40,286 nucleotides of DNA, taken from Sporichthya sp. GTDB lineage: Bacteria; Actinomycetota; Actinomycetes; Sporichthyales; Sporichthyaceae. Below the pieces are notes generated by a model. That model did no database searches. It saw only the letters and a program-made list of their open reading frames with translations, and was not told where the DNA came from. The translations under genes and the position numbers were made by a program. This document shows positions 1 to 40,286 of the stretch, one piece after another. The DNA lies in assembly GCF_013815995.1 (NCBI RefSeq), contig NZ_JACDFE010000008.1:1-40286 (forward strand). Direction: 5' to 3'. The stretch's first letter is position 1; each line of letters opens with the position of its first letter.

Positions 1-22
1 CCCGTGGGCTATAGCTCACGGG
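1..22. repeat. 22-bp near-palindrome at window edge
   Basis: CCCGTG and CACGGG arms flank a central GCTATAGC palindrome, with one mismatched pair between. It lies 42 bp beyond the stop of the minus-strand monooxygenase gene, so it may be its terminator hairpin. There is no clear T tract, and a protein-binding site is equally possible. Confidence 0.35.
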
Positions 23-63
23 CGTTCGGACGCAACGGTGCTCGACGTTAAAGTGACGGGACG

Positions 64-1134
64 TCAGGCCGGGAGTGTGATCTTCGGGGCCACCTCCTGC
101 GCCAGCCGACGCATGGACTCGTCCCACTGCTTCGAGCCGTCGATGTAGTCGTAGCTGTAGACCAGCAACTGGCCGAAGCCGCCGGTCTCGCCCTGCCAGT
201 CCTGCAGCTTCTGCGTCACGGTCTCCGGGGAGCCGGTGATCCAGACATGGTCGGCGAGGTAGGCCGCGTCGACGTCCTCGACGTTGTGCGACGGGTCGGC
301 CAGCAGGCCCTCCATCACCCCGAAGCGCTTGTAGGTCGGGGCCAGGTACTGCTCCCACGCCGCGCCCAGCCCGCCCTCGATGGCGAACTTCTTGGCCTCG
401 GCGTCGGTGTCGGCGACCACGACGTCGCGAACCACGCGGTGGATCGCGCGGTCGGCCGGGTGACCGTTCGCGGTCGCGGCCGCCTCGTAGACGTCCCAGT
501 GGTTCTTCACGAACTGGTTGCCGGAGTAGATCGAGACCGGGATGTACCCGCGCGCGCCGGCGAAGCCGATCGAGGGGGAGTTCGGGCTCAGGCCCGTCAT
601 CGCCATCTGGATCCGGCCGCCGGGCGGGCGGATGTCGCGGACCGGGTGGGTCGGGTCCTCGTGCGGGAACCCGTGGTTCCAGAACTGGCCCTCGGCCTGG
701 TACTCCTTGCCGGCCCAGACCGCCTCGATGATCTCGATCGCCTCGAAGAGCATCTTGTGGTTGACGCTCATGTCGGTGATGCCGCGCAGCGCCGCGTCGG
801 TCGGGTAGGCCCCCGCGGCGATGCCGAGCTGGTAGCGGCCACCGCAGATGTGGGCCAGCCACGCGGTCTGCACCGCCAGCGTCGCCGGGTGGTGGTAGGG
901 CAGCAGGTGCGCGAGCGGCCCGAGCTTGATCTGGGTGGTCTGCGCCGCGGCCGCCGCGATGACCAGCTCGGGGCTGGGGATGCTCTCCCACTGCAGCGTC
1001 GCGTGCTCGCCGATCCAGTACTCGCTGAACCCGGCCTGGTCGGCGGTGACGGCCTGCGCGACCGCCCAGTCGAAGACCTGGCGGGGCGTCCGGTCGGGTC
1101 GCATGAACGGGGTCTGGAACATGCCTACGTCCAC
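64..1134 (-). CDS. LLM-class flavin-dependent monooxygenase (luciferase-like)
   Basis: This 356-residue protein resembles bacterial luciferase-like monooxygenases, TIM-barrel enzymes that use reduced flavin and O2 on an organic substrate. Family-type segments are visible: the N-terminal strand GMFQTPFMRP, the segment EYWIGEHATL, a region like PLAHLLPYHHP, and GGRYQLGIAAGAYPTD. The reading frame stays open further upstream, but I chose the GTG at 1134 because an AGAAAGAGG ribosome-binding site lies 6 bases before it and the family N-terminus (MDVGMFQTP) begins there; an ATG at 1122 is the alternative. It is divergent from the GAF-PucR gene across about 125 bases, which suggests control by that regulator. 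A second, distantly similar monooxygenase lies downstream of the regulator. The substrate is unknown; terpenoid or other hydrophobic compounds are typical for this family. Confidence 0.85.
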   Translation of the reverse strand: MDVGMFQTPFMRPDRTPRQVFDWAVAQAVTADQAGFSEYWIGEHATLQWESIPSPELVIAAAAAQTTQIKLGPLAHLLPYHHPATLAVQTAWLAHICGGRYQLGIAAGAYPTDAALRGITDMSVNHKMLFEAIEIIEAVWAGKEYQAEGQFWNHGFPHEDPTHPVRDIRPPGGRIQMAMTGLSPNSPSIGFAGARGYIPVSIYSGNQFVKNHWDVYEAAATANGHPADRAIHRVVRDVVVADTDAEAKKFAIEGGLGAAWEQYLAPTYKRFGVMEGLLADPSHNVEDVDAAYLADHVWITGSPETVTQKLQDWQGETGGFGQLLVYSYDYIDGSKQWDESMRRLAQEVAPKITLPA

Positions 1135-1258
1135 GTGGTGCCTCTTTCTCCGGGTTGAGACCGACGTCGCGGGCCAGCCTGCCTTGCGTACGGGCCGGTC
1201 TGTCACCCCTCCATCGGCACCTCTTGTTGACTTCTCCAACGGATGCGAGGCTGCGCCC

Positions 1259-3085
1259 GTGGAGTCCCAGGTGCTTGAAGCGTTCACCGACATCGCGCGG
1301 GACGCCACGGCCGTGAACTCCCCGGAGTCCCTGGACACCCTGCTGCGCACCGTCGGCCGCCGGCTGTGCGAGCTCATCGGGGTCCGGCGGTGCTCGGTCT
1401 ACCTGGGCACCGGTCCGGGGGAGTTCCAGGGCCGGGTCGGGTACTACGTGCTCGACGACATCGACGCCGGGGTGAAGCTGCTGGTCTCCGGCTCCGACCG
1501 GTTCACCGAGGAGATCGTCGCCACCCGCGCCCCGGTGCTGATCACCGACGCCCAGCACGACCCGCGGACGGTGCAGTCGACGATGCAGCGGTGGGGCGTG
1601 CGGGACATGCTCGGCGTCCCGCTGGTGATGGACACCGAGGTCATCGGGATCATCTACCTCGACGACCGGGAGACCGAGCACGTCTATACGGACCGTCAGA
1701 TCTCGCTGGCCCAGACCTTTGCCAACCTGGCCGCGCTCTCGGTGCGGCAGGCCGCCCTGCTCGCCGAGGTCTCCCAGCGGGCCGCGGTCATCGAGGCTCA
1801 GCGCCGCGAGCTGGCCCAGGCCACCGCCGCGCACGAGCGGCTCACCGACGCGGTGCTCTCCGGGCTCACGCTGGTCGACATCGTGCGGGTGCTGGCCGAC
1901 CTGCTGTCCCGCCCCGTGCTCGTCTACAACCTCAACCAGGTGCTGATGACCTCCTCCGCCCGCGGGGGGGACCGGCACAACACGGCGCTGCAGGGCGCGG
2001 CCCGCGGCACCGGCAAGGCCGAACTCGTTGCCGCCCTGCGCGCGAGCGGGGAGACCGGGCCCTCGGTGGTGCTGGCGCCGGCGCCGGCGCTGGGCTGTCC
2101 GCACCGCCGGATGATCTGCCCGATGGTGATCGAGGGCCGCACCGCCGGCTACCTGGTCACGCTGGAGACCGGCGGCCGGTTCAGCGCCCTGGACACCCGG
2201 ATCGCCCAGCACGGCGCGACGGTGGTGACGCTGGCCATGTTCCACGAACTGCGGCAGTCCGCAGCCCGCGACCAGGCCCGGCAGGAGTTCCTCGGTGACC
2301 TCCTGCACGGCGGCCGTGACCCCGGCACCATCGCCCGCCGGGCGCAGGTGCACGGCATCGACCTGGCCCTTCCGCACGTGCTGGTCCGGATCGCTGAAGC
2401 CGCGGCCCCGGAGCAGCGGGGAGGGCTGGCGGCGGCGCTGGCCGGTGAGCTCGGGCTGGCCGACGTGCTCACCACCGCCGTCCCCGGCGCTGCCGTCCTG
2501 CTGGTGGCGACGCCGGCGGAGAAGGAGATCGCGGCGGCCAGGGCGGTTCGCGACGCGGTGGTCCGGGTGCTGCCCGCCCAGTTCGGGTCAGCGCCGCCGA
2601 CCGTGGTCATCTCCTCGGTCTGCCGGGAGCTGGGCGACTATCCGCGCGCCGCCGTCGAGGTCCGGCGGGTGATGGACCTGCTCGCCCGGATCGGCCGGCG
2701 CGGTCAGGTCGAGCTGGCCGGCGAACTCGCGGTGTCCCGCCTGATCGCGTCGTCGGTGCCCTCCGCGCAGGCGCTCGACGTCGCGCGCCAACTGGTCGGG
2801 CCGATCCTCGAGCTGGACCGGGTCGGGCACGCCGAGCTGCTGCCCACGCTGCGCGCGTTGCTCGCCGAGGACGGCCAGGTCCGCGGCACCGCTCGCCTCC
2901 TCGGGGTGCACGAGAACACGGTCCGCTACCGGATGGCCAAGGTCCGGGACTGTTCGGCGATCGACCCGCACCGGCTCGACAGCCTGCTGGACCTGCGCTA
3001 CTGCCTGCAGATTCTTGACCTCGCAGGCGAGCTCGTTGGAGATGTCGACAACCGGTCACAGGACGTGGTTGCGCCACCTGGGTAG
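1259..3085 (+). CDS. GAF domain PucR-type transcriptional regulator
   Basis: A 608-residue regulator. A GAF sensor domain spans about residues 25-170 (RCSVYLG, then LGVPLVMDTEVIGIIYLDD), followed by a short charged helix, a CdaR-like middle region, and a C-terminal PucR helix-turn-helix at about 540-600 with the family signature GTARLLGVHENTVRYRMAKV. The frame is open well upstream into the divergent gene. I chose the GTG at 1259 because the GAF-proximal family sequence starts there and a weak GCGAGG lies 8 bases upstream; other upstream starts cannot be excluded. It sits between two flavin monooxygenase genes, one divergent and one codirectional, so it probably senses a small molecule and controls both. 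The ligand is unknown. Confidence 0.85.
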   Translation: MESQVLEAFTDIARDATAVNSPESLDTLLRTVGRRLCELIGVRRCSVYLGTGPGEFQGRVGYYVLDDIDAGVKLLVSGSDRFTEEIVATRAPVLITDAQHDPRTVQSTMQRWGVRDMLGVPLVMDTEVIGIIYLDDRETEHVYTDRQISLAQTFANLAALSVRQAALLAEVSQRAAVIEAQRRELAQATAAHERLTDAVLSGLTLVDIVRVLADLLSRPVLVYNLNQVLMTSSARGGDRHNTALQGAARGTGKAELVAALRASGETGPSVVLAPAPALGCPHRRMICPMVIEGRTAGYLVTLETGGRFSALDTRIAQHGATVVTLAMFHELRQSAARDQARQEFLGDLLHGGRDPGTIARRAQVHGIDLALPHVLVRIAEAAAPEQRGGLAAALAGELGLADVLTTAVPGAAVLLVATPAEKEIAAARAVRDAVVRVLPAQFGSAPPTVVISSVCRELGDYPRAAVEVRRVMDLLARIGRRGQVELAGELAVSRLIASSVPSAQALDVARQLVGPILELDRVGHAELLPTLRALLAEDGQVRGTARLLGVHENTVRYRMAKVRDCSAIDPHRLDSLLDLRYCLQILDLAGELVGDVDNRSQDVVAPPG

Positions 3086-3148
3086 GCCCTCGAAGACTGC
3101 GGCATCAGTAGAGGTGTCCGCAGCGAACGCGCGAGGGGATGGAACCGG

Positions 3149-4249
3149 ATGCAGGTCGGCCTTCAGTTCATCATTCAGAACACCCACGACGGCGGGATGT
3201 CGGACGCGGAGATGTTCCGGCAGGAGACCGAGCTGGCCGTGATGGCCGAGGACCTCGGGCTCGACTTCATCCAGGCGCCGGAGCACCACTTCGACCCGGG
3301 CTACTCGATGTGCCCGGACAACATGCAATGGCTGGCCTACGTCGGCGGCCGCACCTCGACGATCGGCATCGGCTGCGGGGCGATCATCCTGCCGTGGTGG
3401 GGCAACCCGCTGCGCGTCATCGAGAAGATCTCGATGCTCGACATCCTGCTCGGCGACCGCTTCACCCTCGGCTTCGGGCGCGGCCTGGCCCGCAAGGAGT
3501 ACGAGATCTTCGGCGTCGACATGTCGACCTCGCGCCAGCGCTTCGACCAGGCCGCCGAGCTGATCCTGGACGCGCTCGAGACCGGCGTCGCCGAGTGGGA
3601 CACCGAGTACTTCACCCAGTCCCGCACCGAGATCACGCCCAAGCCGCAGCGGGGCTTCCGCGACCGCCGGTTCTACTCCGTCGCGATGACGCCGGACTCC
3701 GGTATCGCCGCGGCCAACCTCGGCGCGACGATGATGTCGTTCGTCCAGCTGCCGTGGGAGATGCACGACGAGGGCATCCAGGCCTGGCGCGAGCACTTCG
3801 TGAAGGTGCACCCGAACAAGGAGCCGGGCGCGCCCGGCATGACCGACTTCACCTACTGCCACGCGGACGCTCAGGTCGCGGAGGACACCGCCCGCACGTA
3901 CCTCTCCAAGTACTTCAAGACCGTCATCTCGCACTACGACTTCGACGGCTCGCACTGGGGCGAGACCGCGGGCTACACCGCCTACCAGGCCGGCGCGGAC
4001 GCCATCAACGAGGTCGGGATCGACGCCGCGGCCGAGGGTTTCGTCCAGTCGCAGTGCTGGGGCACCCCGGACCAGATCCTCACCGAGTGGCAGCGCCGCG
4101 TCGACATGAGCGGTGACCTGCGCCCGAGCCTGGCCGTGTCCTACGCGGGAATGCCGTTCGACATGGTCCGCGACAGCCTGGGGCTGATCTCCAAGGAGGT
4201 CGCGCCCGAGCTCCGCAAGATGGGCGCGAATGTCTCCGTCAGCGCCTGA
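3149..4249 (+). CDS. LLM-class flavin-dependent monooxygenase
   Basis: A 366-residue luciferase-like TIM-barrel monooxygenase. Seen in the sequence: the N-terminal MQVGLQFIIQN, the motif FIQAPEHHFDPG, GIGCGAIILPWW, and RFTLGFGRGLARKEYEIFG, which corresponds to the flavin and phosphate region of the family. The ATG at 3149 is preceded by an AGGGGA ribosome-binding site. It lies 63 bases after the PucR regulator and 61 bases before an SDR gene, consistent with one catabolic operon. It is only distantly similar to the first monooxygenase, so the two are not a recent duplication. The substrate cannot be read from the sequence. Confidence 0.87.
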   Translation: MQVGLQFIIQNTHDGGMSDAEMFRQETELAVMAEDLGLDFIQAPEHHFDPGYSMCPDNMQWLAYVGGRTSTIGIGCGAIILPWWGNPLRVIEKISMLDILLGDRFTLGFGRGLARKEYEIFGVDMSTSRQRFDQAAELILDALETGVAEWDTEYFTQSRTEITPKPQRGFRDRRFYSVAMTPDSGIAAANLGATMMSFVQLPWEMHDEGIQAWREHFVKVHPNKEPGAPGMTDFTYCHADAQVAEDTARTYLSKYFKTVISHYDFDGSHWGETAGYTAYQAGADAINEVGIDAAAEGFVQSQCWGTPDQILTEWQRRVDMSGDLRPSLAVSYAGMPFDMVRDSLGLISKEVAPELRKMGANVSVSA

Positions 4250-4310
4250 CCCACCTCTGCACCCCCCGTACGCACCCCTACGAACTGGCCCACAACCCGG
4301 AGGAGAACCC

Positions 4311-5060
4311 ATGGGCGGCATCGCAATTCTCGGCGGGGCAGGTGGCCTCGGGGCCGCGGTCTCCCGGCGCATCGGCCCGCGCACGCCATTGACCATCGGC
4401 TACCAGGGCAACGCCGAGCGCGCGAACGCGCTGGTCGACGAGCTCGTCGCCGCCGGCGGACAGGCGGTCGCCGCGCAGGTCGACATCACCGACACCGCGT
4501 CGGTGACCGACTTCCTGGCCAAGACCGCCGCGCAGTGGGGCAAGCTCGATCACATCGTGCAGGCCACCGGCCCGGCGATCCCGCTGTGTGCGCTCAAGGA
4601 CGTCAGCGAGGACGATTTCAAGCGGATCTACGCCACCGACGTCTTCGGATCGTTCAACGTCATCAAAGCCGGCACCGCCGCGCTGGCCGAGACCGGCGGC
4701 GGCAGCATCGTCATGTTCCTGACCACCGCGGTCGGGCGCACGCTGGAGAACGACGGCATGTCCGGTGGCCCCAAGCACGCCGTCGCGGGCCTGCTCCGCC
4801 AGGCCGCCCGTGAGTGCGGCAAGGACAACGTGCGGCTCAACGGCATCTCGCCGGGCGTCATCGACGCCGGCATCGTGCACAGCTCGTTCGTGGTCGACGA
4901 GGTCGCGATGAGCGTCATCCAGAGTTGCCTGGCCCAGACCCCGCTCGGCCGGATGGGCCGGCCCGAGGAGGTGGCCTCGCTGGTCGAGTACCTGGTCTCC
5001 GAGGGCGCGGCCTACATCAGCGGCCAGCTGATCGCGGTCGACGGCGGCTACGCCGCCTGA
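4311..5060 (+). CDS. SDR family protein with atypical active site
   Basis: This 249-residue Rossmann-fold protein has the short-chain dehydrogenase layout: a dinucleotide motif ILGGAGGLG near the N-terminus, VDITD for the adenine pocket, LNGISPGVID after the active site, and a C-terminal YISGQLIAVDGGYA. The catalytic centre is unusual. The place of the YxxxK tyrosine reads SGGPK, keeping the lysine but replacing tyrosine with serine; the serine position falls in LTTAVG and appears to be threonine; and the NNAG motif is replaced by QATG. The start at 4311 has a perfect GGAGGAGAA ribosome-binding site. It follows the monooxygenase by 61 bases and is closed by a strong terminator, so it ends that operon. 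It may be a non-canonical reductase or a binding protein. Confidence 0.85.
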   Translation: MGGIAILGGAGGLGAAVSRRIGPRTPLTIGYQGNAERANALVDELVAAGGQAVAAQVDITDTASVTDFLAKTAAQWGKLDHIVQATGPAIPLCALKDVSEDDFKRIYATDVFGSFNVIKAGTAALAETGGGSIVMFLTTAVGRTLENDGMSGGPKHAVAGLLRQAARECGKDNVRLNGISPGVIDAGIVHSSFVVDEVAMSVIQSCLAQTPLGRMGRPEEVASLVEYLVSEGAAYISGQLIAVDGGYAA

Positions 5061-5073
5061 GCAGTCCAGCCCC

Positions 5074-5117
5074 GTCGAGGGCCTGAGGGTGATGACCCTC
5101 AGGCCCTCGACCTTTTT
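5074..5117 (+). terminator. Rho-independent terminator after the SDR gene
   Basis: A perfect 17-bp inverted repeat (5074-5090 with 5095-5111) around a GATG loop is followed by C and five T residues. It closes the monooxygenase-SDR operon. Confidence 0.92.
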
Positions 5118-5129
5118 GACAACTGAATA

Positions 5130-5142
5130 TGACTCAGTGTCA
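5130..5142. promoter_or_regulatory. Candidate 13-bp operator TGACTCAGTGTCA
   Basis: An imperfect palindrome (TGACTC-A-GTGTCA, one mismatch) sits in the leader of the solute-binding lipoprotein gene, about 150 bases before its start. A close match, TGACGCAGTGTCA, occurs at 38747-38759. The form is typical of TetR-family operators; the regulator is not identified. Confidence 0.3.
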
Positions 5143-5294
5143 GGAGTGGGCTAGAGAAAGCGACAAAGCCTCCCAACTCCGGCCTGGTCGGGGGTTGGTC
5201 CGCGGGCGAGACTCCGCGCAGGTGCGGCGAGTCCGCACGACCATCGGCGCCCTTGCGAGGCAGTACGGGTGCCGTCCCTGGGAGAGAGGTGCGC

Positions 5295-6857
5295 ATGAGG
5301 AGAACCCGCTTCGGACGAGGTCCGTCGATCGCGGTGGCCGTGATGTCCGCGCTGGCGCTCGTCGCCGGGTGCGGCGGCTCCAGCGTGGAGGACTCCGCCG
5401 CCGATTCGCAGCCGACCGTGCAGGATGCGGTCGTCCCGGGCGTGCAGGCCGGCGCCGACAGCGTTGGAGCTGTCGACACCACCGCGGGGGTCCCGGCGGC
5501 TGGTTCAGCCGCGGACGCGGCCGCGCCCGCAGACTCGACCGCTGCGGCCGCCGGCGCAGCGGCTGGCTCGTCGGGTAACGCGAGCAAGGACAAGAAGGCG
5601 GGCGGCACCGCGAAGACGCCGGGTCAGGCGGCCGGCACCGGACTGGCGGCTGAGCGGATGGCCGCGAGTGCCGCCATCTTCGGGGGGAATGCGCCGTGCA
5701 AACCGGCCACCCTGTCTGAAGTCAACATCGGGAACGTGAGCACGCTCAGCGGAGTGCTGGGGGAGTTGTTCTCGCCGGCGGCGTCGGCGCTCCAGGTGTT
5801 CGTCAGTTCGCAAAACGCCTGCGGCGGACTCAACGGCCACAAGATCAAGTTCTTCCTCGACGACGACCAGGGCGATCCGACAACGGCGGCGTCCAAGGTC
5901 CAGGAAATGATCTCGGGCAAGAAGATCCTGGCGTTCGTGGGGAACATCCAGGTCCTCACGGTCGACGCGATCGTGCCCGTCATCAAGCGATCGGGCATCC
6001 CGGTCATCGGATCGGACATGACCAGCAACACCTGGTTCACCAATCCGCTGATGTTCCCGCAGGGATCACCCCTGCAGTCGGTCGGCTACGGGTTCAACCT
6101 GGCGACGCGGGACTATTTCAAGAAGAAGGTCATCGGGACGATCTACTGCCTCGAGGTGCCGCGGGCGTGCGAGCAGTACAACCTCGCAACGAAGGAACTG
6201 GCGCCGAGCATGGGGGTGGAGTTCCGCAAGGAGATCCAGGCGTCCCTGACCGCGCCGTCGTACATCCAGGAATGTCTCGCGCACAAGAATGCGGGGGTCG
6301 AGGTGCTGGGCCTGCTGATCGATGCCGCGTCCCAGCACCGGATCGCGCGATCGTGCATCCAGGTCGACTACTACCCGAACGTCGTCACGACGCCGATCTC
6401 GGTCGGCAACGACAAGCAGTTCCTGCAGGGCAAGCCGTGGCTGGGGAACGCCTACATCGCGATGAACGTGTTTCCCTGGGTGGGCGACACGACGCCGGCC
6501 CAGAAGTACTTCCAGGCCATGGTCAAGAAGTACAGCCCGGGCATGACCTCCGGAGGATCCGCCAGCTACGGGTGGACGGCCGGGGCGCTACTGGTCGCTG
6601 CCTCCGCCGGGTTCTCGCAGACCAACCCGACCACCCAACAGTTGCTGGACACCCTCTGGACCTTCAAGGGCCAGAAGTTCACCTCGCTCGGCGGCCTGTC
6701 GGGTCCGCGCAGCTTCGGCAAGGACACCAACCCCCGCGTGCCCTACTGCCTGTTCGGGATGATCACCAACGATCAGAACACGGGCTGGAAGTTGGTGGAC
6801 GACAAGGCGACCTGCACCGACCAACTCTCCGCGAGCGATCCGCAGCGGAAGAGCTGA
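5295..6857 (+). CDS. ABC-type solute-binding lipoprotein (periplasmic binding protein type 1)
   Basis: A 520-residue secreted lipoprotein. The signal peptide ends in the lipobox LVAGC at about residue 25, followed by a long Ala/Gly/Ser-rich linker to about residue 125. The remainder is a branched-chain-amino-acid-type binding domain: VNIGNVSTLSG, GLNGHKIKFFLDDDQGDP, then VIKRSGIPVIGSD. It would be anchored outside the membrane and bind a small ligand. The ATG at 5295 is preceded by GGGAGAGAGG. No permease or ATPase genes of the transporter lie nearby, so it is an orphan binding protein here. Its place among oxygenase genes suggests an organic-acid or aromatic-type ligand, but that is inference. 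Confidence 0.85.
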   Translation: MRRTRFGRGPSIAVAVMSALALVAGCGGSSVEDSAADSQPTVQDAVVPGVQAGADSVGAVDTTAGVPAAGSAADAAAPADSTAAAAGAAAGSSGNASKDKKAGGTAKTPGQAAGTGLAAERMAASAAIFGGNAPCKPATLSEVNIGNVSTLSGVLGELFSPAASALQVFVSSQNACGGLNGHKIKFFLDDDQGDPTTAASKVQEMISGKKILAFVGNIQVLTVDAIVPVIKRSGIPVIGSDMTSNTWFTNPLMFPQGSPLQSVGYGFNLATRDYFKKKVIGTIYCLEVPRACEQYNLATKELAPSMGVEFRKEIQASLTAPSYIQECLAHKNAGVEVLGLLIDAASQHRIARSCIQVDYYPNVVTTPISVGNDKQFLQGKPWLGNAYIAMNVFPWVGDTTPAQKYFQAMVKKYSPGMTSGGSASYGWTAGALLVAASAGFSQTNPTTQQLLDTLWTFKGQKFTSLGGLSGPRSFGKDTNPRVPYCLFGMITNDQNTGWKLVDDKATCTDQLSASDPQRKS

Positions 6858-6864
6858 TCTGAGC

Positions 6865-6890
6865 GCCTCCGGGCCCGCCCGCCCGGAGGC
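6865..6890. terminator. GC-rich hairpin, probable terminator
   Basis: GCCTCCGGGC and GCCCGGAGGC form a perfect 10-bp stem with a 6-base loop, 7 bases after the binding-protein stop. There is no T tract. It lies between convergent genes and could serve both. Confidence 0.6.
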
Positions 6891-6918
6891 CGGGCCCCTT
6901 GCCGTGCCCGGAGTGCGC

Positions 6919-6976
6919 CGATAGTGGAGTTGAGCCCCGGTCCGTGGCTCCGCAGCGGTGTCCAACTCCACTATCG
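6919..6976. repeat. 14-bp perfect inverted repeat with 30-base spacer
   Basis: CGATAGTGGAGTTG (6919-6932) is repeated in inverse as CAACTCCACTATCG (6963-6976). It lies between the convergent lipoprotein and Rieske oxygenase genes, just beyond the GC hairpin. It looks like a small REP- or MITE-like element, or a second terminator for the minus-strand gene. Confidence 0.6.
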
Positions 6977-6989
6977 GGCGAGTCGGGGC

Positions 6990-8348
6990 TCAGATCCCCA
7001 TCAGGCCGCGGTAGAGCGCGTAGAAGTGGCGGATCTTCGTCTCCTGGTAGGCGCCGAAGCTGACGCCGGGCTTGTGCTCGACCAGGGTGTGCAGGCCCTT
7101 CTGCACGAAGCCGACGTTGTACTCGTCCTGGAAGAACACCCGGGCCAGTGGACCCAGTTCGACGGCCTCCAGGAAGGACTGCTCCAGGCCGAGGCGGCGC
7201 ACCGGTGCGTCCGGCGGACGCTCGCCGGAGAACGGGGAGAGCACGAGGACCTCCATGAAGCAGGTCTCCGGGTCCGCGCCGTTCGGGCGGAAGCGGTAGC
7301 AGGTGCGGTTGTAGCTGCCCCAGGGGTGAAAGTTCGGGAACGCCGTGTAGAAGAAGGTGTCCACGCACTCCGAATCTGACAGCTCGTCAGCTTTCGGGCC
7401 CAGCGAAGCGGCCATCCGCGAGCGGGTGGCCGCGGCGATCACGGTGCGGGCGGTGGCGCCGTCAGGGAGTTCGAGGATGCGCGGGTCGTCCAGGCCGAGG
7501 CCCATCATCGCGTCGAAGATCTCTTGCTCGGTGGGCTCATAACTCAGGTGCGGGCTGGGGGTGCCGCGCGGGGTGATCGCGCGCGACGTCCAGCCCCACG
7601 CGTCGTACTGGGAGTTGGCGTCGCCGATCCCGCGCAGCAGCTGCGGATGCGTGGTCACCACGTGGAAGCTCTCCATGAAGGCCTCCTGCGCGACCTTCCA
7701 GTTGCAGGGGAGCAGCTTCTCCACGTGCGCCTCGACGTAGCGTCCGGCCATGTCCCAGTGCTCGAGCTCGGTCAGCCGGCCGAGGTAGTCGCGCAGCGGT
7801 ACCTGATCCGGGTCGAGGCAGACGAAGACGAACCCGCCCCAGGTGTCCACCCGGACCTGCGGCAGCACGAAGGCCTCGTCGGTGACCTGGGGGAAGTCCC
7901 AGCGGGCCGGTACCCGGGCCAGCTCACCCCGCAGGTCCCAGCAGAAGCCGTGGAACTGGCAGGCCAGTTCGCTGACCGGACCGTCCACCTGGCGCAGTTG
8001 TCGGCCCCGGTGCAGACAGGCGTTGTAGAAGCCGCGCAGCCCGCCGTCGTCGCCGCGCACGAGCAGGATCGAGAGATCGGCAATGTCGTAGACGACAGTG
8101 TCGCCGGGGTTGGCCACCGCGGTCTCGCGGCAGGCGAACTGCCACACCGTCTTCCAGATCCGCTCCTTCTCCAGCGCGACCAGGTCGCGGTCGAAGTAGA
8201 AGGAGGCCGGGATGTCGGCGATGCCGAAGCCGGACTCGCCCTCGGTGCGGAGGAAGTCCGGGACCTCGCGGGTGTCCGCGTCGAGCAGGTCCTGGTAGCT
8301 CGGGCCGGGGGAGCGGTCCGTGCGCTCGGAGCGGGTGGGCGCGGTCAT
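6990..8348 (-). CDS. Rieske non-heme iron ring-hydroxylating oxygenase, alpha subunit
   Basis: A 452-residue oxygenase of the aromatic ring-hydroxylating type. The Rieske [2Fe-2S] ligands are visible as CLH and CQFHGFCW (CxH then CxxH) at about residues 110-135. The mononuclear iron site is visible in ESFHVVTTHP, where two histidines bind iron, plus a distal acidic residue. Such proteins hydroxylate or demethylate an organic substrate with electrons from a reductase, and no reductase gene lies nearby. The ATG at 8348 overlaps the stop of the upstream 82-residue gene (ATGA), so the two are translationally coupled. The substrate is not predictable from the sequence. Confidence 0.9.
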   Translation of the reverse strand: MTAPTRSERTDRSPGPSYQDLLDADTREVPDFLRTEGESGFGIADIPASFYFDRDLVALEKERIWKTVWQFACRETAVANPGDTVVYDIADLSILLVRGDDGGLRGFYNACLHRGRQLRQVDGPVSELACQFHGFCWDLRGELARVPARWDFPQVTDEAFVLPQVRVDTWGGFVFVCLDPDQVPLRDYLGRLTELEHWDMAGRYVEAHVEKLLPCNWKVAQEAFMESFHVVTTHPQLLRGIGDANSQYDAWGWTSRAITPRGTPSPHLSYEPTEQEIFDAMMGLGLDDPRILELPDGATARTVIAAATRSRMAASLGPKADELSDSECVDTFFYTAFPNFHPWGSYNRTCYRFRPNGADPETCFMEVLVLSPFSGERPPDAPVRRLGLEQSFLEAVELGPLARVFFQDEYNVGFVQKGLHTLVEHKPGVSFGAYQETKIRHFYALYRGLMGI

Positions 8349-8593
8349 CCCTGCCGCTCCGCCTCGACGCCGTGGTCCTGCGTGAACCCCACGAGGTGCC
8401 GGGAGGCCGGCGTGTAGCCCTGCGTCCCGACCCAGCGGCACAGCTCGGGATCGGCGGTGCGCAGCTCGCCCGCCACCCAGGTGCCGCGGAAGTCGAAGAT
8501 CCCGCGCTGCTCGCCCTTGGCCACCTCGACGCGGCCGTCCTCCAGCCCGGTGTAGATCGCCCCGCTGAACGGGTGCTCAAGCCGGAACGCCAT
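8345..8593 (-). CDS. Small conserved-looking hypothetical protein coupled to the Rieske oxygenase
   Basis: An 82-residue soluble protein beginning MAFRLEHPFSGAIYTGLEDG. Its stop codon overlaps the start of the Rieske oxygenase gene (ATGA), indicating tight co-translation. It has no cysteine pairs for a ferredoxin and no membrane segment. I do not recognise the family. An accessory or substrate-related role in the oxygenase system is plausible only from the coupling. The longer upstream frame runs into the divergent DedA promoter region, so the ATG at 8593 is preferred. Confidence 0.7.
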   Translation of the reverse strand: MAFRLEHPFSGAIYTGLEDGRVEVAKGEQRGIFDFRGTWVAGELRTADPELCRWVGTQGYTPASRHLVGFTQDHGVEAERQG

Positions 8594-8687
8594 GCGAAAT
8601 AGTCTAGCCCTTGACCTTTCCTGCGGTCCCCCAGCAGATGTCACCGTTACAAGCTGGGACCAAGGTGTCCGTGAGACCCTGACGCCG

Positions 8688-9440
8688 ATGAGTGCGTACG
8701 CGGGGGGTCCCAAGCTGCCCTGGGAGGGCAAGGCGCAGCCCGCCGACAAGGTGATCGTCGCGGTGATCATGCTCAGCGGGATCTACGGGCTGGCCACCAT
8801 GCCGCTGATCCCCTGGATGATCCAGGAGCACCCGGTCTGGCTGGCCGCGATCCGCGGCGGGATGACCTCCATCGTCAACCTCGGGGCGATGGCCCGGATC
8901 GGCGAGGTCAACGTCCTGGTCGCGATCTTCGTCGGCCTGCCGGCCACCGTGATGTTCGACTGGGCCTACTGGTGGGCCGGGGCGCGGTGGGGCGAGCGGG
9001 CCCTGCACATGATCCTCGGCGAATCCCGCAAGACCGAAGCGCGCCTGGAGAAGGTCAAGCGCTGGACCGAGAAGTACGGCGCGCTCGCGGTGCTGACCGC
9101 CTACTACCTACCGGTGCCGACCGTGCTGATCTATGCCGCCGCCGGCTGGGCCGGCATGCGGCTGACGACGTTCCTGATCCTGGACATCGTCGGAGCGCTG
9201 TTGTGGGTCGGGGTGCTCGCCGGCCTGGGCTACTGGGCCGGGCAGTCCGCGGTGGACGCCGTCGACGCGGTAGCGGACTACACGCTCTACATCACGATCG
9301 CCATCGTCGTGGTGGTGGTGGCGCGGCAGGTCTGGACGACGCGGCGTCAGATCAAGGAAGCGACGCAGGCCGCGCACGCCGAGAAGGCGGCGCGGGACAG
9401 CGCCGCGCGGGAGGACGCAGCCTCCGACCCTGTCGCCTGA
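8688..9440 (+). CDS. DedA/VTT-domain integral membrane protein
   Basis: A 250-residue membrane protein with four to five hydrophobic segments. It contains the VTT-type central region (FDWAYWWAGARWGERALHM, then YYLPVPTVLIYAAAGWAGM) typical of the DedA/SNARE-associated family, which is linked to lipid scrambling and membrane homeostasis. A long C-terminal helix rich in Ala, Glu and Arg faces the cytoplasm. The ATG at 8688 has only a weak ribosome-binding site. It is divergent from the Rieske pair and convergent, by 3 bases, with the following lipoprotein gene. Confidence 0.8.
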   Translation: MSAYAGGPKLPWEGKAQPADKVIVAVIMLSGIYGLATMPLIPWMIQEHPVWLAAIRGGMTSIVNLGAMARIGEVNVLVAIFVGLPATVMFDWAYWWAGARWGERALHMILGESRKTEARLEKVKRWTEKYGALAVLTAYYLPVPTVLIYAAAGWAGMRLTTFLILDIVGALLWVGVLAGLGYWAGQSAVDAVDAVADYTLYITIAIVVVVVARQVWTTRRQIKEATQAAHAEKAARDSAAREDAASDPVA

Positions 9441-9443
9441 CGG

Positions 9444-10115
9444 CTACTCGAGGCCGGCGCGCATCCCGTCCTGGGTCAGCTCCACCCACATCGCCCGGCC
9501 GCCGCGCTCGGTGTTGAAGGTGACGACGTACTTCTCGGCCGGCTCCAGGTTCAGCTCGCCGTTGCCGTGCCGCAGGCCCTGCTCGGCCCAGGCCGGCTCG
9601 CCTTCCTTCGGGTCGGTGCGGGTCCAGCCGTCCTTCTCCAGAATCTCGATCGCCTGCGCGCCGGTGATGTTCCGCCACAACGCGGAGACGCCGCCGAAGT
9701 CCGGGCCCTCCGCGGGGTCGCAGTGGAAGGTGTCGTCGGGGTGCATCGGCTCCACCTGGCGCAGCGCCTTGGCGGGGAACAGCGCAAGCACGTGCTTGTT
9801 GATCAACGCATTGGAAGCGGCCACCGCGAGCGCGCACTCCTGCTTGCCGGCCTTCGGCTGGTCGCTGGTCGGGTCCTTGCCCTTCCGCGGGTCGGTCGTG
9901 GCGATCGGCTTGGTGCCCGTGGCGGTGCCGTCCTTTCCGGACTCGGCCACCGTCTTCGCGTCGTCGGCGGGCCGGCCGGTGGTGCTATCGGCAGCCTTGT
10001 CAGCAGGCACGATGTCGACCCGGCCGTCGATCGCGGCCGGCTCCTCGTCGCCGGCGCAACCCCCCAGGGCAAGCACCAGTGCCGCGGCTCCGCACCCGAT
10101 CCGCCAGTTCCTCAT
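9444..10115 (-). CDS. Secreted lipoprotein of unknown function
   Basis: A 223-residue protein with a lipoprotein signal (lipobox LGGC at about residue 20) and a low-complexity Asp/Lys/Thr/Gly-rich linker to about residue 85. A compact C-terminal domain starts near KQECALAVAASNALINKHV and holds two cysteines that could form a disulfide. I do not recognise the domain. It has its own start and lies between the convergent DedA gene and the remains of the flagellar locus. Confidence 0.7.
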   Translation of the reverse strand: MRNWRIGCGAAALVLALGGCAGDEEPAAIDGRVDIVPADKAADSTTGRPADDAKTVAESGKDGTATGTKPIATTDPRKGKDPTSDQPKAGKQECALAVAASNALINKHVLALFPAKALRQVEPMHPDDTFHCDPAEGPDFGGVSALWRNITGAQAIEILEKDGWTRTDPKEGEPAWAEQGLRHGNGELNLEPAEKYVVTFNTERGGRAMWVELTQDGMRAGLE

Positions 10116-10160
10116 GTTCCTACTGTGCCGACAACAGCCCCCTGAAGCGGGGATGTCCGC

Positions 10161-10523
10161 CTAGAAACTGGCGTCGAGGAAGGCCGGAGTGCTGCGGTCG
10201 AGCGCGTGCGCCTGGATCCGCTCGGCGAGGCGGAGCTCCTGACGGGCGGCGGCGACGGCCCGGCTGAGGTCCTCGGCCAGGCGCAGCTGCCGGGCGGCGA
10301 TCGCCTCGGCGCGGGCGCGCAACCGCTCGGGCAGCGGACCGGACAGGGCCGGGGCGACCCAGTCCGGACGGGGCGCCACCGCGACCGCGGGCGTTCCGTC
10401 GGTCAGCAGCCGCTCGGCACGGGTGACGTCGAGCTCGAGCGTGATCAGCGCGTCGGCCCAGGCGGTCTCCCAGTCGGTCGCGAGCTGCTCGGGCGCGACC
10501 AGGCGCAGAGTGCGTTCGGCCAT
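10161..10523 (-). CDS. Small helical protein of a flagellar locus (possible FliT-like chaperone)
   Basis: A 120-residue, largely alpha-helical protein starting MAERTLRLVAPEQLATDWETAWADAL. It lies directly downstream, by 10 bases, of the fliS remnant on the same strand. In other actinobacterial flagellar clusters a small protein of this general type often follows fliS, which would suit a FliT-like export chaperone, but the similarity is weak and the role is inferred mainly from position. The frame looks intact, unlike its neighbours. Confidence 0.55.
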   Translation of the reverse strand: MAERTLRLVAPEQLATDWETAWADALITLELDVTRAERLLTDGTPAVAVAPRPDWVAPALSGPLPERLRARAEAIAARQLRLAEDLSRAVAAARQELRLAERIQAHALDRSTPAFLDASF

Positions 10524-10533
10524 CACGTCCGCC

Positions 10534-10689
10534 TCAGCCCGCGCGCTCGACCGGGGCGGCCGCGACGGAGACCTCAAGGGCGGCGGCCCGCCAGGCTTCG
10601 GCGAGAGGCTCCACCAGGGCGCGGACCCCGGCGGTGCGCTCCGGATCGCCGGCGACGTTCGCGCGGACCCTGGTGGGGAGGTAAGCCAT
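10534..10689 (-). pseudogene. fliS: fliS remnant: C-terminal fragment only
   Basis: The translated stretch RVRANVAGDPERTAGVRAL, then VEPLAEAWRAAALEVS, resembles the C-terminal end of FliS, the cytoplasmic flagellin export chaperone. FliS proteins are usually about 120-140 residues; only about 45 recognisable residues remain. The 5' part is missing, and the frame now begins opposite the start of the divergent flgL gene, so a rearrangement junction lies near 10670-10690. It is probably not functional. Assignment rests on a short match made by eye. Confidence 0.55.
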
Positions 10690-11206
10690 GATCGGACGTG
10701 TCACCCAGCGCTCGATCGCGACGCACACGCTGATGGGTTTGCAGGGCAACCTGAGTCGGATGGCCGGCATCCAGCAGCAGCGCTCCAGCGGCAAGCAGAT
10801 CTCGCGGCCCTCGGACTCGCCGACCGGCACCGTCGCCGCGATGCAGATGCGTGGCGAGATCCGCGACAGGGCGCGGACATCTTCGGTGTGCTGACCGACA
10901 TCTCGACCGCGCTGCGCTCGGGCAACCGCGCCGCTCTGAACACCGGGCTGGGTGACCTCGACACCGCGATGAACCGGATCTCCGGCAAGCTCGCGGAGGT
11001 CGGCGCCGGCTACAACCGGCTTGAGCAGATGCAAAGTGCCGCCGACGACCGGGTGATCAGTTTGACGACCTCGTTGTCCGACGTCGAGGACATCGACCTG
11101 CCCGCAACCATCGTGGAGCTCAACTTGGCCCAGGTAGCCCAGCAGGCCGCGCTCGCCGCGACCGAGCGCGTGATCGCCCCCTTCGCTTGCGGACTTTCTC
11201 CGATGA
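10688..11206 (+). pseudogene. flgL: flgL pseudogene (hook-filament junction protein) with internal deletion and frameshifts
   Basis: The N-terminal part (MIGRVTQRSIATHTLMGLQG, LSSGK-like RSSGKQISRPSDSP) is the D0/D1 start of FlgL and has a good GGGGAGG ribosome-binding site. After about 60 codons the frame ends shortly past RGEIR. In another frame the C-terminal part follows directly (DIFGVLTDISTALRSGN, NRLEQMQSAADDRV, VEDIDLPATIVELNL). Roughly 130 central residues of an expected ~300 are gone. A second lesion near 11180 removes the natural end: dropping one base restores SLADFLR and a TGA that overlaps the fliW start. With three lesions this is a pseudogene. Confidence 0.85.
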
Positions 11207-11628
11207 GCGCCGTGATCGAGGGCTCCGTCGGACAAGGGGAGCTGGAAACGGTGCCCGCGCTGGAGTTCGTCGGCCCGGTCGCCGGTTTCGCCGCGCTGTG
11301 TTCGTTCGTGCTCACCGAGATCGACCCCGCCTCGGTGGTGTGTGCGATGCGCTCACTGGAGGACCCCGAGGTGCGGTTCCTGGTGATGCCACCCGGACCG
11401 TTCTTCCCCGACTACGCGCCGGAGATCAGCGACGACTGGGCCGAGAGCCTTGGCTTGACCTGCGCCGAGGACGCGTTGGTGCTGGTCATCGTCAACCCCG
11501 GCACCTCGGTTGCCGACGCGACGGTGAACCTGCTCGCGCCCATCGTCATCAACACCGTCACCCTGCATGCCGCGCAGGTCGTCCTCGCCGAGGACCTGCC
11601 GCTGCGGGCACCCCTGCCGGTGAACTGA
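11203..11628 (+). CDS. fliW: FliW flagellar assembly factor
   Basis: A 141-residue protein matching FliW throughout: LEFVGPVAGF, MRSLEDPEVRFLVMPPGPFF, PDYAPEISDDWAESLGL, and a C-terminal TVNLLAPIVINTVTLHAAQV. FliW binds flagellin and the translational regulator CsrA, linking flagellin level to its synthesis. The ATG overlaps the ancestral flgL stop (ATGA), the normal actinobacterial flgL-fliW coupling. The frame is intact although flgL is destroyed. csrA, usually next, is absent; the fliW 3' end overlaps by 71 bases with a convergent kinase gene. It may be a recently orphaned gene awaiting decay. Confidence 0.88.
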   Translation: MSAVIEGSVGQGELETVPALEFVGPVAGFAALCSFVLTEIDPASVVCAMRSLEDPEVRFLVMPPGPFFPDYAPEISDDWAESLGLTCAEDALVLVIVNPGTSVADATVNLLAPIVINTVTLHAAQVVLAEDLPLRAPLPVN

Positions 11629-12136
11629 CGACCGGTGAACTGACGGCCTCCGCGATCTGTTCAGCGACCCGCTCGCCGTCCAGGTCGGTGGTGTCGACCG
11701 TCAGATCGGCGAGCTGCTCGAGCAGCGGGTACCGGTACTCGACCTGGGTGCGTAGCTGAGCTTCGACGTCGTCGTTCCACGGGCGACCGGAGCCTTCGGT
11801 CGCCCGGGCCGCGAGCGTCCGCGCGTCGGCGCGCAGCCACACCACGAACGCGCGCTCGGCCAACACGCGTCGGCAGGTCAGACTCTCCACCGTCGAGGCC
11901 GCGGCCGTGAGGACGCTGCGCTCCTCCGAGTTCAGCAGATCCAGCAGCACCGCGGCCTCGGCGGCGTGCAGGGCGTCCAGGCCGTTGCGGTCCTTGAGCT
12001 GCGCGGCACTGGCGCCGAACCGGGCCAGCAGCTCGCCGTCGTTGTCGCGGTAGGTCCACCCCAGCCGAAGCGCCAAGCGCTCGCCGACCGTCGTCTTCCC
12101 GCTGCCCATCAGCCCGAGCAAAGCGATCCGTTCCAT
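11558..12136 (-). CDS. Shikimate-kinase-like P-loop kinase
   Basis: A 192-residue small nucleoside/shikimate-kinase-type ATPase with Walker A GLMGSGKTT at the N-terminus and a RDNDGELLARFG segment at the place of the shikimate kinase DxD region. A lid-like stretch lies around RATEGSGRPWND. It would phosphorylate a small hydroxylated metabolite; true shikimate kinase is not assured because it does not sit in an aroma-type (aro) operon. The last 20 or so residues are low-complexity Ala/Pro/Arg and run over the end of fliW on the other strand, which suggests the reading frame was extended by rearrangement. Confidence 0.75.
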   Translation of the reverse strand: MERIALLGLMGSGKTTVGERLALRLGWTYRDNDGELLARFGASAAQLKDRNGLDALHAAEAAVLLDLLNSEERSVLTAAASTVESLTCRRVLAERAFVVWLRADARTLAARATEGSGRPWNDDVEAQLRTQVEYRYPLLEQLADLTVDTTDLDGERVAEQIAEAVSSPVVSSPAGVPAAAGPRRGRPARHAG

Positions 12137-12331
12137 GCCGGCGTTCTACCCGCGTCGGCCCCGCGTCACCCGGTCCGCTGGCACCGCCTCTGAAACGCAA
12201 CTGAGCGACAAGGTTGAGACGCGGGAGGTGCCTCGTCGGCCCCGGATCGCATCACACGTATCAACCCTGTCGCCCAGTGGTGCGAAGCCGGGCGAGCGCG
12301 TGCCGCACGGAGCGCCGGAGCGGGCTCCCCT

Positions 12332-12625
12332 ATGCTCGGCGGCACCGGCGCGGCTCAAGGAAGGGCCGCTGCCTCCCACGGAAGGTCGGCACGGCAGCGA
12401 ATCGGCAGTCTGGAGGAATCCCAGCGGGCCGTGCTGAACGTCCACGACAACGTGCTGCAGAACATCTTCGCCTCCGGCCTGATGCTCAGGACGACGCTGA
12501 ACACCGGTGCGCCCCCGGCTATCACCATGGAGCAGACGCTGGACCGGATGGACGACGCGGTGCGCGCCATCCGGCAGGTCGTCGAAGACCTCAACGACCA
12601 GCTCGACGCGAATCCAACGACCTAG
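12332..12625 (+). CDS. Stand-alone histidine-kinase dimerisation-type domain (no ATPase domain)
   Basis: A 97-residue protein whose helical core VHDNVLQNIFASGLMLRTTL matches the phospho-accepting helix of HisKA_3 kinases, including the histidine. The second helix (DRMDDAVRAIRQVVEDLND) is also present. No HATPase domain follows before the stop. It could be a remnant of a kinase or a small phosphotransfer/dimerisation partner for the receiver protein encoded 94 bases downstream. The ATG at 12332 has GGAG upstream; an in-frame GTG at 12299 is an alternative. Confidence 0.55.
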   Translation: MLGGTGAAQGRAAASHGRSARQRIGSLEESQRAVLNVHDNVLQNIFASGLMLRTTLNTGAPPAITMEQTLDRMDDAVRAIRQVVEDLNDQLDANPTT

Positions 12626-12719
12626 GTCCGCACCGATCGGGACTCTTGGCCTGTCCTGTCGTGGGTCTGCGCGACCGATGCACACGAGGTAAGGAAATCC
12701 GACCCGGGAGGCGGAGGTC

Positions 12720-13151
12720 ATGTTCAAGCAGCTTTGTCCCGAGACCGAACGGCTCGACCCGCTGCAGCTGCGTGCGACCTTCTGCCGGGTCCAGGTGTTG
12801 ATCGTCGACGACAGCGCACTGGTCCGCCGGTTGATCACCGCCCAGCTGGAGGGCACCGGTCGCTTCGACCTCGTGATGACGGCCGGCGACGGCAACGAGG
12901 CGATCGGCCTCGCCGAGTTGATGCAGCCCGACGTGGTCCTTCTCGATCTGTCGATGCCCTTCCTCGGTGGTCTCGAAGCCCTGCCGCTCGTGCTCTCCGT
13001 CGCCCCGCACGCGCGGGTGATCGTGATGTCCGGCTCGCCGTCGGACGAGATGGCGGTCCGCGCTCTGGCCGCGGGCGCAGTCGGCTATCTGGACAAGGGG
13101 CCGCAGCTGCACCTGCCGGCCGTCATCGACGCCGTTCTGGGCGCGGCCTGA
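12720..13151 (+). CDS. Single-domain response regulator (CheY-like receiver)
   Basis: A 143-residue receiver. Acidic pocket residues VDDS, the phosphorylatable Asp in VVLLDLSMP, Ser in VIVMSGS and Lys in GYLDKG are all present. There is no output domain; about 25 residues precede the receiver. The start has a good GGGAGGCGGAGG ribosome-binding site. Its sequence strongly resembles the receivers in the minus-strand REC-REC-Hpt protein (15015-16151) and in the 18787-19482 protein, pointing to local duplication. It may act in a phosphorelay with the Hpt domain of the former. Confidence 0.88.
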   Translation: MFKQLCPETERLDPLQLRATFCRVQVLIVDDSALVRRLITAQLEGTGRFDLVMTAGDGNEAIGLAELMQPDVVLLDLSMPFLGGLEALPLVLSVAPHARVIVMSGSPSDEMAVRALAAGAVGYLDKGPQLHLPAVIDAVLGAA

Positions 13152-13227
13152 GGGGTTTGTCCACAGGCCTCCCGCCGCCCCGCCGTTTCGGGGCAGACTC
13201 CTGCCTTCGCTGACATCGGGGGTGGCC

Positions 13228-13470
13228 ATGGAGCAGCACGATTTCGAGTTGCGGTTGGAGGGGACCGGCGAGGAACGCGGGGCCCTCCGGCTCGATGCGC
13301 TGAGTGAAATCTGCCCGGCGGCTGCAGGAGCTGTCGCGGCGGGTCGCGCGCCACGTCGCGGGCGGGCCGGAGGTCGGTCGCACGCCGGACCATCCGGCCG
13401 CGGTCGGTCGCCTTGTCCTGCGGGAATCCGGGCCGGCAGCGCTGCGGGCTTGTGGGCAGCGCCCTCCTGA
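13228..13470 (+). pseudogene. Frameshifted fragment of a hypothetical protein
   Basis: The start MEQHDFELRLEGTGEERGAL, then RLDALSEI, reads well and has GGGGGTGG upstream. From about 13312 the coherent sequence shifts to the next frame as ARRLQELSRRVARHVAGG and VGRTPDHPAAVGRLVLRES. One extra base near 13311-13313 would explain this. The joined protein resembles a class of actinobacterial hypotheticals with no assigned function. The remainder to about 13670 holds no feature I can identify. Confidence 0.45.
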
Positions 13471-13672
13471 CTCCGGAGGGGTAGGCAGGAGGACGCCGCT
13501 GAGCGCTTACCTGTCGCCGGGAGGGGTGTCGCGCAGGCGGGCGCTGAAGGCGGCGAATGTCCGCCTTGTCGTAGGAGAGTTGGTGCCGCGTCGTCGAGGC
13601 CGGCCGCTTCGCGAGCGAGAGCCCTCGCCACTCCTGCTGCGGCCGGATCGGACGGGACTCGATGTCGGTGGG

Positions 13673-14065
13673 TCAGGCGCCGGGCGGGGCGAAGAACTCC
13701 AGCGGCAGGTTGTCGGGGTCGCGGAAGGACAGGCCGGACCCGTAGGGCGCGTCCACGATGCCACCGTGCTTGATGCCGAGGCCGTCGAGGTGCTTCTGCT
13801 GCAGCTCGAGGGCGGCGCGGTCGGGGCAGCCGAAGGCGAGGTGGTCGAGACCGACGCGACGCTCGTCGAACCGGGTCGCATCGGTCCCGCTGGGGAACTG
13901 GTGCAGACCGATCAACGTCCCGTCGATGGCCCAGACGACGTGCCGGAACGGGCCGGTGTCCTCGTCGAGGACCGGTTCGGCCCCGAACAGGGCGGTGTAC
14001 CAGGGGACGCTCACGGACAGGTCCCGGACGGTGAGAGCGACGTGGGTGATCGAGGGGAAGGACAT
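13673..14065 (-). CDS. VOC superfamily (glyoxalase/dioxygenase fold) protein
   Basis: A 130-residue vicinal-oxygen-chelate protein: ITHVALTVRDLSVSVPWYTALFG at the start (first beta-alpha-beta unit) and GLDHLAFGCPDRAAL, then LSFRDPDNLPLEFF in the second. The histidines in ITHVAL and LDHLAF and the glutamate in PLEFF occupy typical metal-binding positions. AGGAG lies before the ATG. The reaction is not predictable. It is inserted between remains of flagellar genes. Confidence 0.85.
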   Translation of the reverse strand: MSFPSITHVALTVRDLSVSVPWYTALFGAEPVLDEDTGPFRHVVWAIDGTLIGLHQFPSGTDATRFDERRVGLDHLAFGCPDRAALELQQKHLDGLGIKHGGIVDAPYGSGLSFRDPDNLPLEFFAPPGA

Positions 14066-14178
14066 AGTAGGGCTCCTGAGGTGTCGGGGTCGCTTGGCAG
14101 TTCGACCTTTACCCCTGCACCCGGCCATGATCAAGTGCAGGTTCAATACCGACCCGCCCAGATTCTGGGCTGGGCACC

Positions 14179-14515
14179 TCACCGTCCGGGCAGCGCCGGC
14201 ACCTTGTGTGTCCCCACGGCCGAGCCGCGGGCCTTCAGCGACAGCACGAACGCCAGCACCTGCGCGACGGCGGCGAACAGCTCGCCGGGGATCTCCTGCT
14301 CCACCTCGCACGCCTTGTAGAGCGCCCGGGCCAGCGCGACGTCGGAGACCATGGGCACCCGGTGCTTGGCGGCCTCCTCGCGGATCCAGGTCGCCACGTG
14401 ACCTGAACCCTCGCACGACGTCGCCGTTGGCGATCTTGCTCATCATCCGGTTGCGGCTCATCGCATCTGCTTGGACCGGATCGCGCCCTTGAGGGGGTTC
14501 ATCCCCTTCCACTAC
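14179..14515 (-). pseudogene. flhB: flhB remnant (flagellar export switch protein, C-terminal parts)
   Basis: On the minus strand several frames give FlhB-like pieces in the right order: VEGDEP, then PLKGAIRSKQMR, then MSRNRMMSKIANGDVV, then HVATWIREEAAKHRVPMVSD and VALARALYKACEVEQEIPGE with LFAAVAQVLAFVLSLKARG. FlhB gates export in the flagellar type III apparatus, and these match its linker and cytoplasmic domain. The NPTH autocleavage segment is absent: about 35 residues are deleted between GDVV and HVATW. At least two frameshifts separate the pieces, and the membrane part is missing. Confidence 0.75.
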
Positions 14516-14760
14516 GGCTTGAGGTTCTTCGTCGCCAGGTGCACCCCCCTGCGCCGCCGAGGTGATGAAGGTGACCACAGCCAGGCTCCTTCTGGCCCGG
14601 AGTTGAGGACCAACGGCCAGGTCGATAAGAGGACCGAAAAGTCATCGGTGGGGACGGGACCTTCGACCCTGGGAGGGCCTTGCGGCCTCGGCTTCACTCG
14701 AATGGCGGTCGACGGCACCCGACCGCCGCTCACTCTGGCGGGTGAGAGAAGAGGTTGCGC

Positions 14761-14795
14761 GAGGGCCCGGATCGCTGCGGTCGATCCGGGCCCTC
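14761..14795. terminator. Strong hairpin, possible terminator
   Basis: GAGGGCCCGGATCG (14761-14774) pairs perfectly with CGATCCGGGCCCTC (14782-14795) around a 7-base loop. It has no T tract on either side. It could be the terminator of the minus-strand REC-REC-Hpt gene or of a lost gene. Confidence 0.55.
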
Positions 14796-14914
14796 ACGTC
14801 ATAACGGCCGCCACGTCAGCAGCCGGCGCGCCGCCTTCCCTGGCCGATTCACGCCTTGCGGCCCGGTCCGAACGGGGGCGCGACCTCCTTGCGCTGATCA
14901 CCGGCGGAATGACA

Positions 14915-14977
14915 GACCCGGCGGACCCGGCGGACCCGGCGGACCCGGCGGACCCGGCGGACCCGGCGGACCCGGCG
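14915..14977. repeat. Seven exact copies of a 9-bp tandem repeat
   Basis: GACCCGGCG is repeated seven times without interruption, just downstream of the REC-REC-Hpt stop. If read it would give Asp-Pro-Ala repeats, but no gene covers it. It is a probable slippage-prone variable-number repeat. Confidence 0.9.
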
Positions 14978-15014
14978 GTTGGGCGGGAATGGCCCGACCC
15001 GGCTATGAATCCGG

Positions 15015-16151
15015 CTAGACCTGCCCCGGTGGCCCTGCTGCGACGCCGGCCGATGCCCAACGGTCGAAGGCCGCGCGGAGCTGTCTCACCCGGTCGCGGC
15101 TGCCGTCGAGTGAACCGGCTGCGGCCAGGAACTCCAGCTCCCGCGAGATCGACTCCATCCTCAGTGCCCCGACACTTGCGGCGGCGCCCTTGATCGCGTG
15201 CGCAAGCCGGGTGACCTCCTGGGCATCGCCGGTGCCGATCGCGGCCTGAAGGTGGGTCAACCGGTCCTGGGCATGTACCCGGAAGCCTTCCAGGATTGAG
15301 GCGACGGCCGCGGGTCCGATCCGGCCGATGAGGGTGGAGAGCGCCTCCTGGTCCACGTCGTGCCCGGGATCGGTGATCTCGTCGGGTTGCTCGCGCCGTG
15401 GCCGGGCGGCATGGCGGGCCAGCGCAGCATCCAGATCGGACAACACGAGGGGCATGGACAGGTGGTCGGTCAACCCCGCCGCCAGCCAGGACTCCCGCCC
15501 ACGTCCGAGATCGCCGGACATCACGATCACCGGCAGGGGGCGGTGCTCACCGGCCCGGCGCTGCAGCTGCGCGGCCACCTCGGCCGCGGTCAGGTTGGGC
15601 AACTGATCGGCGAGCAGGACGGCCGCGTACCTGCGGGTCCCGGCCAGGGCCACCCCGATGCTTCCGTCGGCGGCCACGTCGGCGCGGTATCCGAGCCACT
15701 CGAGCAGATGCCGGACGAGTTCCTGGTCGTCGCGATCGGGGTCGATGACGAGAATCGGCGGTTGTTCTGGTGACTGGCCGTCGGAGGTGTCGCCGAGGGC
15801 CTCGCGCAGACGGGCCGGCAACGAGCCCGCCCGGAGATGCTTTTCCACGAAGCCGCACGCGCCCAGCGCGCCCGCGGTCCTGGAGAACTCTCGTCGGCCG
15901 AACCCGGACAACACCACAACCTGGGTGGAGGGCGAGGCGGCCAGGATCAGCGGGAGGGCTTCCAACCCACCCATGCCGGGCATCGCCAGATCGAGCAGCA
16001 TCACCTCGGGCCGGTAATGGCCGGCGATCTCGATGGCTTCCTTTCCGTCGGCGCCCTCGGCGCAGACCTCGAAGCCGCGGTCGCGCTCAAGCTCCGCGCG
16101 CCACAGGGATCGGACGTCTTCGGAGTCGTCGATGATCGCGACTTTTCGCAT
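15015..16151 (-). CDS. REC-REC-Hpt phosphorelay protein
   Basis: A 378-residue protein. A canonical receiver (residues 1-120) has IDDSED, LLDLAMPGMGG, VVLSGF and VEKHL. A second receiver-like domain (about 130-250) looks degenerate: the phospho-Asp position reads LLADQLP with Ala four residues before Pro, and the KP motif is MP. A C-terminal Hpt domain (about 275-370) has the phosphoacceptor motif HAIKGAAASVGA. The ATG at 16151 is preceded by AAAGGAG. It would relay phosphate through the Hpt histidine, perhaps with the nearby single receivers. It is divergent from the diguanylate cyclase gene across 207 bases that probably hold both promoters. Confidence 0.88.
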   Translation of the reverse strand: MRKVAIIDDSEDVRSLWRAELERDRGFEVCAEGADGKEAIEIAGHYRPEVMLLDLAMPGMGGLEALPLILAASPSTQVVVLSGFGRREFSRTAGALGACGFVEKHLRAGSLPARLREALGDTSDGQSPEQPPILVIDPDRDDQELVRHLLEWLGYRADVAADGSIGVALAGTRRYAAVLLADQLPNLTAAEVAAQLQRRAGEHRPLPVIVMSGDLGRGRESWLAAGLTDHLSMPLVLSDLDAALARHAARPRREQPDEITDPGHDVDQEALSTLIGRIGPAAVASILEGFRVHAQDRLTHLQAAIGTGDAQEVTRLAHAIKGAAASVGALRMESISRELEFLAAAGSLDGSRDRVRQLRAAFDRWASAGVAAGPPGQV

Positions 16152-16358
16152 GGCGTCTCCTTTCGGCGAGCTCAGGAGTCCCGCCATCGGCAGGATCGGT
16201 CGGCACGAGCGCGCCTGTGAGGGGGCATTGGTCCTGACAGGCATCGAAGGAGCGGGACGAGGACGGGACCTTCGGTCCTCGATGCGGGCGTGCCCATGGC
16301 CGACAACACGGACATCAGCGCAATTCGGTCCCGAACCCTCAACAACGAACGAGGAACA

Positions 16359-17291
16359 ATGACGAGTGCCGGCCAGATCGACGGCGGTGTCGAGCAGGCC
16401 CTGTTGCGGTCGGTACTCGACAACGTTCCCGCGCCGATCGCCTACTGGGACCGCGCCCGACGCAACGTGGTGGCCAATCGCGCCTATCTCGACTGGTTCG
16501 GCAGAACGCCGGAGCAGGCCCGAGGCCTGCATATCCGCGAGGTGCTCGGGGAGGTGCTCTACCGGCGGAGCCGGCCGCACATCGACGGCGTCCTGGCCGG
16601 GGTGGCCCAACAGTTCGACCGCACCGTCGTTGATCCGTCGGGCCGGGTGCGGCATTCGCAGACGTCGTATGTCCCGGACCTGGACCAGGACGGCGCGGTG
16701 CGAGGCTTCTACTCCCTGGTCAGCGACGTCACGGCTCGCGTTCACGCCGAGGCCGATGCGGCGACGATGCGGCTCGACCTCACGTCGAAGGCGACCACCG
16801 ATCCGCTGACCGGGCTGGCCAACCGCCGCGAACTTACTCGGCGGGGAACTGCGGCGTTGGCGGAATGCGCTGCGGGGGGCGGCCCGCTCGCCCTGCTCGT
16901 CCTGGACCTGGACGGCTTCAAGGCGGTCAACGATGCCTGGGGTCACGCCGCGGGTGACGCCGTGCTGGTGCAGATCGCGGGCCGACTCACTGCGAGCCTT
17001 CGTCCGACCGACCTGGTGGCCCGCGTGGGCGGGGACGAGTTCGTGGTGGTGATACCCCACATCGGATCCGCCGCCGCCGCGTCCCGGGTCGCGGACCGGT
17101 TGATCGCGGCGGTGCGTACACCCGTCGCCCTGGGCTCCTGCCCATCCGGACCGATCTCCCTCGGGGTCAGCGTCGGCGTGGTCGTGGTCGGTCCAGGTCC
17201 CGGGCAGGCCAGCCTGGATCAGCTGATGGCGGAGGCCGACCGCCGGATGTACTGCGCCAAACGTGAGGGTGGCGCGCGCTGGTCGGGCTGA
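16359..17291 (+). CDS. PAS-GGDEF diguanylate cyclase
   Basis: A 310-residue cytoplasmic enzyme. A PAS domain (about residues 15-135; LDNVPAPIAYWDRARRNVVA) is followed by a GGDEF domain (about 145-305) with DPLTGLANRRE, DLDGFKAVND and an intact GGDEF active motif, so it should make cyclic di-GMP from two GTP. An inhibitory I-site RPTD lies exactly five residues before GGDEF, indicating product feedback control. I chose the ATG at 16359 because it has GAGGA just upstream; an in-frame ATG further upstream would add 23 residues. It is divergent from the REC-REC-Hpt gene. With flagella lost, c-di-GMP would have another target here. Confidence 0.88.
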   Translation: MTSAGQIDGGVEQALLRSVLDNVPAPIAYWDRARRNVVANRAYLDWFGRTPEQARGLHIREVLGEVLYRRSRPHIDGVLAGVAQQFDRTVVDPSGRVRHSQTSYVPDLDQDGAVRGFYSLVSDVTARVHAEADAATMRLDLTSKATTDPLTGLANRRELTRRGTAALAECAAGGGPLALLVLDLDGFKAVNDAWGHAAGDAVLVQIAGRLTASLRPTDLVARVGGDEFVVVIPHIGSAAAASRVADRLIAAVRTPVALGSCPSGPISLGVSVGVVVVGPGPGQASLDQLMAEADRRMYCAKREGGARWSG

Positions 17292-17429
17292 ATCTGATCC
17301 CAGTCGGTTCGGGACTTTGGTCCAGTCATCCTCGCCGGATGACGAGCCGATGAGATCAACACGGGCGCCGAAGCGCCGGTCTCGCCTCATCGTAGGCAGC
17401 AACGCTCTCGACCCGCTTGGGGTGGCGGA

Positions 17430-17705
17430 ATGAAGTACGCGGTGCGCGTTCTCTCGGGAGCGGTGCTGGGCGTTGGCCTTGCCGTCCTCGTCGGCTGGTA
17501 CTTCCACCTGGACACCTTGACCTCCCTGGTACCGGGCTACGCCTCGATGAAGCCGAACACGGCGCTCGGACTGGCGGTGCTGGCGGGCGGGGACATCTGG
17601 TACGAAGCGAACCGGCCGTCCGGGGCCTGCTTCGCCGTTCGGCTGCCCGTCGCTCGCGAGCCCGTTTCCCTGCCCCGGGCCCGGCGTGAAGGAGCAACGA
17701 GGTGA
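17430..17705 (+). pseudogene. Collapsed sensor histidine kinase: N-terminal membrane segment joined to the ATPase tail
   Basis: The frame is open for 91 codons. Residues 1-52 (GAVLGVGLAVLVGWYFHLD, LVPGYASMKPNTALGLAVLA) look like the membrane-entry start of a sensor kinase. Residues 53-76 (GGDIWYEANRPSGACFAVRL) look like the last strand of a HATPase domain. Everything between, usually several hundred residues, is missing, with the frame preserved. It overlaps the next start by GTGA, so it still heads an operon. A short membrane peptide may be made, but it cannot be a kinase. Confidence 0.65.
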
Positions 17706-18838
17706 ACCCGCTTCCTGTGGCGGAGTCCGTCGGTGACCTGCCTGGAGCGTGCCCGGGCCAGGCCGCGGCCGACGCGGCGCTGGCGGCTGCGTTGCCGATG
17801 TTGGCCGAGCTTTCCGGCGCGACCACTGTGCTGGTGGTTCGCCCGCGCGGCGAGGGCGAGATTGTCGCGATGCGCGTGGGGCCCGACCTGGACCCCGACG
17901 CACTGGCGAGTGGCCGGACCGCCACCCGGCCGTTGCCCGGCAATGCGGGTGACGTGGTCGCGGCCTGGGTCCACGAACCGGACGAGCCGTGCCTGATCCG
18001 GCTGGAGCTGGCGCTGACCATCGTCACCGAACGCCTCGCCCGTCTGAACGCCGAGGACCAGCTCATGGATCTGACGGCACGTATGAACAGCGCCCAGCAG
18101 CTGGCCAACATGGGCGACTACGACTGGCACATCGCCAGCGACACCAACCGGTGGTCGGATCAGCTCTACCGCATCTACGGCCATGAGCCGCAGTCGTTCA
18201 ACCCCTCCTACGAACTCTTCCTGGCCCACATCCATCCGGAGGACCGGGACCGGGTCGCGGCGGTCCACCAGCACGCCTATGCCACCGGCGAGCCGTACGA
18301 GATGGTCGAGCGCGTTGTCCGGCCGGACGGTGGGGTCCGCTACCTGTCGTCCAACGGCCAGGTCGTCCTCGACGAAGCCGGCCGGCCCACCCGGATGCGG
18401 GGCACCTGCATCGACATCACCGACCGGGTCCTGGCCGAGCAGGCCCGCGAACGCATCGCGGCCCGCTTTCGCCACATGGTCGATTCGTGTCCCGACGCGA
18501 TCCTGGTGCTCGATGTCCAGGGCCGGATCGTGCAGGGCAACCGCCGCGCCCACGACCTTCTGGGTGGCGACCCCACCGGCAGGAGAGTCGAGGAGATCGC
18601 ACGCGGGCTGCGCGTCGACGGCCAGGGGATCGAGGCCCTGGGCCTCGACGGTCGGCCGCTGAGACTTGACGTGATCACCGCCGAGCTCAGCGGGTCGACG
18701 GGGAATTCCTGCTCGCGGTCTACCTTCGCGACGCGTGCGTCCGCCTCGCCAACGAAGCACATGCCGCCGCCCTCCGGGAGGTCCAGGTGCGCCACCGCCA
18801 GGCGCTGGAGATCAACGACGACGTCGTACAGGGGCTGA
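17702..18838 (+). CDS. PAS-PAS sensor protein, 3' end out of frame
   Basis: The first 330 of 378 codons read well. There is an N-terminal region of unknown type (GAF-like, about 20-120), a PAS/PAC domain at about 128-245 (NMGDYDWHIASDTNRWSDQL, then RGTCIDITDR) and a second PAS at about 255-325 (MVDSCPDAILVLDVQGRIVQ). Near 18692-18700 the coherent sequence moves to another frame, as GEFLLAVYLRDACVRLANEA, which continues into the 18787-19482 frame. One missing G would rejoin them into a protein of about 593 residues with a C-terminal receiver. The last 48 residues of this frame are therefore spurious. It starts at a GTG overlapping the upstream stop. Confidence 0.7.
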   Translation: MNPLPVAESVGDLPGACPGQAAADAALAAALPMLAELSGATTVLVVRPRGEGEIVAMRVGPDLDPDALASGRTATRPLPGNAGDVVAAWVHEPDEPCLIRLELALTIVTERLARLNAEDQLMDLTARMNSAQQLANMGDYDWHIASDTNRWSDQLYRIYGHEPQSFNPSYELFLAHIHPEDRDRVAAVHQHAYATGEPYEMVERVVRPDGGVRYLSSNGQVVLDEAGRPTRMRGTCIDITDRVLAEQARERIAARFRHMVDSCPDAILVLDVQGRIVQGNRRAHDLLGGDPTGRRVEEIARGLRVDGQGIEALGLDGRPLRLDVITAELSGSTGNSCSRSTFATRASASPTKHMPPPSGRSRCATARRWRSTTTSYRG

Positions 18839-19482
18839 CGGCCGCGGTCCTGGCCATGCAGCAGGGAGACCTCGCGGGGTCCACGTCCTATCTGGAACGG
18901 ACGTTGTCGGCCGCTCGCCGGCTGATGAATGGTTGGTCGCAGCCGAGTGGAGACCACCCGCTCCTACCGGGAGATCTGGTACGCACGCTCGCCTCATCGC
19001 TCCACGGCCCAGCGGCTGCAGCCGTCACCAATAGTCCCCCCGGGTCGGTGGCGCCGGGGTCGGCGCCCACGATCCTGGTGGTGGACGACAGCAGCGACGT
19101 CCGAACACTGCTGTGCGCCCAGCTGAGATCCATGGGGAAGTACGAGATCGTCGGACAGGCAGCCGACGGCAAGGAGGCGGTCCGCCTGGCCGCATCCCTG
19201 CAGCCTCAGGTAGTCCTCTTGGACCTTTCGATGCCTGAGATGGACGGCTTGCAGGCGCTCCCGTTGATCCTTGAGGTCGCGGCCGGCGTCCGAGTCATCG
19301 TGATGTCCGGTTTCGATCAGCGCCGCGTGGGTGCTCAGGCGTTGGCCGCCGGCGCGGTTCGCTACATCGAGAAGGGCTTGCGCATGGACCTGGCCACCGT
19401 GATCGACGAAGTCCTGGCGGTGGCGGAGGCGCCCTCCGTCCGGGTTTCCGGGGCGCCGGCGCAGCTACGGTGGTCCACTTAG
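18787..19482 (+). CDS. DHp-like helix plus receiver domain (3' part of the frameshifted sensor, or a separately started protein)
   Basis: 231 residues. An N-terminal helix RQALEINDDVVQGLTAAVLA resembles the phospho-accepting helix of HisKA_3 kinases but with Asn at the histidine position. A canonical receiver follows at about residues 95-215 (VDDSSD, VVLLDLSMPEMDG, VIVMSGF, RYIEKG). A GTG at 18787 has GGGAGG five bases upstream, so it could be translated on its own. The receiver closely resembles those at 12720-13151 and 15015-16151. It lacks any DNA-binding or enzymatic output domain. Whether one long protein or two are made depends on the frameshift at about 18695. Confidence 0.75.
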   Translation: MRHRQALEINDDVVQGLTAAVLAMQQGDLAGSTSYLERTLSAARRLMNGWSQPSGDHPLLPGDLVRTLASSLHGPAAAAVTNSPPGSVAPGSAPTILVVDDSSDVRTLLCAQLRSMGKYEIVGQAADGKEAVRLAASLQPQVVLLDLSMPEMDGLQALPLILEVAAGVRVIVMSGFDQRRVGAQALAAGAVRYIEKGLRMDLATVIDEVLAVAEAPSVRVSGAPAQLRWST

Positions 19483-19595
19483 GGCGTTTCGGCCGCGAAT
19501 ACCTCGAGTTGGTCGTCGCGGATGCCGAAGATCCAAGGAATGCACGGGCATCGAAGTCGGCGCCCGAGCCATGACGGGGAAAGGAATCCGTACAA

Positions 19596-20264
19596 GTGGA
19601 CACCTCCGAGCAACTGTCGGGCGACGCCAGCCCCATCACCGTCTTCCTGCTGGACGACCACGAGATCGTCCGGCGCGGCGTGGCCGACCTGTTGAACTCC
19701 GCCCCCGACATCACCGTGGTCGGCGAAGCCGGCACCGCCGCGCAGGCGCTGGTCCGCATCCCCGCCCTCAAGCCGCAGGTCGCGGTCCTGGACGCCCGGC
19801 TGCCCGACGGCAGCGGCATCGACGTCTGTCGTGACATCCGCTCGGCCATGCCCGAGGTGCGCTGCCTGATCCTGACCAGTTACGACGACAACGACGCGAT
19901 CTTCGCCGCCGTGATGGGCGGCGCGGCCGGCTATCTGCTCAAGGAGATCCGCGGGACCAACCTGCTGGACGCGATCCGCCAGGTCGCCGCCGGCAAGTCC
20001 CTGCTGGACCCCTCCGTCACCGAGCGGCTGCTGGCCCGGCTGCGTGACGGCGCCCCGACCGACCCGCGAATGGCCTCGCTGTCCGAGCGGGAGCGGGAGA
20101 TTCTCACCCTGATCGCCGACGGCCTGACCAACCGGCAAATCGGCGAGCGCCTCTTCCTGGCCGAGAAGACCGTGAAGAACTACGTCTCCGCGCTGCTGGC
20201 CAAGCTCGGCATGGAGCGGCGCACCCAGGCCGCGGTCTACGCCGCGGAGCTTCGCAAGTCGTAG
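19596..20264 (+). CDS. DevR/NarL-type response regulator with LuxR helix-turn-helix
   Basis: A 222-residue regulator. The receiver (about 14-130) has LLDDHE, AVLDARLPDGSG, LTSYDD and YLLKE. The C-terminal LuxR-type domain (about 155-220) has LSEREREILTLIADGLTNRQ and AEKTVKNYVSALLAKLGM. This order is that of DevR/DosR proteins, which respond to hypoxia or redox signals in other actinobacteria; that role is not shown here. The GTG at 19596 has GGAAAGGA about 10 bases upstream. It lies 75 bases before the persulfide dioxygenase gene, but a separate operator lies between them. Its kinase is not obvious. Confidence 0.9.
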   Translation: MDTSEQLSGDASPITVFLLDDHEIVRRGVADLLNSAPDITVVGEAGTAAQALVRIPALKPQVAVLDARLPDGSGIDVCRDIRSAMPEVRCLILTSYDDNDAIFAAVMGGAAGYLLKEIRGTNLLDAIRQVAAGKSLLDPSVTERLLARLRDGAPTDPRMASLSEREREILTLIADGLTNRQIGERLFLAEKTVKNYVSALLAKLGMERRTQAAVYAAELRKS

Positions 20265-20288
20265 CCCGGGAATAGCGCGGCAGCTACT

Positions 20289-20302
20289 ATTGTCCGTACA
20301 AA
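20289..20302. promoter_or_regulatory. Operator of the sulfur set: TTGTCCGTACAA
   Basis: A palindrome with one mismatched pair, 38 bases before the persulfide dioxygenase start, overlapping a TACTAT-like -10 sequence. It matches the sites at 30744-30757 and 37777-37790. Binding by the GntR protein encoded at 37869-38660 is inferred. Confidence 0.65.
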
Positions 20303-20339
20303 TGGCGCGCAGCTGACGCCAGATGTCCGGGAGGCCTGC

Positions 20340-21725
20340 ATGATCCTCGACCAGTACTACCTCTCCTGCCTGTCGCAGGCGTCGTACCTGGTCGCCGACC
20401 CGGGCTCGCGCCGGGCGGCGGTGATCGACCCGCGCCGAGACGTCAAGGAGTACCTGACCGACGCCGAGGCGCAGGGCCTGAGCATCGAGCTCGTCATCCT
20501 CACCCACGTGCACGCCGACTTCATCCCCGGCCACACCGAGTTGGCCGAGCGCACCGGCGCCGAGATCGCGATGGGCGAGGTCGCGCCGGTGCAGTTCCCG
20601 ATCCGCCGCCTGCGCGACGGCGAGCGCATCACCCTCGGCGACCCGGAGACCGGCGTCGTCCTCGAGGTCCTGGCCACCCCGGGCCACACGCCGGAGTCGA
20701 TCACCCTGGCCATCTACGAACACGGCTCCGATCCGGCGCCGCACTCGATCCTCACCGGCGACACCCTCTTCCTCGGCGACGTCGGCCGTCCCGACCTGCT
20801 CGGCGCCGCCGGCCGCACCTCGGCGGAGATGGCGCGCGAGTTGTTTCAATCGTTGCGCGGCAAGATCCTGCCGCTGCCCGACGAGGTGCTGGTCTACCCC
20901 GGTCACGGTGCGGGCAGCGCGTGCGGCAAGGCGCTCTCGACCGACACCGTCTCGACTCTCGGCGACCAGCGCCGCACCAACTACGCGCTGGCCCCGATGA
21001 GCGAGGACGATTTCGTCGCCGTCGTCACCGACGGGCTGGGCGCGCCACCGGCGTACTTCGCCGACGAGGTGGCGGTGAACAAGGTCGGTCACGTGCCGTT
21101 CGACGAGGATCAGCCGGTGCCCCGGACCGACGGCACCACCGCGGTCCGGCGCCAACAGGCCGGCTACCTGCTGCTCGACGTCCGCGACGACCAGGCTTTC
21201 GCCGCCGGGCACCTGAAGGGCTCGGTGAACGTCGGGCTGTCCGGCCGGTTCGCCGAGTACGCCGCCGCGCTGCATGCCCCGGAGCAGCCGGTGATCCTGG
21301 TCGGCTCCGACGAGCAGAACGCCGAGGCGCGGCTGCGGCTGGCCCGGGTGGGCGTGGACCAGGTGACCGCCCAGGTGAACGAGAGCATCCTGGTCGAGAG
21401 TCCCGAGCTGGTCGTCGCTTCCAGTCGTCTGACGGCCAGTCAGGCCGCGGAGGCGATCAAGTCCACGCCCGACCTGCAGGTCGTCGACGTGCGCGGGCCG
21501 GGGGAGCACAAGGCCGGCGCGCTGCCCGGCGCGGTCAACCTGTGCGTGACCCGATTGCGCACCACGCTCGACCAGCTGGACCCGGCCAAGCCGGTGCTCG
21601 TGCACTGCGCCGGCGGCTATCGCTCGATGGCGGCCGCCAGCCTGCTCGAGGCCAATGGCTTCCACGACGTCTCCGACGTCCTCGGCGGCTACACCGCCTG
21701 GGCTGCGGACCCCTCCGCCGCCTAG
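20340..21725 (+). CDS. Persulfide dioxygenase fused to two rhodanese domains (CstB/PRF-like)
   Basis: A 461-residue protein. The N-terminal 250 residues are an ETHE1-type metallo-beta-lactamase fold: THVHADFIPGH, TPGHTPES, LTGDTLFLGDVGRPDL and YPGHGAGSACGK supply the iron-binding His/Asp ligands. This domain oxidises glutathione or other low-molecular-weight persulfide to sulfite with O2. The first rhodanese domain (about 265-350) has no active-site Cys (VILVGSDEQN), so it is a pseudo-rhodanese. The second (about 365-455) has the Cys loop VHCAGGYRS. The same three-domain order occurs in CstB. In actinobacteria the thiol carrier could be mycothiol. It has its own promoter with a palindromic operator. 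Confidence 0.9.
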   Translation: MILDQYYLSCLSQASYLVADPGSRRAAVIDPRRDVKEYLTDAEAQGLSIELVILTHVHADFIPGHTELAERTGAEIAMGEVAPVQFPIRRLRDGERITLGDPETGVVLEVLATPGHTPESITLAIYEHGSDPAPHSILTGDTLFLGDVGRPDLLGAAGRTSAEMARELFQSLRGKILPLPDEVLVYPGHGAGSACGKALSTDTVSTLGDQRRTNYALAPMSEDDFVAVVTDGLGAPPAYFADEVAVNKVGHVPFDEDQPVPRTDGTTAVRRQQAGYLLLDVRDDQAFAAGHLKGSVNVGLSGRFAEYAAALHAPEQPVILVGSDEQNAEARLRLARVGVDQVTAQVNESILVESPELVVASSRLTASQAAEAIKSTPDLQVVDVRGPGEHKAGALPGAVNLCVTRLRTTLDQLDPAKPVLVHCAGGYRSMAAASLLEANGFHDVSDVLGGYTAWAADPSAA

Positions 21726-21731
21726 GCGGAG
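21713..21731. terminator. Short hairpin at the end of the persulfide dioxygenase gene
   Basis: CTCCGCC and GGCGGAG form a 7-bp stem around a 5-base loop spanning the stop codon. There is no T tract, so terminator function is tentative. Confidence 0.35.
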
Positions 21732-21732
21732 C

Positions 21733-21762
21733 CTCACCCGCGCAGGCGAATCGAGGGGTGAA
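21733..21762. promoter_or_regulatory. CTCACCCG-N14-GGGGTGAA element before the two-component operon
   Basis: Inverted half-sites with a 14-base spacer, 50 bases before the response regulator start. The same half-sites with the same spacing lie 34 bases before cbbL (26713-26742). Autoregulation by the adjacent NarL-type regulator is inferred. Confidence 0.6.
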
Positions 21763-21811
21763 CCCGCGCTCGCCCACTGGCGGGCGCCCGGCGCCGCCGT
21801 AGCCTGAGGAG

Positions 21812-22504
21812 ATGACGTCGCCAGTGCACTCCCAGGGTTCTCGGCCGGCGACCTGCCCGATGCGGCTCGTCCTCGTCGACGACCACCAGATGGTGCTGCA
21901 CGGGCTGACGGCGATGCTCGCCCACTTCGACGACGCGGTCGCCATTGTCGGCACGGCTACCTCCTACGATGCCGCCCTGCTGGTCGCCGCGCAGACCGAC
22001 CCCGACATCGTGCTGTGTGACGTCCGGCTGGCCGGCGCGAGCGGCATTGATCTGTGCCAGGCGATCTCCGGACTGCACCCGGAGATCAAGGTCGTGCTCC
22101 TGACGGTCTACGACGACGAGCACTACCTCTTTCAGGCGCTGCGCGTAGGTGCGGCGGGATACATCCTCAAGCGGGTCGATGCGGCCGAACTGGTCGCACA
22201 GCTGCGCCGCGCGCGCGAAGGGGAGATCGTAGTGGACCCCGCCCTGGCCGGGCGGGTCGCGCTCTCGGCGGCCCGGATCCACGCCGGCGAGGTCTGGCCG
22301 GGCGCGCACCTGGGGTTGACTCACCGCGAATCCGAGGTGCTGGCCCTGCTGGTCTCCGGACACTCGAACAAGGGCGTCGCGGCCAAGCTGGTGGTCAGCG
22401 AGGACACCGTGAAAACCCACATCCGCGGGCTCTATCGCAAGCTCGGGGTGAGCGATCGCAGCGGGGCGGTCTCGGTCGCCCTGCGCGAGGGCGTCTTCCA
22501 ATGA
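21812..22504 (+). CDS. NarL/LuxR-type response regulator of the CBB locus
   Basis: A 230-residue regulator. The receiver (about 18-135) has LVDDHQ, IVLCDVRLAGASG, LLTVYDD and YILKRVD. The LuxR-type DNA-binding domain (about 165-228) has LTHRESEVLALLVSGHSNKG and SEDTVKTHIRGLYRKLGV. Its stop overlaps the start of the histidine kinase gene (ATGA), making a cognate pair. It lies beside phosphoribulokinase and shares an upstream inverted-repeat element with cbbL, so it is the best local candidate for controlling CO2-fixation genes in place of the usual LysR-type CbbR. That link is inference. Confidence 0.92.
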   Translation: MTSPVHSQGSRPATCPMRLVLVDDHQMVLHGLTAMLAHFDDAVAIVGTATSYDAALLVAAQTDPDIVLCDVRLAGASGIDLCQAISGLHPEIKVVLLTVYDDEHYLFQALRVGAAGYILKRVDAAELVAQLRRAREGEIVVDPALAGRVALSAARIHAGEVWPGAHLGLTHRESEVLALLVSGHSNKGVAAKLVVSEDTVKTHIRGLYRKLGVSDRSGAVSVALREGVFQ

Positions 22505-23634
22505 CGGAGGTGACGGATGCGGCGGGCCTCGCCGCCCGCCTCGGCGCGGACGCGGTCGTGATCTTCGGCGGTGACGGCGACGACCTGTTCGTGGCCGACG
22601 CAGCCCCGGGCGACCCGAGGCTGGCCGAGGCGCTTCGCATTCCGATCGGGTTCGGCGTGACGGGACGGGTTGCGAGCACCGGCCGCCCGGTCCGTATCGA
22701 TCGGGACTCTCCACGCAATGCGCTGCACCGTCAGCTGATCGGGCTGGCCGACGGCGATCCGATCAGCCGGGTGTGTGCCCCGATCCCCGGCCTCTACGGC
22801 GAGATCGTCGGCGTGCTGGCCGGGTACCGGTCGGTCGATCGGCCGTTCACCGAGCCGGAGCTGGGCACCGCGAGCGAGCTCGCCTCGTCGCTCGGCCTGC
22901 GCATGCACACCGAGCAACTGTGGCTCGCGGTCCGCCGGTACCGCGATGATCGGGACCTGCTCATCGCCCAGGCGATCGAGGCCCAGGAAGGCGAGCGTCG
23001 GCGCATCGCGTTCGACCTGCATGACGGGGTCATCACCGTGCTGGCCTCGACGGCGTTCCACCTCAACGCCGCCGCGCTGGCGGTGTCGGGTCCGGGGGAC
23101 GCATCGGCCGCGCTGGCCCAGATCGCCGAGGCCCGGCACCTCGCTGATCTGGCCTACCACCAGACCCGGGCGGCGGTCACCGGCTTGCACAGCCTCGTGC
23201 TGGACGACCTCGGTCTGGTCGCGGCCCTGGAATCGCTGGTGCGGACGGTGGGCCCGGCCGGGGGCACCGAGGTCGAGCTGCTGGCGGACCCGGCCCAGGC
23301 GCTCGGCGAGATTCCAGATCATGCGGCCTCCGCGTTGTACCGCATCGCCCAGGAGGCCCTCGGCAATGCGATCCAGCACTCCGGAGCCTCCCGGATCCTG
23401 CTCTCCCTGCAGCGAGTACCTGGCGCGCTGGTCCTGGCCTGCACCGACGACGGCACCGGGTTCGATCCGGTCGAGCGCAAGGCGGCCCGCGCTGCCGATG
23501 CCGACCCCGCCCGCCAGCACTTCGGGCTGTCCTCGATGGAGCAGCGCTGTGCGCTGCTCGGCGCCGATCTGCGTCTGGAGTCGGCTCCCGGTCGGGGCAC
23601 CCGCGTCATCATCGAGGTGCCGCTCGCGGGTTAG
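22501..23634 (+). CDS. GAF-domain sensor histidine kinase (HisKA_3/NarX type)
   Basis: A 377-residue soluble kinase without membrane segments. A GAF domain covers about residues 1-140. The dimerisation helix has the phosphoacceptor motif ERRRIAFDLHDGVITVLAS at about 165-180. The HATPase domain (about 275-375) has the N box YRIAQEALGNAIQHSGA, DDGTGFD and FGLSSMEQRCALLGA. It autophosphorylates and should pass phosphate to the regulator whose gene overlaps by ATGA. The GAF domain probably binds a cytoplasmic cue (redox, metabolite or nucleotide). Its stop overlaps by 4 bases with the convergent phosphoribulokinase stop. Confidence 0.92.
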   Translation: MTEVTDAAGLAARLGADAVVIFGGDGDDLFVADAAPGDPRLAEALRIPIGFGVTGRVASTGRPVRIDRDSPRNALHRQLIGLADGDPISRVCAPIPGLYGEIVGVLAGYRSVDRPFTEPELGTASELASSLGLRMHTEQLWLAVRRYRDDRDLLIAQAIEAQEGERRRIAFDLHDGVITVLASTAFHLNAAALAVSGPGDASAALAQIAEARHLADLAYHQTRAAVTGLHSLVLDDLGLVAALESLVRTVGPAGGTEVELLADPAQALGEIPDHAASALYRIAQEALGNAIQHSGASRILLSLQRVPGALVLACTDDGTGFDPVERKAARAADADPARQHFGLSSMEQRCALLGADLRLESAPGRGTRVIIEVPLAG

Positions 23635-24509
23635 GGCAGGACAGCGCGCCGTTGCTCCATCAGGCGCAGGATCATCGGCGTGAAGATGAGTTGCATGGCC
23701 AGCTCCATCTTCCCGCCGGGGGCCACGATCACATTGGGCCGGGACATGAACGAGCCGTTCAACATCGAGAGCAGGTAGGGGAAGTCGATCTCTCGCGGTT
23801 CGCGGAAGCGGATCACCAGGAAGCTCTCGTCCGCGGCCGGGATGTGCCGCGCGATGAACGGGTTGGACGTGTCCACCGTCGGCACCCGCTGGAAGTTGAC
23901 ATGGGTGCGCGAGAACTGCGGACACATGTAGTTGAGGTAGTCGGGCATCCGTCGGAGGATCGTGTCCACCACCGTCTCGTTCGAGTAACCGCGGGTGGTC
24001 TTGTCCCGGTGCAGCTTCTGGATCCACTCCAGGTTGATGATCGGCACGACGCCGATCAGCAGGTCAGCGTGCTGGGCCACGTTGACCTCGTCGGTGACGA
24101 CAGCGCCGTGCAGCCCCTCGTAGAACAGCAGGTCGGTACCGTCGGGGACGTCCTCCCAGTCGGTGAACGTGCCGGGTTCCTGCCCGTAGGGCGCGGCCTC
24201 CGCCTCATCGTGCAGGTACCTCCGGGTTCGGCCGGTCCCGGTCTCGCCGTAGGCCAGGAAGAGCTCGGCGAGCTCCGCGAACAGGTTGGAACCCGGGCCG
24301 AAGTGGGAGAAGTGGTTGTTGCCCTGGCCGGCCGCTTCGGCCGACTCCTTCGCCATCTCCGCACGGTCGTACCGGTGGAAGGCGTCGCCCTCGACCACAG
24401 CGGCGGTGACGCCCTCGCGCCGGAAGATCTGCTGCACGGTGCGCGTGACCGAGGTCGTCCCGGCTCCGGAGGAACCGGTGATCGCGATCACCGGGTGTCG
24501 GATCGACAT
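23631..24509 (-). CDS. cbbP: Phosphoribulokinase
   Basis: A 292-residue kinase that makes ribulose-1,5-bisphosphate from ribulose-5-phosphate and ATP, supplying RuBisCO. The P-loop is ITGSSGAGTTSVT, followed by VEGDAFHRYDRAEM and HFGPGSNLFAEL. Length and motifs match the bacterial (class I) enzyme rather than the plant/cyanobacterial one. The ATG at 24509 begins MSIRHPVIAIT. The gene is 5 bases after fructose-bisphosphatase, the last of a minus-strand cbb operon (aldolase, phosphatase, kinase). This enzyme and RuBisCO are the two signature reactions of the CBB cycle. Confidence 0.95.
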   Translation of the reverse strand: MSIRHPVIAITGSSGAGTTSVTRTVQQIFRREGVTAAVVEGDAFHRYDRAEMAKESAEAAGQGNNHFSHFGPGSNLFAELAELFLAYGETGTGRTRRYLHDEAEAAPYGQEPGTFTDWEDVPDGTDLLFYEGLHGAVVTDEVNVAQHADLLIGVVPIINLEWIQKLHRDKTTRGYSNETVVDTILRRMPDYLNYMCPQFSRTHVNFQRVPTVDTSNPFIARHIPAADESFLVIRFREPREIDFPYLLSMLNGSFMSRPNVIVAPGGKMELAMQLIFTPMILRLMEQRRAVLP

Positions 24510-24514
24510 GGGCC

Positions 24515-25576
24515 CTAGACCCGGAAAAGGGATCGGTTGTTGAACAGGGAGAAGTCCTCGGCCGACCCGCTGAGGTCCTCGCGGTGGTATCGCTCGATGC
24601 GGTCCACCTCGGCGCTCGAGCCGAAGATGAACGGGATCCGCTGGTGCAGCGCGCCTGGTTGCACGTCGAGCACGCGGCCCCGCCCGGTGCTGGCCGATCC
24701 GCCGGCCTGCTCGACGATGAACGAGATCGGACTGCACTCGTACAACAGCCGCAGCCGTCCAGCCGAGCGGGCGTCCTTGCTGTCGGCCGGGTAGAGGAAG
24801 ACCCCGCCCCGGGTCAGGATCCGGAACGTCTCCGCGACCAGCGAGGCGACCCACCGCATGTTGAAGTCCCGCTCCCGCGGGCCCGCCCGGCCGACCAGGC
24901 ACTCGGCCACGTAGCGGCGCACGGGGGGCTCCCAGAACCGCTCGTTGGAGGTGTTGATCGCGAACTCGGACGTGTGCTCGGGAATCCGGATCTGAGGGTG
25001 AGTCAGGATGAAGGTGCCCAGCTCGCGGTCGAGGGTGTAGCCGTCCACCCCGGACCCGGTAGTCAGGATCAGCATGGTCGCCGGTCCGTACAGGGCGAAG
25101 CCGGCACAGACCTGCTCGGTGCCCGGCTGGAGGAAATCCGCCAGGGCCGGCTCGGCGCCGGGGTTCGGGGTCCGCAGGATCGAGAAGATGGTGCCGGTCG
25201 GGATGTTCGCGTCGATGTTGCTCGACCCGTCCAACGGGTCGAACACCAGCAGGTACTGCCCACGCCGGAAGCGCGTCGGCACCGGATAGAACGTCGCCAG
25301 CTCCTCAGACACCATCCCGGCCAGGTACCCGCCCCACTGCGTTTCGGCGATCATGATCTCGTTGCTCAGCACGTCCAGGCGTGCCTGCGCCTCGCCCTGG
25401 ACGTTGAGGGTTCCCGCCGCGCCGAGCGACCCGCCAAGCGCCCCCTTGTTGACCTGCAGGGCGATCGCCTGCACCGCGATGGTGATCGCCTGCAGCAGGC
25501 CGGCGAAGTCGCCGGGCGAGCCCGGACCGTCGGGCCCGACCAGCTCCTCGAGCGCCGGCGCGGCGACGCTAGGCAT
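24515..25576 (-). CDS. cbbF: Fructose-1,6-bisphosphatase class I
   Basis: A 353-residue phosphatase that converts fructose-1,6-bisphosphate to fructose-6-phosphate in the CBB cycle and gluconeogenesis. The metal-binding signature FDPLDGSSNIDAN is present, with SEE in the MVSEELAT segment and YSM-type region LLYECSPISFIVEQAGG. Class I is unusual for actinobacteria, which mostly use class II GlpX, so it probably came with the cbb locus. The ATG at 25576 overlaps the end of the aldolase gene by 8 bases. Many classes carry both FBP and sedoheptulose bisphosphate activity; this cannot be read here. Confidence 0.95.
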   Translation of the reverse strand: MPSVAAPALEELVGPDGPGSPGDFAGLLQAITIAVQAIALQVNKGALGGSLGAAGTLNVQGEAQARLDVLSNEIMIAETQWGGYLAGMVSEELATFYPVPTRFRRGQYLLVFDPLDGSSNIDANIPTGTIFSILRTPNPGAEPALADFLQPGTEQVCAGFALYGPATMLILTTGSGVDGYTLDRELGTFILTHPQIRIPEHTSEFAINTSNERFWEPPVRRYVAECLVGRAGPRERDFNMRWVASLVAETFRILTRGGVFLYPADSKDARSAGRLRLLYECSPISFIVEQAGGSASTGRGRVLDVQPGALHQRIPFIFGSSAEVDRIERYHREDLSGSAEDFSLFNNRSLFRV

Positions 25577-26616
25577 GGGCGGACACCAGACGCGACCCGT
25601 CGGCAGTCATCTCGGGGACGGTCGTGGTGCCGGTCGCGGCGGCGGCCCGGGCGCAGTTGGCCGCCAGCGCCGACTGGGCCGCCGGCACCGCAGCCGGATC
25701 GCCATGCCACGTGAGCAGCGCGTCGTTCACCAGAGCCCGGCCGAAGGAGAACGACAGCCGCCACGTCGTGTCGTTGCGGTCGGCGGCCTCCGCGGTAATG
25801 GCGGTCAGGTTGGCGCAGGCGCGCTCATTGCTCTGTCCGCCGGAGAGGGAAAACGACGCCCGGCACGGCGGCCGGCACCGCGCCCCGCAGCACCCGGACC
25901 GTGCGCGCGGCGATGTCCTCGGGAGTCGACTCCTCCTCGTTGTCGGCGAAGCCCGCGACCACCATGTTGGTCTTGAGTACCAGAGCCTGCGGATCGACGC
26001 CCATCAGGGCCAGGTGCTTGAACACGTTGGTGAGGACATTGGAGGTGACCGCCTGGCACAACGCGATCTCGTGCGCCCCGTCCATCAGGATCTCGGGCTC
26101 GACGATCGGGACCAGCCCGCACTCCTGGCACAGTGCCGCGAAGCGGGCCAGTGAATGCGCGTTGGCCCGCACGGCGCGCTTGCTCAAGCCGTTGGGGTCG
26201 AACACTGCGCGCCACTTCGCGAAGGTGGCCCCCAGTTCGCGGTACTCCAGCAAGCGCGGACGCAGGCCGTCGAGCCCCTCGGTCACCATCCCGCCGTTGG
26301 CGAACGGGAGGGGGGACGTCCCGGTATCCACCTTGATGCCGAGCCGGATGCCGCGTCCGGCGGCAGCGACCGGGAACGGCGTGCCGTCCGCCAGCGTCTG
26401 GCGCAGCGTCTCGTCGCAGACGATCATCCCGGAGATCCAGGCGGACAGCCGGGGTGTGGTGAGCAGCAGTTCGCGGTAGTCCCCCCGGGACTTCGCGGTC
26501 GCTGGCACCCCGGCCGCCGCCAGCCTCTTCGACATCGTGGCAACGCTCTCGTCCGCAGCCAGGATCCCCGCACCGGGGCGGACCAGATCAAGGGCGGTGT
26601 TCGGCAAGTTCGTCAT
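25569..26616 (-). CDS. Class I fructose-bisphosphate aldolase with one frameshift
   Basis: The first 250 codons give a class I (Schiff-base) aldolase: GILAADESVATMSKRL at the start, LVPIVEPEILMDGAHE, and the Schiff-base lysine in LVLKTNMVVAG. The uninterrupted frame stops after only 263 residues, with a wrong tail. Removing one base from the GGG at 25847-25849 (plus strand) restores VVFLSGGQSNERACANLTAI and the rest to SRLVSAHA and a TAG at 25569, giving about 348 residues, the normal length. So this is either a sequencing error or a very recent mutation. It cleaves or forms fructose-bisphosphate in the CBB cycle and heads the minus-strand cbb operon. Confidence 0.88.
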
Positions 26617-26651
26617 GGCCCGACGCTAGGGACGGGGCGCCAATGGGCACC

Positions 26652-26670
26652 TCACCCCTGCGAGGGGTGA
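26652..26670. promoter_or_regulatory. TCACCCC-N5-GGGGTGA palindrome in the divergent cbb promoter
   Basis: A perfect 7-bp inverted repeat, 36 bases upstream of the aldolase start on its strand. It uses the same half-sites as the N14 elements at 26713-26742 and 21733-21762, but with a shorter spacer. Another half-site (GGGTGAG) follows at 26674. Confidence 0.6.
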
Positions 26671-26712
26671 CGCGGGTGAGTGCCGGTCCCGGGCGAGCGC
26701 CTGACCGGCGAC

Positions 26713-26742
26713 CTCACCCCGGCCACCGCCCCGCGGGGTGAG
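26713..26742. promoter_or_regulatory. CTCACCCC-N14-GGGGTGAG element before cbbL
   Basis: A perfect 8-bp inverted repeat with a 14-base spacer, ending 33 bases before the cbbL start. It has the same arms and spacing as the element before the NarL-type regulator (21733-21762). Confidence 0.65.
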
Positions 26743-26766
26743 CCCCTCCGGTGCCGGTCCGCCTAG

Positions 26767-28227
<1,461 letters not shown>

Positions 28228-28237
28228 GAGTTCCGAC

Positions 28238-28660
28238 ATGCACCTGCGCCACGGAGCCTTCTCCTACCTGCCCGAACTGACCGACGACGAGATTGCCGCC
28301 CAGGTCCGTTACGCGCTGGGAAACGACTGGCCGGTCTCGATCGAGTTCACCGACGACCCACACCCGCGCAACGTGTACTGGGAGATGTGGGGCCTGCCGA
28401 TGTTCGACCTCGACGAGCCCGACGGGGTGCTGCGCGAGATCAACGAGTGCCGGGCGACGTACCCGCAGCACTACGTGCGGGTGCAGGCCTACGACGCGCG
28501 GCTGGGTCGGCAGACCACCGCGTTGAGCTTCCTGGTCCAGCGGCCCGCGCACGAGCCAGGGTTCCGGCTCGACCGGGTCGAGGTGCAGGGACGGGTGCAG
28601 CAGTATTCGATGCACTCCTATGCGACCCAGGCACCGGCCGGGGAACGGTACGGACGGTGA
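28238..28660 (+). CDS. cbbS: RuBisCO small subunit
   Basis: A 140-residue small subunit that caps the L8 core to give L8S8. Typical segments are [33 protein letters not shown] and HYVRVQAYD. The C-terminal extension ([20 protein letters not shown]) is the beta-hairpin of red-type small subunits. TAGGAG precedes the ATG by 8 bases. It lies 10 bases after cbbL and overlaps the cbbX start (GTGA). Confidence 0.96.
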
Positions 28661-29625
28661 ACTCGGCGTTCGGTCTGGAGCGGCCGGGCGTCGGGCCGGC
28701 GCCGGCGCCGGCACCCGCCGGGGAAGACGGACCGGCGACGCCGGAACTGCTGCCGGACGACGCCAAGGTGAGCCTCGACGACGACGATGCGTCCGCCCAG
28801 GTTCTCCAGGTGCTGGCCCGCCTCGACACCGACCTGATCGGCCTGGCTGCGGTCAAGCGCCGGATCCGGGAGATCGCCGCGCTGTTGATGGTCGACCGGG
28901 CGCGAGCCCGGTTCGGGCTCAGTGCCAGCAAGCCGTCGCTGCACATGAGCTTCGCCGGGAGCCCGGGCACCGGCAAGACCACCGTCGCCCTGCGGATGGC
29001 CGAGATCCTGCACGCGCTGGGCTACCTGCGGCTGCCCAAGGTCCACGCGGTGACACGCGAGGACCTCGTCGGCCAGTTCATCGGGCACACCGCACCGAAG
29101 ACCAAGGAGGCAATGGCCAAGGCGGCCGGGGGCGTGCTGTTCATCGACGAGGCCTACTACCTGCACCGGCCGGAGAACGAGCGCGACTACGGCCAGGAGG
29201 CCATCGAGATCCTGCTGGCGGAGATGGAGTCCGAGCGGGGTTCACTGGTGGTGATCTTCGCGGGCTACCCGGACCGGATGGGCGCCTTCTTCGCGTCCAA
29301 CCCGGGGCTGAGCTCGCGGGTGGCGCACCACATCGAGTTCGCCGAGTACAGCGCGGGCGAGCTGGCCGAGATCGCAGAGCTGATGGTGGCCCGGGATCAC
29401 TACGTGTTCGATGCCGCGGCCCGCGGGGCGTTCACGGAGTACCTCGATCTGCGGATGGCGCAGCCGCAGTTCGCCAACGCGCGCAGCGTCCGCAATGCGC
29501 TGGAGCGGGCCCGGCTGCGGCAGGCCAACCGGCTGGTCCAGGCCGGCGGTGCGGTGACCCGCGACGACCTGATGACCCTGACCGAGGCCGACATCCGCGG
29601 GAGCCGAGTGTTCGGCCGATCCTGA
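28657..29625 (+). CDS. cbbX: CbbX, AAA+ red-type RuBisCO activase
   Basis: A 322-residue AAA+ ATPase that removes inhibitory sugar phosphates from red-type RuBisCO by pulling on the large-subunit tail. Walker A is GSPGTGKTT, Walker B is [12 protein letters not shown], and pore and sensor segments include [16 protein letters not shown]. The N-terminal 35 residues are an Ala/Pro-rich, probably disordered extension before the conserved core ([20 protein letters not shown]). The start is a GTG overlapping the cbbS stop. It completes the operon; the gene on the other strand ends only 5 bases away. Confidence 0.96.
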
Positions 29626-29630
29626 GCGGC

Positions 29631-29843
29631 TCAGTCGCCGCGTTCACTGATGGGCGTGACGCTTCGCTCGTCCTGGAGCCCGGTCGGGGAGTGCCAGTAC
29701 GGCGAAGCAGCGCGACCCGTCATAGGGGAATGGCGGCGAACCGGCCTGTTGGCGCCGAGCGCCCACGCCAGCGTGAACGCGAGTGATGCCCCGGTACCCG
29801 TCAGGCACATCGCCCATGCGGACATATTCGATGACTCGACCAC
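29631..29843 (-). CDS. Small putative membrane protein
   Basis: A 70-residue frame with one predicted membrane helix (WAMCLTGTGASLAFTLAWAL) followed by a polar tail. The GTG at 29843 is preceded by GGAAAGG at a suitable distance; an ATG six codons later is an alternative. It is convergent with cbbX with 5 bases between. I do not recognise it. It may be an independent small gene or chance coding. Confidence 0.45.
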   Translation of the reverse strand: MVESSNMSAWAMCLTGTGASLAFTLAWALGANRPVRRHSPMTGRAASPYWHSPTGLQDERSVTPISERGD

Positions 29844-29956
29844 GGCGGCCTTTCCGATGTTGGGCCCATCACGTTGTCAAGCGCCCGGCCTCGGCGCCTC
29901 CCCCGGTGGGGTGGTCCGGGGGAGGAGAGCGAGGTCGCCCGTGCGAGGTCGGCGGG

Positions 29957-30295
29957 CTAACTCAGGATCGTGACCAGGTCCGCGACGCCGAGGGCGAGCA
30001 CGCCGGCGGTGATCAGCAGCAGCGGCCTTGTGGGCACGTGCGCGTAGCGGGTCTTGTCGCTGTCGGCGATCTCGTCGGCCCGTAGCCGACCGAGTACCGC
30101 GACCATCAATGCCAGCGCCAGCGACAGCGCAGCGGCGGTGAATCGGGCCGGGCCGCCCCCGCCCGGATCGCGGACCACCAGGAGCGCGCCGTGCGCAATC
30201 AGCGCCAGCGCGGTGCGGTCCCAAGCCATCAGCGTCCGTTGGGACGGCCAGCCGGGCAGCTGAGCTCGGGGTCCCGAGATCGGCGTGAGCTTCAT
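29957..30295 (-). CDS. DUF202 family membrane protein (second of a pair)
   Basis: A 112-residue protein of the YidH-type DUF202 family with three membrane helices. The N-terminal family motif is RTLMAWDRTALALIAHGALL, and later helices include LALALMVAVLG and LLLITAGVLALGVADLV. Its start overlaps the stop of the other DUF202 gene (ATGA), so they are co-translated and probably form a heteromer. The function of the family is unknown. The pair is divergent from the iron-sulfur/NrfD operon. Confidence 0.8.
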   Translation of the reverse strand: MKLTPISGPRAQLPGWPSQRTLMAWDRTALALIAHGALLVVRDPGGGGPARFTAAALSLALALMVAVLGRLRADEIADSDKTRYAHVPTRPLLLITAGVLALGVADLVTILS

Positions 30296-30651
30296 CGGGC
30301 CAGGAGCACGACGACCGCGACGCCCACCGCCACCACGGCGAGCCCGAGGTAGATCGGGTCGCGGGAGGCGGCCAGATTTTCGTGCTGCTGCATCGCCTGC
30401 TGGACCCGGTGCCAGCGTCGGATGCTGGCCAGCACCACAGCGATGCCGAGCAGCGCGAGCGCGAAGCCGATGCCCTTCTCGGCGTTGTCGGCGTCCTCGC
30501 CGCTCGCGGGGACGACGTGCACCAGGGCGACGGCGCCGGCGAGCAGGCCCAGTGCGGTCCGCAGCCAGGCCAGGAACGTGCGCTCGTTGGCCAGCGTGAA
30601 CCGGTAGTCGAGGTCGTGCCCGTCCTCGCGCGGGGGTTGTCCGGCGTCCAT
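30292..30651 (-). CDS. DUF202 family membrane protein (first of a pair)
   Basis: A 119-residue DUF202 protein, with FTLANERTFLAWLRTALGLL as the family signature after a short charged N-terminus, then two more membrane helices (FALALLGIAVVLAS and LGLAVVAVGVAVVVLLA). It is translationally coupled to the following DUF202 gene. The 140 bases between it and the divergent NrfD-type gene hold the TTGTACGTACAA operator, so both directions could be regulated together. Confidence 0.85.
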   Translation of the reverse strand: MDAGQPPREDGHDLDYRFTLANERTFLAWLRTALGLLAGAVALVHVVPASGEDADNAEKGIGFALALLGIAVVLASIRRWHRVQQAMQQHENLAASRDPIYLGLAVVAVGVAVVVLLAR

Positions 30652-30743
30652 CCCACCTCCTGGCCGAGTCCTGAGGCGGCCCGCCTCCGAGGGAAGCGTG
30701 GCACGACCGGCAAGGCTGGTGGTGTGGCCGCGCCGTACGGTCT

Positions 30744-30757
30744 ATTGTACGTACAAT
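30744..30757. promoter_or_regulatory. Operator of the sulfur set: perfect palindrome ATTGTACGTACAAT
   Basis: A perfect 14-bp palindrome, 34 bases before the iron-sulfur/NrfD gene start. It is the best match of the three TTGTnCGnACAA sites and could also affect the divergent DUF202 pair. Confidence 0.7.
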
Positions 30758-30791
30758 TGCGCTACCCCGACCGCCACGGGAGACGCCCCTC

Positions 30792-32396
30792 ATGCGCTAC
30801 GGCTTCGCGATCGACCAACGCACCTGCATCGGGTGCCATGCCTGCACGGTCGCGTGCAAGACCGAGCACGAGATCCCGGTCGGTCAGTTCCGCACCTGGG
30901 TGAAGTACGTCGACTCCGGCACCTTCCCGGACAACACCCGCGACTTCGGCGTCATGCGCTGCAACCACTGCACCGACGCCCCGTGCGTCGCGATCTGCCC
31001 GACGCACGCGCTGTTCACCCGCAGCGACGGCATCGTCGACTTCGACGGCGACAGCTGCATCGGCTGCAAGAGCTGCCAGCAGGCCTGCCCGTACGACGCG
31101 ATCTACATCGACGCGAACACCCACACCGCGGCCAAGTGCAACTTCTGCGCCCACCGCGTCGACGAGGGTCTCGAGCCGGCCTGCGTCGTGGTCTGCCCGA
31201 CGCACTCGATCTGGGTCGGCGACCTCTCCGACCCCCTGAGCGGCATCTCCCAACTGCTCGCCGAGGGCGCGGTCGAGAACCAGGTCGCGGTAAGGGCGCC
31301 GGAGCAGAAGACCGGCCCCAATGTCTTCTACCTCGGCGCGACCATCCCGGTGCTCAACCCGCTCGAAGCCCCGGTCGACGACACCTACATCTTCAGCGAG
31401 CCCGACCCGCACCGCGCGATGGTCTCCTCGCACCTGCCGCCCTCGGCGGACAACGCCAAGACCACCCTGAACACCGCCCACCCGCGGCCCTGGGGCTGGC
31501 GCGTCACCACCTACCTCTGGACCAAGGGCGTCGCCGCCGGCGCTGTGCTGGTTGCGGCCCTGGCGGTCCTGTTCGACATCGACCTCGGCCGCTTCGGTTC
31601 GATCGGCGCCCCGCTGGTCGGCCTGATCGGCGCCGCCGTCACCGGCGTTCTGCTGATCACGGACCTGAAGCGACCCGAGCGCTTCTACTACATCTTCACC
31701 AAGGGCAACCGGACCTCGTGGCTGTTCCTCGGCTCGTGGGCGCTCGCCATCTTCGGCGCGATCCTCACCGGCTGGCTGGGCGCAGGGCTCTTGGCGGAGA
31801 ACGGCGCCGGTTGGGCCGAGGACGTCTGGAAGGTCCTCGCCGTGATCTCGATCCCCGCTGCCGTGATGGCGGCCGGGTACACGGCCTTCCTGTTCAACCA
31901 GGCCAAGGGTCGCGACCTCTGGGAGTCGCGCCTGCTCTTCCCGCACCTGATCGCCCAGGCGGTCATGGTCGGCGCGGGCGCCATGGCGATCCTCATCGGT
32001 CCGGCGAACAAGCCGATCGGCGGCCTTGCCGACCTACCGGCGCCTTCCAACGGACTGGCCTACGGATTCGTTTGGATCCCTGAGGCCGAACAACTCGTGG
32101 TCCGCGCCCTGGTGATCGCGACCGTCCTGCACATCGCGTTCTCCCTGGTGGAGTTCTACGGCAAGCACGAGACCAAGCAAGCCACTGCGGCGGCGCACCT
32201 GGTCACCCACGGGCCGTACCGCCCGCTGTTCCTCGGCTCACTGGTCGCGTGTGTGATCGCCGCCGGCCTGGCGATGGGCGCGTGGGACGGCGAGCACATG
32301 GGGCTCGCGGTGGTGGCGGGGCTGATCGTCCAAGGCGCTTTGCTCGCCTACGAATCTGTGTTCGTCCGCGCGGGACAGGACATCCCGCTGTCATGA
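30792..32396 (+). CDS. Fused four-[4Fe-4S] ferredoxin subunit and NrfD-type membrane anchor (SoeB-SoeC-like)
   Basis: A 534-residue fusion. Residues 1-180 carry four cysteine clusters: CIGCHACTVAC, CNHCTDAPCVAIC, CIGCKSCQQAC and CNFC followed by CVVVC, as in the electron-transfer subunits of molybdenum enzymes. Residues about 235-530 form eight membrane helices of the NrfD/PsrC quinone-reacting type (e.g. LVGLIGAAVTGVLLITDLKR and LHIAFSLVEFYG). These are usually two separate proteins. It would pass electrons between the catalytic subunit encoded next (ATGA overlap) and the quinone pool. No signal peptide is present, so the iron-sulfur part faces the cytoplasm. Confidence 0.92.
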   Translation: MRYGFAIDQRTCIGCHACTVACKTEHEIPVGQFRTWVKYVDSGTFPDNTRDFGVMRCNHCTDAPCVAICPTHALFTRSDGIVDFDGDSCIGCKSCQQACPYDAIYIDANTHTAAKCNFCAHRVDEGLEPACVVVCPTHSIWVGDLSDPLSGISQLLAEGAVENQVAVRAPEQKTGPNVFYLGATIPVLNPLEAPVDDTYIFSEPDPHRAMVSSHLPPSADNAKTTLNTAHPRPWGWRVTTYLWTKGVAAGAVLVAALAVLFDIDLGRFGSIGAPLVGLIGAAVTGVLLITDLKRPERFYYIFTKGNRTSWLFLGSWALAIFGAILTGWLGAGLLAENGAGWAEDVWKVLAVISIPAAVMAAGYTAFLFNQAKGRDLWESRLLFPHLIAQAVMVGAGAMAILIGPANKPIGGLADLPAPSNGLAYGFVWIPEAEQLVVRALVIATVLHIAFSLVEFYGKHETKQATAAAHLVTHGPYRPLFLGSLVACVIAAGLAMGAWDGEHMGLAVVAGLIVQGALLAYESVFVRAGQDIPLS

Positions 32397-35263
32397 CGAC
32401 AACCCCGGAACGCGCCAAGCAGGCCGAGGACACTGCGCCCGCGCCGCGCAAGCTGCCCGGTGACCGCACCCACGAGGGCCTGCGCAACTTCCCGCCGGTC
32501 GAGAACTGGGACAACCACGTCGAGTACGACGCCAAGGCGCACCCGCGCAAGGTGCCGCACACCTACATGCTGATCCCGACGACGTGCTTCAACTGCGAGT
32601 CCGCCTGCGGCCTGCTCGCCTACGTCGACAAGGACGACCTGTCGGTCAAGAAGGTCGAGGGCAACCCGGCGCACCCGGGCTCGCGGGGACGCAACTGCGC
32701 CAAGGGCCCGGCGACCATCAACCAGATCAACGACCCGGAGCGGATCCTGCACCCGCTCAAGCGGGTCGGCGAACGCGGCGGCGGCCAGTGGGAGCAGGTC
32801 TCCTGGGACGACGCGCTCGACGACATCGCCGGCCGGATCCGCAGGGCGATCCAGGAGGACCGCCACGAAGAAGTGGCCTACCACGTGGGCCGTCCCGGCG
32901 AGGACGGCTTCGCCGAGCGGGTGCTGCAGGCCTGGGGCTGCGACGGGCACAACTCCCACACGCAGGTCTGCTCCTCCGGTGCGCGGTTGGGCCAGACCCT
33001 GTGGGGCGGCTACGACCGGCCGAGTCCGGACCATGCCAACGCCAAGGTGATCCTGCTGTTCTCCAGCCACCTGGAGACCGGGCACTACTTCAACCCGCAC
33101 GCCCAGCGGATCATGGAGGGCAAGCAGGGCGGCGCGAAGCTGATCGTCGTCGACCCGCGGATGTCCAACACCGCGAGCCACGCCGACATCTGGCTGGCGC
33201 CCTGGCCGGGCAGCGAGGCGGCGCTGCTGCTGTCCATCGCGAGTCATCTTCTGAAGACCCGTCAGATCGACGAGGCCTTCCTCCGCCGCTGGCTGAACTG
33301 GGACGTCTACCTGCGCGAGCTGCACCCGGACACTGAGCCCACGTTCGAGAACTTCCTCGACCGGCTCGAGGCGGACTACGCCGAGTACACCTTCGAGTTC
33401 GCCGCTGCCGAGTCCCAGGTCCCGATCGAGCGGATCCGCGCGATCGCCGAGGCCGTCGCCGACTGCGACCACAAGCTTTCCGCGCACATCTGGCGGTCAG
33501 CTGCCGCGGGCAACTACGGCGGCTGGGCCGTCGCGCGCGCGATGTGGTTCGTGCTCGCGCTGACCGGTTCGATCGGCACCGTCGGCGGCACCGCGCCCAA
33601 TGGCTGGAACAAGTTCATCCCGCACGGCCCGGACGTCCCCGCCCACGATCACTGGAACCCGCTGACCTGGCCGGAGGAGTACCCGCTGGCCTGCAACGAG
33701 ATGTCGATCCTGCTGCCGCACTTCCTCGCCGAGGGTCGCGGCGTCATGGACGTCTACTTCTCCCGGGTGTTCAACCCGATCTGGACCTACCCCGACGGCT
33801 TCACCTGGATGAAGGCGCTCTCCGACCCGGAGAAGGTCCGCTGCCACGTCGCACTGACCCCGACCTGGTCGGAGACCGCCGAGTTCGCGGACTACGTGCT
33901 CCCGATGGGCCACTCCACCGAGCGCCACGACACCCACTCCTACGAGACCCACGCTGCGCGCTGGCTCGGCTTCCGCCAGCCGGTCAAGCGGGTCGCGATG
34001 GACAAGCTCGGCATGCCCTACACCGACACCCGGGACTCGAACCCCGGCGAGGTGTGGGAGGAGAACGAGCTCTGGTTCGAGCTGTCCTGGCGCATCGACC
34101 CGGACGGCTCGATGGGCATCCGGCAGCACTTCGAGTCCAAGTACCGCCCCGGTGAGAAGGTGACCGTCGACGAGTACTACCGCTGGATCTTCGAGAACCG
34201 GATCCCCGGCCTGCACGAGAAGGCGGACGCGGAGGGCCTCACGCCGTTGGCCTACATGCGCAAGTACGGCGTGGTCGAGATCGCCGACAACCTCTACCGT
34301 CAGGACGAGCGCCCGCTCACTGAGGCCGAACTCGACGGCGCGGTGCCGGACGAGAACGGCGTGCTACGCAAGCTCACCGACCTGGACTCCGTCCCGCCGC
34401 TGATCGGCGAGGCCGGCGCGGTCGGGGTCCAGCACGAGGACGGCTCCGTCACCGCCGGCTGGCTCTCGCCCTCGCGCAAGCTGGAGATCTACTCCACCCC
34501 GATGAAGGAATGGGGTTGGCCCGAGCACGCGACCCCGGGCTACATCCGCTCCCACGTCGCCGCGTCCGAGATCGATCTGCCCGCCGGCGACCTGGTGCTG
34601 GTCCCGACCTTCCGACTGCCGACCCTGATCCACACCCGCTCCGGCAACGCCAAGTACCTCAACGAGATCTCCAACTCCCACCCGCTGTGGCTGAACTCGG
34701 TCGACGCCAAGCGGCACGGGGTCAAGACCGGCGACCTGGTCCGGCTGCGCACCTCGATCGGCTACTTCGTGCCGCGGGTGTGGGTGACCGAGGCGATCCG
34801 CCCCGGCGTTTGCGCGCTGAGCCACCACATGGGCCGCTGGCGCCTGCACGACACCGAGGGCTCGCGCTGGGTGCAGGGGCTGGTCGACATCACGCACCCG
34901 GACGGCCCGGACTCCTTCATGCTCCGCTACAAGGGCGGCATCGAGCCCTTCGAGTCCGACGACCCGGACTCGAAGCGGATCTGGTGGACCGACCCCGGCG
35001 TGCACCAGAACCTAGCTTTCGCCGTGCAGGCCGACCCGTGGTCGGGCCAGCAGTGCTGGCTGCAGAAGGTCCGGATGACGCACGCCGAGCCCGACGACCG
35101 CTACGGCGACGTCTGGGTCGACACGGCGAAGTCGATGGAGATGTACCGGGAGTGGCTGGCCAAGACCCGGACCACCCTCGGCCCCGGTGGTCAGCGCCGC
35201 CCCGAGTTCCTGATGCGCCCGGTCAAGCCCCGCCGCCGCGCCTTCCTCGTCGACCCCGAATGA
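32393..35263 (+). CDS. Molybdopterin oxidoreductase catalytic subunit, SoeA-like (probable sulfite dehydrogenase)
   Basis: A 956-residue CISM-type enzyme. The N-terminal [4Fe-4S] motif is CFNCESACG with a fourth Cys in GRNCAKG. The probable molybdenum ligand is the Cys in HTQVCSSGARLG. The dinucleotide-binding C-terminal domain has LVPTFRLPTLIHTRSGNAKY. It lacks a Tat signal, so it is cytoplasmic like SoeA and unlike exported PsrA/PhsA/TtrA. The role proposed is oxidation of sulfite to sulfate with electrons to quinone; polysulfide, thiosulfate or another substrate is possible. The start overlaps the fused anchor subunit gene (ATGA). Sulfite would come from the persulfide dioxygenase, which shares its operator. 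Confidence 0.85.
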   Translation: MTTTPERAKQAEDTAPAPRKLPGDRTHEGLRNFPPVENWDNHVEYDAKAHPRKVPHTYMLIPTTCFNCESACGLLAYVDKDDLSVKKVEGNPAHPGSRGRNCAKGPATINQINDPERILHPLKRVGERGGGQWEQVSWDDALDDIAGRIRRAIQEDRHEEVAYHVGRPGEDGFAERVLQAWGCDGHNSHTQVCSSGARLGQTLWGGYDRPSPDHANAKVILLFSSHLETGHYFNPHAQRIMEGKQGGAKLIVVDPRMSNTASHADIWLAPWPGSEAALLLSIASHLLKTRQIDEAFLRRWLNWDVYLRELHPDTEPTFENFLDRLEADYAEYTFEFAAAESQVPIERIRAIAEAVADCDHKLSAHIWRSAAAGNYGGWAVARAMWFVLALTGSIGTVGGTAPNGWNKFIPHGPDVPAHDHWNPLTWPEEYPLACNEMSILLPHFLAEGRGVMDVYFSRVFNPIWTYPDGFTWMKALSDPEKVRCHVALTPTWSETAEFADYVLPMGHSTERHDTHSYETHAARWLGFRQPVKRVAMDKLGMPYTDTRDSNPGEVWEENELWFELSWRIDPDGSMGIRQHFESKYRPGEKVTVDEYYRWIFENRIPGLHEKADAEGLTPLAYMRKYGVVEIADNLYRQDERPLTEAELDGAVPDENGVLRKLTDLDSVPPLIGEAGAVGVQHEDGSVTAGWLSPSRKLEIYSTPMKEWGWPEHATPGYIRSHVAASEIDLPAGDLVLVPTFRLPTLIHTRSGNAKYLNEISNSHPLWLNSVDAKRHGVKTGDLVRLRTSIGYFVPRVWVTEAIRPGVCALSHHMGRWRLHDTEGSRWVQGLVDITHPDGPDSFMLRYKGGIEPFESDDPDSKRIWWTDPGVHQNLAFAVQADPWSGQQCWLQKVRMTHAEPDDRYGDVWVDTAKSMEMYREWLAKTRTTLGPGGQRRPEFLMRPVKPRRRAFLVDPE

Positions 35264-35390
35264 CGCAACGGGGTGGCAGAAGGAACGCCGCCAGCTCTAC
35301 CGCCGGGTAAGGACGGGTCAAACCCGGACAACTCCGCTCGGTTTCGGGCGCTCGGTCGCGGAGAATCCCTGGAAGACGAGAGGGACGCGG

Positions 35391-36203
35391 ATGCGGGTAC
35401 GGGGTGCGCTCGGGGCGGTGGCCGTCCTGACGTTGGTGCTGGCCATCTTCGGCAGCATCGTCCTGCTCGCCGAGGCCAAGTTCGGCGCGTCCAGCGGGAC
35501 GGTCGAGGCCGCCGCGGTGTCGGAGCCGGTTGCGGCCCCCGAAGCGGCCGTCGCCGCCCCGGCCGAGGCTGCGGCTGCGGTGACGCCGGCCAAGGCCGCG
35601 CCCAAGCCGGCGCCGGCCGTCGACGGCTTCGGGACCTACACCGACTACCAGCGCTCGATCATCAACACGATCGACGGTTGGTGGGAATCGGCGCTGGCCC
35701 GCGCGGGCGTCAGCTACAACGGCCCGCGCCTCACCGTCGCCGCGAAGGGCAAGTCGGCCAACTCCCAGTGCGGCCGCGCGGTGGCCAATCCCGTCGACGT
35801 CAAGGCGGCCTACCCCGCGTTCTACTGCCGCGGCGACAAGACGGTGTACCTGTCCTCGGGCTGGCTGTACGCGGCGATCTACTCCCAGTTCCACAAGGGC
35901 GGGGTGGCGGCGATCATCGCCCACGAGTTCGGCCACCACGTCCAGCACGCGATCGGCATCGCCGACCCGCTGGTCAGCAAGCAGGAACTGCAGGCCGACT
36001 GCCTGGCCGGGATCTGGGTGCACGCCGCGGTCAAGAACGGCTCCTTCACCGCTGGCGACGTGACGGACGCGCGCAAGGCGCTGCGGGCCCTGGGCGACAA
36101 GAAGCTCGAGTCCAAGCTGCACCACGGCACGCCCACCGAGCGCACGGCTTGGTTCGACCGCGGATTCAACAGCGGCGATGCCTACGTCTGCAACCACTTC
36201 TAG
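35391..36203 (+). CDS. Neutral zinc metallopeptidase-like secreted protein
   Basis: A 270-residue protein with an N-terminal membrane anchor or signal (VAVLTLVLAIFGSIVLLAEA) and an Ala/Pro-rich linker to about residue 75. The catalytic domain has zinc motif AHEFGHHVQH and the downstream ELQADCLAG that supplies the third ligand, as in the YpfJ-type putative neutral zinc metallopeptidase family. Several cysteines (QCGRAV, YCRGD, DCLAG, VCNHF) may form disulfides outside the cell. It lies 127 bases after the molybdenum enzyme and convergent with the SulP gene; no functional link to either is evident. Confidence 0.88.
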   Translation: MRVRGALGAVAVLTLVLAIFGSIVLLAEAKFGASSGTVEAAAVSEPVAAPEAAVAAPAEAAAAVTPAKAAPKPAPAVDGFGTYTDYQRSIINTIDGWWESALARAGVSYNGPRLTVAAKGKSANSQCGRAVANPVDVKAAYPAFYCRGDKTVYLSSGWLYAAIYSQFHKGGVAAIIAHEFGHHVQHAIGIADPLVSKQELQADCLAGIWVHAAVKNGSFTAGDVTDARKALRALGDKKLESKLHHGTPTERTAWFDRGFNSGDAYVCNHF

Positions 36204-36210
36204 CGAGCGT

Positions 36211-37728
36211 TCAGCCGAGGGCATCGCCCGAGTTCAGGATCCGCGTGGTCAGGGCCGCGGAGTTCGGCGGCATCCAGCTGAGCTCGGCCTCGAGCCCGAT
36301 CTCCCGGGCATGGGCCAGCACCGAGCGCAGCACCAGCGCCCCGGTGGTGTCGATGCGGCCGAGCCCGGACAGGTCGATCTCCACCCGGACCATGCCGGGG
36401 TTGGCGGCGAGGGCGTCGGTGACGGCGCCGTCCAGGCGCTGCGCGGTGCCGAACCAGAGCACCCCGCGGGGGAGCAGGCGCAGAGTGGTGCCGTCGGTGA
36501 GGACGTCAATGTCGAGCTGCAGTGCGCGCCAGAGGAACACCGCCAGCGACATCCCGATCCCGATCAGCACCGCGATGTCGATCCGGGGCGCGAGCAGCAG
36601 GGTGGCGACGAAGGTGGACCAGGCGACCACCGCCTGAGGGACCGTCAGGCGCCACAGCGCGAGCAGCGGACGGAAGCGGAGCAGGCCGAGCACGGCGGAG
36701 ATCACGATCCCGGCCAGGGTGGCCAGCGGCAGCGGCTCCAGCAACCCGGCGAAGGGCAGGAAGGCCAGCACGGTCAGCCCGGTGACCGCCCCGGCCAGCC
36801 GGGTCCGGGCTCCGCAGGCCCGGGCCACCGAGCTGCGGCTGAAGGACCCGCCGCAGGGCATCCCGCCGCTGGCGGCGGCGACCACGTTGGCCACGCCCTG
36901 GCTGACGAACTCCCGGTCGGGGTCCCAGCGGCTGCGCTCCTGGTCCGCGAACCGGCGGCTGATCGACGCGGCCTCGGAGAACCCGATCAGCGCAATCACC
37001 ACCCCCGCCACCAGGAGGCGGTGCAGGTCCCCCCAGGGTAGGTCGTCGACGGTGAACGGCGGCAGGCCGGCCGGGATGGTCTCGACGGTCGCTCCGTCAT
37101 AGCCGCCGGCGTCGGAGACCAGGGTCGCCACCACCGCGGCGATCAGGATGCCGGGGAACAGCCTATGCAGGCGGCGCCCGCCGATCACCACGACCAGCGT
37201 CGTGACGGTGACTATCAGCGCTTCGCTCTGCCATCGGTCCGGGTGCCCGAGCACCCAGGCCGCGTCGAGGAACTGGTTGTCGTGCTCGGGCCGCTCGCCA
37301 ACCCCGAACGCCGACCCCAGCTGGGAGAACGCGATCAGCAGCGCCGCGGCCGGGATGAATCCGAGCAGCATGGGCTGCGACATCAGGTAGGCGACCCAGC
37401 CGGCCCGCAGCAGGCCGAGTGCGATCCGGGCCACCCCGACGATCAGGGCCAGCCCGAGGCCGAGGGTGGCGTACTCGGCGCTGCCCGGAGTGGCCAGCGA
37501 GGAGAGCGCCCCGAAGCTGAGCAGCGCGGTGATCGCGACCGGGCCGGTCTGCAGATATGGGGAGGAGGCGAAGATCGCGGCGACCAGCGGGGGCAGCGCC
37601 GCGGAGTACAGGCCGGCCACCGGGGGCATCCCGGCGATGTCCGCGTAGGCGAGCGACTGCGGGATCACCACGACAGCGACGCTGACGCCCGCGACCAGGT
37701 CGCCGGCCAGGCCCGGCGAGATCCGCAT
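36211..37728 (-). CDS. SulP family anion transporter with STAS domain
   Basis: A 505-residue permease. It has about ten to twelve membrane helices with the SulP signature VVIPQSLAYADIAGMPPVAG near the N-terminus and MPCGGSFSRSSVAR in the core. A cytoplasmic STAS domain (about 405-500; VEIDLSGLGRIDTTGALVLR) follows. SulP proteins move sulfate, bicarbonate or other anions; here, with a sulfur-oxidation gene set and carbon fixation, either sulfate or bicarbonate is plausible. The ATG at 37728 is 48 bases from a TTGTACGGACAA operator shared with the divergent GntR gene, so it is likely part of that regulon. Confidence 0.9.
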   Translation of the reverse strand: MRISPGLAGDLVAGVSVAVVVIPQSLAYADIAGMPPVAGLYSAALPPLVAAIFASSPYLQTGPVAITALLSFGALSSLATPGSAEYATLGLGLALIVGVARIALGLLRAGWVAYLMSQPMLLGFIPAAALLIAFSQLGSAFGVGERPEHDNQFLDAAWVLGHPDRWQSEALIVTVTTLVVVIGGRRLHRLFPGILIAAVVATLVSDAGGYDGATVETIPAGLPPFTVDDLPWGDLHRLLVAGVVIALIGFSEAASISRRFADQERSRWDPDREFVSQGVANVVAAASGGMPCGGSFSRSSVARACGARTRLAGAVTGLTVLAFLPFAGLLEPLPLATLAGIVISAVLGLLRFRPLLALWRLTVPQAVVAWSTFVATLLLAPRIDIAVLIGIGMSLAVFLWRALQLDIDVLTDGTTLRLLPRGVLWFGTAQRLDGAVTDALAANPGMVRVEIDLSGLGRIDTTGALVLRSVLAHAREIGLEAELSWMPPNSAALTTRILNSGDALG

Positions 37729-37776
37729 GGCACAGTCCTCAATCCGGTTCCCCGCACGCCGTCGTGCAGGCTCCAG

Positions 37777-37790
37777 ATTGTACGGACAAC
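37777..37790. promoter_or_regulatory. Operator of the sulfur set: TTGTACGGACAA
   Basis: A near-palindrome (one mismatched pair) in the divergent SulP-GntR promoter, 48 bases before the SulP start and 78 before the GntR start. A weaker half-site TTGTACG follows near 37825. It suggests autoregulation. Confidence 0.7.
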
Positions 37791-37868
37791 TGCGTTCCGT
37801 CGGCAGGGGTGCCGCAGGCCGGGCTTGTACGCTTGCCCTCCGTCTTCGCCAGCGGAAGGTGCCCCCAC

Positions 37869-38660
37869 ATGTCCGGCAGCGCGACGACGCCTCGCGAGCT
37901 GGACCGCGCCTCGGCCACGCCGCTCTGGGCACAGCTGGAGGAGGACCTGCAGCGCCGGCTGGCGGACGGGGCGTTCGAGATGGCGTTCCCGGGCGAGCAC
38001 GAGCTGGCCGGGGAGTACGGGGTCAGCCGGCACACAGTGCGCGAGGCGCTACGCCGGATGCGCGCCTCCGGCGTCGTGGACTCCACCCGCGGCCGGGGCA
38101 GCTCGATCCGGCACGCGGCGATCGAGCAGCCGCTCGGCGCGCTGTACTCGCTGTTCCGCTCGGTCGAGGCCACCGGCGTCGAGCAGCGCAGCAAGGTGCG
38201 CGTGCTGGAGGTACGCCGCAACCCGGCGGTGTCCGAGGCGCTCGGGATCGACCCGGACTCCGAACTTGTCTTCCTGGAGCGGCTGCGTCTGGCCGACGGC
38301 GAGCCGCTGGCCCTGGACCGCAGTTTTCTGCCGCGGTCGGTGGGTGAGCCCCTGCTGGCCGGCGTCTTCGAACACACCAGCCTTTACGGGGAGTTGGCCC
38401 GGCTGACCGGGATCCGGCTCAACGGCGGACGGGAAGCGATCACGGCGGTCGTGGCAGACTCGCCCACACGCCGATTGCTGGGTATCAAGTCCGATGTCGC
38501 CGTGCTCGCGGTGACGCGGATCGGGTGCCTGGACGGTCGGCCGCTGGAATTCCGGGAAAGCCTCATCCGTGGCGATCGGTTCAGCCTCTCCGCAGAGTGG
38601 CCGGGAACCGCGGGCTACCGGGTTGACGTCGCAGGAATGAAGGGAAGCAACGGCGGCTGA
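37869..38660 (+). CDS. GntR/HutC-type transcriptional regulator
   Basis: A 263-residue regulator. The winged helix-turn-helix (about residues 15-80) has FPGEHELAGEYGVSRHTVRE and LRRMRASGVVDSTRGRGSSI. The UTRA ligand-binding domain (about 95-250) has LEVRRNPAVSEALGI, LALDRSFLPRSVGEPLL and a C-terminal LEFRESLIRGDRF, typical of the HutC subfamily. The ATG at 37869 has GGAAGGTG upstream. It is divergent from the SulP gene and the intervening palindrome recurs at two sulfur operons, so it is the prime candidate for their repressor. The inducing ligand is unknown; a sulfur or organic-sulfur metabolite fits. Confidence 0.9.
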   Translation: MSGSATTPRELDRASATPLWAQLEEDLQRRLADGAFEMAFPGEHELAGEYGVSRHTVREALRRMRASGVVDSTRGRGSSIRHAAIEQPLGALYSLFRSVEATGVEQRSKVRVLEVRRNPAVSEALGIDPDSELVFLERLRLADGEPLALDRSFLPRSVGEPLLAGVFEHTSLYGELARLTGIRLNGGREAITAVVADSPTRRLLGIKSDVAVLAVTRIGCLDGRPLEFRESLIRGDRFSLSAEWPGTAGYRVDVAGMKGSNGG

Positions 38661-38745
38661 GCGCGCGCACGGTCGATGGTCTGCACGTCGAGAATCTGAC
38701 GGTCCGTTACAGCGGCCTGACTGGTGCCTGTATGTCTGTGTGTGT

Positions 38746-38760
38746 CTGACGCAGTGTCAG
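38746..38760. promoter_or_regulatory. Palindrome CTGACGCAGTGTCAG
   Basis: A 15-bp palindrome with one mismatched pair that overlaps the stop of the alpha/beta hydrolase gene, between convergent genes. It matches the 5130-5142 site at 12 of 13 core positions. Its place at a 3' end makes an operator role doubtful. Confidence 0.25.
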
Positions 38761-39626
38761 TGGGTGGTCGCCGCGATCCGGTTGGCGAAGGCCAGCACGG
38801 AGGCGACGAAGGCGTCGTTGTCATCGGTCGCCGCGGTGTGCGCTGCGTCCGCAATGTCGACCACCTCGAGATGTGACACCAGGCCGCGCAGGTGCTCGAC
38901 GCCCTCGTCGTCCACGATGTCGCTGAGCAGGCCACGAATCAGCAGCGTCGGCACCCGGACCGCGGAGGCCGCGTCGTCCAGCCCGCCCTTGACCAGTTCG
39001 ACGTCGTTGAGGACTTCGCGCACCATGCGCGGGTCCCAGTGCCAGTTCCAGCGGCCGTTGGGCTGCTGGCGCAGGTTGCGCTTGAGGCCCTCGGTGGCGG
39101 CCGGGCGCGGGCGGTGCGGCAGGTAGGCCGCGACGGCGTCGGCGGCTTCCTCGAGAGAGGCGAAGCCGTCCGGGGCGGCGTTCATGAAGTCCAGGATCCG
39201 GCGGGCGCCGTCCATCCGGACGTCGGGGACGATGTCGACCAGCACCAGTCCGGCCACGAGGGTGTCGAGGGGGCCCGTCGCGATCAGCGCCGCGATCCCG
39301 CCCATGCTCGCGCCGACCAGCAGGACCGGCCGGTCGTCGCAGAGCGCGGAGTACGCGCGAGTGACGTTCTCGACGTCGCTCCCGAAATGCTCCGGCAGGT
39401 ACGCGGCCTCCGGCGACCAGTCGCTGTCGCCGTGCCCGCGCATGTCGATCGCCACCGCCCGGGCGCCGCGCTCGGCAAGGGCGTTCAGGGCGCGACCCCA
39501 GGAGTTGCGGGTCTGCCCGCCGCCGTGCAGGAGGAGCACGGGAAAGCCGTCCTCGGGCCCGGCGATGTCGCCGGCCAGACGGATCCCGTCGTGGCCGGGG
39601 AGCTCGATCCCGCGCCGACTATTCAT
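38757..39626 (-). CDS. Alpha/beta-hydrolase
   Basis: A 289-residue hydrolase of the alpha/beta fold. The oxyanion region is LLLHGGGQTRNSW, the nucleophile elbow is GASMGG (Ser), and the catalytic His lies in DAAHTAATDD near the C-terminus. RGHGDSDWSP is typical of esterase or epoxide-hydrolase-like members. The substrate is unknown. It has its own promoter region with a 14-bp palindrome 45 bases upstream, and is convergent with the GntR gene. Confidence 0.88.
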   Translation of the reverse strand: MNSRRGIELPGHDGIRLAGDIAGPEDGFPVLLLHGGGQTRNSWGRALNALAERGARAVAIDMRGHGDSDWSPEAAYLPEHFGSDVENVTRAYSALCDDRPVLLVGASMGGIAALIATGPLDTLVAGLVLVDIVPDVRMDGARRILDFMNAAPDGFASLEEAADAVAAYLPHRPRPAATEGLKRNLRQQPNGRWNWHWDPRMVREVLNDVELVKGGLDDAASAVRVPTLLIRGLLSDIVDDEGVEHLRGLVSHLEVVDIADAAHTAATDDNDAFVASVLAFANRIAATTH

Positions 39627-39670
39627 GGTTCACATAGAAGCACGAATCGCCGCCGTCGCGCTGCGCGGGT

Positions 39671-39684
39671 GTACGGATCCGTAC
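39671..39684. promoter_or_regulatory. Perfect palindrome GTACGGATCCGTAC
   Basis: A perfect 14-bp palindrome 45 bases upstream of the alpha/beta-hydrolase start. It differs from the sulfur-set operator and may bind another dimeric regulator. Confidence 0.4.
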
Positions 39685-39706
39685 TGTGGCCTTGCTTACG
39701 GGGCCT

Positions 39707-40042
39707 CTAGCGATCGCCCCGGATCAGCGGGCGCATCTTTTCCGCCGCGGCGGGGGTGACCATGTCGGGGTCGGCGTAGACCGGCGGGCCGCCCGCCTCG
39801 GCACGGCTCTCCGGCAGTTGCACCGGGTCGTTTCCGCGGCTCTTCGGTACCGGGGCAGCACCGATGTCCGACCAGGTCGGCGTCGGCGGTGCCTCGGCCT
39901 GCGACGCGGTGCTGGAGTCCGGCGGCGCCTCGTCCATCCGGTGGCGGCGGGGGTTCGAGACTGACGTGTCGTCAGTAGTGCTGCGCCGCGTGCGGAGGAA
40001 CCGCTCGATCAGGCGCCGGGGCTTCTTCGCGTCCATCACCAT
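39707..40042 (-). CDS. Hypothetical, probably disordered protein
   Basis: A 111-residue frame with a basic N-terminus (MDAKKPRRLIERFLRTRRS) and a Pro/Ala/Ser/Asp-rich remainder without hydrophobic segments, ending AAAEKMRPLIRGDR. It has no recognisable domain. ATG codons at 40042 and 40036 are both possible starts, and neither has a strong ribosome-binding site. It lies between the HNH gene and the hydrolase on the same strand. Confidence 0.5.
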   Translation of the reverse strand: MVMDAKKPRRLIERFLRTRRSTTDDTSVSNPRRHRMDEAPPDSSTASQAEAPPTPTWSDIGAAPVPKSRGNDPVQLPESRAEAGGPPVYADPDMVTPAAAEKMRPLIRGDR

Positions 40043-40083
40043 GCGCTACCCGGGCAGGGGTGTATCAAGCGCCGCCGTGGGCC

Positions 40084-40286
40084 CTAGAACGGTGGGGTCT
40101 CGAGAGCTTGATCGGGCGCCCCGAACTCGGGTGGTTCCTCGCCGTTGGCCGGTGGCGGTCGGACGGTGAAGATCTCCCCGGTGGGGCTGGTCCAGGTGAA
40201 GGTGCCTTCGGTGTCCTGGGTGCAGGTCCAGCCGGGCATGTGCTTGATCTTGTGGTGGAAGCGGCAGATGCACCCGAGGTTGCTGT
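40084..40286 (-). CDS. HNH endonuclease/DUF222 protein, C-terminal part (continues beyond the window)
   Basis: The last 67 codons, cut by the window edge. NLGCICRFHHKIKHMPGW is the end of an HNH nuclease domain, with its Cys and His-His, as in actinobacterial DUF222-HNH (13E12-like) proteins. A Pro/Glu-rich tail follows. These are multicopy mobile-like genes of uncertain role. Confidence 0.8.
   Translation of the reverse strand, partial: SNLGCICRFHHKIKHMPGWTCTQDTEGTFTWTSPTGEIFTVRPPPANGEEPPEFGAPDQALETPPF

Follow-up and report, generated by a model that had tools for sequence, protein, structure and literature searches.

Relics of a flagellar and chemotaxis island very probably lost in place in a Sporichthya genome

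The window, the whole 40,286 bp stretch of DNA analysed here and at the same time an entire contig (C9) of a 4.5 Mb Sporichthya draft genome (383 contigs, 94.6% complete), very probably holds the remains of a flagellar and chemotaxis island that was lost completely, in situ and fairly recently, with a broken flgL and an orphaned fliW among its relics. According to the scheme we propose, the lineage would once have carried a complete, single-locus island of the kind that the sister species keep and, with motility no longer selected, would have lost it at its original site through repeated deletions and minor frameshifts. Directly visible are the lesions, the colinear relics strung between conserved flanks on a single contig, and the lack of key flagellar, motor, chemotaxis and regulator genes in the rest of the genome; the cell is presumably non-motile, and the loss probably followed relaxed selection. 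The original prediction dealt with flgL, one gene of an island-wide loss whose true extent is the whole island.

Two genomes of the same genus, G001 (one contig, 5.5 Mb) and G002, served for comparison, and both carry flagellin and FlhA. In G001 the complete island with the flagellar and chemotaxis genes, from flgB to fliS, spans 42.7 kb (C1:938,960-981,680; 42,721 bp). It starts with flgB, flgC, fliE, fliF, fliG, fliH, fliI, the hook genes and flgE, followed by motA, motB, fliL, fliM, fliN, fliO, fliP, fliQ, fliR, flhB and flhA, then by a receiver gene, a histidine kinase, cheA, cheW, a chemoreceptor, cheB, cheR, cheY and csrA, and finally by a sugar kinase, fliW, flgL, flgK, flgN, a sigma factor, fliC, fliD and fliS; these names were read from the translations and are backed by profile matches in the case of flagellin, FlhA, FliF, CsrA and FliW. 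One side of the island is bordered by a LuxR-type regulator and then a metallo-hydrolase/rhodanese protein, the other by the small gene p72, a lipoprotein, a VTT-domain protein and a Rieske dioxygenase. Flagellin, FlhA, FliF, CsrA and FliW were all not found in two genomes of the sister genus (G003 and G004). Right after flgE, G001 has a strong hairpin of about 80 bases (C1 ~948,700-948,780; -75.2 kcal/mol, z -7.2). Its further copies on both strands, at dozens of sites in G002 and at some in the genome studied here, suggest a dispersed family of palindromic repeats in the genus.

The flgL relic lies at the same genomic place as flgL of the relatives and is likewise followed by fliW. As the original prediction had it, the N- and C-terminal sequences stand in different frames: the N-terminal part (10688-10868, plus strand; MIGRVTQRSIATHTLMGLQ...MRGEIRD) is read in the frame of 10688, which runs into a stop at 10892-10894 after 68 amino acids, and the C-terminal part (10869-11206, plus strand; GADIFGVLTDISTALRSGN...ATERVIAP) in the frame of 10690. 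Intact FlgL has 298 residues in both G001 and G002, to which the two parts are 80% and 77% identical, respectively, and 293 residues in a more distant member of the class (G012, contig C15). Aligned with the 298-residue protein, the window lacks residues ~62-187. The loss of the middle thus stood, and its size, predicted at about 130 residues, is corrected to 125-126: against G002, whose aligned blocks are window 10691-10868 and 10869-11181, 376 bp are missing between 10868 and 10869, and the same deletion against G001 comprises 974861-975236. Since 376 equals 3 × 125 + 1, the deletion is out of frame. The predicted one-base lesion was also seen, as one extra base relative to G002 (~11182) ahead of the former stop codon; taken alone, and read from the sequence alone, it is indistinguishable from an assembly error. 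Because of it the C-terminal part reads past the SLADFLR stop (TGA, ~11204-11206), which overlaps the fliW start (ATG at 11203), and continues in frame into fliW, while the natural stop stands in the frame of the start codon 10688 because the two shifts cancel in length (-376 + 1).

A Pfam search gave a Flagellin_C match over the cut-off in the C-terminal part (E 6e-7), and a Flagellin_N match in the N-terminal part that falls below the cut-off (E 2.8e-4) because this part is truncated. No second flagellin-family gene was found by a Flagellin_N search of the genome, whose single hit, a weak match on contig C213, was dismissed as chance, the gene there reading as peptide chain release factor 2 (prfB). 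At the sequence level these data support destruction of flgL through two lesions, a large deletion that is out of frame and a one-base shift, and confirm the reading of the gene as a pseudogene of FlgL, the hook-filament junction protein. As to direct repeats, inspection by eye of the deletion ends at 10669 and 10869 revealed at most one or two matching bases, and with relatives this divergent no mechanism can be claimed.

The relatives bear on whether the shortened flgL, or the open frame of 246 amino acids (10888-11628, start GTG at 10888) that fuses its C-terminal part to fliW, could be a functional gene under selection. This fused frame does carry both Flagellin_C and FliW matches. However, the short form is present in no relative, G001 and G002 both having the full-length gene, and with filament, hook, export gate and flagellin all gone a junction protein would be left without partners. 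Moreover, substitutions in the N-terminal part are spread evenly over the three codon positions (9, 9 and 7), unlike in constrained genes. We regard a functional short gene as the least probable of the explanations weighed here, and return to loss of the whole island.

Matched to G001 by blastn, the island relics form eleven colinear blocks in strict reverse order between the flanks, all with E values of 2.5e-10 or better except one at 4e-8, whereas in 20 Markov shuffles of window 10669-14800 nothing matched the island at E 1e-3. The retained blocks are 74-91% identical to G001 and G002 at the DNA level. The ten gaps between them amount to 40,096 bp of the 42,721 bp of the G001 island, with 2,936 bp retained; they were measured against G001, and a few could be insertions in the relatives rather than deletions in the window. 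Deletion is directly evident from the broken frames of flgL and flhB and from the truncation of fliS and the kinase.

Neighbours of the island are present on both sides on the single contig, at 6990-10523 and 19596-40042. The right-hand group (6990-10523: Rieske dioxygenase, p75, a VTT/DedA-like protein, a lipoprotein and p72) is colinear with G001:C1:981.7-985.2 kb. It adjoins a relic of fliS (10534-10669, minus strand) that has kept the C-terminal ~44 codons, with 81.8% amino acid identity over these and a weak Pfam FliS match, and has lost its 5' part; p72 and this fliS end form one block (window 10405-10669, matching G001 981802-981545). At the junction 10669-10671 a deletion of 6.1 kb (window 10668/10669 maps to 22730/28834 of the G002 region; G001 975438-981544 is missing) has removed the rest of fliS, fliD, the flagellin gene fliC, the sigma factor, flgN and flgK. 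The next two blocks (window 10671-10868 and 10869-12131), separated by the flgL deletion, contain the flgL pieces, fliW (11203-11628, plus strand) and an open shikimate-kinase-like gene (11561-12136, minus strand), which belongs to the island neighbourhood in G001 and G002. Next is a piece of the sequence immediately upstream of csrA (12326-12385; G001 972466-972526, blastn E 4e-8), csrA itself being deleted. A gap of ~9.8 kb, which has taken csrA, the che genes (cheA among them) and the N-terminal part of histidine kinase p52, precedes the C-terminal remnant of that kinase (12394-12625, plus strand; block 12394-12609). An open receiver-domain (CheY-like) gene (12720-13151, plus strand; block 12774-13152) is the orthologue of p50 of G001. 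The small gene p48 has retained a frameshifted C-terminal half (13510-13663, minus strand; block 13514-13662), and flhA, its neighbour in G001, is wholly deleted. The flhB relic (14182-14643, minus strand; blocks 14197-14420, 14413-14493 and 14495-14584; Pfam Bac_export_2 E 4e-19) survives as three fragments, about residues 86-131, 232-263 and 287-364, with frameshifts and internal deletions. A further deletion of 17.3 kb, from flgB to the N-terminal part of flhB, separates it from the intergenic region upstream of flgB (14657-14798), the other end of the island. The left-hand neighbour, a LuxR-type response regulator (19596-20264, plus strand; match from 19632), shares 94% amino acid identity with p25 of G001.

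Two stretches of the window have no counterpart at their place in G001. Between the p48 and flhB relics lies a complete-looking gene of the glyoxalase/VOC family (13673-14065, minus strand; Pfam E 5.6e-10), which was probably inserted during the decay. Positions 14799-19631 comprise 4.8 kb of signalling genes (receiver-Hpt, PAS-GGDEF, a PAS protein and a receiver), either inserted in the window or lost in G001. Within them ~18049-19408 matches G001:C1:2,676,779-2,678,145 at 70%, and three receiver genes, located in this stretch and at 12720, resemble p50 of G001. By eye, 17430-17705, a short membrane N-terminus joined directly to a part resembling a kinase C-terminus, and 17717-18838, a PAS protein with its C-terminal residues apparently frameshifted, look degenerate.

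The rest of the genome was searched for flagellar genes, and flagellin, FlhA, CsrA, FliF, CheW and MotA were not found elsewhere by searches of this 94.6% complete assembly for these six families. The searches for flagellin, FlhA, CsrA and FliF recovered the genes in G001 and/or G002; those for CheW and MotA were positive only in named control genomes. In addition, a 15 kb DNA query of motor and export genes matched the genome strongly only at the flhB and p48 relics of the window, its many short matches elsewhere being mostly the dispersed hairpin repeat. Hence the loss includes the motor, the export gate, the filament, the chemotaxis core and the CsrA regulator.

These results also weigh on an assembly artefact or chimera, in which the real genome would have an intact island that was collapsed or dropped in the draft, a concern that an assembly in 383 contigs naturally raises. 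Yet the window has both flanks and every relic on a single contig, arranged as in the intact island, and one misjoin cannot give at least ten separate gaps with diverged relics between them. With so many gaps in the same island, the original argument that multiple lesions speak against sequencing error gains much strength. Furthermore, the relics stand at normal interspecies distance from G001 and G002 and are thus no stray sequence from those species, and none of the six flagellar, motor, chemotaxis and regulator families turned up elsewhere. An artefact of this kind is accordingly very improbable, if slightly less so than a functional short flgL, and loss of the island in place is the reading followed below.

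Not everything in the island has decayed visibly: open frames persist in fliW, the receiver gene and the kinase-like gene, and the dN/dS of fliW is well below 1, but so is that of the dead C-terminal part of flgL. The fliW frame has 141 codons, is in frame with the C-terminal part of flgL and matches the FliW profile (PF02623; E 1.4e-27, 96-98 bits against a cut-off of 25). It is the only FliW of the genome and is orphaned, with flagellin and CsrA absent and the upstream operon deleted; the 6.1 kb deletion presumably took the promoter of the operon together with the genes upstream of flgL. An open frame, a match well over the cut-off and a dN/dS below 1 could suggest that fliW alone is retained for a non-flagellar role while the rest decays. 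However, CsrA, its known partner, is absent, and FliW accompanies FlhA in 23 of the 25 FliW carriers among 198 members of the class, FlhA too being present in 25 of the 198. The genome studied here and G012 are the two with FliW and no FlhA found. In G012 FliW lies on a contig of 3.4 kb (C15) with intact flgK and flgL and a csrA-like frame, and this case may reflect contamination by that contig, incompleteness of the genome or a further partial loss. Moreover, the dN/dS of fliW to the relatives (0.25-0.29, bootstrap 0.16-0.43) does not fall below that of the dead flgL part (0.24-0.33) and is three times that between the flagellated relatives (0.08). These values fit constraint for most of the divergence and freedom since, with no sign of special retention, and fliW is most likely a leftover that has not yet decayed. 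Retention of fliW alone for a non-flagellar role is improbable, though the least so of the three alternatives, and we give an equally small chance to its being kept by selection, perhaps as the fused frame, for a role without CsrA and flagella.

The coding fragments in general have a low dN/dS, 0.1-0.5, as expected of recent decay: 0.09-0.12 for fliS, 0.16-0.20 for flhB, the above value for the C-terminal part of flgL and 0.47 for its N-terminal part, all rough estimates from short fragments. Most of the divergence would thus have accumulated under constraint, which suggests that the loss was recent relative to the species split.

Compared with the FliW-CsrA-flagellin homeostasis of Bacillus subtilis (PMC6529632), the window has a FliW over the profile cut-off that follows flgL, and the relatives have csrA in the same island; in contrast, flagellin and CsrA are both missing in the window, so the FliW switch cannot work there as described. 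The window shares with the intact island of G001 and G002 the flanking genes, the gene order and the 74-91% DNA identity of the retained blocks, and differs in that ~94% of the 42.7 kb is gone. Massive flagellar losses from a motile ancestor are already known across Actinomycetia, and almost all actinobacterial flagellar genes lie in one cluster (Zhu et al., 2023, mBio, PMC10746217); the window is a further case of such a loss, of such a cluster, and not new in kind. The main text of that paper has no mention of "Sporichthya", "Sporichthy" or "remnant". While Zhu et al. score presence or absence across species, as is usual when actinobacterial flagellar losses are inferred, the window reveals a loss within a genus with some ten relics in place, intact sisters and conserved flanks. 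It indicates that the island was removed by numerous individual deletions and not by one excision, and that the regulators and chemotaxis genes went with the motor. It brings no new principle and provides a useful worked case of the decay of a large cluster in a free-living, high-G+C genome.
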